Assembly: GCA_028288025.1 (NCBI GenBank)
Contig: JAQBOM010000021.1
Location: forward strand, 62,001-126,000
DNA: 64,000 nucleotides
From: Mucilaginibacter sp.
Lineage (GTDB): Bacteria > Bacteroidota > Bacteroidia > Sphingobacteriales > Sphingobacteriaceae
Direction: 5' to 3'
In this document: piece after piece, positions 1-64,000 of the stretch
How the letters are laid out: each line of letters starts with the position of its first letter
How positions within the stretch are numbered: position 1 is the stretch's first letter
The notes under the pieces: model-generated
The model's input: the letters and a program-made list of their open reading frames with translations, nothing else
Databases searched by the model: none
What the model was told of the DNA's origin: nothing
Translations under genes and position numbers: made by a program

Positions 1-1
1 C

Positions 2-142
2 TTCACCCATCCGGAACATATTCAGCAACCCATGATCGCGAAAATAGTGGCTTATTTTAATGACGAAGGGCCTAATCCCTGTTCAATTGACGAAGCAATT
101 GTGCTGATGGATATTATGGACGCGTTTACGCTGAAACGTTAA
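2..142 (+). CDS. C-terminal fragment of a CDS truncated by the window edge; possibly Gfo/Idh/MocA-type oxidoreductase
   Basis: Open frame ...FTHPEHIQQPMIAKIVAYFNDEGPNPCSIDEAIVLMDIMDAFTLKR* ending in TAA at 142; style resembles Gfo/Idh C-termini. Confidence 0.5.
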   Translation, partial: FTHPEHIQQPMIAKIVAYFNDEGPNPCSIDEAIVLMDIMDAFTLKR

Positions 143-222
143 AACTTACGAAGTTTTTAAACGGCGAAGCCCTCAACGAGGCCGTTGAAAGCAAACAACT
201 CCGAGTTAAACTTCGTAAGTTT
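142..222. repeat. Inverted repeat AAACTTACGAAGTTT / AAACTTCGTAAGTTT (15-bp perfect arms), possible terminator or dispersed palindrome
   Basis: Arms at 142-156 and 208-222; the interior contains AAACGGCGAAGCCCTC, found again between the 35-41 kb paralogues. Confidence 0.75.
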
Positions 223-232
223 GATTTCGAAA

Positions 233-406
233 TTATTTCTTCTTAGGCACCTTCGCACCTTCTTTACGGGCTTCTGATAAACCTATCGCAACAGCCTGCT
301 TTTTACTTGTAACTTTTTTACCGCTGCCGCTTTTAAGCTTGCCTTCTTTCATTTCGTGCATGGTGTCATGCACCTTTTCCTGGGCTTTTTCCGAATATTT
401 TGCCAT
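233..406 (-). CDS. Small basic protein, DUF6496-like (57 aa)
   Basis: Minus-strand translation MAKYSEKAQEKVHDTMHEMKEGKLKSGSGKKVTSKKQAVAIGLSEARKEGAKVPKKK*; below the ORF track cutoff. Confidence 0.85.
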   Translation of the reverse strand: MAKYSEKAQEKVHDTMHEMKEGKLKSGSGKKVTSKKQAVAIGLSEARKEGAKVPKKK

Positions 407-528
407 GATACTATTGTTTTAATAATACCCATACTGAGCAAAATTTTTGCCAATTATTCCCTTCTAAAAACAATATTCGTCGATTATGCTTATCTTCAAA
501 CGAAAAAATATACGTCATATAAAGCTTT

Positions 529-1638
529 ATGAGCCTGAAAAAAGTTACGGCCCCATTTTACGAACGGCTTTCGCTGGTCCTTATCGGGCTGCTGTCCCTG
601 GGTTATATTGTTATAATGGGCAAAGAGCTTCTTGATCCGTTAATATTTGGTTTTTTGTTTGCGATATTGCTGTTGCCGATCGCTGCTTTTTTTGAAAGGC
701 GGCTTCGCTTTCCCCGTGCCCTGGCGTCTTTTTTTTCAATCGTTTTATTGATATCGTTTATCTATGGTGTCGGATACCTGGTAGGTTCTCAAATATCCAA
801 ACTTGCCGGCGACTGGCCGATGCTCAAAAGCCAGGTGGGCCAATCGCTCGAGGACCTGTCGCAGTGGGTACAGCACGCCTTCAATATCAACGCCGCCAAA
901 CAAATGACCTACGTGCATGATACCACCAAAAAAATCATGGCGTCGGGCAGTGGTGTTGTAGGGCAAACATTTGGCGCCATATCGTCGCTGGCATTGTTTT
1001 ACCTGTTTATCTTCATCTTCACCTTTTTTATATTGCTTTACAGGCGCATCCTGCTTCATTTTATCGTTTGGGTTTTTAATGATGAAAACGCGCATATCGT
1101 TTTTGATATCGTTGAGAATGTGCAACGCATATTAAGACAATATATCCTTGGTCTGCTGTTGGAAATGTTTGTTGTATCATGCCTGGCCTGTACAGCTTTT
1201 TGGATAATCGGCGTTAAATATGCGCTGCTGCTTGGTATTATCGTCGGGCTATTTAACCTGATACCTTACCTCGGGATTTTTACTGCCCTGGTATTAAGCA
1301 GTATGATAACGTTTGCCACCGGCACAATTAATCAAGCCTTAACAGTAGCCGCCTGCGTATTGGGTATACACGCGCTCGATTCAAATTTTTTGCTGCCCAC
1401 CATCGTTGGCTCAAAGGTCAAGCTCAATGCGCTCATTACCTTTTTAGGGATCATATTGGGCGAAATGATATGGGGCCTTTCGGGGATGTTTTTATCTATC
1501 CCCATTATGGCTATCATGAAGATTGTTTTTGACCGGGTTGAAAGCCTCAAACCATGGGGATTCCTCCTTGGTGGTGGCCAGGAAGAAAATAAATCCACCA
1601 TGAAAAAAATGAGTGCGGTTAAAGCCGATAAAAGCTGA
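529..1638 (+). CDS. AI-2E family transporter (PerM-like)
   Basis: 369 aa polytopic membrane protein with AI-2E-type C-terminal helices (GIIVGLFNLIPYLG). Confidence 0.88.
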   Translation: MSLKKVTAPFYERLSLVLIGLLSLGYIVIMGKELLDPLIFGFLFAILLLPIAAFFERRLRFPRALASFFSIVLLISFIYGVGYLVGSQISKLAGDWPMLKSQVGQSLEDLSQWVQHAFNINAAKQMTYVHDTTKKIMASGSGVVGQTFGAISSLALFYLFIFIFTFFILLYRRILLHFIVWVFNDENAHIVFDIVENVQRILRQYILGLLLEMFVVSCLACTAFWIIGVKYALLLGIIVGLFNLIPYLGIFTALVLSSMITFATGTINQALTVAACVLGIHALDSNFLLPTIVGSKVKLNALITFLGIILGEMIWGLSGMFLSIPIMAIMKIVFDRVESLKPWGFLLGGGQEENKSTMKKMSAVKADKS

Positions 1639-1647
1639 ATTTCTGCT

Positions 1648-1953
1648 TTAGCTTAAATGTGCAATGCGGATAAAAATAGCAATCCCATAAGCCGTTAATA
1701 TTACCGTGTTTAATACCAGCAGCCAGTTGAGATCAAGGTCCCTGTATTTTTTTGAGACGCAAATGATCAGCAGGCTAATAAATCCCAGGATCAATATAGC
1801 CGGAAATATCATTTCCCATTTATGATGAAACGCCAGGTATATATGCTGCAACTTCGCCTGGTCACCCATTAAATACGGGGGAACAATGGCCATCAGCAGC
1901 AATAAAAAAAAGAGACGAACAACTATCTTCGTTACAACCCGGTTAACTTTCAT
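1648..1953 (-). CDS. Small hypothetical membrane protein
   Basis: 101 aa ORF with three hydrophobic segments, convergent with the upstream gene. Confidence 0.65.
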   Translation of the reverse strand: MKVNRVVTKIVVRLFFLLLLMAIVPPYLMGDQAKLQHIYLAFHHKWEMIFPAILILGFISLLIICVSKKYRDLDLNWLLVLNTVILTAYGIAIFIRIAHLS

Positions 1954-1976
1954 GGAGCGCTAAATTACTGAATAGG

Positions 1977-2585
1977 TTATCTATCGCTCAAAACATCAAT
2001 GCAATTTTTACTCAATTCTTTTAAACGGCCGTCAAGGGTGCTCACTCCGCGCGGGTCGTGGATGTTTTTATAAAGCAATTTTATTATGGCCAGTGTTTCG
2101 TCGCTGGGGTCGCAGGCCTGGGCCTTTTCGAGGTGAGGCAAAGCTTTTTTAACCGCGCTACTATAGTCTTTAGTCAATTGCGCATTGAGCGCCTGGTCGT
2201 TTAAAGAGGCATTTAATTTTTTTTCGATGATCTTCACATCTTCGAGGTATATATAGCCAAGCGCCCGGTGCACCACGTAATAATCGGGTGCCGCCGCCGC
2301 AACTTTTTCATAATAAAACCTTGCTTTTTGAAGCTGTTTAGTATCCTCGTAAATTTTACCTATCGAAAAATAAAAGTTTGTCCGGGCTTTTTCGGGGAGT
2401 TTCTCCGCATTCGGAAGTATTTTTTCGCCCAGGTCTGAGGCTTTATCCTTCTCGCCCTGCAACCGTGCCAGGTTAAAGTCGAGATATTGGTTATAAACCT
2501 CGTCGGCCGTTTGTGCTTTTGCTGAAAAGCCCGCGAAAACTATGACAATCAGTATAAATATTTTCTTTAACATACATTGGGGCAT
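1977..2585 (-). CDS. TPR-like secreted protein
   Basis: Signal peptide plus TPR-like helices (KARFYYEKVAAAAPDYYVVHRALGYIYLE). Confidence 0.75.
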   Translation of the reverse strand: MPQCMLKKIFILIVIVFAGFSAKAQTADEVYNQYLDFNLARLQGEKDKASDLGEKILPNAEKLPEKARTNFYFSIGKIYEDTKQLQKARFYYEKVAAAAPDYYVVHRALGYIYLEDVKIIEKKLNASLNDQALNAQLTKDYSSAVKKALPHLEKAQACDPSDETLAIIKLLYKNIHDPRGVSTLDGRLKELSKNCIDVLSDR

Positions 2586-2616
2586 ATCTCCAAAGATAAA
2601 AACCTTCAGCTAATTC

Positions 2617-3465
2617 TCATCCCAATAAACTTACTTTAGCAGCCTCCCACCCTATGATAGCCGATTTACGCGTGGCGCCCCAGTGGTATTGCCCAAATTC
2701 GCCGGTGGATTTAATCACACGGTGGCATGGAATTAAAAACGCGACCGGGTTATCGCCTACCGCGCTGCCTACCGCCCTGCTTGCTGTGGGTTGTTGGATA
2801 GTTGAAGCCACGGTTGCATAGGTGGCCAAACCGCCGATAGGAATGTTGAGCAAAGCTTCCCACACTTTAAGCTGAAACGGCGTGCCCTTTAAATGCAATT
2901 TAATGCCCGACAATTCTGACCAGTCTTTTTTGAAAATAAACAACGCGTTTTGCTGGGCCAGGTCGACCACTTGTAAGTACTGCGCATTTGGAAACTGCGC
3001 CCGCAAGTGGCCAAACGCTTCATCCCTGTCATCGGCGAAAGCCATATAACAAATTCCTTTAGGTGTTGAAGCGACAATGATATTACCAAAAGGGCTTTCG
3101 GCAAAGCTATAATTGATGGAAAGCGCCTTGCCGCCGTTTTTATATTCGGCCGGCGTCATACCTTCAATGTTCATAAACAGGTCGTGCAAACGGCCTGTGC
3201 CCGAAAGGCCGGTTTCAAAAGCGGTATCAAACAAGGTGGCTTGTTTTTCTTTTAACAAGCTTTTGGCATAATCCAGGCTAAGGTATTGCAGAAACTTTTT
3301 AGGGCTGATGCCGGCCCATTCAGTAAACAGTCGCTGAAAATGAAACGGGCTTAAATTTACCTTTTCAGCAACTTCGTCCAGGTTAGGCTGAGCTTTAAAA
3401 TTAAGCCGGATATAGTCTATCGCGTCAGCAACGCGCTGGTAATTAATTATTTCCTGTGAGTCCAT
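2617..3465 (-). CDS. AraC-type HTH / methylated-DNA--protein-cysteine methyltransferase fusion (Ada/Ogt-like)
   Basis: N-terminal AraC HTH; C-terminal active-site motif IPCHRVIKS. Confidence 0.93.
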   Translation of the reverse strand: MDSQEIINYQRVADAIDYIRLNFKAQPNLDEVAEKVNLSPFHFQRLFTEWAGISPKKFLQYLSLDYAKSLLKEKQATLFDTAFETGLSGTGRLHDLFMNIEGMTPAEYKNGGKALSINYSFAESPFGNIIVASTPKGICYMAFADDRDEAFGHLRAQFPNAQYLQVVDLAQQNALFIFKKDWSELSGIKLHLKGTPFQLKVWEALLNIPIGGLATYATVASTIQQPTASRAVGSAVGDNPVAFLIPCHRVIKSTGEFGQYHWGATRKSAIIGWEAAKVSLLG

Positions 3466-3655
3466 GATATTTATTTACAGCACAAATATACCCTACGTAT
3501 TTAAGGCATAAAACCCGGAACTTGCGCTGTTTAGGCTGGCTAATTTAAGTTAAAGATAATTACAGCTGTTAATTAATTTTATTTGCCTTTTTCGCAATAT
3601 TTATTTCACTTTTTCTTCGAAGTAATTATTTTTACAGAAACTTAAATCATCAATT

Positions 3656-4267
3656 ATGAAAAAAATCATCACCACATTTCTGATTATCCTGGGTTTTTAT
3701 TACACCTCAACTGCCCAGACAACATCTAATACCGAATTTGGCGTTAACATCGGCCTCAATATGGCAACGGTAAACAGCGGTTACTACACAAACTCCGCAT
3801 ACCGTATTGGTTTTAATGCAGGCCTGTCCGGCGAATATTATTTATCTAACCATTGGGGCATAAAAGTTAAAGCGATCTATGACCAGAAAGGCTGGAACAA
3901 TGGATTTATTTCTACTTCCAATGGCGATTATGTCACCAATTTCCAAATGGATTATATTACCGTGCCGGTGATGGCAGATTGGCATTTCGGAAGTACCAAC
4001 AACTGGTATTTAAACTTTGGCCCTTATGCAGGCTTCCTGCTTAGCGCGAAAGAAACAGCCGGCGGTTCCGATTTAAAACCGATCACAAGCAGCACCGATT
4101 TCGGACTTGCAGCCGGGATCGGGGTTAGGTTTCCCATGTCAGACAATGCGAAATTTTTTATAGAACTGGATGGCCAGGATGGTGTCAATGATGTATTTAA
4201 AAATAATTCAGGCTCTACAGTTATTACAATGAGGTCGAGCATTAATATTGGGATCACGTTTAGATAA
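3656..4267 (+). CDS. Outer-membrane beta-barrel (porin family) protein
   Basis: Signal peptide, alternating beta-strand pattern, terminal NIGITFR. Confidence 0.85.
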   Translation: MKKIITTFLIILGFYYTSTAQTTSNTEFGVNIGLNMATVNSGYYTNSAYRIGFNAGLSGEYYLSNHWGIKVKAIYDQKGWNNGFISTSNGDYVTNFQMDYITVPVMADWHFGSTNNWYLNFGPYAGFLLSAKETAGGSDLKPITSSTDFGLAAGIGVRFPMSDNAKFFIELDGQDGVNDVFKNNSGSTVITMRSSINIGITFR

Positions 4268-4311
4268 TACAATGAGTAAACCGAGGTTGCTCCTGAATAA
4301 GCGGCTTGAAA

Positions 4312-4344
4312 AAATTTACGAAGTTTTAAAAACTTCGTAAATTT
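4312..4344. terminator. Perfect 33-nt palindrome AAATTTACGAAGTTTT-A-AAAACTTCGTAAATTT
   Basis: 16-bp perfect arms downstream of the porin-family gene; shares the TTACGAAGTTT core with the repeat at 142-222. Confidence 0.7.
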
Positions 4345-4456
4345 AATCGTTAACAATGTCTTCGCTCCCCAAAAATTCCGAGTTTGAAAATCCGTGCCTG
4401 CAGCACGCGGCGGTTCCCTAAAGCAATCTGAAATTCTCATATCAAATCCTTTTTAT

Positions 4457-4464
4457 TAAATTTG
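4457..4464 (+). promoter_or_regulatory. Putative Bacteroidota -7 element TAAATTTG
   Basis: Matches TAnnTTTG 18 nt upstream of the putative antitoxin ATG (4483). Confidence 0.5.
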
Positions 4465-4482
4465 TTAATATATAATCATGCT

Positions 4483-4668
4483 ATGGTATTAGTACTTAAA
4501 AAAGGAGCAAGCAAAAAAGAAATTGAGGCTATAGAGACAAAGCTCTATAACGAAAAGTCACCCCGCGGTTTCAATGCAAAAAAATACAATGGCGTTTTAT
4601 CTTTAAAAGAAGACCCATTAGACCTTCAATTAAAATTGAGAGATGAGTGGGAAAGAGATCCTCGTTGA
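4483..4668 (+). CDS. Putative VapB-like antitoxin of a type II toxin-antitoxin pair
   Basis: Small ORF MVLVLKKGASKKEIEAIETKLYNEKSPRGFNAKKY... overlapping a PIN-domain gene. Confidence 0.7.
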   Translation: MVLVLKKGASKKEIEAIETKLYNEKSPRGFNAKKYNGVLSLKEDPLDLQLKLRDEWERDPR

Positions 4669-5029
4669 TACCAATATCGTGCTTTACTTGCTAAACGGAA
4701 GTGATACGCTTGAAACTATATTACAAGGGAAGACTATTCATTTATCTTTTATTACAGAGTTGGAATTGGTTGGATTTAGAAACATTACCGATAAAGAGGA
4801 ACAGCAAATCGCGGATCTCTTAATTGAATGTACTATCGTTTCTCTGAACAATCGTATAAAAGAAAAATACATAGAAATAAGAAGGAAATATCATTTAAAA
4901 TTAGCAGATGCAATTATAGCTGCTACCTCATTAGTCCTTGACATTCCATTGATAAGTGCAGATAAACAATTTAAAACTGTAAAAGAGTTAAACTTGATTA
5001 CATATCAGCATAATACCGGCATCAATTAA
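4643..5029 (+). CDS. PIN-domain ribonuclease toxin (VapC-like)
   Basis: PIN acidic residues in [27 protein letters not shown] and SADKQF; overlaps the preceding ORF by 26 bp. Confidence 0.88.
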
Positions 5030-5083
5030 TCAAGTTAAGCAACATTCCAGCTTTTCAACGAAACGCTTACAACCTTTTCCAAA

Positions 5084-5118
5084 AAATCCGAAATCGAAAA
5101 TCCGAAATCCGAAATAAA
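5084..5118. repeat. Heptamer array AAATCCG/AAATCGA/AAATCCG/AAATCCG/AAATAAA
   Basis: Five consecutive 7-bp units read directly. Confidence 0.8.
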
Positions 5119-5143
5119 TCCCCAACCTTTCCAACCAAAAACC

Positions 5144-5151
5144 TATCTTTG
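5144..5151 (+). promoter_or_regulatory. Putative -7 element TATCTTTG of guaA
   Basis: Perfect TAnnTTTG ending 3 nt before the guaA ATG at 5155. Confidence 0.55.
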
Positions 5152-5154
5152 CCC

Positions 5155-6684
5155 ATGCAAGAAAAAATCCTCATTCTTGACTTTGGCTCACAGTTTACCC
5201 AGCTTATAGCGCGCCGTGTCAGGGAACTCAATATTTACTGCGAAATACATCCTTTCAATCATTTTCCGGAAGTCGACAGCACTGTAAAAGGTATCATCCT
5301 TTCAGGCAGCCCGTATTCGGTGCGGCAGAACGATGCCCCCCATTTTGATTTCGCCAAATTTCACGGCAAGCTGCCTATTTTAGGTGTTTGCTATGGCGCG
5401 CAGCATATCGCGCACTTTAACGGCGGCGAGGTTTTGCCATCAAGCACCCGCGAATACGGTCGGGCCAACCTGCAATATATTGACGATAAAAACCCGCTTT
5501 TCAGGCTTATACAGCCGGGCTCGCAGGTATGGATGTCGCATGCCGATACCATTGCCACCATTGCCAGTAATTTCGAGATCATCGCCAGCACCGACACGGT
5601 TCGGGTTGCTGCTTACCGTGTGCAGGGAACTGATACTTACGGCATACAGTTCCACCCGGAGGTAACGCACAGCGTCGACGGCAAACAGCTGCTTCACAAC
5701 TTTTTAGTTGACATTTGCGGCTGTGCTCAGAACTGGACACCCGACTCATTCATTGAAACTACCATTGCCGCGCTTAAAGAAAAAGTAGGTAGTGATAAAG
5801 TAGTGCTCGGCTTGTCCGGCGGTGTGGATTCATCTGTGGCTGCGGTATTGCTGCACCATGCTATCGGTAAAAACCTGCATTGCATATTTGTTGATAATGG
5901 TTTACTGCGTAAGGACGAATATCAATCCGTATTGGATTCGTACCAGCACATGGGTTTAAATATAAAAGGTATTGACGCCAAACAGCGTTTTTATGATGCT
6001 TTGGCAGGATTGACCGACCCCGAGAAAAAACGCAAGGCCATTGGCCGCGTGTTCATCGAGGTTTTTGACGATGCCGCGCACGAGGTAAAGGACGTAAAAT
6101 GGCTCGGTCAGGGCACCATTTACCCGGACGTTATTGAATCCGTGTCCGTAAAGGGCCCATCTGCGACAATCAAATCGCACCATAACGTTGGCGGGTTGCC
6201 CGATTTTATGAAATTGAAAGTGGTTGAGCCGTTAAACACTTTATTTAAGGACGAAGTCCGCCGCGTAGGCAAGGCTTTGGGTATCGACCCGAATATATTG
6301 GGCAGGCACCCTTTCCCGGGTCCGGGCTTGGCTATCAGGATATTAGGCGAGGTTACGCCGCAAAAGGTTGCCATATTACAGGAAGCCGATGCGATTTATA
6401 TCAACAATTTGCGGTCGGCCGGTGTTTATGATAAAGTTTGGCAAGCCGGCTCCATATTTTTGCCGGTGCAATCAGTAGGTGTAATGGGCGATGAGCGTAC
6501 ATACGAGAACGTGATTTGCCTGCGTGCTGTGGAATCATTAGACGGCATGACCGCCGACTGGTGCCACCTGCCGTACGACCTGCTGGCCAAAATATCAAAC
6601 GAGATCATCAATAACGTAAAGGGTATTAACCGGGTAGTATATGATATCAGTTCGAAACCGCCTGCCACCATTGAATGGGAATAA
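5155..6684 (+). CDS. guaA: GMP synthase (glutamine-hydrolysing)
   Basis: GATase motif GVCYGAQ, PP-loop [12 protein letters not shown]-terminal [14 protein letters not shown]. Confidence 0.97.
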
Positions 6685-7891
6685 GTGGTTTTTATTTTTA
6701 ATAATAGGACTCATAGCAGCTTCCTGTTCGCCGAAGGTACGCCCGGTTGTTCAGCCGGCGAAAAAACAGGCCGAAAAGCCGGTTGAAAATACCAAACCGG
6801 AAAATAAGCTCGTTAAACCGGCTGCGCCAAAGGTATCCACCATATCGCTGATCCTGCCGTTTGGGTTAAACCACCTGGCGCCCGGCGCCTCGTACTCGGC
6901 CGTAAGCTTAAAGGAAGCCGATATCGCTGTGGCCTATTACCGCGGCTTTAAACTGGCGCTTGATTCACTCGCCGCCATGGGTTATAACTTTAAGCTGCTG
7001 GTGTACGATTCGAAGGACGAAAAAGCGCAGGCCCACAGCCTGGCGAATAATCCGGCCATCAGGGGCAGTGGCCTTATAGTAGGCCCTGTTTTCCCGGAAG
7101 GCATTAAATCGTTTACCGCGAACTATCCGAATGCACGTCAGCCCGTGGTTTCGCCGCTGTCGCCGGCTTCGCCCTCGGCCTTTAAAAACCCGGGATTAAT
7201 TACTGTCATTCCACCTCTTGAATACCATGCGTGGACCGCGGCGCGCTATATCAGCAATAAAATAAGGCCCGAAAAGATATTTATTTTAAGATCCGGTTAT
7301 AGCGACGAGAACGAGTACATCATCCCCTTTAAAAAAGCTATCGACAGTTTGAGCGGCAGGCGTATAAAGGTAGTGGTGTTTACCGTTATACACGGCCAGT
7401 TAAGCACTTTGGCGCCGCAATTATCCGCCACTGGTAAAAACGTTTTTGTGGTACCGGCAACCAACCAGCATTTTTTAAACATTACACTGCGGGCTTTGGA
7501 TACCCTTGCGCAAAGTTACCCGGTTTCGGTTTTCGGGCACCCAAGCTGGATAAACTTTACTTTCCTAAAAGCCGACCTGCTGCAGCGGCTCGACACGCAC
7601 ATTACCTCGGCCGATAAAGTAAACTACAAGGCCGCCAATACAGTTACCTTTATACGCAGTTACCGCAAAGCCTACCACACCGAACCAAGCAGTTTTGCCA
7701 TCAAAGGTTTCGACGAGGGGCTCTATCTTGGAAAGCTGTTAGCCACGGATAGTCTCGGTAATATCACCCAAACTGACTTCAAGGGCATCCACAATAATTT
7801 TCATTTCCAGAAAAAACCCGGACTTGGTTGGGTGAATACCCATATAAACATATTAAAATACACTAATTTTGAGCTCAAACAGGTAGAATGA
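6671..7891 (+). CDS. Lipoprotein with periplasmic-binding-protein-like fold (ABC substrate-binding / LpoA-like)
   Basis: TTG start gives signal peptide [18 protein letters not shown] (lipobox); type 1 periplasmic-binding-like body; overlaps the guaA 3' end. Confidence 0.75.
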
Positions 7892-9051
7892 AGGCAATAA
7901 ACCAGCTTAAAACGTTTCAGCGTATTTTGGATGAGTATCCGGCTGAAACGCCCCTAAGCAAGTTTTTACCCGGCTTTTACCGGCAGAACAAACAAATGGG
8001 CTCAACCGACCGTCGCATTGCCGGCAGGCTGATATACAATTATTTTCGTTTAGGCAGGGCATTGCCCGATCTGCCTGTGGATGACCGCCTTTTCATCGCC
8101 GAGTTTTTATGCAATAGTCAGCTCAATTCTTTCCTTCAGCATTTTAAACCCGAATGGGCCGCCTGCGTGGGTTTTGATATAGATGAAAAGCTGGAAATGG
8201 TTAAAACAGCCTATTTCGGTTTTAAGCTGGATGATATTTTCTTATGGACCGGCCAGCTATCGGCAGGGATTAATAAAAACGCATTTTTACGCTCGTTCTT
8301 TGTGCAGCCCGACCTGTTTATCCGCGTTTATAAAGGATTTGAGCCGCAGGTAAAAATAGCCCTCACCGCCGCCGAAGTTGTTTTTAAAGATGAAGGCAAT
8401 GGCTGCTTGTCGCTGCCGAATGGCACCCGCCTGGAGGCGCTAATAGCCAATCCGCACTCGTACGAGGTGCAGGACCTGTCATCGCAGCGAACGGCGGAAT
8501 ATTTCAAGCCTGAAAAATGGGAAAGCTGGTGGGATGCCTGCGCCGCATCCGGCGGGAAATCACTGCTGCTGCATGACATGGAGCCCACCGTAAAACTGGT
8601 GGTATCCGACATCCGCGAATCGATATTAGCTAACCTCGACGAACGCTTCCAACAGGCCGGGCTAACCAAGTACCAAAAGAAACTGCTCGACCTCACCCAA
8701 AACAACGACCTTATTTTACACGACTACGCCTTTGACGGTATTATCCTCGATGCCCCCTGCACCGGCTCCGGCACCTGGGGCCGCACGCCCGAAATGATCA
8801 GCCAGTTTGATATCCATAAAATTGAATTCTTCCAGCGCCTGCAGCAAAGCATCGCCCGCAACGTGGTAAAGCACCTTAAACCCGGTAAGCCGCTTATTTA
8901 TATTACCTGCTCTGTATTCAAAGCGGAGAATGAAGATGTAGTTAATTTTATTGTGAAAGAATTGGGTTTGAAACTCGAAAAGCAAACCGTTTTAAAAGGC
9001 TATGAGAATAAAGCGGATACGATGTTTGTGGCGAGGTTGGTAAGAATTTGA
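7888..9051 (+). CDS. RsmB/NOP-family SAM-dependent RNA methyltransferase
   Basis: Motifs LDAPCTGSGTWGRTPE and YITCSVFKAENEDVV; ATGA overlap with the upstream gene. Confidence 0.9.
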   Translation: MKAINQLKTFQRILDEYPAETPLSKFLPGFYRQNKQMGSTDRRIAGRLIYNYFRLGRALPDLPVDDRLFIAEFLCNSQLNSFLQHFKPEWAACVGFDIDEKLEMVKTAYFGFKLDDIFLWTGQLSAGINKNAFLRSFFVQPDLFIRVYKGFEPQVKIALTAAEVVFKDEGNGCLSLPNGTRLEALIANPHSYEVQDLSSQRTAEYFKPEKWESWWDACAASGGKSLLLHDMEPTVKLVVSDIRESILANLDERFQQAGLTKYQKKLLDLTQNNDLILHDYAFDGIILDAPCTGSGTWGRTPEMISQFDIHKIEFFQRLQQSIARNVVKHLKPGKPLIYITCSVFKAENEDVVNFIVKELGLKLEKQTVLKGYENKADTMFVARLVRI

Positions 9052-9077
9052 AAATTTGGTGATTTGAAAATTTGAAG
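9045..9077. repeat. Octamer array (AAAATTTG/GTGATTTG/AAAATTTG), left flank
   Basis: 8-bp units; reverse complement resembles the array at 9321-9369. Confidence 0.75.
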
Positions 9078-9314
9078 ATGAATAAAAAAATGGATTATAC
9101 AGAAATATTGACTATTGCTCAAAACAAATTGGGCACTAAATATGAGTATGTAATAAATGAAATTAAGGCTAAAATTGGAAGCGGATCAACTGGTGGCGAA
9201 ATAGGGGCGTTAGTCGGGGGCTATTTATAGACTCTAAGAGATCAAAATCATCCCGCTTATTTGCTTATAAAAAGCGAAGTGGACTCATATCTGTCATCCT
9301 TTGTATTTAAATAG
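9078..9314 (+). pseudogene. Small gene (78 codons) interrupted by in-frame TAG at 9228-9230
   Basis: MNKKMDYTEILTIAQNKLGTKYEYVINEIKAKIGSGSTGGEIGALVGGYL*TLRDQNHPAYLLIKSEVDSYLSSFVFK*; the frame stays protein-like after the TAG. Confidence 0.6.
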
Positions 9315-9320
9315 CGGATT

Positions 9321-9369
9321 TAAAATTCACATTTTCAAATTGCCTAATTTTCAAATCTTCAAATTATAA
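9321..9369. repeat. Octamer array (CATTTTCA/AATTGCCT/AATTTTCA/AATCTTCA), right flank, inverted
   Basis: 8-bp units, inverse orientation of the array at 9045-9077. Confidence 0.75.
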
Positions 9370-9933
9370 ATGCGTATTACTCCTGAACAACTTTATCGCG
9401 ATAGCCAATAGAATAATCCCGAACGCTTTCCTCAATATATTCAATCCTGTTTTACCCAGCAGGTGTTCGATCCATTTCACATTTTTAAGTACCAGGTAAA
9501 CAAACAAAGTATTCAGCACAATGCCAACTATAATATTCTGTGTCTGGTACTGCGTTCTCAAAGAGAGAAGTGTTGTCATAGTCCCCGCGCCGGCGATAAG
9601 TGGGAAGGCAAGCGGCACAATGGATATGGTTTCGGGCATTTCCTCGTTAAAAAACTTAACGCCGAGGGTCATCTCCATGGCGATAATAAATATCACCAGC
9701 GAACCTGCTATCGCGAACGACGCTACATCAAGGCCTATAATTTTCAGTAGTTCCTCGCCGATAAACAAAAAGCCGACCATCAGCACAAGGACCGCGATGC
9801 TCGCCCGCTCCGACTGGATATGTCCGGCGCGCTGCCGCATTTCGATGATAACGGGTATAGCGCCCAGGATATCAATGATCGCAAACAGGATCATGGTTAC
9901 AGAAAGTACCTCTCTGAAAATTAAAGGATGCAT
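9364..9933 (-). CDS. MarC family membrane protein
   Basis: 189 aa, six hydrophobic segments, PLAFPLIAGAGTMTT motif. Confidence 0.92.
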   Translation of the reverse strand: MHPLIFREVLSVTMILFAIIDILGAIPVIIEMRQRAGHIQSERASIAVLVLMVGFLFIGEELLKIIGLDVASFAIAGSLVIFIIAMEMTLGVKFFNEEMPETISIVPLAFPLIAGAGTMTTLLSLRTQYQTQNIIVGIVLNTLFVYLVLKNVKWIEHLLGKTGLNILRKAFGIILLAIAIKLFRSNTHL

Positions 9934-9986
9934 AAGCGCCAGGTTTTATTTTATAAATATCGCTTATTTAAATAAAAGCTGCAATG

Positions 9987-10988
9987 TTAATGAAGCCTGT
10001 CTGTCATGTCGAAATGATCTGTAGATTCATACCCGGTAGGCATCTTATTGAATGCCGAGTATAAAATACATTTATTGCCTTCGTTCATACCGGGCATCAT
10101 CTTTTCCACTGCTTTTCTAACCTGTAAATTTTCCTTTTTTATATCTGTGGTATCCTTCAGGCTATAATGCGTCATGTAATATATTATCGGGAAGGTTCCC
10201 ACATCATTTTTTTGAACATATACGCCTGTTAACATCGGGCCGGTGGACACCTGGCTGAGAACAATCGGAAACCGGTATGCCAGCTTAACTGCGTATTGTA
10301 CTTTCGAATAAAGTTTTTGTGCGTCACCCTCATCCGGGTATTGCCAATATGCGCACGGTTTAAAGCATCTGGTAGCCAATTGCAGATTGTTCAGCGCAGC
10401 CTGGAGCTGTCCTTTTTCGCATTGTTTTCTGGCCAGGGCGTATAGTTCGGGGGCTGTTTTCCCGTTAACGGTATAAGGGGCAAGATCCAGCTTTATAATT
10501 TTCCAGCCGTAATTAAATTTGGCATAAATAAGGCTTACCATATATTTATTGTCGGATTTTTTGGGCACAAAAAAAGCAAAATACATTTCAGTGGCAGCAT
10601 AAGGATACAGTACCGCATACCGGTTCATATCACCATTTGCCACGCGCACGGTGTCGGTGTCCTTATATTTATGTACTACGTAATATTCATCCAGCAGCTC
10701 ATAGGCATTGTCATTCAGCCGGTTGCTGATGAGCTCAACCTGGCGCTCGTTATTATTTGCGATCATCTCCTTTGATAAAACAGCTTTCAGGTGTTTGGGG
10801 TCATTCGCTTTCAGGTATTTCAGTGCTTCGTTATTAAGCTGTTGAAAGTCGCTTCGTTTTCCGGAATTTATTTTCCCGTTCTTCCATGAGCCCGGCACGG
10901 TAGGCGCGCACGACTGGATGATCAGAAAAAGTGCGCAAATCAGCACTGATTTAAGGTGATTAGGGTGAAAGGTTTTCATATCAGCCAC
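9987..10988 (-). CDS. Hypothetical lipoprotein
   Basis: Lipobox LFLIIQSC; 333 aa intact ORF. Confidence 0.7.
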   Translation of the reverse strand: MADMKTFHPNHLKSVLICALFLIIQSCAPTVPGSWKNGKINSGKRSDFQQLNNEALKYLKANDPKHLKAVLSKEMIANNNERQVELISNRLNDNAYELLDEYYVVHKYKDTDTVRVANGDMNRYAVLYPYAATEMYFAFFVPKKSDNKYMVSLIYAKFNYGWKIIKLDLAPYTVNGKTAPELYALARKQCEKGQLQAALNNLQLATRCFKPCAYWQYPDEGDAQKLYSKVQYAVKLAYRFPIVLSQVSTGPMLTGVYVQKNDVGTFPIIYYMTHYSLKDTTDIKKENLQVRKAVEKMMPGMNEGNKCILYSAFNKMPTGYESTDHFDMTDRLH

Positions 10989-11106
10989 TAATATAATATT
11001 TACCAGTAATATAAAACAAGGGTTAATAAATTTTAAAGCAGAAAAGTAAGAAACCGCATAAACGCAAATTTATATTTGATATTAAACGCGTATAGCGATT
11101 TTTGCC

Positions 11107-11136
11107 TTTGTTTTTTTACAAAGAATTTTATATTTG
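11107..11136 (+). promoter_or_regulatory. Putative Bacteroidota promoter TTTG-N18-TATATTTG
   Basis: -33 TTTG at 11107-11110 and -7 TATATTTG at 11129-11136, upstream of the TPR gene. Confidence 0.6.
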
Positions 11137-11169
11137 AGGATAATTTTTTAACTGTAAGCAATTATTCGC

Positions 11170-12756
11170 ATGAAAAAAATTTTACTATATATCCCACTTT
11201 TCTTACCCTTGGTTTCAATAGCACAAGTATTTTCAACAGAACAACAGCATGACCTTTTTTTTGACAAAGGCGTTGAATTATATAATAAAAAAGATTTTAC
11301 CGGTGCGGTAGAATATTTTACCAAAGAAATTAAACTGAACCCTAATAATCTTGACGCTTACAATTACAAAGGTATTATTGAGGTTGAGCAGGGCAATTAT
11401 AAGGGTGCTATTGAAGTTTTTACAAAAGAAATCAATGTAAACCCCTACGCCGATATGGCCTATTCGAACAGGGCCTTCGCCAAACTTAATTCCAACGATT
11501 TTAAAGGTGCCATTGAGGATTGCGACCACGCGATTGCAATAAATCCTAAAAATATGCCCGCCTATACGAATAGAGGAAATGCCAAAAACAGACTGGGTGA
11601 TTTTAAGGGCGGTATTGTAGACTTCAACAAAGTTCTTGAAATAGACCCAAGCAGCGCCGCCGCTTATACAAACAGGGGTAATTCAAAAAACGGGCTTTTA
11701 GATTTTAAGGGCGGGCTTGAGGATTTTAATAAAGCAATTGACCTGGATTCAAAAATGCCCGAAACATACCTTGACCGTGGCATCGCAAAAAACGCCCTCA
11801 AGGACACCTATGGCGCAATTGATGATTTTGGAAAGGCTATTGCGATAAACCCGAACTACGAGGCGGCATACTTGTACCGGGGAGAACAACGGGTTGAGCT
11901 CAACAACTATACAGATGCAATGGCCGATTTTAACCGGGCGATAACACTGAATCCCAAATTTGCAGAGGCGTACGCAAAAAGAGCCGCATTAAATATTAAA
12001 CTTGAAAATTATGGCGCCGCCGGAAACGACCTGGCAAAAGCGTCAACGTTAAGTCCAAACGAACCTGAAATTTACTTTGAACAAGCAGAGCTAAAACTCA
12101 AACTTTTAGACTACCCCGCCGCAATAGAGGGTTTTACCAAGGCATTATCCATTAAGCCGGAGTACGCAGAGGCTTACCACGACAGGGGTGTCGCCAAATT
12201 AAATTCAGGTGATATACCGGGCGCAATTACTGATTTTAATCGTGCCATCGCTTTATCACCAACCGAAACGGCCTATTATAATCGCGGACTGGCAGAACTG
12301 TCGTTGCATCAAAACAAGGCCGCCCTGGCTGATTTCAGCAAATCACTCGAAATAAATCCGAATTATAATGATGCCTATTATTACCGTGCAGCGGTAGTAA
12401 TGGAAACGGGCAATTTTACCGCTGCCATTACTGACCTGAACAAGGCTATCGCCGCTAATATAAACCTGCCGGTTGCCTATTATATGCGGGGGTTTGCCTA
12501 TGCAGCCATAAAAAACAATACGTCTGCAATGGCGGACCTGACAAAAGCCATTGAACTAAACCCGTCAAACAACGGCCCCTACTTTGCCCGGGGGAAAATA
12601 TATTTCGCCTTAAATAACAAGACCGCAGCAAAAGCCGACTGGGCTAAATCAGCAGCCCTGGGCAACAGGGAAGCAGCCTTTTTATTAAAGTTGCCTGCTT
12701 CTACTCACGTAAAACGTCCGGCGTCGCCCGCTGGATGGGTGGTTTGGAAAAAGTGA
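11170..12756 (+). CDS. Secreted TPR-repeat protein
   Basis: At least ten TPR-like repeats (AYTNRGNAKNRLGDFKGGIVDFNKVLEIDP type). Confidence 0.92.
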   Translation: MKKILLYIPLFLPLVSIAQVFSTEQQHDLFFDKGVELYNKKDFTGAVEYFTKEIKLNPNNLDAYNYKGIIEVEQGNYKGAIEVFTKEINVNPYADMAYSNRAFAKLNSNDFKGAIEDCDHAIAINPKNMPAYTNRGNAKNRLGDFKGGIVDFNKVLEIDPSSAAAYTNRGNSKNGLLDFKGGLEDFNKAIDLDSKMPETYLDRGIAKNALKDTYGAIDDFGKAIAINPNYEAAYLYRGEQRVELNNYTDAMADFNRAITLNPKFAEAYAKRAALNIKLENYGAAGNDLAKASTLSPNEPEIYFEQAELKLKLLDYPAAIEGFTKALSIKPEYAEAYHDRGVAKLNSGDIPGAITDFNRAIALSPTETAYYNRGLAELSLHQNKAALADFSKSLEINPNYNDAYYYRAAVVMETGNFTAAITDLNKAIAANINLPVAYYMRGFAYAAIKNNTSAMADLTKAIELNPSNNGPYFARGKIYFALNNKTAAKADWAKSAALGNREAAFLLKLPASTHVKRPASPAGWVVWKK

Positions 12757-12851
12757 GGAGAACACACTTGTAACAATCTTATGATATTACCGGGGCATTT
12801 GAGCTGTGAATACATTTTTTGTAATTTACATTCTCATTAAACCGCCTCGTC

Positions 12852-15278
12852 ATGAAGAAACTCATACTTCCTTTATTATTGCTGTTAACATTCGAAATTA
12901 AAGCACAGGATGCTGTCAGCTACCAGGTACCGCCTAAAGAAATCGCCGAGCTGTTGCTGGCTAAACCCACCCCGTCTGTCAGCATCGATTCAAAAGCAGA
13001 ATGGTTGTTATTTATGGAACGTTCGTCGTATCCATCAGTGGCCGACCTCGCTATGCCCGAGCTGCGCATTGCCGGATTACGCATCAACCCGAACAACTTC
13101 GCGCCAAGCAGGCAGGCGTTTATTGATAACTTTACGTTAAAAAATATCAAGACAGGGCAAACCTTCCCGGTAACCGGCCTGCCACAGCCATTGCATGCAG
13201 GCAATATCAACTGGAGTCCCGGCCAAAAGAAAATATTATTTACACAAACCAATCCCAAAAGCATTGATCTGTATGTGATCGACATTGCTGCCAAAAAAGC
13301 GATGAAAGTAAATAAAATGCCTTTAAATGTGGTACTGGGCGGTGGCGTTTCATGGCTCGACGATCAGGTTATATTATACCATACCACCGTTAAGCCGGCT
13401 ACTTTTGCACCGCAAAAGCCCTTAATGCCCAAAGGGCCTACCATTCAGCAAAATTTAGGAAAAGCTGCACCAAGTGCCACTTTCGAGGATTTGATCAAGT
13501 CTCCGTTTGATGAGCAGTTATTTGAATTTTATGCAACCTCGCAGCTGGTACAAAATAAGGGCGGTGTTGAAACGCCGATAGGCAAACCGGCGATGTATGA
13601 TAATATCAGCCTGTCGCCCGATAAAAAATATATGCTGCTGCGCACCATCAGGAAACCATTCTCGTACCTGGTTACGGCGGGCGGTTTCCCATCAACAGCA
13701 ACCATTACCGATATAAAAGGAAAAGTCGTGAAAGTGCTTGCCGAGCTGCCATCAGCCGAAGGCCGGCCGTCGGGCAATGATAATACGCAGAACATCGACC
13801 GCAGTATAGGCTGGAGGCTGGACGAGCCTGCAACCATTACCTGGTGCCACCCGCTGGATAGCGGGCTGATCAAAAAGAAAATGGAATTCCACGATGCCGT
13901 TCATGCTTTGAGTGCACCGTTTAACGGCGAGGCAAAAGAACTTTTCAAAACGCAGATGCGCTATCGCAACACCATATGGGGCAACAGCACGCTTGCTTTG
14001 GTTTACGAAATGTCCCGCGGCAAGCAAACAGAAAGGGTTAGCCGTTATAATCCATCAACAGGCAGCCTCGAAACGCTATACGACCGAAACCAAACAGATG
14101 CCTATAATGATCCTGGAGAACCGGTTACTGAGAAAAATAAATTTGGCCGCGAAGTGATCTACCCCGTTGATAACGGTAACAAAATACTGATGAATAACCC
14201 GGTTGGCTCATCCGCAAAAGGCGACCTGCCGTTTCTGGCCAAATTTGATCTAAGCACGAAGAAGAATGAAATATTATGGCGCTGCAGCGAAGGCTATTAT
14301 GAGGCCGTTGTAGATGTTATAGACCCTGACAAACTGGTATTGCTTACCCGTAAGGAATCGCAAGCTGAAGCGCCAAATTATTATATCAAAAACCTGGAGC
14401 TAAAAATGGCCGACCAGCCGGTTACCCGGTTCACCAACCCATACCCGCAACTGGTAGGGGTTAGCAAACAAAAAGTATCGTACAAGCGTGCGGATGGTGT
14501 TAGCCTTACCGGCGATCTTTATCTGCCCAAAGGCTATAATAAAGAAAAAGACGGCCCGCTGCCGGTTTTAATATGGGCATACCCGCGCGAGTTTAATTCG
14601 GCTGCCGATGCCGCGCAGATCCGAGGGTCTCAAAACAGGTTTATTGCTATCAGCTGGGCTTCGCCGATATTTTGGGTTACGCAGGGGTATGCGGTTTTGG
14701 ATAATGCCGAAATGCCCATCGTGGCCAAAGAAGGCAAGAAGCCCAATGACACGTTTGTTGACCAGCTAAAGATGAATGCGGAAGCGGCTATAAATAAACT
14801 GGCAGATATGGGCGTCGGCGACCGTAACCGCGTGGCGGTTGGTGGCCATAGCTACGGCGCTTTTATGACCGCCAATTTGCTGGCGCATACAAACCTGTTT
14901 AAAGCCGGCATCGCCCGCAGCGGCGCTTATAACCGCACACTGACGCCTTTCGGCTTCCAGAACGAGGACCGCACCTATTGGGACGATCCGCAATTGTATT
15001 ATGAAATGAGCCCCTTTAGCTATGCCAACAAAATTAAAACGCCAATTTTACTGATACACGGCGATGCCGACGATAACCCCGGTACCTTCCCAATTAACAG
15101 CGAGCGGTTGTTTAATGCCATAAAAGGTTTTGGCGGTACCGTGCGGTTTGTTTTTTTACCTTACGAGGCGCATAGTTACCGTGGTAAAGAAAACCTGCTG
15201 CACATGCTTTGGGAAATGAATACCTGGCTCAATAAATATGTAAAAAATGCCGAGCCGGTTAAAATGGCGAGTAAATAA
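12852..15278 (+). CDS. S9 family prolyl oligopeptidase / glutamyl endopeptidase-like peptidase
   Basis: GGHSYGAFM nucleophile, HGDADDNPGT, YEAHSYRG; signal peptide. Confidence 0.9.
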   Translation: MKKLILPLLLLLTFEIKAQDAVSYQVPPKEIAELLLAKPTPSVSIDSKAEWLLFMERSSYPSVADLAMPELRIAGLRINPNNFAPSRQAFIDNFTLKNIKTGQTFPVTGLPQPLHAGNINWSPGQKKILFTQTNPKSIDLYVIDIAAKKAMKVNKMPLNVVLGGGVSWLDDQVILYHTTVKPATFAPQKPLMPKGPTIQQNLGKAAPSATFEDLIKSPFDEQLFEFYATSQLVQNKGGVETPIGKPAMYDNISLSPDKKYMLLRTIRKPFSYLVTAGGFPSTATITDIKGKVVKVLAELPSAEGRPSGNDNTQNIDRSIGWRLDEPATITWCHPLDSGLIKKKMEFHDAVHALSAPFNGEAKELFKTQMRYRNTIWGNSTLALVYEMSRGKQTERVSRYNPSTGSLETLYDRNQTDAYNDPGEPVTEKNKFGREVIYPVDNGNKILMNNPVGSSAKGDLPFLAKFDLSTKKNEILWRCSEGYYEAVVDVIDPDKLVLLTRKESQAEAPNYYIKNLELKMADQPVTRFTNPYPQLVGVSKQKVSYKRADGVSLTGDLYLPKGYNKEKDGPLPVLIWAYPREFNSAADAAQIRGSQNRFIAISWASPIFWVTQGYAVLDNAEMPIVAKEGKKPNDTFVDQLKMNAEAAINKLADMGVGDRNRVAVGGHSYGAFMTANLLAHTNLFKAGIARSGAYNRTLTPFGFQNEDRTYWDDPQLYYEMSPFSYANKIKTPILLIHGDADDNPGTFPINSERLFNAIKGFGGTVRFVFLPYEAHSYRGKENLLHMLWEMNTWLNKYVKNAEPVKMASK

Positions 15279-15280
15279 GT

Positions 15281-16441
15281 TTACTCTTTTGCCTGAAGCC
15301 TGAAGCAAAGCAAAAACGCAGCTAAGATATAAAACGACGAAAGGAAGAAAATGCTATGCACGGAAACGGCCGCGGCTACCCCGGCTGTTAACGGCCCGAT
15401 GGTTTGGCCTATGGAGGCATAGCTTTGGTTAACGCCAAGTACTTTTCCTTGTTCCGCTTTATCTATATTATCCGCGATGATGGCATTGAGCATGGGGTTA
15501 CGAAGCCCGTTGAACAAACCGTAAACGCAAAGGCAAACCGCAAAGGGAAGTAACACCGTTAAGAACCCGGATACAAACATAGCCGCCAGGCATAGCAGGC
15601 TCGATAACAGTAAAATAACCGACTTTGAAGAAAACACCTTTGTAAAAAACGGCACGCACATTTGTGCGACAATGCCGCATATCCCAAATGCAGCCATAAA
15701 AATGCCCATAGTTGCGGGGGTGATCTTTAATATATCCTTGCTGAAAATCTGGAAACCAATGATCATGCAAAACTGTGCCATGGTAAGCAGGAAACCGATA
15801 AATATCGCGGTGCCTATTAACGGTCGTTTTAGGGTACTGATCAATGACGCAAATTTGAACTGACTTGAAAAACCGGCCCGCGATTTTTTATCTGTAGGAT
15901 TGGTTTCCTTCAATAAAAAGATGGTGCACAATGTACCGATCAGCGAAATCCCCGCCGCGAAAAAGAAAGGCGCCTGCGGGCTTAGCCTGGTGAACAAGCC
16001 GCCCACCAATGGCCCCACAACAAACCCGAATGCGAAAGCCGAGCTTAAAATACCAAAGCGCTTTGCCCGGTTAGCAGGCGTGGCGGTATCGGCAACCATA
16101 GCCTGGGCGACGGAAATATTGCCGCCTGTTAAGCCGTCGAGTATCCGTGCCGCAAACAATACCCATAATACTTTTGCCTCCGCAAAAAGCAGGAATGAAA
16201 GACATGTACCTGCCAGGCTGATAGCCAGTAAAGGTTTTCGCCCCCATTTATCCGACAGCGAGCCCAAAACCGGCGTGGCAAAAAATTGAGCGATGGAAAA
16301 CGATGCAGTTAAAACACCGAGCGTAGTACCGGTAAGCCCAAATGTTTTACCATAGGTGTAAAGAACAGGAACAATGATGCCAAACCCAAGGGAATTGATA
16401 ATGCAGACAAATACTAATACCCAAAGGTTTTTATCTTTCAT
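15281..16441 (-). CDS. MFS transporter (TetA-like 12-TM)
   Basis: GSLSDKWGRKPLLAISL motif and 12-TM pattern. Confidence 0.9.
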   Translation of the reverse strand: MKDKNLWVLVFVCIINSLGFGIIVPVLYTYGKTFGLTGTTLGVLTASFSIAQFFATPVLGSLSDKWGRKPLLAISLAGTCLSFLLFAEAKVLWVLFAARILDGLTGGNISVAQAMVADTATPANRAKRFGILSSAFAFGFVVGPLVGGLFTRLSPQAPFFFAAGISLIGTLCTIFLLKETNPTDKKSRAGFSSQFKFASLISTLKRPLIGTAIFIGFLLTMAQFCMIIGFQIFSKDILKITPATMGIFMAAFGICGIVAQMCVPFFTKVFSSKSVILLLSSLLCLAAMFVSGFLTVLLPFAVCLCVYGLFNGLRNPMLNAIIADNIDKAEQGKVLGVNQSYASIGQTIGPLTAGVAAAVSVHSIFFLSSFYILAAFLLCFRLQAKE

Positions 16442-16484
16442 GAACGGGGGGTTTATTGTTAACTGTCAAAATACAAGTAACAAA

Positions 16485-16511
16485 AAAAGGTTCTGACTTG
16501 CAGAACCTTTT
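16485..16511 (-). terminator. Intrinsic terminator hairpin AAAAGGTTCTG-ACTTG-CAGAACCTTTT
   Basis: 11-bp perfect stem; U-tract on the minus strand; downstream of the permease at 16581. Confidence 0.8.
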
Positions 16512-16580
16512 CAATTGCATGATTATATTTTTCAATGACTCAGGTGGCTACCCGTATCTTAAGATAGCGTTAAGACAAAC

Positions 16581-18101
16581 TTATTTTGCTTCAAAATCTG
16601 AAGCTCTTGGCAATGCATCGGCTGCAGCACCCAGTTTACTATGCCTGCGACTATAACTGAAGTAAATTATTAAACCGATAATCATCCAGCCCAGCGCTGC
16701 CAGCTGCGTGCTAAGAGCCAAACTTATGATCATTGCAGCACAAATAAGAATACCCAATATTGGCACAAGCGGGACAAGCGGAGTTCTAAACGGCCTCACA
16801 AGGTTAGGATCCTTTTTGCGAAGGATCATCACGCCGACACATACTACCACAAATGCAAACAAGGTACCTATTGAAGTTAGGTCGCCCGCGACACTTTCCG
16901 GTAAAAATCCGGCAAATAAACCAACGAATACAAAGAGTATCATATTGCTTTTATACGGCGTACGGAATTTTGGATGCAAATCAGAAAATACCTTGGGCAA
17001 CAAACCATCGGTTGACATAGTGTAGAACACCCTCGACTGCCCTAACAGCATAACCAATATCACTGACGAAAAGCCGGCTAATATTGCGATAGTAACCAAT
17101 GTAGAGAGCCATGCATAGCCCGCCATATAATGGCTGATCGCGTAGGCTACAGATGCTTCTTTCCCGGCTTTCATAAAATCGGTATACGGCGCAACGCCTG
17201 TTAATACCCACGAAAACAGGATATACAGAATGGTACAAATAACAAGCGATCCCAATATTCCTATCGGCATATCGCGCTTTGGGTTTTTTGCTTCTTGGGC
17301 GGCTGTAGACACGGCGTCAAACCCAATAAAGGCAAAAAATACTACGCCCGCTCCTCTTAATACGCCGCCCCAGCCGTGATTTTTCCATGGCAGGTAGGAA
17401 TATAATGTTCCGTTCGCCTGCATGACCGGTGGAGCGTTTGCAGGAATCATATAAGGTGTATGATTTACCGGGTTGATGTAATGCCAGCCTATTGCAATAA
17501 ATACCAGCACAATAGCTACTTTAATAAACACAATAACCGCGTTTAGTGTTGCCGATTCTTGTGTTCCTTTTATAAGTACTGCAGATAATAAAAGTAAAAT
17601 AAATAGTGCGGGTAAATTAATAATCCCGTGGTGGCTAACTCCACCCACAAGGATAGACTCCATGGGCGAGTGGCACCACTCATACGGTATTCGGTGCCCG
17701 ACCAGATTATTTAAATATTCACTCCAGCTTATAGAAACCGTTGCTGCACCCAGGGCATACTCTAATACCAGCGCCCATCCAATTATCCACGCGATGATTT
17801 CACCCATAGTGGCGTATGCGTATGTGTAAGCACTGCCGGCAATAGGAATGATTGACGCAAATTCGGCGTAACATAAGCCTGCGAAAGCGCAACCAACAGC
17901 TGCGACAATAAACGAAATGGTTACCGCAGAGCCTGCGTGTTCACCCGCTGCCGAAGCAGTCCTCACAAAAAGGCCGGCTCCGATAATAGCCCCGATACCT
18001 AAAGCGACAAGACTGGTTGCCGTAAGTGTCCGTTTAAGTGTTTCACCCTCTTCAGACGATGCCAATAGCTGTGCAATAGACTTCTTTACAAATAGCTTCA
18101 T
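16581..18101 (-). CDS. APC family amino acid permease
   Basis: 506 aa; SLVALGIGAIIGAGLFVRT and FFAFIGFDAVSTAAQE motifs. Confidence 0.92.
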   Translation of the reverse strand: MKLFVKKSIAQLLASSEEGETLKRTLTATSLVALGIGAIIGAGLFVRTASAAGEHAGSAVTISFIVAAVGCAFAGLCYAEFASIIPIAGSAYTYAYATMGEIIAWIIGWALVLEYALGAATVSISWSEYLNNLVGHRIPYEWCHSPMESILVGGVSHHGIINLPALFILLLLSAVLIKGTQESATLNAVIVFIKVAIVLVFIAIGWHYINPVNHTPYMIPANAPPVMQANGTLYSYLPWKNHGWGGVLRGAGVVFFAFIGFDAVSTAAQEAKNPKRDMPIGILGSLVICTILYILFSWVLTGVAPYTDFMKAGKEASVAYAISHYMAGYAWLSTLVTIAILAGFSSVILVMLLGQSRVFYTMSTDGLLPKVFSDLHPKFRTPYKSNMILFVFVGLFAGFLPESVAGDLTSIGTLFAFVVVCVGVMILRKKDPNLVRPFRTPLVPLVPILGILICAAMIISLALSTQLAALGWMIIGLIIYFSYSRRHSKLGAAADALPRASDFEAK

Positions 18102-18142
18102 ATTTTTAATAATAAGATCAGTTTAAATTAATTCAGTTCCCC

Positions 18143-18150
18143 CAAACGTA
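18143..18150 (-). promoter_or_regulatory. Putative -7 element TACGTTTG (reverse strand)
   Basis: CAAACGTA on the plus strand, about 40 bp upstream of the permease start; no convincing -33 seen. Confidence 0.35.
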
Positions 18151-18236
18151 CTTAAATTTATTTGAAACATAAAGTGCCGAATGTAACAAAGGAAACGGGT
18201 GATAAAAGTCAAATTTTTGCTTGAAAAACAAAAAAA

Positions 18237-18319
18237 CGTCATTGCGAGGTACGAAGCAATCTCTATACTTTACAGGGCGGACCTGCAAGTCGGGGATTGC
18301 TTCGTACCTCGCAATGACG
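18237..18319. repeat. REP/MITE-like inverted repeat (CGTCATTGCGAGGTACGAAGCAATC arms)
   Basis: 25-bp perfect arms at 18237-18261 and 18295-18319. Confidence 0.9.
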
Positions 18320-18340
18320 CGGAAGTGCTGTTTTTTTAAA

Positions 18341-20590
18341 TTATCCTTTTTTATCAACCCTGGTTATCAGGCTAACAGGCGCCTGCACCTTAACCACTTT
18401 TTGTATCGGGTGATGATTGATCATACCTACTTTTGCATCACGCACGTTTAAATGCGGTGCGATCACAAGCGAAACGATCGACATCAATTTGATCAGGATA
18501 TTCATTGACGGGCCCGAAGTATCTTTAAACGGATCACCAACGGTATCACCTGTTACAGACGCCTTATGCGGTTCCGACTTTTTATAATACATCTCACCAT
18601 TGATCAACACGCCCTTTTCGAATGATTTTTTAGCGTTGTCCCACGCACCGCCGGCATTGCTCTGGAATAATCCCATCAACACGCCCGATACGGTAACACC
18701 GGCCAGCATACCACCCAAAACTTCGGGGCCGAAAGTAAAACCTACTATAATTGGTGTAATTAGCGCTATCAATCCCGGGGCAACCATTTCGCGGATAGAG
18801 GCTTTAGTTGAAATAGCCACGCATTTTTCGTACTCAGGTTTACCGGTATATTCCATGATGCCCGGTATTTCGCGGAACTGGCGGCGAACTTCTTCAACCA
18901 TGGCCATAGCCGCACGGCCTACAGCCGAAATAGCTAACGCCGAGAATATGAACGGGATCATACCGCCGACGAATAAGCCGGCCAGCACGTTTGCTTTGTA
19001 AATATCAATATGCTCAATACCTGCAACGCCAACGAAGGCCGCAAATAACGCCAGGGATGTTAATGCCGCCGAAGCGATAGCGAAACCCTTACCGGTAGCA
19101 GCAGTCGTGTTGCCTACAGCATCTAAATTATCTGTACGGTGTCTTACTTCTTCTGGTAAGCGGCTCATTTCGGCGATACCACCTGCGTTGTCCGCGATCG
19201 GGCCGAATGCGTCGATAGATAATTGCATAGCCGTAGTTGCCATCATACCCGCCGCCGCGATTGACACCCCGTATAAACCCGCAAAGTAATATGAACCATA
19301 AATACCCGAAGCTAAAACAAGAATAGGCAACACGGTTGACTCCATACCTACTGCCAAACCGGCAATAATATTGGTAGCGTGCCCGGTTGATGATTGCCTG
19401 ATGATACCCAGCACCGGGCGTTTGCCCATGGCGGTATAATATTCAGTGATCATTGACATTAATGTACCAACCACCAATCCGACAAGAATTGCACCGTAAA
19501 CACCATCTTTGGTAAAGTGCGATGCGCCGCCTTTTAAAATGCCGCCTGTATCATCACGGGTCATGTGAAACTCGCCCGCAGGCAGCATCCATTGAACCAC
19601 AAAATAAGTAGCAATAGCGGTTAGTATGATCGAAGTCCAGTTACCGATATTCAACGCCTTTTGAACGCTGTCAGTTTCTTCTTTTATTTTAACAAATGAA
19701 GCGCCAACAATCGAGAATAATAAACCCAAGCCGGCAATTACCATCGGCAATAATACCGGGGCTATTCCACCAAAATTATCATGCGAAACAACCTCGCGGC
19801 CCAAAACCATCGTAGCAAGCATCGTTGCAACGTACGAACCGAACAGATCAGCGCCCATACCGGCTACGTCACCCACGTTATCACCCACGTTATCGGCAAT
19901 AGTTGCGGGGTTACGCACATCATCTTCGGGAATGCCTGCTTCAACTTTACCCACCAGATCAGCACCCACATCGGCAGCTTTGGTATAAATACCGCCGCCC
20001 ACACGTGCAAAAAGCGCTATAGACTCGGCACCCAGCGAAAACCCGGCTAAAACATCCAATGCCTTTGCCATCGCTTCGCCGTTTACATCAAGGCCCTGGC
20101 TTTTAACATAAAAAGTATAAAAAACGATAAATAACGAACCTAAACCTATAATTGCAAGACCGGCAACGCCTAAACCCATTACCGTACCACCTGTAAAAGA
20201 CACTTTTAAGGCTTTCGCGAGGCTTGTTCTGGCTGCTTGCGTGGTGCGCACGTTCGCTTTGGTAGCAATGCGCATCCCTAAAAATCCGGCGAATGCCGAA
20301 AGGAAAGCACCGCATAGGAAAGAAACAGCGATAACCGGGCTCGAGGTAACAACCGTAGTGCCCGACCATGCCAACAGGATCATCGCGACGATCACGAAAT
20401 AGCTCAGCACTTTCCACTCAGCCTTCAAAAAAGCCATTGCACCGGCGGCAATGTAACCCGCAAGCTCATTCATGCTGGCATCGCCTGTCTCCTGCCGGGT
20501 TACCCATGCCGATTTGATACCCATTGAAATGATACCGACGATACCAAATACAGGAATTAAATAAATGAGGTAAGTGTTTAATAGATCCAT
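18341..20590 (-). CDS. hppA: Membrane-bound (ion-pumping) pyrophosphatase
   Basis: 749 aa, polytopic; [44 protein letters not shown]. Confidence 0.96.
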
Positions 20591-20632
20591 ATTAAATTAG
20601 GTGTATATATTTTATAATTTTTTAAATGTGTG

Positions 20633-20662
20633 CAAATATAATTGGCGGGCAAAATTAGCAAA
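20633..20662 (-). promoter_or_regulatory. Putative Bacteroidota promoter of hppA (TTTG-N18-TATATTTG)
   Basis: CAAATATA at 20633-20640 and CAAA at 20659-20662 on the plus strand. Confidence 0.6.
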
Positions 20663-20736
20663 TTAATTTATTTACAACAGCGTGTCAATTATAAAGTTTT
20701 TTGAATAGTTTAGAGCTTTTAACCCCATACTTATTA

Positions 20737-22185
20737 ATGAAATCAGATACAGGACAACCAAAAATGAAACATCAGCTGGGCTTGCTGGATGGCACCATGA
20801 TCGTGGCAGGCTCCATGATCGGCTCGGGTATTTTTATTGTGAGCGCCGATATTACACGCAACGTTGGTTCAGCAGGCTGGCTCATCTTTGTATGGCTCAT
20901 CACGGGATTTATGACCATTACCGCCGCGGTAAGCTATGGCGAGCTAAGCGGCATGTTCCCAAAAGCCGGGGGGCAGTATGTTTATTTGAAAGAGGCTTAT
21001 AATAAATTGATCGCGTTTTTATACGGCTGGAGCTTTTTTGCCGTGATACAAACCGGCACTATAGCGGCTGTGGGCGTGGCATTTTCAAAATTTACCGCTT
21101 ATTTGATACCCGCGGTGAGCGAGGACAATATTGTATTCAGCACCTATTTGGGGAGCTGGCACTTAACCATAAGCGCTGCGCAATGTGTTTCAATCGTCGT
21201 GATCCTGTTGCTTACATTTATCAATACCAAAGGCGTTCAAAGCGGCAAGCTCATTCAAAATGTTTTTACTATAACCAAGCTGCTCAGTTTATTCGGCCTC
21301 ATCATTTTTGGTTTTATTGCTCTGAAGGGCGATGTATGGCACGCCAACTGGAGCAACGCCTGGAATATGCATAAACTAAACGCTGACGGAAGCATTGGGA
21401 GTTTAACGATAGCCGCCGCATTGGGCGCCATAGCAGCGTCTATGGTGGGTTCCATATTCAGCAGCGATTCGTGGAACAACGTTACCTTCATAGCCGGCGA
21501 AATGATTAACCCGAAACGCAACATCGGGCTAAGCTTGTTTTTGGGAACGTTGACCGTCACAATTATTTACATCTCAGCAAACGTGATGTACACCGGCGTA
21601 TTGTCGTTGCACGAGATCGCTACAGCGGATAAGGACCGCGTTGCCGTTGCTGCTTCGCACGTCATTTTCGGCAATGCCGGCACATTTGTTATCGCGATAA
21701 TGATCATGATCTCCACTTTTGGCTGCAACAACGGGCTTATTATGGCAGGCGCCCGGGTGTACCATACCATGGCAAAGGATGGTCTGTTTTTTAAGCGGAC
21801 AGGAACTTTAAACAAATTTGCCGTGCCCGAGTTTGGCTTGTGGATACAGGCTTTAGTAGCATCTATCCTTTGCCTGAGCGGCAAATACGGGGACCTATTG
21901 GATATGATCTCGTTCGTGGTAGTGATATTTTATGTGCTTACCATTTTTGGCATTTATAAATTAAGGGTCACACGGCCTGATGCTGAACGGCCATATAAGG
22001 CGTTTGGCTACCCGGTTCTACCAGCTATTTATATGATCATGGGCATCGCATTTTGTATTTTGCTGATCATTTATAAACCCAATTTCACCTGGCCCGGACT
22101 GATCATCGTGCTTATTGGTATTCCCATCTATTATATCACCCAACGTTATTCAAAACATGAAGGTCAAAAAGATCTGGCTGGTTAG
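20737..22185 (+). CDS. APC family amino acid permease
   Basis: GLLDGTMIVAGSMIGSGIFIV; the ORF track start at 20701 may be an N-terminal extension. Confidence 0.9.
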   Translation: MKSDTGQPKMKHQLGLLDGTMIVAGSMIGSGIFIVSADITRNVGSAGWLIFVWLITGFMTITAAVSYGELSGMFPKAGGQYVYLKEAYNKLIAFLYGWSFFAVIQTGTIAAVGVAFSKFTAYLIPAVSEDNIVFSTYLGSWHLTISAAQCVSIVVILLLTFINTKGVQSGKLIQNVFTITKLLSLFGLIIFGFIALKGDVWHANWSNAWNMHKLNADGSIGSLTIAAALGAIAASMVGSIFSSDSWNNVTFIAGEMINPKRNIGLSLFLGTLTVTIIYISANVMYTGVLSLHEIATADKDRVAVAASHVIFGNAGTFVIAIMIMISTFGCNNGLIMAGARVYHTMAKDGLFFKRTGTLNKFAVPEFGLWIQALVASILCLSGKYGDLLDMISFVVVIFYVLTIFGIYKLRVTRPDAERPYKAFGYPVLPAIYMIMGIAFCILLIIYKPNFTWPGLIIVLIGIPIYYITQRYSKHEGQKDLAG

Positions 22186-23569
22186 TTTATTTTTTATCGC
22201 GGGCAATACCTTTGCCCAAACGCTGGAGCATAATCTGCAGGCAGCATTTAACCGGTTACTGGCGGATAGCCAATGCCAGTACGCGTCAGTTTCGTTGACC
22301 GTTTTAGACGCTAAAACCGGTCAGCAGGTTTTTGCCGCTAACCCTGATATGGGCCTGGCCACTGCTTCAACTTTAAAGACCATCACCACCATAACCGCCT
22401 TTAACCTGCTTGGTAAAGATTTTCAATATCAAACGCAGTTTGGCTACAGCGGTTCAATAAGCGCCGATGGTACCCTTAACGGGGATGTTATTATAAAAGG
22501 CGCAGGCGACCCAACCTTAGGCAGCTGGCGATATGAAACAACCAAAGAGAGCTATATTCTGACCTTAATGGTTAACGCGCTTCAAAAAGCGGGGGTCAAG
22601 AAAATCAACGGGCGCGTTATTGGCGACGATTCGATATTTGGCTCGCAATCAATCCCCGACGGCTGGATATGGCAGGACGTAGGAAACTATTATGGCGCGG
22701 GCACATCCGGGCTTTGCTGGCGCGAAAACGCGTTTGATATAAAACTAAGAACTGACCGGATCGATAGCCCGGTCATTATCGCGCGCGAAATGCCGGCCAT
22801 GCCTTATCTCAGTTTTAAAAATGAATTGATCAACGCGCCCGCGGGTACCGGTGATAACGCATATGCTTATTTGCCTGTTGGCAATAACCTGGTATATGTA
22901 CGCGGAAGCTACGCAATAGATGAAAGCAAAAAAAGCATATCTGTGGCGCTTCCCGATCCGGCATTTGACGCGGCATTTCGCCTGACCGATACGCTGCGCC
23001 GTATCGGCATAATGATTAGCAAAGAACCGGAGTCGACAAATACATTAACTGCAAAAGCCGAACCAGTACCACAAATAGCCACGAATCTTACCACCATCCT
23101 ATCGCCCCCGCTCAGTAAAATAATTTACTGGCTCAACCAAAAAAGCATCAACCTGTATGCCGAGCAGTTGCTGAAAACAATTGCCTGGAAAGCCGGCAAG
23201 CAAGCTTCGACAGCCAATGGCGTTGAGGTACTACAAAACTTCTGGAAAGCGCGCGGCATCGACCCCAACTCGCTCAATATTTTCGATGGCAGCGGCCTTT
23301 CGCCCGGCGACAGGGCAACCACATTAACCATGGCAACCATCCTCCAATCAGCAAAAAAAGAAAGCTGGTTCCTCGATTTTTATCAGAGCCTGCCCACCTT
23401 TAATAATATGAAAATGAAAAGCGGCAGCATCAAAAATGTGCTCACATATACCGGCTACCAAACCTATAAAGGCCGCGAGCTCTGCTTTTCAATTATGATA
23501 AATAATTATAATGGTTCAAGCCGTGGGATTAGGGAAAAAATGTTTAGGGTTTTGAACGAACTGAAATAG
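22157..23569 (+). CDS. dacB: D-alanyl-D-alanine carboxypeptidase / endopeptidase (PBP4-type)
   Basis: Signal peptide MKVKKIWLVSLFFIAGNTFAQ; S13 motifs ASTLKT, DGSGLSPGDR, KSGS; overlaps the permease 3' end. Confidence 0.9.
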   Translation: MKVKKIWLVSLFFIAGNTFAQTLEHNLQAAFNRLLADSQCQYASVSLTVLDAKTGQQVFAANPDMGLATASTLKTITTITAFNLLGKDFQYQTQFGYSGSISADGTLNGDVIIKGAGDPTLGSWRYETTKESYILTLMVNALQKAGVKKINGRVIGDDSIFGSQSIPDGWIWQDVGNYYGAGTSGLCWRENAFDIKLRTDRIDSPVIIAREMPAMPYLSFKNELINAPAGTGDNAYAYLPVGNNLVYVRGSYAIDESKKSISVALPDPAFDAAFRLTDTLRRIGIMISKEPESTNTLTAKAEPVPQIATNLTTILSPPLSKIIYWLNQKSINLYAEQLLKTIAWKAGKQASTANGVEVLQNFWKARGIDPNSLNIFDGSGLSPGDRATTLTMATILQSAKKESWFLDFYQSLPTFNNMKMKSGSIKNVLTYTGYQTYKGRELCFSIMINNYNGSSRGIREKMFRVLNELK

Positions 23570-23580
23570 GCTGCACAGTC

Positions 23581-23613
23581 AGACTTCCGAAGTTTTGAAA
23601 ACTTTGGAAGTCT
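23581..23613 (+). terminator. Hairpin terminator AGACTTCCGAAGTTTTGAAAACTTTGGAAGTCT + T-run
   Basis: Nearly perfect stem (one G-U) followed by TTTTC. Confidence 0.75.
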
Positions 23614-23669
23614 TTTCTATTTCCCAAAACCTTTCTCTTTTAAAAAAGTATTACTTAAAAGAGATTATC

Positions 23670-24251
23670 ATGGCTACCATCCAAATTCTCAACAAAGAAA
23701 CATTATCGGATAAAAAATACCCGCTTAAATATATCCGGTACGAAAAACCTGATAGTGAAGGCAAATTTCAAAACCTTGAAAAAGAAGTATACTTCCGGCC
23801 TGATGCCGTAACGGCACTACTGGTTGACGATGAACGCAAAAAAATATTGCTAACCAGGCAATTCAGGCTGCCGGCGTTTTTAAACGGCAGCGACAGCGGC
23901 TATATGGTCGAAACCTGCGCTGGCATTATTGACGAAAACGAATCGCCCGAACAAACCATCCGCCGGGAAGCAGAAGAAGAAATGGGTTGTGAAATCCATG
24001 ACCTGGAGAAGGTAGCCGGTGCCTATACATCCTCGGGCGGCATAACCGAATTTGTGCATTTCTTCATCGCCAGGTACAATGACAAAGACCGGAATGGTAA
24101 GGGGGGAGGGTTAAAAGACGAAGGTGAAGATATTGAAATAATAGAAATGGGATTTAACGAAGCCCGCGAAAAGTTAAAACAAGGCGAATTTCGCGACGCT
24201 AAAACTATTTTATTGCTTCAGCATTTCTTTCTGAATCAAGGAGTTCGATGA
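23670..24251 (+). CDS. NUDIX hydrolase (ADP-sugar pyrophosphatase-like)
   Basis: Nudix box GIIDENESPEQTIRREAEEEMG; start at MATIQILNKE. Confidence 0.9.
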   Translation: MATIQILNKETLSDKKYPLKYIRYEKPDSEGKFQNLEKEVYFRPDAVTALLVDDERKKILLTRQFRLPAFLNGSDSGYMVETCAGIIDENESPEQTIRREAEEEMGCEIHDLEKVAGAYTSSGGITEFVHFFIARYNDKDRNGKGGGLKDEGEDIEIIEMGFNEAREKLKQGEFRDAKTILLLQHFFLNQGVR

Positions 24252-24266
24252 ATTAAAATTGGCACA

Positions 24267-24977
24267 TTAAATTCCCGACTTTATGCTATTAAATGGCAAT
24301 CCAAGACCACCGGCGGGGTATTGCGCAAGGACGCTATCCTTTAATGTAATATAATCTCCATTTTGAGTTACCTGCCATCTTTCGTTGCCGCCGTTGGTAA
24401 TTTTTAGCGGCATAGTGGCCGAAACTATTTTGGCGGTCGAATCCAGTTCGACCACATACAGATTACGTTTTTCATCTAAAAGATCTGTAAATGGGATAAT
24501 TACCGTATGGGTATAATCATCGATGTACCGGCCTAATATATTTTTATTGGCAATTTCCTTCGGCTGCAGAGACAACAAATGTTTTACCCTGGCCGTACTT
24601 AAACCAAATATCCTTACTCTAACCGTATTACCATTTATATCCCGAAGCGTATCGGTCGGTTTAATTTCATTTTCTTTTACATACCTGGCGGAAGCGTAAT
24701 AGCTATTATCGCCGGTACTGATTTCGGCATTACCGGGCAGCAGGTAATGAATTTCCAGGTTTTTTATTTGGGCGCTATCCGTTTTTAATTTACCAGCTAT
24801 TTCTGCCAGTTCCGCCGCCGAGATACGCGTATCGATATGGACGTTTACAGTTGTAAGGGTATCGCTTTTTAAAACTTTCGACACCGTGTAACGCGGTATA
24901 CTTTGCGCTGGTTTTTTACAGGCAAAACTAATACTCAATAAAGCCGGCAAAATAATGAGGTTAAAGAAATTTTTCAT
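24267..24977 (-). CDS. Hypothetical lipoprotein
   Basis: MKNFFNLIILPALLSISFAC lipoprotein signal. Confidence 0.7.
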   Translation of the reverse strand: MKNFFNLIILPALLSISFACKKPAQSIPRYTVSKVLKSDTLTTVNVHIDTRISAAELAEIAGKLKTDSAQIKNLEIHYLLPGNAEISTGDNSYYASARYVKENEIKPTDTLRDINGNTVRVRIFGLSTARVKHLLSLQPKEIANKNILGRYIDDYTHTVIIPFTDLLDEKRNLYVVELDSTAKIVSATMPLKITNGGNERWQVTQNGDYITLKDSVLAQYPAGGLGLPFNSIKSGI

Positions 24978-25052
24978 GTATGTGATCAATCCTAAAAATG
25001 CAAATGTATTTACTATTTTCAGTATTCAAATAACCTGCACCTAAGTATTGGT

Positions 25053-26990
25053 TTACTTTATCAAAGTAACGTATCCGCTTTGTGTGCTATTCTTGTTATC
25101 AGGCATGGTATACCTAGCTACCCAGTAATAAACACCATAAGGCGCTGGCTTGCCATTATGTTTCCCATCCCAACCGGTATAAAGGCTCTTTGACTGAAAA
25201 ATCAACGCACCCCAGCGATCATAAATTAAAAGTTGGTAAATAACCGGATCACTATTCTGGTTAGGTCTGAAAACATCATTTATACCGTCGGCATTGGGTG
25301 TAAATGCATTGGGGAAAACCATAGGTATACATTCATCTTGCGGGATGTTGATTAAAAGTGTATCCACAACGCAGCCTCCTTGATTAAGCACACTAAAATA
25401 ATTGTACCCGGGACTCAAATTTTTAATGGTTTGATTCAGGGGATAAATATCTGTCCCATGTTTTATTGTGGTAGCGCCATTGCTGTTGCCATTAATGGTA
25501 AATTGAATTTCACCTGGTAAGGCGCACTCGGCATTTTTAACCAAATAAGTTATTGCCGGCTTATTTAATGTGTAATCGGGTACAATAACCTGTTGCTCTG
25601 CTTTATCACCTCCCGATGAAGTGATAATCAAATCGTAGGTTCCTGGCTTAATAAAATCAAATACACCTGTTGTATCACTAACGTTATTAAGGGTATATGT
25701 ATAATTATCCGGATGGGCTATTGTAGTTACAGTAATACTTGCCTGCCCAAATACATCACATTCAGGGTCAACTTTTATGTTACTAATAATGATTGGAGGA
25801 CATACATCCTGCTGTAATAAATAATCTTTTTCATCAGCAATACAACCTTTACTATTTAAAATGGTAAAATGATATGTCCCCGCAACTAAACCGGTAAACT
25901 TATGATCAAAGCCGAAAGTATTGTTTCCATATTTTATACTATAAGTTGTATTAGATATACCTGCATCCAGCTTAATTGTCCCTGTAATATCACATACCGG
26001 GTTTTTTAGCGTTGCCGTTATTACAGGATTATTAATGGTAAAGTCAGGTATTTTAAAACTGGTATCAGTTGGCGCCGGAACACCACTCGATATAATGTTT
26101 AGTTGATAGGTACCGGGGGCAAGGTTGTTAAATATCCCTGTTGTATTACTTTGACCGGTGTTAAGCGTAAATTTATACTGACTGGTATCAGGTTTACAAA
26201 CAATAGTCACATTTGCTTTATTAAAAACATCGCATGCCTGGCTGATATTAAAGCTGCTTATATTAATTCTTTCAACTATCCCTGCTTCAGTTGCACTGCC
26301 AGCATCAAAAATCGCGAAGGGCACAGTACCGACCACGCCTGCCACGGTTTTATTTTGCATGTCCAATTCAAGTACCTTGGTTCCGCCAGAACCAGAATCA
26401 AATGCATACATGATGTTTCGCCCGTTTTTAATCACATTTGCCAAACCCAGAATAAAAGTGCCGGGAATTGAAATATAAAGTGTGCTTTTTGAGGGATCGC
26501 TTAAATTTACGGCAACAATTCCCTCCGGTGCTGCCATATATAATTGATTATTAAAAAAAGCAAGGTCGCCACCGGCGCTGTAAGGCATTATTCCCAAAAG
26601 TTTGGGAACGGGATTAGCGCTTTTGGAATCGATGGAATAAAGCTGGTAACCGTATGCATAATATAATTTTCCTTGCTGATCAATTGTTAATGCATTTCCA
26701 AGAACACCTCCTGATATCAGCTTACAATTAGTTATGGGATAAGTGCCGGTAGTTATGTCGGCCGAATAAAGATTACCATTCACGGTATTGTAATAAATTT
26801 TATTACCGGCTATAGCTATTGAAAAATACTGATAATCTCCGCAACCCTGAACAGACTTAAAGGTTGGGACGTTATTGGTTATGGTTACCAGTAATAACTG
26901 ACCCAAAGAATTTGCAGCATAAAACTGCTGGCTATTTCCCTTAAAAGAAATGAAAATAAATAAGATAAAAAGAAGTAATTTTTCTCTCAA
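25053..26990 (-). CDS. Secreted protein with type B gliding-motility/T9SS C-terminal domain
   Basis: C-terminus PNAFTPNADGINDVFRP...LLIYDRWGALIFQS...GWDGKHNGKPAPYGVYYW; signal peptide. Confidence 0.92.
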   Translation of the reverse strand: MREKLLLFILFIFISFKGNSQQFYAANSLGQLLLVTITNNVPTFKSVQGCGDYQYFSIAIAGNKIYYNTVNGNLYSADITTGTYPITNCKLISGGVLGNALTIDQQGKLYYAYGYQLYSIDSKSANPVPKLLGIMPYSAGGDLAFFNNQLYMAAPEGIVAVNLSDPSKSTLYISIPGTFILGLANVIKNGRNIMYAFDSGSGGTKVLELDMQNKTVAGVVGTVPFAIFDAGSATEAGIVERINISSFNISQACDVFNKANVTIVCKPDTSQYKFTLNTGQSNTTGIFNNLAPGTYQLNIISSGVPAPTDTSFKIPDFTINNPVITATLKNPVCDITGTIKLDAGISNTTYSIKYGNNTFGFDHKFTGLVAGTYHFTILNSKGCIADEKDYLLQQDVCPPIIISNIKVDPECDVFGQASITVTTIAHPDNYTYTLNNVSDTTGVFDFIKPGTYDLIITSSGGDKAEQQVIVPDYTLNKPAITYLVKNAECALPGEIQFTINGNSNGATTIKHGTDIYPLNQTIKNLSPGYNYFSVLNQGGCVVDTLLINIPQDECIPMVFPNAFTPNADGINDVFRPNQNSDPVIYQLLIYDRWGALIFQSKSLYTGWDGKHNGKPAPYGVYYWVARYTMPDNKNSTQSGYVTLIK

Positions 26991-27090
26991 GTATTAGCGC
27001 TTTATTGTAATAAGATAATGCAAAGAATTTCGATAAATATAAGTAAATCCCGCAGTAAGGAGATAGCCGGAATGATTGAGGTATTAAAAA

Positions 27091-28929
27091 CTAGATGATC
27101 CCATATAACGAACCGCCCTTCTCTCCCATTTTATCTACCAGTTTTTCGATCAGCGGGTCTTTTTCGAGCACAGGGGCGTGGTGGGGTTTTATACGCGCGT
27201 CGATGATCAATGGGCCTTTGCATCCCCAATGCTTGTGTTCGGTAAAACTGTTGATCCCATAAATATCATGCGATGGGTTACTGCGGGTAAAGGTTACCCA
27301 TACAAAATTGTTGATATTTTGCGCGGTAAAAGCGGCATCGTCACAAAGCACCATAAGCGGCATGCCGGTTAGATCGGCACCTTTTAAATGTTCGTTAAGG
27401 CCCATTAACAATGAAGGTATATCGCTGTGTTTTATCTTTTTAGAGATCTCGATCGCCATTACACCGGGCATCACCATTTTATGTATATCGAAGGGCTGCG
27501 GCAAGCTAACCCCGGCAGGGAGCCTGTTCCATAACGGCCTTTTCACATCTCCGGCAGCTGCAATAACCACTTTGCTGCCCGAATTGAGGCCATCCCCGCT
27601 ATAATCAAGTGTGTCTATAGTGGTTTGGGTATAAAAATGAAGATCGCGGGTAAAGTCAGCCCTTTGAAGCATATGATTTAAAAAACCGGCAATGTTATTT
27701 ACATTTAAGGTTTTGTCATCTTCCTGTGCCGCAATAAAAAGATATTTGGCCAGGCTTAGCTGGCTTTTTCCAAGGATATGGTTGGCTATGGTTAATATTT
27801 CCTGTGGTTTGCGTTCTTTGAGGTATGGGGTATACCGCTCGCTGCCGATAGCAAATAACAAGGGATGTACACCCGCGGCATCAACCGCGTTTACCGCATG
27901 TAAACCGGGGATCTCTGTTGATATAGCCGAACCTGTAATTTCATGAATAAGCGCGCCGAAACTGGTATCCTCCTGCGGCGGTCGCCCCACCACGGTAAAC
28001 GACCAAATGGCATCCTTGCGGTGATAAACATTATGCACTTTTAATAACGGAAACAGGTGCTTTAAACTGTAATAGCCCAAATGATCGCCAAATGGCCCCT
28101 CGGGTTTATTATCATGCGGCATTACGGTTCCGGTTATCACAAAATCAGCATCGGCAGAAATGCAAAAGCCTTCCTTATCATAAAAGTGGCGAAAACGGCG
28201 GTTGCCCAGCGCTCCCGCAAAGGTCATCTCCGACAAACCCTCGGGCAGCGGCATTACTGCTGACACCGGGTGCGCAGGCGGACCGCCTATAAATATACTT
28301 ACTTTCAAAGGCTGTCCTTTAGCATTGGCTTTGGTTTGATGCACGCCGATGCCCCTGTGCAATTGGTAATGTAAACCAACCTCCTGATCAGGAATATAAT
28401 CATTGCCACCCATCTGGATACGGTACATACCCAGGTTGGCGTTCATAATGCCGGGCTTATCCGCATCCTCGGTATATACCTGGGGCATGGTTACAAACGG
28501 ACCACCATCATTGGGCCAATTCACAATTTGCGGCAAATCGCCGATCTGGCATTTCCCAAAACTTATCGGGACATTCCTGCTTGTTTTCATCGGCAACGCC
28601 GATAATGCTGTTAGTGCTACGTTGGCGTATTTAAACGGATTTCTAATGGCTTTTAGCGGATCAGACTTTAGGTCGATCAGGGTTTTAACTTTATCCAGCG
28701 AATCCCGGAAAATAAACCGGGAACGTTCAAGCGTGCCAAAAAGATTAGAAACCGCCGGGAACTTACTGCAGTTTACATTTTCAAACAATAAAGCCGGCCC
28801 CTGGTGCTCAAAAACGCGCAGGTGTATGGCAGCCATTTGCAGGTACGGGTCAACTTCCTCTTTTATACGTATCAAATGCCCGTTTTTTTCGAGGTCGGCA
28901 ACGCACGCTTGTAAACTTTTGTAACCCAT
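27091..28929 (-). CDS. UbiD family decarboxylase
   Basis: MGYKSLQACVADLEKNGHLIRIKEEVDP; HRGIGVHQTKANAKGQPLKVSIFIGGPP; TFGALIHEIT-type motifs. Confidence 0.92.
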   Translation of the reverse strand: MGYKSLQACVADLEKNGHLIRIKEEVDPYLQMAAIHLRVFEHQGPALLFENVNCSKFPAVSNLFGTLERSRFIFRDSLDKVKTLIDLKSDPLKAIRNPFKYANVALTALSALPMKTSRNVPISFGKCQIGDLPQIVNWPNDGGPFVTMPQVYTEDADKPGIMNANLGMYRIQMGGNDYIPDQEVGLHYQLHRGIGVHQTKANAKGQPLKVSIFIGGPPAHPVSAVMPLPEGLSEMTFAGALGNRRFRHFYDKEGFCISADADFVITGTVMPHDNKPEGPFGDHLGYYSLKHLFPLLKVHNVYHRKDAIWSFTVVGRPPQEDTSFGALIHEITGSAISTEIPGLHAVNAVDAAGVHPLLFAIGSERYTPYLKERKPQEILTIANHILGKSQLSLAKYLFIAAQEDDKTLNVNNIAGFLNHMLQRADFTRDLHFYTQTTIDTLDYSGDGLNSGSKVVIAAAGDVKRPLWNRLPAGVSLPQPFDIHKMVMPGVMAIEISKKIKHSDIPSLLMGLNEHLKGADLTGMPLMVLCDDAAFTAQNINNFVWVTFTRSNPSHDIYGINSFTEHKHWGCKGPLIIDARIKPHHAPVLEKDPLIEKLVDKMGEKGGSLYGII

Positions 28930-29098
28930 ACAGAGGAAATTGCCCCCGAAAATAAACCTAATAACGCTGACACCCAAATTTTGACTGCAACTACCTTGCT
29001 TATTTACAAATTCTCAACTAATTCTATAGACAAACATTAAAGTATAACCTTAAAAAAAGTTATTATTACTTTAGCCCCGTAACATTTTTGCCGGGTTA

Positions 29099-29935
29099 AT
29101 GTCGATACTTGTTTTTACTATAATTTTGCTTTGCGGCTCCTATTTTGCCGGGTTATTGGGGTCGTTAACCGGCCTTGGCGGCGGAGTGGTAATTATACCA
29201 CTGCTTACCTTGCTGCTTAACGTTGACATCCATTATGCTATCGGTGCATCACTTGTTTCGGTGATCGCCACCTCATCGGGTTCAGCTGCGGCATACGTTA
29301 AGGAAGGGATAACCAACATGCGCCTCGGCATGTTTTTAGAAATTGCTACCACAGCCGGCGCAATGTGCGGCGCAATAATAGCAGTTTACATTCCCACCCA
29401 TTATATAGCCATATTGTTCGGCGTCATTTTAATCTGTTCAGCCCTGTTATCCCTTCGAAAAAAAGCGGAACACATCACGCATCAAAAAAGCTACCTGGCC
29501 GAAAAATTAAAGCTAAGCGGCAGTTATCCTACAAACACCGGCACTGTCGAGTATGGCATAAGCCGGGTAGGCGGCGGTTTTTTTATGATGCTTTTTGCCG
29601 GCGCTATATCCGGGTTGTTGGGAATAGGGTCTGGGGCGCTAAAAGTGGTGGCGATGGATACCATCATGCGTATACCTTTTAAGGTTTCAACCACCACCAG
29701 CAATTTTATGATAGGCGTTACGGCTTCGGCAAGCGCGGTGGTGTATTTGCAAAGAGGCTATATAAGCCCGGGGTTAGTAATGCCCGTTGTAATAGGCGTA
29801 TTATTGGGAGCGTTAACCGGATCAAAAATATTGGTGCATACTACCTCTTCAGGATGGCTGCGATGGGTTTTTGCGATCGTTGTAACATTCCTGGCAAGCC
29901 AGATGATATATAATGGGATTACAGGGAGAATTTGA
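29099..29935 (+). CDS. TauE/SafE (TSUP) family permease
   Basis: GSLTGLGGGVVIIPLLTLLL and GLLGIGSGALKV repeats. Confidence 0.92.
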   Translation: MSILVFTIILLCGSYFAGLLGSLTGLGGGVVIIPLLTLLLNVDIHYAIGASLVSVIATSSGSAAAYVKEGITNMRLGMFLEIATTAGAMCGAIIAVYIPTHYIAILFGVILICSALLSLRKKAEHITHQKSYLAEKLKLSGSYPTNTGTVEYGISRVGGGFFMMLFAGAISGLLGIGSGALKVVAMDTIMRIPFKVSTTTSNFMIGVTASASAVVYLQRGYISPGLVMPVVIGVLLGALTGSKILVHTTSSGWLRWVFAIVVTFLASQMIYNGITGRI

Positions 29936-29986
29936 GACGGGCTAATGTTCATAGCAAAAATAAATCAGATGTATCATTTTGTGAGA

Positions 29987-30032
29987 GATACACGTGATAC
30001 AGATGATACACGTGATACAGTATGATACACGT
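29987..30032. repeat. Nonamer array GATACACGT/GATACAGAT/GATACACGT/GATACAGTAT/GATACACGT
   Basis: Five units of GATACANNT read directly (fourth is 10 bp). Confidence 0.85.
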
Positions 30033-30117
30033 TAGTTTAAGGACAGCTGCAAGCCGACATATACGATCACCACTTTAAGTAAACGACATTGAATTATAGC
30101 CCGTTAACTATCAATAA

Positions 30118-30498
30118 ATGAAAAAATTCAAAGATACCGATATGCAACTGCTGCTGGGCCGGGTGCTTCGCGCCGGAACAATAACTTCTGTTAGTATCGT
30201 TTTTTTTGGCGGTGTAATTTATCTTCACAGGCACGGGCATTTCATGGCCGATTACAAAATATTTACCGGCACGCCGGCTTTCCTGCATCAAACCGGGAGC
30301 CTTTTTGAAGGGGTAATGGCTTTACGGGGCCAGGCCATCATTCAAATTGGCATTTTACTATTGATCGCAACCCCAATATTGCGGGTAATATTTTCGGCCA
30401 TTGGCTTTGTGCTTGAAAAAGACTACCTGTACGTGGGCATCAGCCTGCTGGTATTACTTATTATTTTCATGAGTATGTTGGGTGGGCATACCGGCTAA
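30118..30498 (+). CDS. DUF1634 family membrane protein
   Basis: Three-helix protein next to a TSUP permease, a familiar pairing. Confidence 0.85.
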   Translation: MKKFKDTDMQLLLGRVLRAGTITSVSIVFFGGVIYLHRHGHFMADYKIFTGTPAFLHQTGSLFEGVMALRGQAIIQIGILLLIATPILRVIFSAIGFVLEKDYLYVGISLLVLLIIFMSMLGGHTG

Positions 30499-30507
30499 AG
30501 GCATAAT

Positions 30508-32946
30508 TTAATTTGAAGATTTGGTTCTCTTCTGCTCCTCTTCGTTCCCGGTACTATGAATTGAAGCTTCTTTTACAGAGGATCTTCCAAAGCGATAGGT
30601 AAAGGTAAGCCGTGCCACCTGGCTTTCTTTTTTATCCATTATCGAGATATTCAAATTCTGATAATTTACCTGGCTCCTGTCGCGCAGCGTATTAAAAATA
30701 TCTGCGCCACTCAGTTTTAAACTGGCCCGTTTGTTAAATAACTGCTTGCTTAAGCCTGCATCCACACGATAGTTTGTTTTAAACTGGCTTATACCATAAA
30801 AATTAGGTGACTCGTATTTACCTGAAAGCTCGGCAGACAATGTATTGCTGATTATAAACTGCTGGGTACTTGAAAAGTTGATATCCGGAGTGCCCTTGTT
30901 TAGGTTACCGTTAACCGGATACGCTACATAACGCTGATAAGCGGCATCAATTGAAAAATTACCGTTCCACCAGCTGGTAAATCGTACCGGCGCAAAAAAC
31001 TTTATCCCATAGTTATAGATAGTACCCAGATTCTTCCGTATGGTAATGTTTACCTTTGAAGCATCATTTTGCTCAAAAAAATTAAGATCATAAGCATTGT
31101 GCAAAATTTGGCTGTACAGCGTAAAAAGGAAAGTTTTTTTATAATTATATGATAATTCGATATTGTCGGAATATTGGGGCTTTAAATATGGATTCCCCGA
31201 CCGGTAATCGTACGGGTCAATATAGTATAAAAAGGGGTTGATATCTTCATAAACCGGTCTCGCAATCGCCCTGTTATAACTGATTGAAAATTCATTCTTA
31301 TCATCATATTTATAAGTGAGCAGCACCTGCGGAAAAAAATCAAGGTAGCTATTGTTTACAACCTGGCCGGTAGTTATCGAGTTGCCTTTCGCCGTGGTTT
31401 GTTCAGCGCGCAAGGCAGTTGTCAGATCAAACTTCCGGAACTTATTTTCATAGTTAATGTAAGCGGCATTAACATTTTCGGTATATAAAAAGCGATTACT
31501 GAACCGGGGGTCATTCTGATACTGGCCATTTACCAGCGGACCAAACATCAGGTCGTTATTGCTGGTTACATAACTGTATTTGATACCAGTCTCCAGTTTT
31601 GATGTTTTTGAAAGCGGATCTGTAAAATCAACCTTTGACAACCAGATTTTAATATTGGACGGAGATAAGTTTTGCAATAATTGCAGCGGTCTGTATTGAC
31701 TTCCTGAAGCATTAAAAAAATCATTTGTTATGTACTCCGATGATGAACGTTTATAAGTAGTATAGTTCAGATCAGCCGAAAGCGCTTTCCCCCGCCCGTC
31801 CAGCTTCCCGTTATAGTTAAGATTATAGTTTACCCGGGTAACATGCCTGTTAAGATCTGAATTTGCCGTAACGGTTGAGTCCGGCACGGATTGGTTGAAT
31901 ATTTTTAGATTGTTGTTCTTCACAAAATTATCATCCGCAACAGAGCCGTTTATTAAGAATCCTATTGTGTTGTTGGCTGAAATAAAATAGTCTGTACCCA
32001 GGCTAAATGTGTTCGTATAATCTTTTTGTACATTATTGTAATCGGTATTATAATTACTTAAAACATTATTGTAATTAATGACCCGGTTTGTAACAATATT
32101 TCTAAATGACTTATTAAAGGAATAATTATAGTTCCCGAAAATATTGAACTGCCTGGTGCGGTCGTTAAAAATTATCCCTGCGCTTTCTTTTTCATATTTC
32201 CCATAACCTACCGACCCGGTAACTGTTCCATTGGCGCCCGCGTTTGCACCCTTCTTTAAAAAAATATTTATAATCCCGCCGCTTGATGCATCGTATTTAG
32301 CCGACCCGCTGGTAACCAGCTCAATCCGTTCAATGGTGCTGGCGGGTATACCCTTTAACACTTCAGCCAGATCCTCCCCTGCCAAATTGGTGGGCTTACC
32401 GTCAATCAAAACCAATGCGCTTTGCCTGCCTATTATGCTGATATTATTGTTGTTATCTACCCGCACATTAGGCGCCTGCCTCAATATTTCGTAAGCCGAG
32501 CTGCCGGCCGCCGTGATCATGCTTTGGACATTCACGATCATTTTCCCGGGCGTTACCTCAATTGCAGGCCGGGTGCCGAATACGGTTACGCCGTTTAATT
32601 GTTTCGGAGAAAGGCTTAGTGTAATATCCGGAATATTAACGGTTTGCCCCCTGTTAACCTGATAAGGGCCGTAATATGATTTGGTGTAGCCGATAACCGT
32701 TACCAGTACAAGATATTTGTCCGGCGGTATGCCGGTTAACCTGAATACACCCGTTTTTTCGGTAATAACTGACCTAACAACTGACGAATCACCGCTCCTC
32801 AACAAAATTATTGTTGCCGCGGCCGCGGGCGAATGATCCTGGAACAACACTTTTCCCTGTACTGCCGCCGTCGGTGATTGCGCATAGGAGCTACCATAAA
32901 AACCAGCCAGGAACGCTGAGAGCAAGCACCCGATAACAACCTTCAT
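30508..32946 (-). CDS. TonB-dependent receptor / outer membrane beta-barrel protein with CarboxypepD_reg-like N-terminus
   Basis: Signal peptide, carboxypeptidase-like domain, plug and 22-strand-like barrel. Confidence 0.9.
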   Translation of the reverse strand: MKVVIGCLLSAFLAGFYGSSYAQSPTAAVQGKVLFQDHSPAAAATIILLRSGDSSVVRSVITEKTGVFRLTGIPPDKYLVLVTVIGYTKSYYGPYQVNRGQTVNIPDITLSLSPKQLNGVTVFGTRPAIEVTPGKMIVNVQSMITAAGSSAYEILRQAPNVRVDNNNNISIIGRQSALVLIDGKPTNLAGEDLAEVLKGIPASTIERIELVTSGSAKYDASSGGIINIFLKKGANAGANGTVTGSVGYGKYEKESAGIIFNDRTRQFNIFGNYNYSFNKSFRNIVTNRVINYNNVLSNYNTDYNNVQKDYTNTFSLGTDYFISANNTIGFLINGSVADDNFVKNNNLKIFNQSVPDSTVTANSDLNRHVTRVNYNLNYNGKLDGRGKALSADLNYTTYKRSSSEYITNDFFNASGSQYRPLQLLQNLSPSNIKIWLSKVDFTDPLSKTSKLETGIKYSYVTSNNDLMFGPLVNGQYQNDPRFSNRFLYTENVNAAYINYENKFRKFDLTTALRAEQTTAKGNSITTGQVVNNSYLDFFPQVLLTYKYDDKNEFSISYNRAIARPVYEDINPFLYYIDPYDYRSGNPYLKPQYSDNIELSYNYKKTFLFTLYSQILHNAYDLNFFEQNDASKVNITIRKNLGTIYNYGIKFFAPVRFTSWWNGNFSIDAAYQRYVAYPVNGNLNKGTPDINFSSTQQFIISNTLSAELSGKYESPNFYGISQFKTNYRVDAGLSKQLFNKRASLKLSGADIFNTLRDRSQVNYQNLNISIMDKKESQVARLTFTYRFGRSSVKEASIHSTGNEEEQKRTKSSN

Positions 32947-33224
32947 TAATATATATTGTAGAAATTTTCTATATCTTATCCTTTAATTAAAACACGCTCC
33001 CAATATAGCAACAATAATTAACCGAATAAACCAGAAGGGCTTAACGAATATATAATAATTTAAATTACTTATATAAAAATATTATAAATCATTGACAAAA
33101 TTGCCTTATTGGTCTAAAAAATTCACCTTTTCGATAAAGCTTTTACTGCTAATTTACACAATTCATTTATATATTGCAGGCAAATTAAAGGCTTTTTTTG
33201 GTGAATATCTAAGCGAACGTGACT

Positions 33225-34022
33225 ATGGCTAACAAGGAACTGGAAATACGAACCGTTAACGTTACGCGGTATGTTACGCCATTGCGGGAAGGAGGTTCGC
33301 TGCCCGCAATTGCCGAGGCCGACGACGGTTTTTTATATGTACTTAAATTTCGGGGCGCCGGTCAGGGTGCAAGGGCGCTTATTGCCGAGCTGATAGGCGG
33401 CGAAATTGCCCGGGCAGTCGGATTAAAAGTGCCGGAGATTGTTTTCGCCAGCCTGGATGAAGCTTTCGGCCGCACCGAGCCGGATGAAGAGATACAGGAC
33501 CTGTTAAAGGCCAGTACTGGGCTTAACCTCGCCCTTCATTATCTTTCAGGCGCTATAACTTTCGACCCGGCTATTACCAAACCCGACCCAATACTCGCGT
33601 CAAAAATCGTTTGGCTCGATTGCCTGCTCACCAATGTGGACCGTACGCCCCGCAATACCAATATGCTTATCTGGCACAAAGAATTATGGCTTATTGACCA
33701 TGGGGCCGCATTATATTTCCATCATTCGTGGCACAACTGGATGGAGCAGGCCAAACGGCCCTTTGTACAGGTTAAAGACCATGTGTTGCTGCCGCATGCT
33801 ACTGAACTGGAGTTGGTTGATGCACAATTGCGTCTCGTTTTGACCGCAGAGCGCATCCGTTCAATTGTCGGCCTGGTGCCGGACGAATGGCTGGCCGGCG
33901 AAAAAACATTCAAAACAATTGAAGAACACCGGCAGGCTTACATCGACTTTTTACTATCACGAATTGAAAATTCAGCTATTTTTATAAAAGAAGCACAACA
34001 TGCAGCAGAAACACTTGTTTGA
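33225..34022 (+). CDS. HipA-like kinase-domain protein
   Basis: Catalytic-loop-like LDCLLTNVDRTPRNTNMLI and metal-binding-like WLIDHGAALYF. Confidence 0.8.
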   Translation: MANKELEIRTVNVTRYVTPLREGGSLPAIAEADDGFLYVLKFRGAGQGARALIAELIGGEIARAVGLKVPEIVFASLDEAFGRTEPDEEIQDLLKASTGLNLALHYLSGAITFDPAITKPDPILASKIVWLDCLLTNVDRTPRNTNMLIWHKELWLIDHGAALYFHHSWHNWMEQAKRPFVQVKDHVLLPHATELELVDAQLRLVLTAERIRSIVGLVPDEWLAGEKTFKTIEEHRQAYIDFLLSRIENSAIFIKEAQHAAETLV

Positions 34023-34383
34023 ATATGCCGTTATCCGCGTTGTGCCGAAAGTGGAACGCGAAGAATTCCTGAATATAGGTGTGATCCTGTATTGCGCAAA
34101 ACAGCAGTTTTTGCAAACCAGGTATTTGCTGGATCAGCCACGTCTTGCCGCATTTTCAGCTGAGTTAGATATGGTTGAGTTGAAAGAGCATCTCTGCTCA
34201 TTCGAACGGATATGTAAAGGTGATACAGCCGCCGGACCGATAGGCAAGCTGGATATCGCTTCACGATTTCGCTGGCTCACAGCCGCCCGCAGCACGGTTT
34301 TGCAAACATCAAAAGTACACCCCGGCATGACCGAAAGTGCATTGGAAACGCTTGATCGTTTGTTTGCACAGCTTGTTGTTTAA
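34000..34383 (+). CDS. DUF3037 domain protein
   Basis: EYAVIRVVPKVEREEFLNIGVILYC; overlaps the HipA-like gene by 23 bp. Confidence 0.85.
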   Translation: MQQKHLFEYAVIRVVPKVEREEFLNIGVILYCAKQQFLQTRYLLDQPRLAAFSAELDMVELKEHLCSFERICKGDTAAGPIGKLDIASRFRWLTAARSTVLQTSKVHPGMTESALETLDRLFAQLVV

Positions 34384-34453
34384 CAAGGGTGTCGGAATTC
34401 TCAATAAACTCCGACCCGTTCATGATCTTAACAAATATAATTTACGGTGGCGC

Positions 34454-34502
34454 ACTGCGCCAACTGCGCCAACTGCGACAAAAAGTGCGACACCTTGCGA
34501 CA
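34454..34502. repeat. Nonamer-like array ACTGCGCCA x2 / ACTGCGACA / AGTGCGACA / CTTGCGACA
   Basis: Units read directly downstream of the DUF3037 gene. Confidence 0.8.
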
Positions 34503-34568
34503 GCCCAATAAATTAGTAAAGCAGCAGGCTGCATATCAATACTCAATACAGATATAACGGGCATACAC

Positions 34569-34964
34569 TCAGCCGCCTTTCTTCCGGGCTTCTTCTATCT
34601 CTGCTTCAATCCGTTCCTTTCTGAGGTCGACACGTATCAGCCCGAACAAACTCATATATACATTGGCCACAAATACCAAAGCGAAGCCGCCGATAAGGTA
34701 CCCGCGCCAGTCATCGAGCAATAATTTATACCCGGTAATAATCAGCATAATGGCTGTTATATAATGGCTGAAACAGTACTCGCAGGTAAACAGGTAGAAA
34801 AATTTACGGCTTGCCATTGTTTTAGCCTTATGACTGCATTTAACACAATATTCGCGCGGCTCTTTGAATATCTCCTCGTGGGTCACGGTCCATGCGATAC
34901 AAGCTATCGGTATGGCCAAAATAAATAACCAGGCAATTTGGCTGCTTAATTCCATAACAACCAA
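34569..34964 (-). CDS. Hypothetical membrane protein
   Basis: 131 aa; TM segments and a CVKCSHKAKTMASRKFFYLFTCEYC cysteine cluster. Confidence 0.7.
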   Translation of the reverse strand: MVVMELSSQIAWLFILAIPIACIAWTVTHEEIFKEPREYCVKCSHKAKTMASRKFFYLFTCEYCFSHYITAIMLIITGYKLLLDDWRGYLIGGFALVFVANVYMSLFGLIRVDLRKERIEAEIEEARKKGG

Positions 34965-35087
34965 ATACGTAATGTGTTAAAAAAGTTTTGTTTTTATAAG
35001 AATGTGGCTGCGATAGGATAAAATTAACGAAGGTAAAACGAGTTTAATGATACCTTACCCGCCCAAATGACTTTTGACTTCTGACTT

Positions 35088-35813
35088 TTATTCCAAATCA
35101 TATTCCTTATGTAACTCGGCTAAAACATCTTCAGCGGTTTTCATTTGCCGGGCATATTCGGTCATCGAACGCAACCGCTCGATCTTCACAACAACAATAT
35201 AATTGATCGTCTGTCTCGTACTCTGTTTGCTTCGGTCGGTGTAATACAATTCGTGCGAAATATGGTGCAAAAAATAGGTATCAAAAACAACCTCGCTATT
35301 GAAATTTTTTATAGCGAAGGGCATCACCTAGTCAACTATAAATTTCAGGTCGATGTTTTCGCGTTTGACGGTTTTTTTCGCCTGCACATCGTAGCTGTTC
35401 ATCAGGGTCACCAGCTTTTGATCAAAATATCTTAACGATCCCGATGATTTGATTTGCTCGTAAGTGCCTGCAGAAGGCTCAAAAGGCGCCACGTTGCTGG
35501 CGACCGATACCTGCTTGTACAGCACAGTATCCTTTTGTTTTTCGGCTGAGAAATGAAGCATATTCAGTGCGCTGTCTAAAGTTGCCAGCTTATGCTTACT
35601 AAAGCGCACAGCCGTGTGCAGTGCCGCTGTATCCTTTTTAATATCGTCAAAATACGAACGGGCAAACTCTGCCGCACGTTTATGCTCCGAAATATTCTCC
35701 CGTATATTTTCGGCAACGAAGCCCATCATTACGGCCAGGAATATCATTAAGCCTTCAAGAACATATTCTTTCAGGCCTTTTTTCTCTAATTCGGGGTGGT
35801 GATGTACTTCCAT
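35088..35813 (-). pseudogene. MEVHHHP array member A, interrupted by in-frame TAG at 35328-35330
   Basis: ORFs 35328..35873 and 35088..35327 are contiguous in the same frame (...KFIVD*VMPFAIKNF...); the downstream half ends in the family-like C-terminus AELHKEYDLE. Confidence 0.8.
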
Positions 35814-35908
35814 TTTTGATTTCGGATGTCGGATTTTCAATTTTTCGCGGTTGTTTGTTTTTATTGTGCTCAAGAGGGCTTCGCCGTTTCGGATTTATTT
35901 TTTTGACT
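35814..35908. repeat. Shared leader repeat (copy 1)
   Basis: Nearly identical to 36707-36802, containing GATTTCG/GATGTCG heptamers and GAGGGCTTCGCCGTTT. Confidence 0.85.
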
Positions 35909-36706
35909 TTACTGACTTTCGGACTTTTCCGACTTTCCGGACTCCTCAAAATGGTATTTCTCGTTGATTAATTTGAGCAGCCCCGCGGCTTCATTTTTCG
36001 CTTTGTTTAACCGGGTCATATATCCCCAGTTGCGGGCATTGATATTGACTACGCTGTTGGCCAGTTGGTTAAGTTTAACCGGATCTTTTTCAAAAAGGGG
36101 CATATCATACATAAATGAACTTCGCATAACGTCTTTATCTGGGTTCGTTTGCATATTCTTATTAACCTGCCTGTTAAAATCGGTATAATCACACATCGCA
36201 TCTTCAAGCGCATATAGCGTGTTATAGGCTTTGTTAACGTCATTCAAATCCTCTTTATAATTGCCTTCAATAAATGTTTCGTACTCCATTATTTTTTGAG
36301 CGACACCCTGATTTTCGATCAGCCTTAAGTTGCCCGAACTTTTTAATTGCTGGATGATCGTTAATGCTGGCCAGTAGGTTACGCCGTATTCGTTAACCGG
36401 CGTATTCCACTTACCCAGCAACGTAAATTTATACGCAGCCGGATAACGGGCATTATTATACAGCGAATCTAAAAGTGGCCGTAAATAAAATACTTTATGA
36501 AGCGAACTGGTATACATCGCTGTATCACTTTTCAACTCGGCAGATAAGGCGCGCAGGTAATCCTTTTCTTTCGACCCGTCCGACAGATGGTCACGCGCAC
36601 TTTCGGCAAAATAGCCCATCGTAACAGCTAAAAATATCATTAAACCTTCCAGCAAATATTCTTTCAGGCCTTTTCTTTCTACTTCTGGGTGGTGGTGTAC
36701 TTCCAT
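35909..36706 (-). CDS. MEVHHHP array member B
   Basis: MEVHHHPEVERKGLKEYLLEGLMIFLAVTMGYFAES; central IIQQLKSSGNLRLI. Confidence 0.85.
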   Translation of the reverse strand: MEVHHHPEVERKGLKEYLLEGLMIFLAVTMGYFAESARDHLSDGSKEKDYLRALSAELKSDTAMYTSSLHKVFYLRPLLDSLYNNARYPAAYKFTLLGKWNTPVNEYGVTYWPALTIIQQLKSSGNLRLIENQGVAQKIMEYETFIEGNYKEDLNDVNKAYNTLYALEDAMCDYTDFNRQVNKNMQTNPDKDVMRSSFMYDMPLFEKDPVKLNQLANSVVNINARNWGYMTRLNKAKNEAAGLLKLINEKYHFEESGKSEKSESQ

Positions 36707-36802
36707 TTTTGATTTTGGATGTCGGATTTTCAATTTTTCGCGGTTGTTTGTTTTTTATTGTGCTCAAGAGGGCTTCGCCGTTTCGGATTTATTTTTTTGA
36801 CA
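36707..36802. repeat. Shared leader repeat (copy 2)
   Basis: Nearly identical to 35814-35908. Confidence 0.85.
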
Positions 36803-37576
36803 TTATTGACTTTCGGACTTTCCGGACTTTTCCGACTCTTTCAAATGATATTCGTTATTAATTAACCCTATCAGTTTCTTCGCCTGTACCAGTAATTCAC
36901 CTGCTCTTCTTCGTTGTGTTTCATCTGATTTTTTCAGGTACTGTACCGAACCAATGTATTCATTCAACAAAGCAGGGTTAGTTGAAAACAGTTGCGGGTT
37001 GGTGGTGGGTCTGATTATTTTGTCGCCCGCAACCATGCTGTTAAATATCCTGGTATCAAAAATTTTCCTGGCATACTGCCTGTAATCCTCCCTCAACATT
37101 TGCTCCTCATTCATTTCAAGTATTTGAACCCGCATTTTTTGGTCGTATGCCATAATGTTGTTCGATATCTTCCAATTGCTGATCAGCCGCAAGCTTCCCG
37201 AGCTTTTCAGTTGTTGAATGGTGCGGTCGTTTGGAAAAATATTTTGCGGCGGCGAGATAACCCGGGCAAAATAATAAACGCTGTTCCCCTTATCTTTTAA
37301 GGAGGGCGAGCCAAGCAAAAAAACCAGCGAATCGATCATTTCGACCCGGTGCTTCCTAAAATTGATATTGCTTGCAAGCGTAACGGTATCCGATTTCAGA
37401 TCTTCGATCATTGATACCATAAATCCCCTTTCCCGGTGCTGGTCGGTAATATGCTCGCGCAGGCTTTCAGCAAAAAAACCCATCATAACGGCCAGAAAAA
37501 TCATTAGTCCTTCAAATAAATATTCCTTCCAGGGCTTGGGCTTGTGTTCTAATTGCGGGTGGTGGTGTACTTCCAT
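36803..37576 (-). CDS. MEVHHHP array member C
   Basis: MEVHHHPQLEHKPKPWKEYLFEGLMIFLAVMMGFFAESLRE; TIQQLKSSGSLRLI. Confidence 0.85.
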   Translation of the reverse strand: MEVHHHPQLEHKPKPWKEYLFEGLMIFLAVMMGFFAESLREHITDQHRERGFMVSMIEDLKSDTVTLASNINFRKHRVEMIDSLVFLLGSPSLKDKGNSVYYFARVISPPQNIFPNDRTIQQLKSSGSLRLISNWKISNNIMAYDQKMRVQILEMNEEQMLREDYRQYARKIFDTRIFNSMVAGDKIIRPTTNPQLFSTNPALLNEYIGSVQYLKKSDETQRRRAGELLVQAKKLIGLINNEYHLKESEKSGKSESQ

Positions 37577-37660
37577 TGTGATTTCAGTTGGCAGTTTTGA
37601 GTTAGCAGTTTGCCGTAATTTTATTTCGTTATGCAAATTTTCGGATTTATCCGCTCTTTT

Positions 37661-37702
37661 GACTTCTGACTTCGGACTTCCGACTCCAGACTTCCGAATT
37701 CG
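37661..37702. repeat. Heptamer array GACTTCT/GACTTCG/GACTTCC/GACTCCA/GACTTCC/GAATTCG
   Basis: Six consecutive 7-bp units. Confidence 0.85.
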
Positions 37703-37706
37703 TTTC

Positions 37707-39089
37707 TCACTCATTGATCCGCTCTAGTTTTTCAATAGTTCGCTTAGCCGCAGCCAGGCGTACAGCTTTATTTTTTATTACTAATTTTTTCGTCGTCCAT
37801 TTTTCAAGCCGGTGATGCAGCGGTACCAGCAATGCTGCAATACACACCAACGCGAGCAGCATCAATACCGGTGAATGATGAGTAACACGCTCTAAAAAGG
37901 GGTGTACCAAAAGATTGATAAACTCAAATACAATAAGCAAGGCGAGTACGCCCAAAAACTCTATCATTTTTGTGTTGGTGATCATGCTGCGGCTTGCCAT
38001 TAAAAATAATATAATAATGGTGATAATGCCAAGGGCAATTAACGCGTACTGTATATTTTGTTTTCGCTGTTCTGCAGCTTCTGCGGTTTTTGCCTGTTCG
38101 TCTATTTCCCTTAATTGTTGTCCGAAGGTTAGGTTTTGAAACTCTGCAATGCGTTTTTGACTGCTTACCGAATCCTTATATTCTATCTGCATTACTGCGT
38201 AGTAATAAGCGCTGTCTTTGTTCATTTCATGTGCGTATACTTTTCTCAATATTTCGGCTACTGTGCTCATCCCTTCGGTTATGCCGGCTTTTTTGGCGAC
38301 CGCCAGGTTCTCCAATGCGATAGCCTTTGCCTGCGCATAATTGCCCGATTTAATACAAAAATCGCAATACAGGCTGCCGTGGCGTATTTGCCCGGATGCC
38401 AGGTTTTGTTTTTTACAATAGGCTACTACCCTTTTGTAATACACTTCTGCCAGGTCGGCATCGCCTTTCAGTTCGTACGCTTTACCGCTTTGCGCCAGGG
38501 AAATAGAAACCAGGGTCGGATCATTATTTTTATTAGCTGAGCTAGCCGCTTTTTGCAAATAGATGAGCGCCGAATCGGGTTTGTTTAAATTATTAAATAC
38601 CAGGCCATATAATATGTTTTTGAAAAACGCGCTCGACGGAAAATTGCCGAAAGACTCAAATTTTCTAAGATAACTAAGGGCAACCTTGTCATTCCCGGTA
38701 ATGGCATACACGTAAGCCAGATTGCCGTAAAATGTTGCTTTGCTTTCATCTGTTTTGGCATAGTCCAACCCTTTGAAGTAAGCGCTAAGGGCAAAATTAT
38801 AATCTGTTCGGGTTACCAGCCTGTTACCGATAGCCCTGTAAACCAGTACCATCAACGAATCATTCTTTAAGCCCCCGGCTATGGCATACATTTTTTTTTG
38901 CAATATGGCCGAACTGTCATATAGCCCGGTGGTATAGCAATACCTGTCTAACCCGCGATAGCCCCGAAATTTTTCGGCAGGCGTTTTGGCGTTTCGTATT
39001 GTTTGCACGGCCTGGTCCACGGGCGGGTATTGCGCTAATAGCTGCCTGCTTATAAGCAACAAAAAGATCAGGGTAAAAAAATACTTCAT
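37707..39089 (-). CDS. TPR protein with C-terminal membrane segments and coiled tail, no kinase domain
   Basis: Signal peptide, TPR-like region, hydrophobic segments then KTIEKLERINE; no histidine-kinase motifs seen. Confidence 0.75.
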   Translation of the reverse strand: MKYFFTLIFLLLISRQLLAQYPPVDQAVQTIRNAKTPAEKFRGYRGLDRYCYTTGLYDSSAILQKKMYAIAGGLKNDSLMVLVYRAIGNRLVTRTDYNFALSAYFKGLDYAKTDESKATFYGNLAYVYAITGNDKVALSYLRKFESFGNFPSSAFFKNILYGLVFNNLNKPDSALIYLQKAASSANKNNDPTLVSISLAQSGKAYELKGDADLAEVYYKRVVAYCKKQNLASGQIRHGSLYCDFCIKSGNYAQAKAIALENLAVAKKAGITEGMSTVAEILRKVYAHEMNKDSAYYYAVMQIEYKDSVSSQKRIAEFQNLTFGQQLREIDEQAKTAEAAEQRKQNIQYALIALGIITIIILFLMASRSMITNTKMIEFLGVLALLIVFEFINLLVHPFLERVTHHSPVLMLLALVCIAALLVPLHHRLEKWTTKKLVIKNKAVRLAAAKRTIEKLERINE

Positions 39090-39131
39090 ACAAAATCCGT
39101 GATTATTAACATGCGGCTGTTACCTGCCATC

Positions 39132-39482
39132 TTATTTTTTTATTTCAACACTTATAATATGCAAGTTATTGCTGCCTGCATTTTTTAATGCATGCGGCCC
39201 TAATGGTTCGGACCACAATGCGGCATGGGGCACAATGGTTTTACCAAGGCTCCTCGAGTCCAGCAGCACATTACCCTGGGCATCATACCTGATAAAATCA
39301 GACCAACTGATAACAATATGCGACGCGGCAAAACGGTGCGTATGCACGGCTGTCATTTCGCCGGGCGGAATACAAGTATCCAGCACACGCACAAATTCAT
39401 TTTCAAGCAGCAATGAATGATGCTGTGGCGCGGCAATTAATGCGTCCAGTTCGTCGGGCCATTTTTCAGGTTGTATATCCAT
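39132..39482 (-). CDS. Cupin-like small protein
   Basis: CIPPGEMTAVHTHRFAASHIVIS metal-site-like motif. Confidence 0.7.
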   Translation of the reverse strand: MDIQPEKWPDELDALIAAPQHHSLLLENEFVRVLDTCIPPGEMTAVHTHRFAASHIVISWSDFIRYDAQGNVLLDSRSLGKTIVPHAALWSEPLGPHALKNAGSNNLHIISVEIKK

Positions 39483-39552
39483 TAACTCTAAATAATATTA
39501 TCCGATAACTATTTTTTTGATTTCATATGCTTTGTATTTCTGTTTCACCCTT

Positions 39553-40344
39553 TTATTCACCGTTAAAATGATATTCCATTCTCAATGCCTCCAGCAACTC
39601 ATGGTTAGCTTTTATAAAAGGCGCGTAATATATTTGCACGGTCGACCGTACGATCAACAAATAATAACCGGCGAGCGCGTCTGCGTCTCCCCTTTTAAAA
39701 TCCTTAAGGTTCCTGACAGATGGCGGCCTTGTTGAATGAAAATTGGTTTGAGATAAAGCTTCCGGGATAGAAAGCTTTCCGTTTTGCGTAAACTCGTCCT
39801 GCCATTTAAAATCAAAATGTTTCAGCGAAAAGGGCCGTATGGAGCTTTCGATAAAGGTATATTCCTGCCCGTTCCGGTTCCTGACATTTGCATTGACGAT
39901 ATTAATACGGCTGATAGCATTCTGCAGCCGGATGCTCTTAAAATAACGCAGGGTGCCCGAATTTCTTAACTGGGTTAATATCCCTTCATTCGGTTCAAAC
40001 AGAATGGAGCTGGTTAAAATAAACGACCATTCAAAACTCTGATTAAACTTATCCGATACATGAGTAAGGCTGCTATCCGAAACATAATTTCTGAAATATT
40101 GCATCTGGATGGCTTTTTCCCGGCGCAGCTTTATTTTACTTTGCATATTAACCGAATCTGCGTAAACCTCCTGGTATAAACTTTTTGCCAGTTCGGTAGC
40201 CTTTTGGTTTTCCGATATACTTTCGCGCATGGTTTCCGCGAAAAAGCCGAGTGTTACAGCCAGGAATATCATGATGAATTCAAGGAAATATTCCTTCCAG
40301 GGTTTTCTTTTGTGATGCAGGTCGGGGTGATGATGTACTTCCAT
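39553..40344 (-). CDS. MEVHHHP array member D
   Basis: MEVHHHPDLHHKRKPWKEYFLEFIMIFLAVTLGFFAETMRE; ILTQLRNSGTLRYF. Confidence 0.85.
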   Translation of the reverse strand: MEVHHHPDLHHKRKPWKEYFLEFIMIFLAVTLGFFAETMRESISENQKATELAKSLYQEVYADSVNMQSKIKLRREKAIQMQYFRNYVSDSSLTHVSDKFNQSFEWSFILTSSILFEPNEGILTQLRNSGTLRYFKSIRLQNAISRINIVNANVRNRNGQEYTFIESSIRPFSLKHFDFKWQDEFTQNGKLSIPEALSQTNFHSTRPPSVRNLKDFKRGDADALAGYYLLIVRSTVQIYYAPFIKANHELLEALRMEYHFNGE

Positions 40345-40420
40345 GTTGTGATTTCGGATGTCGGATTTCGATTTTTGCGGTTGTTTGTTTTAATTCTGCC
40401 CGGGGTCCGGGTTTGCAGCT

Positions 40421-41176
40421 CTATTCTCGTACATTTACTAAATTGTACTTATTTTCAAAGTACCTGATAAGCCCGGTTTCTCGTTTTTTAAACCGTTGCA
40501 CCGCTCCCAGCTGGTAGTTAATAACCCTCCTGTAAAGAGTCAGGTCATTGAAATATTCATTAATTAACGACTTATCATTTGAATAAAACAGGGGTATGGC
40601 AGTGGCAACGGTTTTAGCCGCGCCAGGATGCAGCATCGGTTCAGCCTTAAAGTTAATGAGCTTAACGTAAACATCCCTTACGATGTCCTGCCGTTGCTGG
40701 AACATCGTAGACTCAAAATTCTGGAAAGCCCGCACCGCATGATCGAATGCAACAATGCTGTCCTTATCAACTTCATTTAATAACCGAAAACCCCCTGCAT
40801 TTTTTAACTGTTGCATGGTACCATCTGTAAAATTTACAACTTTGTTCGATGCCGACTTTTCCATAATTGGCAGAAGGCATGATACCGACTTGTTATTCTT
40901 TTCGATGGTATCAAAACATGGAGAAAGGTTGTTCAATGCGATCATTTTGTTTTGGTCAAATGCTGTCAATGCAGAAAAGTTCGCTGTATCGTGCTTCAGG
41001 TCCTGCACAAATGACCTGATATATTCTCTGCCTTTTGCCCCGTCAGAAATTCCCTCCCTGATCGTCTCGGCAAAAAAGCCCATGGTAACGGCTAAAAATA
41101 TCATCAGGCCTTCAAGCACGTATTCCTTCCATGCTTTTGGCTTATGGTCTAGTTGGGGGTGGTGGTGTACTTCCAT
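40421..41176 (-). CDS. MEVHHHP array member E
   Basis: MEVHHHPQLDHKPKAWKEYVLEGLMIFLAVTMGFFAETIRE; TMQQLKNAGGFRLL. Confidence 0.85.
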   Translation of the reverse strand: MEVHHHPQLDHKPKAWKEYVLEGLMIFLAVTMGFFAETIREGISDGAKGREYIRSFVQDLKHDTANFSALTAFDQNKMIALNNLSPCFDTIEKNNKSVSCLLPIMEKSASNKVVNFTDGTMQQLKNAGGFRLLNEVDKDSIVAFDHAVRAFQNFESTMFQQRQDIVRDVYVKLINFKAEPMLHPGAAKTVATAIPLFYSNDKSLINEYFNDLTLYRRVINYQLGAVQRFKKRETGLIRYFENKYNLVNVRE

Positions 41177-41182
41177 TGTTGT

Positions 41183-41238
41183 GATTTCGGATGTCGGATG
41201 TTCGATGTCGGATTTATTTTGATTTTCGATTTTTCGCG
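41183..41238. repeat. Heptamer array GATTTCG/GATGTCG/GATGTTC/GATGTCG/GATTTAT/TTTGATT/TTCGATT/TTTCGCG
   Basis: Eight units; the first about 52 nt match 42108-42159. Confidence 0.85.
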
Positions 41239-41353
41239 CTTGTTTATTTTCAATTGTGCTCAAGAGGGCTTCGCCGTTCCGGATTTATTTTTTTCTGACC
41301 TCAGGCTTCTTACTCACTTTCGGACTTTCCGGACTTTTCCGACTTTCCTGACT

Positions 41354-42100
41354 CTATTTATCCAGTTCACGGTTAACTAAATTCAGTAAGTTCCGGTTAT
41401 GTTTATCCAAAATGTAAAGCTTGTTTATGGACGAGGCGGCGCTGATCACGTAATCTTCATAATACCCAACCAGGTACCTTCGTTCTCTATCGCTCATCGC
41501 CTGGTATGGTTTCATCACAACTTTGTATGTTAATATGTTTATGTAATTGCCTGTATCTTTTGGAACAGCGTTGTGCACATCCTCAAGTTTTTGCACTTCC
41601 AGTTCACCATTAAGCAACATTAAGTTTATCTGGGTATTATAATTTTTCAATCCATCCATCATGGATTTATAGTAGGCCATGCTATCCCTCAAAGGGATGT
41701 TTTTTATATAGCGCAGTGTACCCGAACTGATCATCTGGTCATATGCGGAGGTGTTTACCGGTATATAAATAATTCTTTTGGCAGGTATTAACAGCCGCTC
41801 TACCACGTGGATATCCTTATTCTCTCTTCCCTCATCAAAAATGCGCGTCAGGCTATCACATAAATCAATCTTTTTATGAAATATCCTGCTATAGCTTTCA
41901 AAGTCCTTATGCTGCTGCACCAGTTCATTTCTGTAGGTTTCTAAAAAATCTTTTGCGTTTGATTTTTCCGAAATATTCTCGCGCAGGCTTTCGGCAAAAA
42001 AACCCATTGTCACGGCCAAAAATATCATCACAAATTCAAGGATGTATTCTTTCCAAGGTTTTCTCTCATGATGCAGATCGGGATGGTGGTGTACTTCCAT
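41354..42100 (-). CDS. MEVHHHP array member F
   Basis: MEVHHHPDLHHERKPWKEYILEFVMIFLAVTMGFFAESLRE; YDQMISSGTLRYI. Confidence 0.85.
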   Translation of the reverse strand: MEVHHHPDLHHERKPWKEYILEFVMIFLAVTMGFFAESLRENISEKSNAKDFLETYRNELVQQHKDFESYSRIFHKKIDLCDSLTRIFDEGRENKDIHVVERLLIPAKRIIYIPVNTSAYDQMISSGTLRYIKNIPLRDSMAYYKSMMDGLKNYNTQINLMLLNGELEVQKLEDVHNAVPKDTGNYINILTYKVVMKPYQAMSDRERRYLVGYYEDYVISAASSINKLYILDKHNRNLLNLVNRELDK

Positions 42101-42107
42101 GGTTTGT

Positions 42108-42163
42108 GATTTCGGATGTCGGATGTTCGATGTCGGATTTATTTTGATTTTCGATTTTTAGCG
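42108..42163. repeat. Heptamer array, duplicate of 41183-41238
   Basis: Identical over about 52 nt. Confidence 0.85.
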
Positions 42164-42244
42164 GTTGTTTATTTTTAATTGTGTTAAATAAGGCATCGCC
42201 GTTCCGGGTTTATTTTTTTGACTTCCGGATTTTCCGGGCTTTTA

Positions 42245-42994
42245 CTATTCCAACCCATATTCCTTTCTAATCAATTTAATTAACTGTACAGCTTTTATCT
42301 CCAAACGTTTATAGTTGTCTTTATCCTGTCTGGTGGTTATTTTCTGGCGGCCCAAAAAGTTAAGGTAAGAATTCAGATCGGTCGTATTTATCCTGATGAT
42401 GCTGGAATTTGACAACGATGGATAGAATGATGTTCCGGTGGAATTTAGCCGGTAGCTTTTTATCAGGTCGTTGGCGTTCAGCAGTTTTTCGATCATGCTA
42501 TCCTGCGTTTGCTGGTTGACAAAATAACTGGCTTTATAATATTCTATCCTGTCCCAAAGCTGATCATAAACCGCCAACGAATCGCGTACATCGGCTGTTC
42601 GTATCAATCGTAAACCGCCAGCATTTTTTAGCTGGTTTATGGTACCTGTATGGCGGGTATAAGTGCGGTCCCAGGATCCCCGCTTTATATTCACATATAC
42701 ATTAAAGGGTATAGTTTTCGGCGCGGAATTTTTCTCAAAAAACATAAAAACAGAGTCTATCGCTTCGATCCGCTTTTGCTTTCTCGGAAAACCCTCGCTT
42801 AGCATAGCCGTATCCAGCACAAGATCACGCACCATCGATTCCATATATTGCTGCTCGCGGTCGTGATCGGCAACCCGTTCCCGTAAATTTTCGGCTACAA
42901 AGCCCATAAAAACAGCAAGGAATATCATCAGGCCTTCCAGTAAATACTCTTTCAGGCCTTTTTTCTCTACTTCGGGGTGATGGTGTACTTCCAT
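42245..42994 (-). CDS. MEVHHHP array member G
   Basis: MEVHHHPEVEKKGLKEYLLEGLMIFLAVFMGFVAENLRE; TINQLKNAGGLRLI. Confidence 0.85.
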   Translation of the reverse strand: MEVHHHPEVEKKGLKEYLLEGLMIFLAVFMGFVAENLRERVADHDREQQYMESMVRDLVLDTAMLSEGFPRKQKRIEAIDSVFMFFEKNSAPKTIPFNVYVNIKRGSWDRTYTRHTGTINQLKNAGGLRLIRTADVRDSLAVYDQLWDRIEYYKASYFVNQQTQDSMIEKLLNANDLIKSYRLNSTGTSFYPSLSNSSIIRINTTDLNSYLNFLGRQKITTRQDKDNYKRLEIKAVQLIKLIRKEYGLE

Positions 42995-43295
42995 GATTTC
43001 AGTTGGCAGTTTTGAGTTAGCAGTTTGCCGTGTTTTTAGTTCGTTATGCAATTTTTGGATTTATCCGCTCTTTCGGACTTCCCACCTCAAACTTCCTACT
43101 CACTTTCGGGCTTTTCCGACTTTCCAGACTTTCCGGACTTTCCTAGCTTTTCCGGACTTCCTCCGGTCATTAATTGTTAAAGGTTTAATCTTGAGCAATT
43201 TAAAAAAAAATATATTATCATTCGCACCCCATCGGCGAAGCTGCCCGATTTTTTTATTAATTTCGGAGTTGAAAGTCACCAGCTTATATATTTAG

Positions 43296-44585
43296 ATGAA
43301 GAGATTTGCCTTTTTTATCCTCATTATATTTTTCACAGTAAAAACATTTGCACAGGCCGGGCCACCCGGTTATGCGGCGGCGGCGGCGCGCTTTACGCAA
43401 TTTTATAATCACGATAAGCCGGATAGCATTTTCAGCATGTTCAGCCCGGAAATGAAAGCTGCATTGCCGCTTGATAAATTTAAGCCAACCACCCAACAGC
43501 TAAAATCGCAATACGGCAGCCTGGTAAAAACTGAATTCGTTAAATATGGAGAGTCGCTAGCCGTATATAAGGCTACTTTTGAAAATAGCGTTTTCTTGTT
43601 AAACATATCGCTTAACGCGCAGAACAAATTAACCGGCCTTCTCCTGAGTCCATACCAGGAGGCCCCGCCACAACAGGGGGTAGTTATTGATCCCGCGCTA
43701 ACTGAGTCGCCTGTGTTGGTAAAAACTTTAACCGGTACTGTTTCAGGCTCGTTGGTCACACCAAAAAATATTTCCGGCAAAATCCCGGTCGTATTGATCA
43801 TTGCCGATGCCGGCCCTATCGACCGCGACGGCAACAACCCCAAAGCGGGCATAGCCGGCAACACCTATAAATTACTGGCAAACGGCCTGGGTAAAAGTGG
43901 CATTGCTACGCTGCGTTATGATAAACGTTTTGCGGGCAGCAGCGTCACCACGGTTAAAGAATCGCAATTGAGCATGGAGGATTATGGCGACGATGCCGTT
44001 AGTTTGATCAATATGCTGAATGATGATCCGCGGTTTTCGAAGATCATTTTATTCGGCCATGGCGAAGGTACATTGGTAGCCATGATGGCAACTCTTGATG
44101 AGCCCATTAAAGGCCTTATTTCGGCCGAAGGGCCGGGCGAGCCTGCGGATAAGATGTTGACCGACCAAATGAAATCGAAAACCGAGTTTATAGCCGGTGA
44201 ATTTAAAGCTATTTTAGATAGCCTGCGTAAGGGTAAAACAACCCCTAATGTCGATCCTGCCTTGTATTATATCGCAGCGCCCAGCAAACAGCATTTTTTA
44301 ATGTCGTGGTGCCGGCTAGTGCCGCAAAGAGGTATGAAAAGGATGAAAATGCCAGTAATGATCATTAACGGAACCACAGATTTACAGGTACCGGTTGATA
44401 ATGCCGAAAAATTAAAAAAAGCAAAGTCGGATGCAGTGTTGTTGATCATTAACGGGATGAACCACATCCTGAAAGAAGCGCCTGCCGACCCCGACCAAAA
44501 TATGGCCACCTTCAACAAACCCGATCTCCCGCTAAAACCTGAATTGATTACCGGGATAGTTGATTTTATAAATAAATTGAAGTAA
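43296..44585 (+). CDS. Alpha/beta hydrolase with N-terminal DUF3887-like domain
   Basis: FGHGEGTLVAMMA nucleophile elbow; ADAGPIDRDGNNP; signal peptide. Confidence 0.85.
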   Translation: MKRFAFFILIIFFTVKTFAQAGPPGYAAAAARFTQFYNHDKPDSIFSMFSPEMKAALPLDKFKPTTQQLKSQYGSLVKTEFVKYGESLAVYKATFENSVFLLNISLNAQNKLTGLLLSPYQEAPPQQGVVIDPALTESPVLVKTLTGTVSGSLVTPKNISGKIPVVLIIADAGPIDRDGNNPKAGIAGNTYKLLANGLGKSGIATLRYDKRFAGSSVTTVKESQLSMEDYGDDAVSLINMLNDDPRFSKIILFGHGEGTLVAMMATLDEPIKGLISAEGPGEPADKMLTDQMKSKTEFIAGEFKAILDSLRKGKTTPNVDPALYYIAAPSKQHFLMSWCRLVPQRGMKRMKMPVMIINGTTDLQVPVDNAEKLKKAKSDAVLLIINGMNHILKEAPADPDQNMATFNKPDLPLKPELITGIVDFINKLK

Positions 44586-44657
44586 GCTTCAGCCCGGCCA
44601 TCCCCAAAGGAGACGGAGTAAATCGCAAAATACTTCTCGCAAAAATGCAAATCAGAA

Positions 44658-44676
44658 CCCTCTCTTTTGGAGAGGG
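44658..44676. repeat. Palindrome CCCTCTC-TTTTG-GAGAGGG
   Basis: 7-bp perfect stem between convergent genes. Confidence 0.7.
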
Positions 44677-44689
44677 CAGGGTGAGGCTC

Positions 44690-45163
44690 TTATTTCCAAT
44701 CGCCCATCATTCGTCTCAAACCGATGATCTCCCCGATATGATAGGCATTATGATCGGCCACTTGTAATACTTCCAGCAAAATGTTTTGCCCCTGGCCATG
44801 CGGTATTTTCTGATAAAGGTCAGCGCGTTTTATCAATTCAATAAACTCATCCAGGTCGGCATCTATCTGCTTTAACGATTCGTTCCAGGCAGTATCTTTT
44901 TCAGGCGCGTCTTTAACGGGCCAGTAATCGTCCGGCCATTTTGGGGATGTATGGCTGGCATCTTTACAAAACTGCAGCATATCCCATTGCGCTATGCGGA
45001 TATGCTCCACAAGTTGCCAAATACTATATGGCATATTTGGCGGCTTAACACCGCGCAACGCCGGCTGCAGTCCTTTTAAGGCATCTTTTAAACTAACATG
45101 CGCATTGCCCCCAAGCAATAATTTTTTTAACTCCTCAACAAGTATTTTATGCTCGCTTGTCAT
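44690..45163 (-). CDS. DinB-like family protein
   Basis: MPYSIWQLVEHIRIAQWDML...VLQVADHNAYHIGEIIGLRRMMG. Confidence 0.88.
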   Translation of the reverse strand: MTSEHKILVEELKKLLLGGNAHVSLKDALKGLQPALRGVKPPNMPYSIWQLVEHIRIAQWDMLQFCKDASHTSPKWPDDYWPVKDAPEKDTAWNESLKQIDADLDEFIELIKRADLYQKIPHGQGQNILLEVLQVADHNAYHIGEIIGLRRMMGDWK

Positions 45164-45414
45164 AGGTCAAGGTTTTTATACATAACAACGGCAACTTTAT
45201 TTGGTTCAAAAATTATAACGTTCATCCCTAAATATTGACGATTTTCTTGCGGGTTATTTGATGAACGGGCTATTAACTGTTGAGAAAATGCCAATTGCGG
45301 CTGGCCGGTCACTTGCATATCGGCAATAATAAACTGGGCAACGGTAGAAGAATATATAAATCTATACATAAAATATAATTTAAACAATACTATTGGCTTA
45401 ACCCTGTTAATCAA
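45160..45414 (-). CDS. Hypothetical small protein (start uncertain)
   Basis: 84 aa ORF with 4-bp overlap with the DinB-like gene. Confidence 0.4.
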   Translation of the reverse strand: MINRVKPIVLFKLYFMYRFIYSSTVAQFIIADMQVTGQPQLAFSQQLIARSSNNPQENRQYLGMNVIIFEPNKVAVVMYKNLDL

Positions 45415-45544
45415 ACAGTTTCAAAGCACTGTTTATTTATGATTTTAATCTTTTTATAAACTGTAAACAAGGTTTTACATTCAATTCATTTATTCCGGCT
45501 AAAATGTTTTAAGTTTATGCACCAAAAGCTAAACTAATATCCCG

Positions 45545-47320
45545 GTGATCAAAAAACTATTATTTACTGCTGCATTAATTGTTGCTGCCTTTACAGGATG
45601 TAAAAAAGATGGCGCAGCGGGCCCGCTGCAAGGCAAAGATGATGCTGCATTTACTGTTTACGAAAATTCATTCCTTGAAGGTTTATGGAAATTAAATCCC
45701 GATTGGGCAACATCCGCAGGCTATCATAAATACGACAGTTTGCTGGTGGTCCCCACCGACCAGAGCAGGGAGAAAATGGTCAACTTTGCAAAATTACAGA
45801 TCGATTCATTGAGCAGGTTTGAAGTTAACATGTTAAACGATGCCAACCGGATCGATTATCACATGATGCAAAACCAAATGGAATCAATACAGTGGAGTAT
45901 AACACAGTTACGATCGTACCAATGGGATCCTAGCGGATACAACGTGATCGGCACATTTGCCTATATCCTTAACGAACATTACGCACCACTGGCTAAACGG
46001 CTGCGCAATTTTTATCAGAAAATGACCAATGTACCGGCATATTATAAAGAAGCCGAAAAGCAGATAAAAAATCCGGTTACCGAACTTACCAGCCTGGCAG
46101 TTGAACAGCATTTGGGGGGTGTAGGCGTGTTTGAAAAAGACTTTGCCGATTCATTAAAGAAAACAAACATCCCGCAAAGCGAACAAAAGCTGATGCTGGA
46201 CAGGGCTCGGATAACCGCTGAAACGATAAGAGGTTTTGCCGAATGGCTGAAAGCTTTAAAAAACGACCACCCGCGCAGCTTTAGGCTGGGCAAAGAGTTT
46301 TATGAAGCCAGGTTTAAATATGATATACAGTCGGAATTAACGGCGCAGCAAATATATAACGCCGCGTTCGAGCGCAAAAAATATATACACCGCGAAATGG
46401 CTAAGATCGGCAAAAAGCTGTGGCCTAAATATTTTGGTACGAAAGCCGCGCCGGCCGACTCACTCGACATGATTGCGCAACTGATCGATACTATTTCAGC
46501 TACACATGTACGGCCGGCTGAATTTCAATCAGCTATCGGCAACATCCTTCCAAAGCTTACCGCTTTTGTAAAAACTAAGGACCTTGTAACCCTCGACCCT
46601 ACCAAACCATTGATCGTACGCAAAGAACCCGGTTATATGGCTGGCGTTGCTGGCGCGTCTATGAGTTCGCCCGGCCCTTATGATAAAGACGGCAATTCCT
46701 ATTTCAACGTTGGGAGCCTGTCTGGTTGGTCAGCGGCAAAGGCCGAGAGTTATTTACGCGAATATAACCAATATACCCTGCAGATCCTGTGTATGCACGA
46801 GGCAATACCGGGCCATTATGTTCAATTGGTGTATGCTAATAAATCCCCAAGTTTGATCAAATCAGTATTTGGCAATGGCGCTATGGTTGAAGGGTGGGCC
46901 GTATACAGCGAAGAAATGATGCTGGATAACGGCTATGCCGGCGACGAACCCGAAATGAGGCTGATGTGGTATAAATGGCACCTGCGTTCAGTTTGTAATA
47001 CCATTTTGGACTATAGTGTACATGCCGGAAATATGCCGAGGCAGGAGGCTATAAAACTGTTGACACACGAAGCCTTTCAGCAGCAGGCTGAGGCCGACGG
47101 AAAATGGAAGCGCGTAAGCGTAACAAGCGTACAGCTCGATAGCTACTATACCGGCTATAAAGAAATAACAGAGCTGCGCGAGGCTTACAAAAAGAAAGTA
47201 GGCGATAAGTATAAATTGAAAGATTTTAATGAGAAATTTTTAAGTTATGGCAGCGCCCCCGTGAAAGATATTAAAAACGCCATGCTGGCAAAAGGCGGTG
47301 GTTCAAAAGGCGGACTTTGA
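45545..47320 (+). CDS. DUF885 family lipoprotein peptidase-like
   Basis: Lipobox AAFTGC; HEAIPGHYVQ motif. Confidence 0.9.
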   Translation: MIKKLLFTAALIVAAFTGCKKDGAAGPLQGKDDAAFTVYENSFLEGLWKLNPDWATSAGYHKYDSLLVVPTDQSREKMVNFAKLQIDSLSRFEVNMLNDANRIDYHMMQNQMESIQWSITQLRSYQWDPSGYNVIGTFAYILNEHYAPLAKRLRNFYQKMTNVPAYYKEAEKQIKNPVTELTSLAVEQHLGGVGVFEKDFADSLKKTNIPQSEQKLMLDRARITAETIRGFAEWLKALKNDHPRSFRLGKEFYEARFKYDIQSELTAQQIYNAAFERKKYIHREMAKIGKKLWPKYFGTKAAPADSLDMIAQLIDTISATHVRPAEFQSAIGNILPKLTAFVKTKDLVTLDPTKPLIVRKEPGYMAGVAGASMSSPGPYDKDGNSYFNVGSLSGWSAAKAESYLREYNQYTLQILCMHEAIPGHYVQLVYANKSPSLIKSVFGNGAMVEGWAVYSEEMMLDNGYAGDEPEMRLMWYKWHLRSVCNTILDYSVHAGNMPRQEAIKLLTHEAFQQQAEADGKWKRVSVTSVQLDSYYTGYKEITELREAYKKKVGDKYKLKDFNEKFLSYGSAPVKDIKNAMLAKGGGSKGGL

Positions 47321-47549
47321 TAACAGCTAAAAAGGTTTTTCCATGCAGTTAATATATTAAATTATCGTTCAATATGGTAGAAATAACTGCCCAATTAGGG
47401 TAATTATTTGCCCGTTTTTACACGTTTTATTGATTTGAAAATAATCAAAAAAATATTTAATATTTAAAACACTTTCTCTGTCAATTGGTTAAGTAAATAG
47501 GAACGATTTTTGCATAGTTAATATTGTTCACTCTCAAATTTTACCAGTT

Positions 47550-47648
47550 ATGAGCACACTAGCATGGGTAGGGATAGCGATACAGGCAATTCCGGTATTT
47601 TTTATCATCAGGACTAGTATTTCAATGGTTAGGCGTAAATCGCTGTAA
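47550..47648 (+). CDS. 32-aa hydrophobic small peptide
   Basis: MSTLAWVGIAIQAIPVFFIIRTSISMVRRKSL*; followed by an intrinsic terminator; below the ORF track cutoff. Confidence 0.5.
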   Translation: MSTLAWVGIAIQAIPVFFIIRTSISMVRRKSL

Positions 47649-47698
47649 GTATTTACTTTACAGTAGATTTATCTTGATTCTTGTTTCGTAAGACATTG

Positions 47699-47723
47699 CT
47701 CCCACGCAACATGGGAGTTTTTT
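47699..47723 (+). terminator. Intrinsic terminator CTCCCA-CGCAACA-TGGGAG-TTTTTT
   Basis: 6-bp perfect GC-rich stem followed by six T. Confidence 0.85.
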
Positions 47724-47848
47724 GTTTGTAACCCAGGTTAAATTATATGCGTACAAAGGTGTAGTGAACATTCAATGATGCATAATTATTGTAAAATTTG
47801 AGATATAGCCAGGAATGAGAGCCTGGCTATTTTTATTTTACACCCGAA

Positions 47849-48157
47849 CTATCTCCAGTGGCCCGGGATCCAAAAATATCCCCTTCCCTCGCGACCCCAA
47901 TGGCCGGCTAACCAAACTGTGCCCGGATGCGGCGGAACAGCCCAATATCCCTGGTGATAAACATAGGCAGTACCTTCCGGAGTCCATTCTTCCTGGACCC
48001 ACACATGGCGGGGCGACGGGCGATGTGGCCTTCTGAATACCACTATGCCAGGCCGCCTTGCAGGTACACGAACAATCAGCTGCTGCGCCCGGCTGTTTTC
48101 AACCGCAAAAACGAATACTATTAATGCCAGCATCAAAATGCTAATGATCTTTTTCAT
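47849..48157 (-). CDS. YXWGXW/WXXGXW-repeat secreted protein
   Basis: YHQGYW, WLAGHW and WIPGHW repeats; signal peptide. Confidence 0.85.
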   Translation of the reverse strand: MKKIISILMLALIVFVFAVENSRAQQLIVRVPARRPGIVVFRRPHRPSPRHVWVQEEWTPEGTAYVYHQGYWAVPPHPGTVWLAGHWGREGRGYFWIPGHWR

Positions 48158-48249
48158 GGCTATATTGTTTTGTTTTATTAAGACAAATTAACGCCGGCAT
48201 AGGTTTAAATTATTTTGACCGGATATCGCCCAAAACATTCTCCCAACTC

Positions 48250-50420
<2,171 letters not shown>

Positions 50421-50557
50421 GCGTCCAACTCCTTCCTGATCTGTGTCATCACAGATCAGTTTCTTTCTCCTTTCAGCCAATGCTTTAACACTAATTAACA
50501 TAAAACCCCGCGTAACATTGCCAAAAAAAATTCATCTTAGCTTAAACCTCACAATAA

Positions 50558-53011
50558 ATGAAATTCACCTTTACCTGTCTCCTGTTTTTCTTTGCCGTTT
50601 CCCGCGCATTTTCACAACAAGTTACCGTTAGCGGAAAGATCACCGACGAGCACAATAAACCCGTTCCATTCGCAAGCATATACATTAAGAACACTACTAA
50701 GGGAACATCGGCAAATAGCGAAGGCGAGTATAATTTACAATTAACGCCGGGGACTTATGACCTGCAATACAAAGCTGTAGGCTTCCGCCAGGAAAGCAGG
50801 AAGGTAGATTTACGCACCAGTCAGGCTGTAAACGTTGCTTTAAAGACAGAAACCTACCAGCTGCAGGCCGTAACCATCAATGGAAAGGGGCAGGACCCGG
50901 CTTACGCCATCATCCGGAAGGCCATAAAAAACCGCAAAGCGCACTTAAATGAAGTGAATGCCTACACCTGCGAGGTGTATATAAAAGGGTTACAAAAATT
51001 GCTGGCCGCGCCAAAAAAGTTCCTTGGTTTTGACGTACAAAAGGCGGCCCGTGAAAACGGCCTCGATTCAAACCGGAGAGGCATCGTATACCTGTCAGAA
51101 TCTGAATCAAAATACAGTTTTATGCGACCCGATAAGGTGCATGAGGAATTGATCTCGTCGAAAGTATCGGGCAGCAACCGGGCCTTTAGCTTTAACCGTG
51201 CCTCGGATATGAAAGTGAATTTTTACGAAAATATCCAGACCTGGGAGGGCTTGAGCAACAGGCCAGTTATATCGCCGATTGCTGATAACGCGCTGTTCTA
51301 CTACAATTATAAATATATCGGCATATCGGTTGAAAACGGCGAAACCATTGATAAGATACAGATTATACCTAAACGCGGCTATGATGCCTGCTTTATGGGC
51401 TACATTTATATTCTTGAAGACAGCTGGCGCATTTACGGCATTGATTTTTACATCACCAAAAAGCAGAATTTAAATATTGTAGATACTTTAAAGATAAACG
51501 AGCAGTTTTTCCCGGTAACGAAAAAGGTATGGATGCCGTCGTCTATAAAATTTGAATTTACCGGGGGCTTGTTTGGGTTTAAATTCGGCGGATATTTTAT
51601 TTCATTGTATAAAGATTACGACCTGGCGCCAACCTTCACTAAGAAGGAGTTTTCTGAAGTGATGCGGATCACCAGGGGCGTCAACAAAAAAGATTCGGCT
51701 TTTTGGGAAAGCGAACGGCCTATTCCGTTAACCGCAGAAGAAAAAACAGATTACAAAAACAAGGCGATCCTGGCAAAGAAACGCGAATCGAAGCCATATC
51801 TCGATTCCCTGGATAACGTGAATAACCGCTTTAGCCTGAACAAATTTTTATTCACGGGTTATCACCATTCAAACAGGTATCAGCATGAATACTACGACCT
51901 TGGATCCTTGTTAAATATCAGGGGTTTTAATACAGTACAGGGGTTTACGCTTAACTATAGCGTATCCTATCGCAAACGAATTGATAGTTTAAACAATCGT
52001 TTCCTCTCTTTTGGTACAAAGATTGGCTACGGATTTTCAGACCATAAATTTACCGGCAATATAACAGGATCAATACCTATCAGTGCGTTTACGCTGGGCT
52101 TTAATGCCGGCTCGGATATTATTGATCTGAATAACACGGTGCCGATTTCACCATTTATGAATTCGCTTTACAGTTTATTTGAAAGGCAGAATTATGAAAA
52201 GCTCTATCAAAAACAATATATTTCGGCGTTCCTTCACAAACGAATTGCCGGCGGCTGGCTGGCCACTGCCGGGGCCGAATGGGCCGACCGTAAGTGGCTG
52301 CCGAATACGTCATCTTATAGCTTTTTCAACCCCGGAAACAGGAACTATACCTCGAACAATCCATTCCTGCCTGCGCAGGATGTGCCGCTGTTTGCCGAAA
52401 ACCAATCGTTTAAGATCATCCTGCGGACAACCTATGATTTTAGCGATAAATATGAAACCTATCCAAACGGAAAACGGTACTTGCCATCACCTTATCCAAC
52501 TATTGGCTTCAACTACACCAAAGGAGTGAAAAATATACTTGGCTCTGACGTGGATTACGACCTGGTATCGGCAGATATTTCAAAATCAGATATCAGTGCA
52601 GGTGTATTGGGGCGCACATCCTTTTTCATAGGCGCAGGCAAATTCCTAAACAATAACAGCCTGTTTTATCCCGATTACAAGCAGTTTGCAGGCAATGAAG
52701 TTTTATTTTACAAGGGCGGCATTACCAGCTTTTTATTGCTGAATTATTATACCTTCAGCACTCGTACTCAATATATCGAGGGGCACCTTGAGCATAATTT
52801 TTCGGGCTTTATTTTGAATAAGATCCCATTGATCAGGAAGCTGAAGCTGCAGGAAATCGCTGATGTAAATTATTTATCTACACCAGAGTTAAAAAATTAT
52901 ACCGAACTGGGTTTTGGCCTGCAATACCTCAACTTCCGGCTGATGTACGGAACTTCATTTAACAGCGGCAGTAAAACAAATTCAGCATTCAGGATTGGAT
53001 TAGGTTTTTAA
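50558..53011 (+). CDS. DUF5686 / CarboxypepD_reg-like outer-membrane protein
   Basis: Signal peptide, carboxypeptidase-like domain, KAIKNRKAHLNEVNAYTCEVYIKG, barrel-like C-terminus. Confidence 0.88.
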   Translation: MKFTFTCLLFFFAVSRAFSQQVTVSGKITDEHNKPVPFASIYIKNTTKGTSANSEGEYNLQLTPGTYDLQYKAVGFRQESRKVDLRTSQAVNVALKTETYQLQAVTINGKGQDPAYAIIRKAIKNRKAHLNEVNAYTCEVYIKGLQKLLAAPKKFLGFDVQKAARENGLDSNRRGIVYLSESESKYSFMRPDKVHEELISSKVSGSNRAFSFNRASDMKVNFYENIQTWEGLSNRPVISPIADNALFYYNYKYIGISVENGETIDKIQIIPKRGYDACFMGYIYILEDSWRIYGIDFYITKKQNLNIVDTLKINEQFFPVTKKVWMPSSIKFEFTGGLFGFKFGGYFISLYKDYDLAPTFTKKEFSEVMRITRGVNKKDSAFWESERPIPLTAEEKTDYKNKAILAKKRESKPYLDSLDNVNNRFSLNKFLFTGYHHSNRYQHEYYDLGSLLNIRGFNTVQGFTLNYSVSYRKRIDSLNNRFLSFGTKIGYGFSDHKFTGNITGSIPISAFTLGFNAGSDIIDLNNTVPISPFMNSLYSLFERQNYEKLYQKQYISAFLHKRIAGGWLATAGAEWADRKWLPNTSSYSFFNPGNRNYTSNNPFLPAQDVPLFAENQSFKIILRTTYDFSDKYETYPNGKRYLPSPYPTIGFNYTKGVKNILGSDVDYDLVSADISKSDISAGVLGRTSFFIGAGKFLNNNSLFYPDYKQFAGNEVLFYKGGITSFLLLNYYTFSTRTQYIEGHLEHNFSGFILNKIPLIRKLKLQEIADVNYLSTPELKNYTELGFGLQYLNFRLMYGTSFNSGSKTNSAFRIGLGF

Positions 53012-53016
53012 TTTAG

Positions 53017-53107
53017 TCCATGGTCGATAGCCCATAGACCATAGTAACAGATTAGTTTCAGTAACAACCCAAAGAAACCATCGGCTATGGTCCATGGACT
53101 ATGGACT
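53017..53107. repeat. Inverted heptamer arrays (TCCATGG/TCGATAG/CCCATAG/ACCATAG ... CCATCGG/CTATGGT/CCATGGA/CTATGGA)
   Basis: 7-bp units in both arms, arms roughly reverse complementary. Confidence 0.85.
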
Positions 53108-53124
53108 CTCACACAAACAATCAT

Positions 53125-53132
53125 TATATTTG
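53125..53132 (+). promoter_or_regulatory. Putative -7 element TATATTTG of dapA
   Basis: Perfect TAnnTTTG, 18 nt upstream of the dapA ATG. Confidence 0.6.
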
Positions 53133-53150
53133 CACCCTTTAATTATTCAA

Positions 53151-54032
53151 ATGAACAAATTCCATGGGACCGGCGTAGCAATAGTTACCCCCTTTCAAGC
53201 GGACGGACAAATTGATTACACCGGTTTGGGTAATCTTATCAATTATCTAATTGACGGCGGCATCAATTATATTGTATCGTTAGGTACAACCGGTGAAAGC
53301 GCGACGTTAAGCAATGAAGAGCGAAAAAAGGTGTGGGCTTTTACTGCAAAAGCTGTTAATGGCCGGATACCCCTGGTTGCTGGCATCGGCGGAAATAACA
53401 CGGCCGATCTTGTTGAACAGTTAAAGCAGTTCGACATTAGCGGTTACGATGCCATATTATCGGCCAGCCCGCATTACAATAAACCAACACAGGAAGGTAT
53501 TTACCAGCACTATAAAATGATAGCTGAGAACGCTCCGTTGCCGGTGATCTTATATAATGTACCCAGCCGCACCGGAAGCAATGTAAACGCCGCCACCGTA
53601 GTAAGGTTGGCCCGTGATTTTAAAAATATTATCGGCATCAAAGAAGCTTCGGGTAATTTTGACCAGATCAATCAAATTATGCGGGATAAGCCTGAGCATT
53701 TTTTAATGATATCGGGCGACGACCCAATTACCCTGCCGATGATCGCTTTAGGCGCTGTCGGCATGATCTCGGTAACCGGAAACGCACTGCCCCGTCAAAG
53801 TTCTGATATGGTGCGCCAATGCCTGGCCGGCGATTTTAAATCTGCTCAAAAGGGCCATTCGGGCTTAATTGAATTTACCCGCTTAATGTTTACGGAAGGC
53901 AGCCCTGCAGGCGTCAAAACTGCGCTGAAAAGCCTTGGCATTTGTGGTGATGCGGTAAGGCTCCCTTTGGTGCAGGTTAGTGACAATACCGCCGCGTCCA
54001 TCATAGCAGAGACGAAGAAATTAGCCAAATAA
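53151..54032 (+). CDS. dapA: 4-hydroxy-tetrahydrodipicolinate synthase
   Basis: GTTGESATLSNEE, YNVPSRTGSN, GIKEASGNFDQ. Confidence 0.96.
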   Translation: MNKFHGTGVAIVTPFQADGQIDYTGLGNLINYLIDGGINYIVSLGTTGESATLSNEERKKVWAFTAKAVNGRIPLVAGIGGNNTADLVEQLKQFDISGYDAILSASPHYNKPTQEGIYQHYKMIAENAPLPVILYNVPSRTGSNVNAATVVRLARDFKNIIGIKEASGNFDQINQIMRDKPEHFLMISGDDPITLPMIALGAVGMISVTGNALPRQSSDMVRQCLAGDFKSAQKGHSGLIEFTRLMFTEGSPAGVKTALKSLGICGDAVRLPLVQVSDNTAASIIAETKKLAK

Positions 54033-54062
54033 AAAACCCGCTGCGAGTACGGCGGGCTTTTT
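54031..54062 (+). terminator. Intrinsic terminator AAAAAACCCGC...GGCGGGCTTTTT
   Basis: GC-rich stem with T-run immediately after the dapA stop. Confidence 0.85.
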
Positions 54063-54097
54063 AGTGAATAAAGTTAAGATCTCCTGCGGTCTATAAC

Positions 54098-54274
54098 TTA
54101 GGCTTTGTTTTTTGCTTCCTGAACTTCCAAACGAATTGCCTGTGCTAAATTTTTGAGGTCTTGCATACCTTTGCGCACACGGGTTCCAGCAGCGCTGTTC
54201 CCTTTGTTGTAAAATTTGTCGGCATCGGCTTCTAATGATGCTACTAGCTGTTTTACTTCGTTGAATTTTTTCAT
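54098..54274 (-). CDS. Histone H1-like (Hc1-like) small protein, 58 aa
   Basis: MKKFNEVKQLVASLEADADKFYNKGNSAAGTRVRKGMQDLKNLAQAIRLEVQEAKNKA*. Confidence 0.88.
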   Translation of the reverse strand: MKKFNEVKQLVASLEADADKFYNKGNSAAGTRVRKGMQDLKNLAQAIRLEVQEAKNKA

Positions 54275-54426
54275 TTCAGTTACTCCTTTTTTAAAGATTG
54301 AGGTTTTATTGTTTTATAAAGCTAATCTAAAAGGTTTTTTCTTAAATAAAAACTTTTAAAGGATAAAAAATAAGGCCTTTAAAATGGTTTTTTTCCACAT
54401 TTTTACCCAGCAGACCGTTTATATAA

Positions 54427-54469
54427 ATTATTTAATAATATTCTTTTTATTTAAATATTATTAAATAAT
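54427..54469. repeat. AT-only perfect inverted repeat (ATTATTTAATAATATT / AATATTATTAAATAAT)
   Basis: 16-bp perfect arms, 11-nt loop. Confidence 0.8.
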
Positions 54470-54690
54470 GCGGGCTAAAAAGTTGAAAATTATGAGATTT
54501 AAACAAAAGACATCCGATCATTAAAATAAACCAGCTCGTGCCTGCTTTTTTGTTGTAATTATGACTTTTATTTTTCAATAAAAAGATACCATCCAATAAA
54601 ATTGAAACTTAAAAAAGGCCCGTTAATATCCCACCCGTGATATTTTCGCTATGATGTCACTTTACGTAGACGGAATCAGACAGCCTGATA

Positions 54691-55935
54691 TCAGGCAACC
54701 GCCATTTTGGTTTGCTTGTAATGCCCGGCTTTCAGCTTCTCAGCCATTTCGCTGTAAGCATCCAACGTACGCTGTACATCGTCAAAGCTGTGCGCAGCTG
54801 TTGGTATTAAACGCAATACGATCAGTCCTTTTGGTATAACAGGATATATTACGATAGAGCAGAATATGCCGTAATTTTCGCGCAGGTCGCGGGTAAGCGA
54901 GGTGGCCTCGTACAGGTCGCCTTCTAAAACCACAGGTGTAACCATGGTATTGGTAACCCCCAGGTTAAATCCGCGTTCCCTTAAACCATTTTGCAAGGTC
55001 CGGGTAATTTCCCAAAGCTTTTCCCGCAATTCCGGCTTCGACTTCAATAATTCAAAGCGCTTTTTCAGCCCTATAACCATTGGCATAGGCAAAGCCTTGG
55101 CGAATATTTGCGAGCGCATGTTGTAGCGAAGGTAATCGACAACCTCTTTGGTTGATGCCACAAACCCGCCTATGCCAGCCATTGATTTGGCAAATGTTCC
55201 AAAATAAACATCGACCCCGTCAACACAATCCTGCGCTTCGTGTGTACCGGCGCCTGTTGCACCCATGGTTCCAAAACCATGCGCGTCGTCAACAAGCATC
55301 CGGAAATTAAATTTTTCTTTAAGTTTTACGATCTCTTTCAGTTTACCCTGCGCACCCGACATACCGAAAACACCTTCGGTGATCAGCAATATGCCGCCGC
55401 CGGTTTGTTTCGTTAAACGCGCAGCACGTACCAGCTGCTTTTCGCAGCTTTCAAGATCGTTATGCTGGTAAACAAAACGTTTACCCATATGCAGCCTCAA
55501 CCCGTCGATAATACAGGCATGCGACTCAGCATCGTAAACGATCACATCGTTACGGTCGGCAAGCGAATCAATGATCGACAGCATGCCCTGGTAACCGTAA
55601 TTTAATAAATAGGCGTCTTCCTTTCCAACAAAACTGGCCAGGTCGCTTTCAAGCTCCTCATGATGCTCAGAATTACCCGACATCATCCGCGCCCCCATTG
55701 GATAGGCCATACCATAATCCGCCGCCGCCTGTGCATCGGCTTTCCTCACTTCGGGATGGTTAGCCAAACCAAGATAATTGTTCAGGCTCCATACCAAATG
55801 CTCTTCCCCGTTGAATTGCATGTGCGGCCCGATCTCGCCTTCCAGCTTAGGGTAGGAGAAATATCCATGCGACCACTTCTGGTGCTGCCCCAAAGGGCCG
55901 CCCATGCTCCTCGATATTTTATCAAATAAATCCAA
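54691..55935 (-). CDS. Alpha-oxoamine synthase family PLP-dependent enzyme (SPT/KBL/AONS-like)
   Basis: NNYLGLANHPEV, VDDAHGFGTMG, FGTFAKSMAGIGGF. Confidence 0.9.
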   Translation of the reverse strand: MDLFDKISRSMGGPLGQHQKWSHGYFSYPKLEGEIGPHMQFNGEEHLVWSLNNYLGLANHPEVRKADAQAAADYGMAYPMGARMMSGNSEHHEELESDLASFVGKEDAYLLNYGYQGMLSIIDSLADRNDVIVYDAESHACIIDGLRLHMGKRFVYQHNDLESCEKQLVRAARLTKQTGGGILLITEGVFGMSGAQGKLKEIVKLKEKFNFRMLVDDAHGFGTMGATGAGTHEAQDCVDGVDVYFGTFAKSMAGIGGFVASTKEVVDYLRYNMRSQIFAKALPMPMVIGLKKRFELLKSKPELREKLWEITRTLQNGLRERGFNLGVTNTMVTPVVLEGDLYEATSLTRDLRENYGIFCSIVIYPVIPKGLIVLRLIPTAAHSFDDVQRTLDAYSEMAEKLKAGHYKQTKMAVA

Positions 55936-55960
55936 AATGTCTTAAATATTATTAAACGTA

Positions 55961-55991
55961 CAAATATACCCCTTTAAACGTTCAGTAACAA
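55961..55991 (-). promoter_or_regulatory. Putative promoter (TTG-N20-TATATTTG)
   Basis: CAAATATA at 55961-55968 and CAA at 55989-55991 on the plus strand. Confidence 0.5.
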
Positions 55992-56034
55992 TCGTTATTA
56001 CTTTTTAGAATAGGCTATAATGAAAGGCTTATAG

Positions 56035-56055
56035 TTGATGGTTCATAGTTCATAG
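56035..56055. repeat. Heptamer array TTGATGG/TTCATAG/TTCATAG
   Basis: Three units; inverted words CTATGAATC and CTATGAAC at about 56139-56163. Confidence 0.65.
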
Positions 56056-56076
56056 CCTATATTTTACAATGTAAAC

Positions 56077-56110
56077 AAAAAGAGACACAAATTTAGCGTC
56101 TCTTTTTTTT
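56077..56110 (-). terminator. Hairpin AAAAAGAGAC...GTCTCTTTTT with T-run
   Basis: 10-bp stem downstream of ftsZ (minus strand), intrinsic-terminator form. Confidence 0.75.
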
Positions 56111-56167
56111 GTTGTGATTATGATTTTTAATAGCTTTCCTATGAATCATTCCTTCTATGAACTAACA

Positions 56168-57760
56168 TCAATCGACATTATCATGCAAAAAAGAATTGTT
56201 ATTCCGTATCTCGATATTGCCTTCGGAGTCGGATAGCAGGGAGAATCTTGATATCTGGCTTTCGTCCGATGCCGGCGGCTGCTGCAGTGCAATTTCCTTT
56301 CGCTTATACGCCGGAATATTTTCCAGCTCCTGGATGTTGCCATTACGTAGTTTCATGCTCAAGTCCTTCAGGCGCATGATCCGCTCACGCGATTTACGCA
56401 ATTGCTCCTCTATCGACTCATCTGTTTTGTGGTCGTCAGCACCCACAATAATCTCAGGCTCTTCCTCAACTTCAGTAATTTTTTCTTCCGCAACAGGCTC
56501 AAAAGCCATTACCGATTCGGTAACCTTAAAAGTCATTTCCGACATTTCAGTTGCTTCCGGTTCTTCGGCAGGCTGTTCTTCCACCAGGTTATGCTTCACA
56601 ATTGCCGGTTCGTCCGTACGCGCGGCAAACAGATCAAACAAGCCGGTTTGTTTAGGCTCATCCTTCATTTTCATGTAGGGTTCGGTCTCCGCATCTTCTT
56701 TAACCAGGGTAATAAACTCGTTTACAGGCTTTACCAACGGCTGACTGTCGGGCACGAGCATCGAAACGATTTTTTTAGTGCTTTGCTCTTTTTCGCGCTC
56801 ATCTTTGGTTTGGAACCCGGTGGCTATAATGGTTACTGATAACTTGTCACCCAAACTTTCATCGCGGCAGTTACCCCATATCAGGTCGGCAGCTAAACCG
56901 GCCTCTTCCTGTATGTAATCGGTAATGATGCTCACCTCATCCATGGTCACCTCTTTATCGCCCGAGCTGATATTTAGCAGGATATACCTTGCACCCTCAA
57001 TTTCGTTATCCTTTAATAATGGTGATGACAAAGCGCCCTCAACCGCCTTCAAGGCACGGTTTTCACCCTCGGCTGCCGAACTTCCCATAATGGATACGCC
57101 GCTGTCTTTCATTACGGTGCGCACATCCTTAAAGTCAACATTGATATAGCCGGGAAGTGTGATGATCTCGGCAATACCTTTCGCGGCAGTCGTTAAAATA
57201 TTATCAGCCTGCGCAAATGCCGAACCCAGTGTAAGGTTCCCGAATATCTGGCGCAGGCGGTCGTTTGAGATCACTAAAAACGAATCGACATATTTTTTCA
57301 GCTCCTCCATACCTTCCTCGGCCTGCATTTTACGGCGCTTGCCTTCAAATGCGAACGGGGTGGTTATGATGCCAACGGTCAATATATCCATTTCGCGGGC
57401 AGCTTTGGCTATGATCGGGCTGGCGCCGGTGCCGGTGCCACCGCCCATACCTGCTGTAATAAACAGCATTTTAGTATTGGGGCCAAGCATCTGCTTAATA
57501 TCGTCAATGTTCTCGATCGCCGAGTTTTTGCCCACCTCCGGTATCGAGCCTGCGCCCATACCCTCGGTAAGGCTTGCGCCCAATTGTACTTTATTGGGAA
57601 TAGGGCTTAACTCCAATGCCTGCGCATCGGTGTTGCAGATGATAAAGTCCACACCTGTAATACCCTGCCTGTACATATGGTTTACCGCGTTACCGCCGCC
57701 GCCGCCAACACCGATCACTTTAATGATTGACGACTTTTCTTTTAGCATCTCAAACTGCAT
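56168..57760 (-). CDS. ftsZ: Cell division protein FtsZ
   Basis: GGGTGTGASP tubulin signature; C-terminal ENIPAYKRKE...NNSFLHDNVD. Confidence 0.97.
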   Translation of the reverse strand: MQFEMLKEKSSIIKVIGVGGGGGNAVNHMYRQGITGVDFIICNTDAQALELSPIPNKVQLGASLTEGMGAGSIPEVGKNSAIENIDDIKQMLGPNTKMLFITAGMGGGTGTGASPIIAKAAREMDILTVGIITTPFAFEGKRRKMQAEEGMEELKKYVDSFLVISNDRLRQIFGNLTLGSAFAQADNILTTAAKGIAEIITLPGYINVDFKDVRTVMKDSGVSIMGSSAAEGENRALKAVEGALSSPLLKDNEIEGARYILLNISSGDKEVTMDEVSIITDYIQEEAGLAADLIWGNCRDESLGDKLSVTIIATGFQTKDEREKEQSTKKIVSMLVPDSQPLVKPVNEFITLVKEDAETEPYMKMKDEPKQTGLFDLFAARTDEPAIVKHNLVEEQPAEEPEATEMSEMTFKVTESVMAFEPVAEEKITEVEEEPEIIVGADDHKTDESIEEQLRKSRERIMRLKDLSMKLRNGNIQELENIPAYKRKEIALQQPPASDESQISRFSLLSDSEGNIEIRNNNSFLHDNVD

Positions 57761-57923
57761 AATCCTTGTTTTCAGTTATATGTGAATGACGAATATTCAG
57801 ATTTCTCTATTGTAATAATAACACTTTTTCCACAATCCTTTTCCACATTTGTCAATATGTGGAAAGATTGGATATTGTGAATAATTATTGCTGTTTTACA
57901 GTAATTTCCCTTGATTTGGACGA

Positions 57924-59267
57924 CTATTTCAAAAAATCCTCGTCTTTTATATCATCTTTTATAAATTTCTTTCCGCTCTCTAATATTTTCCCCAACAAGC
58001 CGAATTTTCTGTCGTCTGTGTATTTGGTTTTCTCAACTTTCACTTCGGCCGGCGATTGCGCTACGTCATTGTATTCCATTTTCTGGATACCTTTTATCAG
58101 CAGGCCGATACCTGTCGCGAACGTTGGGCTTTGCAATTCTTCGTACACATTTTTAGGGAGCACCTCGTTTTTAGCAAGGTGTTCGTTCGGATAGCCGACG
58201 CGGCAATCCAAACCGGTAACATATTCAACCAATTGCGGCAGGTGCTTCAGTTGCGCGCCGCCGCCGGTGATTACAATGCCGGCAATCAGTTTTTTCTCAT
58301 AACCAGAAGATTTGATCTCGTAGTACACATGTTCTACGATCTCCTCCATACGGGCCTGGATAACGAAGGCCAGATTTTTGACCGATATTTCTTTGGGTTC
58401 GCGGCCACGTAAACCTGGAACGCAAACGATCTCGTTTTCCTTGTTTTCTTCAGCCAGCGCCGAGCCGAAACGTATTTTTAACTGCTCGGCTATGTTACGC
58501 ATCACCGAACAGCCCTCGCGGATATCCTCGGTTACGCTATTGCCACCGAACGGGATAACTGCCGTATGGCGGATAATACCCTCCTGGAAAATAGCTACGT
58601 CGGTTGTGCCGCCGCCGATGTCAACCAAAACTACGCCTGCTTCTTTTTCTTCATCGCTTAAAACAGATTCGGACGAGGCCAGCGGCTCCAGTATCAGTTC
58701 CTGACTTTCGAGCCCGGTTTTGTTTACACATTTAACAATGTTTTTAATAGCGGTTACCTGGCCGGATATGATGTGAAAATTCGCCTCAAGCCGTACGCCG
58801 GCCATGCCGATAGGGTCTTTTATACCCGGCTCGTTATCAACGGTAAATTCCTGCGGCAGCACGTGAATGATCTCTTCTCCCGGAGGCATTACCAGGTTGT
58901 ACATATCTTCAACCAGTTTGTCGATATCCTTACGGGATATTTCCGATTGAATATCGCGGCGGGTTATCAACCCGCGGTGCTGCAGGCTTTTAATATGCTG
59001 CCCCGCGATACCTACGTTTACCACCTTGATCTCCACGTTCGATTGTGTGCCCGCAATATCAACAGCCGCGGTAATGCCCTGCACGGTTTTATCGATATTT
59101 GATACCATGCCGCGGGTTACGCCGGCTGATTCGGCTTTGCCGATCCCCAGCACTTCTATCTTCCCGTTTTTGCTTCGGCGGCCAACGATAGCGCATATTT
59201 TAGTGGTACCGATATCCAATCCCACTACAATAGGCGAACTTTTTTCCTGAGTCGAGCTTTTGTCCAT
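57924..59267 (-). CDS. ftsA: Cell division protein FtsA
   Basis: VGLDIGTTKICAIVG, VVLVDIGGGTTDVAIF. Confidence 0.96.
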   Translation of the reverse strand: MDKSSTQEKSSPIVVGLDIGTTKICAIVGRRSKNGKIEVLGIGKAESAGVTRGMVSNIDKTVQGITAAVDIAGTQSNVEIKVVNVGIAGQHIKSLQHRGLITRRDIQSEISRKDIDKLVEDMYNLVMPPGEEIIHVLPQEFTVDNEPGIKDPIGMAGVRLEANFHIISGQVTAIKNIVKCVNKTGLESQELILEPLASSESVLSDEEKEAGVVLVDIGGGTTDVAIFQEGIIRHTAVIPFGGNSVTEDIREGCSVMRNIAEQLKIRFGSALAEENKENEIVCVPGLRGREPKEISVKNLAFVIQARMEEIVEHVYYEIKSSGYEKKLIAGIVITGGGAQLKHLPQLVEYVTGLDCRVGYPNEHLAKNEVLPKNVYEELQSPTFATGIGLLIKGIQKMEYNDVAQSPAEVKVEKTKYTDDRKFGLLGKILESGKKFIKDDIKDEDFLK

Positions 59268-59268
59268 A

Positions 59269-60129
59269 TTAATTCTTTATTAATGCTGTGTCTTTAATAG
59301 TTTTGGTTGTATCCCGCCCGGCGGCTTTTGATTTCAGCGAGTCGGATTTTTGGTTTTCGTTTTTAATTCCTACCACTTGGTTGGCATATTTTACATTTAT
59401 TACCCGGTAAGCATCCCAGCCTACCTGCGGAAGGGCTTTTTTGTAAAATACCAGCAGGTTATGAAACTTTGTGTCGAGCGAGTCGGCGTTTCCGAGCAAT
59501 ATCCGTTGGTTGCCAACCCGCGGAACCAGTTCAATTTCGTGGTTCTGGTTTACATACAACTGGGCGATCTGTGCATTCCATAGCGAATCTCTACTGATAT
59601 AACCTGCTGTTTTAAACAGGTCGCGTGCCAGCGGGGTATGCAGCGTATCAACCCTGCCGGCAAAAAGTTCATCTATAAAGCCATTGGCTACAGGCACCCT
59701 GGCCGTAAAGTTTGCCGACAGTGGGATCTTTAGCCCGTGCTGATCAACATAAAAATCCTGGTCAAAACGGTTTATCAGTCGCAAAATGGGCTGGCGCTGG
59801 GTGATCTGAACAGTAATTGTACCATCCATACCGGCGTATACTGTCGCAAATTCAATAAATGGATTTGCCCGTAACCTGTTTTCCAAATCGTGGATATTGA
59901 TGTTTTCAATCTTGCGGCCCATCAATACGTGGCCGTTTGCAAGTAAAATTTTATCCACCTCCTGCCGGTCAATAAAATACTGGTTACCGGGGATATATAT
60001 CTTTACATCCTTGCAAAGCACTTCGGCCTTTTTTACTTCAATGAAACTCATCAGCACCACCACGCCGCCCAGGCTAACTACCCAGGCTAAGCTTATCAGC
60101 GCATACTTCCATATCCGTTTCTTAAACAT
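59269..60129 (-). CDS. ftsQ: Cell division protein FtsQ/DivIB
   Basis: Single TM, POTRA-like region, position between murC and ftsA. Confidence 0.88.
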   Translation of the reverse strand: MFKKRIWKYALISLAWVVSLGGVVVLMSFIEVKKAEVLCKDVKIYIPGNQYFIDRQEVDKILLANGHVLMGRKIENINIHDLENRLRANPFIEFATVYAGMDGTITVQITQRQPILRLINRFDQDFYVDQHGLKIPLSANFTARVPVANGFIDELFAGRVDTLHTPLARDLFKTAGYISRDSLWNAQIAQLYVNQNHEIELVPRVGNQRILLGNADSLDTKFHNLLVFYKKALPQVGWDAYRVINVKYANQVVGIKNENQKSDSLKSKAAGRDTTKTIKDTALIKN

Positions 60130-61477
60130 CCTGTAAAGCTATTTTTAAAGGTTGCACCATTTGATCAATATCGCCCGCACCTACAGTTAAAAGTAAGGCA
60201 GGTTTTTCGCTTTTTACCAGCTCAATAGTTTCTTGTTTTCCACATTTCCTTTTATTCAACATTTTCATGCGCGCCAGTATCATATCGGCGTTTACTCCTT
60301 CGATCGGCAATTCGCGTGCGGGGTAAATATCCAGTAGGATCAGCTCGTCCGCCAGGTCGAGCGCCTCGGCAAAGCCGTCGGCAAAATCACGGGTGCGGGT
60401 ATATAAATGCGGCTGAAATATGGCCGTCAGTTTTTTATCAGGATACAGCCGTTTTATCGACCTGATACAGGCTTTCAACTCTTCCGGGTGATGCGCATAA
60501 TCATCAATATAAATGTGGTTCTCGTTTTTTACGATATACTCAAAGCGGCGCTTTACTCCTTTGAATGAACCCAGCGCGCTTTTTATAGCGTCCGGCGAAA
60601 CTTCTAAAATCAGAGTTGCTTCAATAGCTGCAACTGCGTTTTCAATATTGTGCGTGCCCGCTATGCCCAGTCTTATATCTGTTATTATGGTATTAGTATT
60701 TTTAAAATCGAAATAAAAATCGCCGTTTTTGATCTGGATGTTCGATGCATATGCGTCGGCAGTATCTTCTACGGCGTAGGTAAAGCCGCTATCAAGCGGC
60801 AGGCCCTTGCGGTGAATAAGTGTACCACCAGGTTTTATTTGCGATGCGAACAATTTAAACGACTCCGTCAAATGGGCATGGTCGCCATAAATATCCAGGT
60901 GGTCGGCATCCATCGAAGTGATAATAGCGATGTCCGGATAAAGCGTTAAAAACGAGCGGTCATATTCGTCGGCTTCAACCACAACGATATCATTTTTTCC
61001 ATACAGTACATTGCTTTGGTAATTTGACGATATCCCGCCAAGGAAGGCCGAACAGTCCTTACCCGAATCTTTAAGGATATGCGCAACCATGGTGGATGTG
61101 GTGGTTTTTCCGTGTGTACCCGCCACAGCAACTGTAAACATGCCCTTACTGATTATACCCAACACCTGCGACCGCTTAAACAGTTCAAAACCCTTGTCTA
61201 TAAAAAAATTCAAAATTGCGGAATCCTTAGGTATGGCAGGGGTATAAATGATCAGCGTGCTATCGTCGGGTGAAAGGAAATTAAGCGGTATTAAATCAAC
61301 TTCGTCTTCAAAAACTATCTGGATGCCCTCGTTATGAAGTTCGGTGGTTAGATCAGTCTGAGTTTTATCATACCCGCAAACAACACGTCCCGAATGATGG
61401 AAATACCGGGCCAGGCCGCTCATGCCGATGCCGCCGATCCCGATCAGGTAAACACGTTGTATATTAATTAATTCCAT
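60122..61477 (-). CDS. murC: UDP-N-acetylmuramate--L-alanine ligase
   Basis: VAGTHGKTTTSTMV, YDKTQTDLT, DDYAHHPEE. Confidence 0.96.
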   Translation of the reverse strand: MELINIQRVYLIGIGGIGMSGLARYFHHSGRVVCGYDKTQTDLTTELHNEGIQIVFEDEVDLIPLNFLSPDDSTLIIYTPAIPKDSAILNFFIDKGFELFKRSQVLGIISKGMFTVAVAGTHGKTTTSTMVAHILKDSGKDCSAFLGGISSNYQSNVLYGKNDIVVVEADEYDRSFLTLYPDIAIITSMDADHLDIYGDHAHLTESFKLFASQIKPGGTLIHRKGLPLDSGFTYAVEDTADAYASNIQIKNGDFYFDFKNTNTIITDIRLGIAGTHNIENAVAAIEATLILEVSPDAIKSALGSFKGVKRRFEYIVKNENHIYIDDYAHHPEELKACIRSIKRLYPDKKLTAIFQPHLYTRTRDFADGFAEALDLADELILLDIYPARELPIEGVNADMILARMKMLNKRKCGKQETIELVKSEKPALLLTVGAGDIDQMVQPLKIALQDV

Positions 61478-61484
61478 TTTTTTT

Positions 61485-61578
61485 AAGTCTTAAGTCCTGA
61501 GTCTTAAGTCCTGAGTCTTTCTGTCAAGTCATAAGTCGAATTCGACTTATGACTTAAGACTCCCGACTCAAGACTTAG
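61485..61578. repeat. Palindromic heptamer array AAGTCNT ... (centre GAATTC) ... ANGACTT
   Basis: About 13 units; 30-bp perfect palindrome at 61526-61555. Confidence 0.92.
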
Positions 61579-61581
61579 GCA

Positions 61582-62679
61582 CTATATCATTTTCATAACC
61601 TCTTTAGCGATTACTTCATCCGCTTCCGGCAAAGCAAGCTTGCCTATATTTTCACTGAGCTTCTTTTGTAAATGCTTGTCCTTTATCAGCTCAAGCGCCT
61701 TATCTATTAACCTGGCTTCGGCATCCCTATCGGCGATAAAAACGGCCGCGTGCTCCTGCACCAATGCCAGGGCATTTTTAGTTTGATGATCCTCCGCTAC
61801 ATTTGGCGATGGCACCAGTATCACCGGTTTTTTTATCACACATAGTTCGGCAATGGTGCCTGCCCCCGCGCGTGAGATAATCACGTCAGCTGCGGCATAA
61901 GCCAGGTCCATACGGTTCACAAATTCCATTACACAAATATTTTCGCTGTAATTTTCACCCAGCTTTTCAATAATGCTCTTATAGTAAACCTTTCCTGTTT
62001 GCCACACCAGCTGCACATCAGCAGCGATAATTTTATCAAGCCCGGCCAGCACGCTGTTGTTCAATGTGCGTGCACCTAAACTGCCACCGGTTACCAGTAT
62101 CGTTTTTTTTGTGGTCGATAACTTAAAAAGCTCCAGCGCCTGTATATGCTTTCCCGCTATGTCAACCGAATCCTTCCGGATAGGATTGCCGGTTTTAATG
62201 ATACGGTCAGGTGGGAAAAATTTCTCCATACCGTCAAAAGCAACACATATCTTTTTCGCGTTTTTCCCAAGCCATTTATTGGTAAGTCCCGCATACGAGT
62301 TTTGTTCCTGTATCAGATAAGGAATATTTTTTAGCGATGCCGCATACAATAACGGGCCCGAGGCATAACCACCAACTCCCACTGCAGCATCAGGTTTAAA
62401 ATCCCTTATAATTTTTGTCGCCGCCCTTATACTTAAAAACAGCTTTACCGGGAACATCACGTTTTTCCAGATCGAGCCACGCTGAATTCCGCGGATATCC
62501 AAACCGATGATCTTATAACCCGCGGCAGGCACCTTCTCCATTTCCATCCGCCCCTGCGCCCCTACAAATAAAATCTCCACACCAGGATCAAGCGCTTTCA
62601 ACGCATTGGCAATAGCAATAGCCGGGAAGATATGCCCCCCGGTACCGCCACCGCTAATGATTATTTTCTTTGATTTCAC
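61582..62679 (-). CDS. murG: UDP-N-acetylglucosamine--undecaprenyl-PP-MurNAc-pentapeptide GlcNAc transferase
   Basis: SGGGTGGHIFPAIAIA, ISRAGAGTIAEL; GTG start. Confidence 0.96.
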   Translation of the reverse strand: MKSKKIIISGGGTGGHIFPAIAIANALKALDPGVEILFVGAQGRMEMEKVPAAGYKIIGLDIRGIQRGSIWKNVMFPVKLFLSIRAATKIIRDFKPDAAVGVGGYASGPLLYAASLKNIPYLIQEQNSYAGLTNKWLGKNAKKICVAFDGMEKFFPPDRIIKTGNPIRKDSVDIAGKHIQALELFKLSTTKKTILVTGGSLGARTLNNSVLAGLDKIIAADVQLVWQTGKVYYKSIIEKLGENYSENICVMEFVNRMDLAYAAADVIISRAGAGTIAELCVIKKPVILVPSPNVAEDHQTKNALALVQEHAAVFIADRDAEARLIDKALELIKDKHLQKKLSENIGKLALPEADEVIAKEVMKMI

Positions 62680-62761
62680 CGATTATTGTTTGATTACACT
62701 GATTATTACCCGTTATACTAAATCCGAACCCGATAGCTATCGGGTCGAAATTCCGAAATCC
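62678..62761. repeat. Heptamer-like spacer including palindrome ACCCGATAGCTATCGGGT (62728-62745)
   Basis: GATTACA/CTGATTA/AAATCCG-type 7-bp words; 18-bp perfect palindrome. Confidence 0.7.
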
Positions 62762-62762
62762 C

Positions 62763-63953
62763 TCAAGCTACCGCCATCTCTCTTATCTCTCCCACAATAA
62801 CTTTTTTAGGCTCATCAATATCGCGGCTAACCGATAAGATGATGCCAAACGCCACACTTGTAAACAATATGGATGTTCCGCCCATGCTGACGAACGGCAG
62901 CGGTATCCCCGTAACGGGGCCAAGCCCAACCGCCACAGCCATATTGGCAAAAGCCTGTATCGTTAAACTGAAACTCAACCCCGCAGCCAACAGGGCACCG
63001 AATGCCTTTGGCGCCCGCGTTACAATTTTTATACACCTGTACAGCAAAAACAGGTAGATGCCAATCAATGCTATCCCACCCACAAGGCCATACTCCTCAA
63101 CTATTATTGCATATATCTCATCCGAGTAAGCTTCGGGCAGGTAATTGATCTCTTCGCTTTTTCCTACACCTTTTCCAAATATGCCGCCCGACGCGATGGC
63201 TATTTTGGCATGGATCCCCTGGAAAGCCTTATCCGGGTTTGCCTTTTCGGGATGCATAAAGGTTTGTATCCGGGTTAAATACATGTGCCGGCGCGGACCT
63301 AAAAACATAATGCCGGCTAATAATATTATCCCCGCAAGGCATACCACCGCAATTTGCTTTACGCTTATGCGGCCCATTATCAGCAATAAAATACTCACTC
63401 CAAACAGCATTAACGCAGTTGAAAGATTGGCCCAGGCAATAAGCGCGAATACCAGGCAAACAGCTCCCATAATGGGTATAAATGATTGTTTTACGTTCTT
63501 TATATTTTCCTGCTTTAGCGACAAGGTGCGCGCCAGGTAGGTTATCAACGCCAGCTTAGCCAAATCGGAGGTTTGGAAGCTTAAGCCCGTGCCCGGAATA
63601 GCTATCCACCGGCTGGCCTCATTTACATGGTGCCCAAAAACCAGCGTGTATACCAAAAGCGGCAGCGTAATGAGCATCAATAATTTTGATATGCCACGGT
63701 AATAGCGGTAGTCAACCTTGTGCGATAAATACATCAATGCAATACCGCCGATGATCATAGCCAGGTGTTTCAGCAATATAGACTCGGCGCCAACGCCCCG
63801 CTTATACGCCAGTGTGCCAATGGCGCTGTAAACAGCCAGCAACGAAATAACCGATAGCAATATCACGATAAGCCATATCCAACGGTCGCCTTTTGTTTTA
63901 CTGAGTATATTATTTATCATATTGATTACACCGATTGTTTGTCCATAGTCCAT
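62763..63953 (-). CDS. ftsW: Lipid II polymerase / cell division protein FtsW
   Basis: SEDS-family 396 aa; FGKGVGKSEEINYLPEAYSDEIYAIIVEEYGLVG. Confidence 0.94.
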   Translation of the reverse strand: MDYGQTIGVINMINNILSKTKGDRWIWLIVILLSVISLLAVYSAIGTLAYKRGVGAESILLKHLAMIIGGIALMYLSHKVDYRYYRGISKLLMLITLPLLVYTLVFGHHVNEASRWIAIPGTGLSFQTSDLAKLALITYLARTLSLKQENIKNVKQSFIPIMGAVCLVFALIAWANLSTALMLFGVSILLLIMGRISVKQIAVVCLAGIILLAGIMFLGPRRHMYLTRIQTFMHPEKANPDKAFQGIHAKIAIASGGIFGKGVGKSEEINYLPEAYSDEIYAIIVEEYGLVGGIALIGIYLFLLYRCIKIVTRAPKAFGALLAAGLSFSLTIQAFANMAVAVGLGPVTGIPLPFVSMGGTSILFTSVAFGIILSVSRDIDEPKKVIVGEIREMAVA

Positions 63954-64000
63954 GGTCGATAGCCCATAGCCGTTTTTATCTTTTCATTTTCAAATTTTCA
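63924..64000. repeat. Composite word arrays: GATTACA/CCGATTG, TCCATAG/TCCATGG/TCGATAG/CCCATAG, then CATTTTCA/AATTTTCA octamers
   Basis: 7- and 8-bp units; the 21-mer TCCATGGTCGATAGCCCATAG also occurs at 53017-53037; cut by the window edge. Confidence 0.8.

Follow-up and report, generated by a model that had tools for sequence, protein, structure and literature searches.

The 64,000-nucleotide stretch of Mucilaginibacter sp. DNA analysed here (the window) carries seven genes, A to G, whose products begin with MEVHHHP. All seven lie on the minus strand and gene A is interrupted, just as the sequence-only reading had placed them, and no MEVHHHP gene is found elsewhere in the genome. A degenerate 20-base start pattern has seven matches in the window against 0.05 expected, and none in the rest of the genome. 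The features of the array are as follows.

35088..35813, minus strand: gene A, interrupted by TAG at 35328-35330
35814..35908, minus strand: spacer 5' of A, a dispersed repeat copy, ~98% identical to the spacer 5' of B
35909..36706, minus strand: gene B, 265 aa; counterpart L049:4672, ectodomain 95% identical, dN/dS 0.07
36707..36802, minus strand: spacer 5' of B, dispersed repeat
36803..37576, minus strand: gene C, 257 aa; AlphaFold pLDDT 94.9, pTM 0.84
37577..37676, minus strand: second spacer type, upstream of C, common to G (42994-43073), 94%
37707..39089, minus strand: TPR protein, 460 aa; TPR_12 36.5 bits
39132..39482, minus strand: small cupin-like protein, 116 aa; Cupin_2 match below threshold, relative also in L035
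39553..40344, minus strand: gene D, 263 aa; AlphaFold pLDDT 89.1
40421..41176, minus strand: gene E, 251 aa; counterpart L049:8210, ectodomain 84% identical, dN/dS 0.30
41221..41294, minus strand: dispersed repeat upstream of E, 92%
41354..42100, minus strand: gene F, 248 aa; counterpart L049:9985, ectodomain 94% identical, dN/dS 0.09
42146..42223, minus strand: dispersed repeat upstream of F, 86%
42245..42994, minus strand: gene G, 249 aa; anchor in codons 1-42

Gene A runs for 161 codons to an in-frame TAG, followed by 79 further in-frame residues that end in the family's KEYDLE; its intact counterpart is found in a related species (L049:10878, 81% identity). Near-identical spacers were considered as a sign of recent duplication, and this was rejected because the spacers are a genome-wide dispersed repeat. 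A Bacteroidota promoter pattern does not occur in the array and is not clearly in excess across the window, and an Rfam search of the entire window gave no matches.

The TPR protein has an apparent signal peptide, TPRs, several hydrophobic segments and a conserved tail. It had been described as a kinase-less TPR membrane protein; it does lack a kinase domain, but it is not a broken kinase, since the same architecture recurs beside other arrays. Its relatives lie in or beside the arrays of L029, L044 (two), L066, L072, L030, L050 and L052. The neighbouring gene had been called a cupin, a label that its 12.4-bit Cupin_2 match, under the 27.2-bit cut-off, does not sustain.

Anchor, outer domain and kinship with DUF6090

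Among the paralogs of the window, residues 1-42 (MEVHHHP and the membrane helix) are 72% identical and the remainder 17% (mean), so that the proposed division into a constant anchor and a variable outer domain holds. The claimed hypervariability of the outer domain is nevertheless not supported. The array members are homologous: their ectodomains align end to end, one alignable domain is common to all family members, and a profile built from the seven matches every member across nearly full length. D63, Q122, G127, Y144, L235 and Y243 (gene C numbering) are each conserved in more than 80% of 131 relatives; with these six positions and the profile coverage, the central motif can no longer be regarded as the sole other shared motif. 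In the AlphaFold model of gene C, helices span H16-88 (the membrane helix extending outward), H135-172 and H201-243, and the model of gene D has the same helix pattern, the two sharing one confident architecture. Among relatives, H4 and H6 of MEVHHHP are kept in 99-100% and H5 in 95%, consistent with MEVHAHT variants. We would predict an N-in topology, in which a short MEVHHHP tail lies in the cytoplasm, a single membrane helix extends outward, and long helices form a bundle in the periplasm. A fold search of the PDB gave no match at E<=0.001, PDB and viral fold searches returned generic helix bundles only, and a sequence search of solved structures gave nothing convincing (best E 0.034).

The impression that the array is akin to DUF6090 is supported by profile comparison. 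The array profile matches DUF6090 in hhalign with a probability of 98.4% (E 9e-15, 204 columns; reversed control 0.2%), and bridging single-copy relatives match both the array family and DUF6090 at ~99%. In the Pfam search, no array member reaches the DUF6090 gathering cut-off of 23.5 bits, the best score being 18.1 bits and for gene A only; at E 0.01, 3 of the 131 relatives match. Array members could not be assigned confidently to a family by Pfam, NCBIfam or PADLOC searches. Judged by these profile comparisons, the array proteins are a divergent branch of the DUF6090 (PF19578) superfamily, which we file outside the Pfam family proper because the scores fall below the gathering cut-off. Like the array proteins, DUF6090 proteins have a single N-terminal membrane helix, a helical outer domain and a central LKSSGxLxLI motif, and they also occur in tandem arrays, of up to ~17. 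They differ in carrying YAIGEIxLVVIGILIALQINNWNE, whereas array members have MEVHHHP and FLAVxxGFxAExxRE. Searches of plasmids and phages gave no match; in IMG/VR, a 6 kb contig carries a single distant relative.

Selection and probable exchange of the outer domains

The ectodomains are under purifying selection. Counterparts in the second species (L049) share 81-95% ectodomain identity, with dN/dS of 0.07-0.30 in four counterpart pairs. Because the counterparts are conserved and dN/dS is low, rapid in-place diversification is not supported by the sequence comparisons, and the proposal of a diversifying family does not survive the dN/dS check, which found no excess of amino-acid replacement in the outer domain. 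Two outcomes had been set against that proposal, namely ectodomains that align with an already characterised family, or single conserved copies in related genomes; neither was found in full, as no characterised family emerged and array size across related genomes is 1 to 13 copies. Gene conversion of anchors inside the window's array was also considered and rejected, the anchor synonymous sites being saturated (pS 0.70 between paralogs).

Synonymous divergence steps down at the anchor boundary. Anchor pS exceeds ectodomain pS in 17 of 18 cross-genome pairs, where each anchor gives only ~23 synonymous sites and the pairs were chosen for similar ectodomains; pooled pS per 42-codon window is 0.53, 0.25, 0.30, 0.25, 0.27 and 0.27, the first being the anchor. 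For gene E and L049:8210, pS is 0.67 in the anchor and 0.23 in the ectodomain. Near-identical ectodomains are shared across genera, and copy number turns over. In L084 and L057 (Ginsengibacter and Parafilimonas), two common ectodomains have pS of 0.10 and 0.14, compared with 0.71 for the reference M19 dipeptidases. Most of the genomes compared are metagenome assemblies. In the cross-genome pairs, identity extends from the anchor to shortly after the stop and drops close to background in the flanks; the single-copy control L065/L076 stays collinear along its whole length. For three recent exchanges, the spacer that follows shows 85-100% identity and the first 60 nt of the next anchor 87-90%, after which identity falls to baseline. 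For 163 of 175 array members the closest ectodomain relative belongs to a different genome (L030 in the case of gene G), whereas the nearest anchor comes from the same genome for 51 of 180, compared with 8 expected.

These comparisons suggest that cassette exchange, with its breakpoint inside the anchor, is the source of the array's diversity, something the sequence-only reading had not foreseen. Each genome would keep a resident set of anchors, and ectodomain cassettes would come and go, and pass from genome to genome, one gene at a time. Homologous recombination would be the agent, with a breakpoint in the conserved sequence of the anchor; the three latest cases would have a second one close to where the anchor of the following gene begins. 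The modular toxins CdiA and Rhs have a constant N-terminus and an exchanged C-terminus. The array resembles them in its constant 5' part, its swapped 3' module and a breakpoint at the boundary between the two, but it encodes small membrane proteins, has no immunity partner and retains many intact tandem copies.

That the array is instead an ordinary old paralog family shaped by gain and loss, its anchor held by a common partner and the step due to noise or 5' codon selection, seems to us quite improbable. The saturated anchors of the window do leave room for it, since recent conversion within the array would be invisible there; against it are the step in nearly all pairs, the flank profiles, and a cross-genus pS far under that of the reference gene. 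In the spirit of the diversifying surface family that had been proposed, the array could encode surface antigens or receptors that diversify rapidly, but we give this hardly any credence. The low average identity of paralog ectodomains speaks for such a family, but it is already contradicted by conservation and dN/dS, F and B being 94-95% conserved in the second species, and an inner-membrane anchor offers no visible route to the surface.

Possible roles of the array

As a whole, the array is best explained as a set of inner-membrane proteins of the DUF6090 branch whose anchors are resident and carry exchanged cassettes, to which we assign a probability of roughly 0.6. For the role itself we tentatively favour, at less than even odds, ligand- or stress-specific accessory sensors for TPR/histidine-kinase signalling: the common anchor would dock on TPR proteins and on a single class of histidine kinase, and the cassette would set the specificity. 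Histidine kinases of the GELTAGIAHEIQNPLNFVNNF class make up 6.5% of genes within 1 kb of arrays and ~1% beyond, and in two genomes of another family 17 of 17 members of this class are on DUF6090-array contigs, interleaved or within ~25 kb. TPR-4TM proteins adjoin arrays, and the TPR plus several-TM architecture recurs with a KLVEKNKxIRLAAAKRTIEKLE tail. In L084 an anchor is fused to a GELTAGIAHEIQNPLNFVNNF-class kinase, a fusion that may have arisen incidentally when neighbouring genes recombined. Two observations count against the sensor link: the five closest GELTAGIAHEIQNPLNFVNNF-class kinases of the window's genome are on contigs other than the array's, and the association with M19 dipeptidases is statistically stronger than that with kinases. 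Chemoreceptor sensor domains are periplasmic four-helix bundles, and the array proteins resemble them in having a periplasmic helical bundle that runs on from the membrane helix; they differ in having one membrane helix, no in-protein output domain and no significant PDB match.

The main rival to accessory sensing is a periplasmic immunity array, a homogeneous polyimmunity locus in which each ectodomain would neutralise one toxin acting in the periplasm or at the inner membrane and cassettes would be gathered against neighbours. Polyimmunity loci, such as SUKH arrays, are toxin-free tandem sets of distant paralogs that were apparently collected by transfer (PMC3482391). The present array agrees with that description in its tandem, distantly related paralogs, the absence of toxin genes inside it and its single-gene horizontal movement, and an exchanged repertoire suits biotic conflict. 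We consider this role unlikely, though a real contender. Of the Pfam families seen in 110 same-strand neighbours, the 25 commonest include no toxin family. PADLOC gives no match to array members, and an immunity role does not explain why arrays are linked to kinases, TPR proteins and dipeptidases; unlike SUKH-type loci, the array has a near-invariant common anchor, kinase and dipeptidase neighbours, and no toxin partner was found. The dipeptidase linkage would be accounted for if the array proteins were accessories or scaffolds in the hydrolysis of peptides and amides in the periplasm, holding or regulating dipeptidases, acylases and related exported enzymes. M19 membrane dipeptidases, with about two copies per genome, are 4.5% of genes within 1 kb and 0 of 206 at 5-10 kb, other neighbours include penicillin amidases, amidohydrolases, S9 peptidases and amino-acid permeases, and amidohydrolases adjoin DUF6090 arrays too. 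We find a scaffold improbable, since the linkage is seen in Chitinophagaceae-type genomes and is absent round the window (an alpha/beta hydrolase and DUF885 are all that lies nearby), and synteny common to related genomes makes the loci non-independent. Enrichment of serine-hydrolase/beta-lactamase neighbours is not significant (p 0.31).

In Bacteroidota, DUF6090-like proteins have often undergone strong amplification. No paper naming DUF6090 or PF19578 was found, wider searches gave nothing on the family, and no characterisation was found in the literature searched. For the accessory-sensor reading that we favour, a first functional handle comes from the genomic linkage of arrays with TPR membrane proteins and a single histidine-kinase class. 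We consider it slightly better than an even chance that soil Bacteroidota genera share an undescribed cassette pool, in which single-gene periplasmic domains are re-joined to resident anchors and give each strain a modular specificity repertoire, sensory or protective. With outer domains exchanged between genera under a fixed anchor, what had been a catalogue of hypothetical proteins would become a repertoire of specificities open to testing.

The array genes and their membrane anchor

As the sequence-only reading had described, seven genes, A-G, lie on one strand. Their start pattern occurs seven times in the window, against 0.05 expected by chance, and they are the sole family members in the whole genome. 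Features of the window are as follows.

35088-42994, minus strand: array genes A-G
35328-35330: the one in-frame TAG of gene A, past which the frame stays intact for 79 residues and ends as in other members
33219-34383: HipA-like kinase (HipA_2) that matches PADLOC candidate PDC-M66A and overlaps a DUF3037 gene
35814-35908, 36707-36802, 40346-40399, 41221-41294, 42146-42223: intergenic copies of a dispersed Mucilaginibacter repeat

The repeat has a core of about 58 bp (ATCCGAAACGGCGAAGCCCTCTTGAGCACCNTTAAAAANAAACAANNGCGAAAAATCCGAAAT) with tens of matches in most genomes searched, and gave no match to Rfam.

An HMM built from the seven genes spans each member at nearly full length. Identity among the window paralogs is 72% in the first 42 residues (the anchor: MEVHHHP and membrane helix) versus 17% in the remainder (the ectodomain). 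Across 131 relatives, the columns of residues 1-42 have a mean entropy of 0.6-1.2 bits, compared with 1.9 bits for the central motif and 2.7-3.4 bits for the remaining long segments. Hydropathy shows a single membrane segment starting at residues 18-21, a second being absent. The model of gene C (pLDDT 94.9) has a membrane-crossing helix running from residue 16 to residue 88, then short helices with the QLKSSG motif and two further long helices; gene D, among the most divergent members, repeats this pattern (pLDDT 89.1). We infer an N-in topology with a periplasmic ectodomain. Neither the PDB nor the viral library gave fold matches at E<=0.001.

Pfam DUF6090 matched the array members below cut-off only. 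The earlier DUF6090 hunch is nonetheless right at the superfamily level: when 18 DUF6090 sequences taken from other genomes were aligned and compared with the family alignment, the match spanned 204 columns, central motif included, at a probability of 98.4%, versus 0.2% for the reversed control. Single-copy relatives with EIAIIVFAVTLSL...YEGFKSSGK bridge the family and DUF6090 at about 99%, and DUF6090 genes likewise form arrays, of up to about 17 genes.

Distribution and turnover

A relative is present in 42 of 101 genomes of the genus, Mucilaginibacter, in 1 to 13 copies. The public genome collection held 247 candidate stretches encoding relatives, of which 80 were retained as 73 loci, for the most part from Chitinophagaceae and Mucilaginibacter. 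With the window included, 45 of 74 loci have at least two copies and 21 at least five, the maximum being 14. The window's own site, traced through its flanking alpha/beta hydrolase and DinB genes, holds 7 copies here and from 1 to at least 8 across six other species. Several arrays carry headless anchors downstream of the final gene, which fits the expectation for gain and loss.

Such orphan MEVHHHP anchors stand immediately after the last array gene at L031 3402, L057 7480, L077 3277, L084 11550 and L114 5834; at L095 4480 the anchor is joined to a small membrane segment. One distant relative (31%) comes from an IMG/VR contig of 6 kb (L175); the contig carries a viral label but may be a misassigned chromosomal fragment.

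The ectodomain had been called hypervariable, wrongly: the proteins are conserved, as the counterparts (matching genes) of A, B, E and F in a second species, Mucilaginibacter sp. RYN_315 (L049), are 81-95% identical in the ectodomain with dN/dS of 0.07-0.30.

Ectodomain identity and dN/dS of L049 counterparts
Gene A: 81%, 0.10
Gene B: 95%, 0.07
Gene E: 84%, 0.30
Gene F: 94%, 0.09

Of 175 family members from genomes with several copies, 163 have their closest ectodomain in another genome; the paralog types are therefore older than their host genomes, or mobile between them.

Gene neighbourhood and possible function

Of the 154 genes no more than 1 kb from a family member, 10 (6.5%) encode histidine kinases of the GELTAGIAHEIQNPLNFVNNF class, all on the same strand, versus about 1% farther out. 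M19 dipeptidases make up 4.5% of genes within 1 kb and 0 of 206 at 5-10 kb. Comparing near (<2.5 kb) with far genes gave p values, to be read with the caveat that loci of related genomes are not independent, of 0.018 for the kinase class, 0.007 for any kinase match, 0.0007 for M19 and 0.04 for the TPR-4TM family. In G195 and G226, genomes of a different family, all 17 GELTAGIAHEIQNPLNFVNNF-class kinases lie on DUF6090-array contigs, interleaved or within about 25 kb; the islands grouping DUF6090 genes with every genome copy of the class are on G195 contig C2 and G226 contig C9 (L146, L148, L154, L155). In a Ginsengibacter isolate (L084:11679-12935) a family anchor runs in frame into a kinase of this class that lacks its usual N-terminus. 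In Mucilaginibacter, a TPR protein with a distinctive membrane and tail region, found in the window at 37707-39089, lies among or next to family genes of G000, G014, G029, G110 and G111 (two).

At L039, L040, L047, L050, L061, L067, L082, L083, L086, L088, L089 and L098 an M19 membrane dipeptidase is encoded no more than about 3 kb from family genes, with further exported peptidases, acylases and amino-acid permeases close by.

The kinase-class enrichment, the G195/G226 grouping, the anchor-kinase fusion and the adjoining TPR proteins favour the hypothesis that the array proteins are accessory sensors for a TPR/kinase pathway. Against it, in the window genome the kinases of that class are on contigs other than the array's. 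We hold the hypothesis tentatively, at a probability of roughly 0.35. Its main rival, periplasmic immunity, seems rather unlikely, and an accessory role in peptide hydrolysis, ranked after immunity, improbable.

Probable exchange of ectodomains beneath the anchor

Plain inheritance would give similar synonymous-site divergence (pS) in the anchor and ectodomain of counterpart pairs. The anchor was the more diverged in 17 of 18 pairs, no gene being common to two of them. The comparison is limited by the roughly 23 synonymous sites available in each anchor, by the selection of pairs for similar ectodomains and by the many metagenome assemblies among the genomes. Pooled pS over successive 42-codon windows was 0.53, 0.25, 0.30, 0.25, 0.27 and 0.27. 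Two ectodomains common to Ginsengibacter L084 and Parafilimonas L057 have pS of 0.10 and 0.14, versus 0.67 and 0.57 for the anchors of the same genes and a saturated 0.71 for the reference M19 dipeptidases. Between the window and L049, pS is 0.51 in flanking genes, 0.47-0.67 in anchors and 0.23-0.35 in the ectodomains of B, E and F.

DNA identity in counterpart pairs begins within the anchor and ends 0 to roughly 150 bp beyond the stop codon, and the flanks are at background level; a control single-copy pair was collinear across both flanks. In the three latest exchanges the downstream spacer is 85-100% identical, and identity tapers off in the next gene's anchor. The nearest DNA relative of an anchor lies in its own genome in 51 of 180 cases, versus 8 by label shuffling. 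These patterns are most simply read as homologous recombination between conserved anchors, by which resident anchors would stay while ectodomains are swapped. As judged from these sequence comparisons, modular exchange of ectodomains beneath a constant anchor is well supported.
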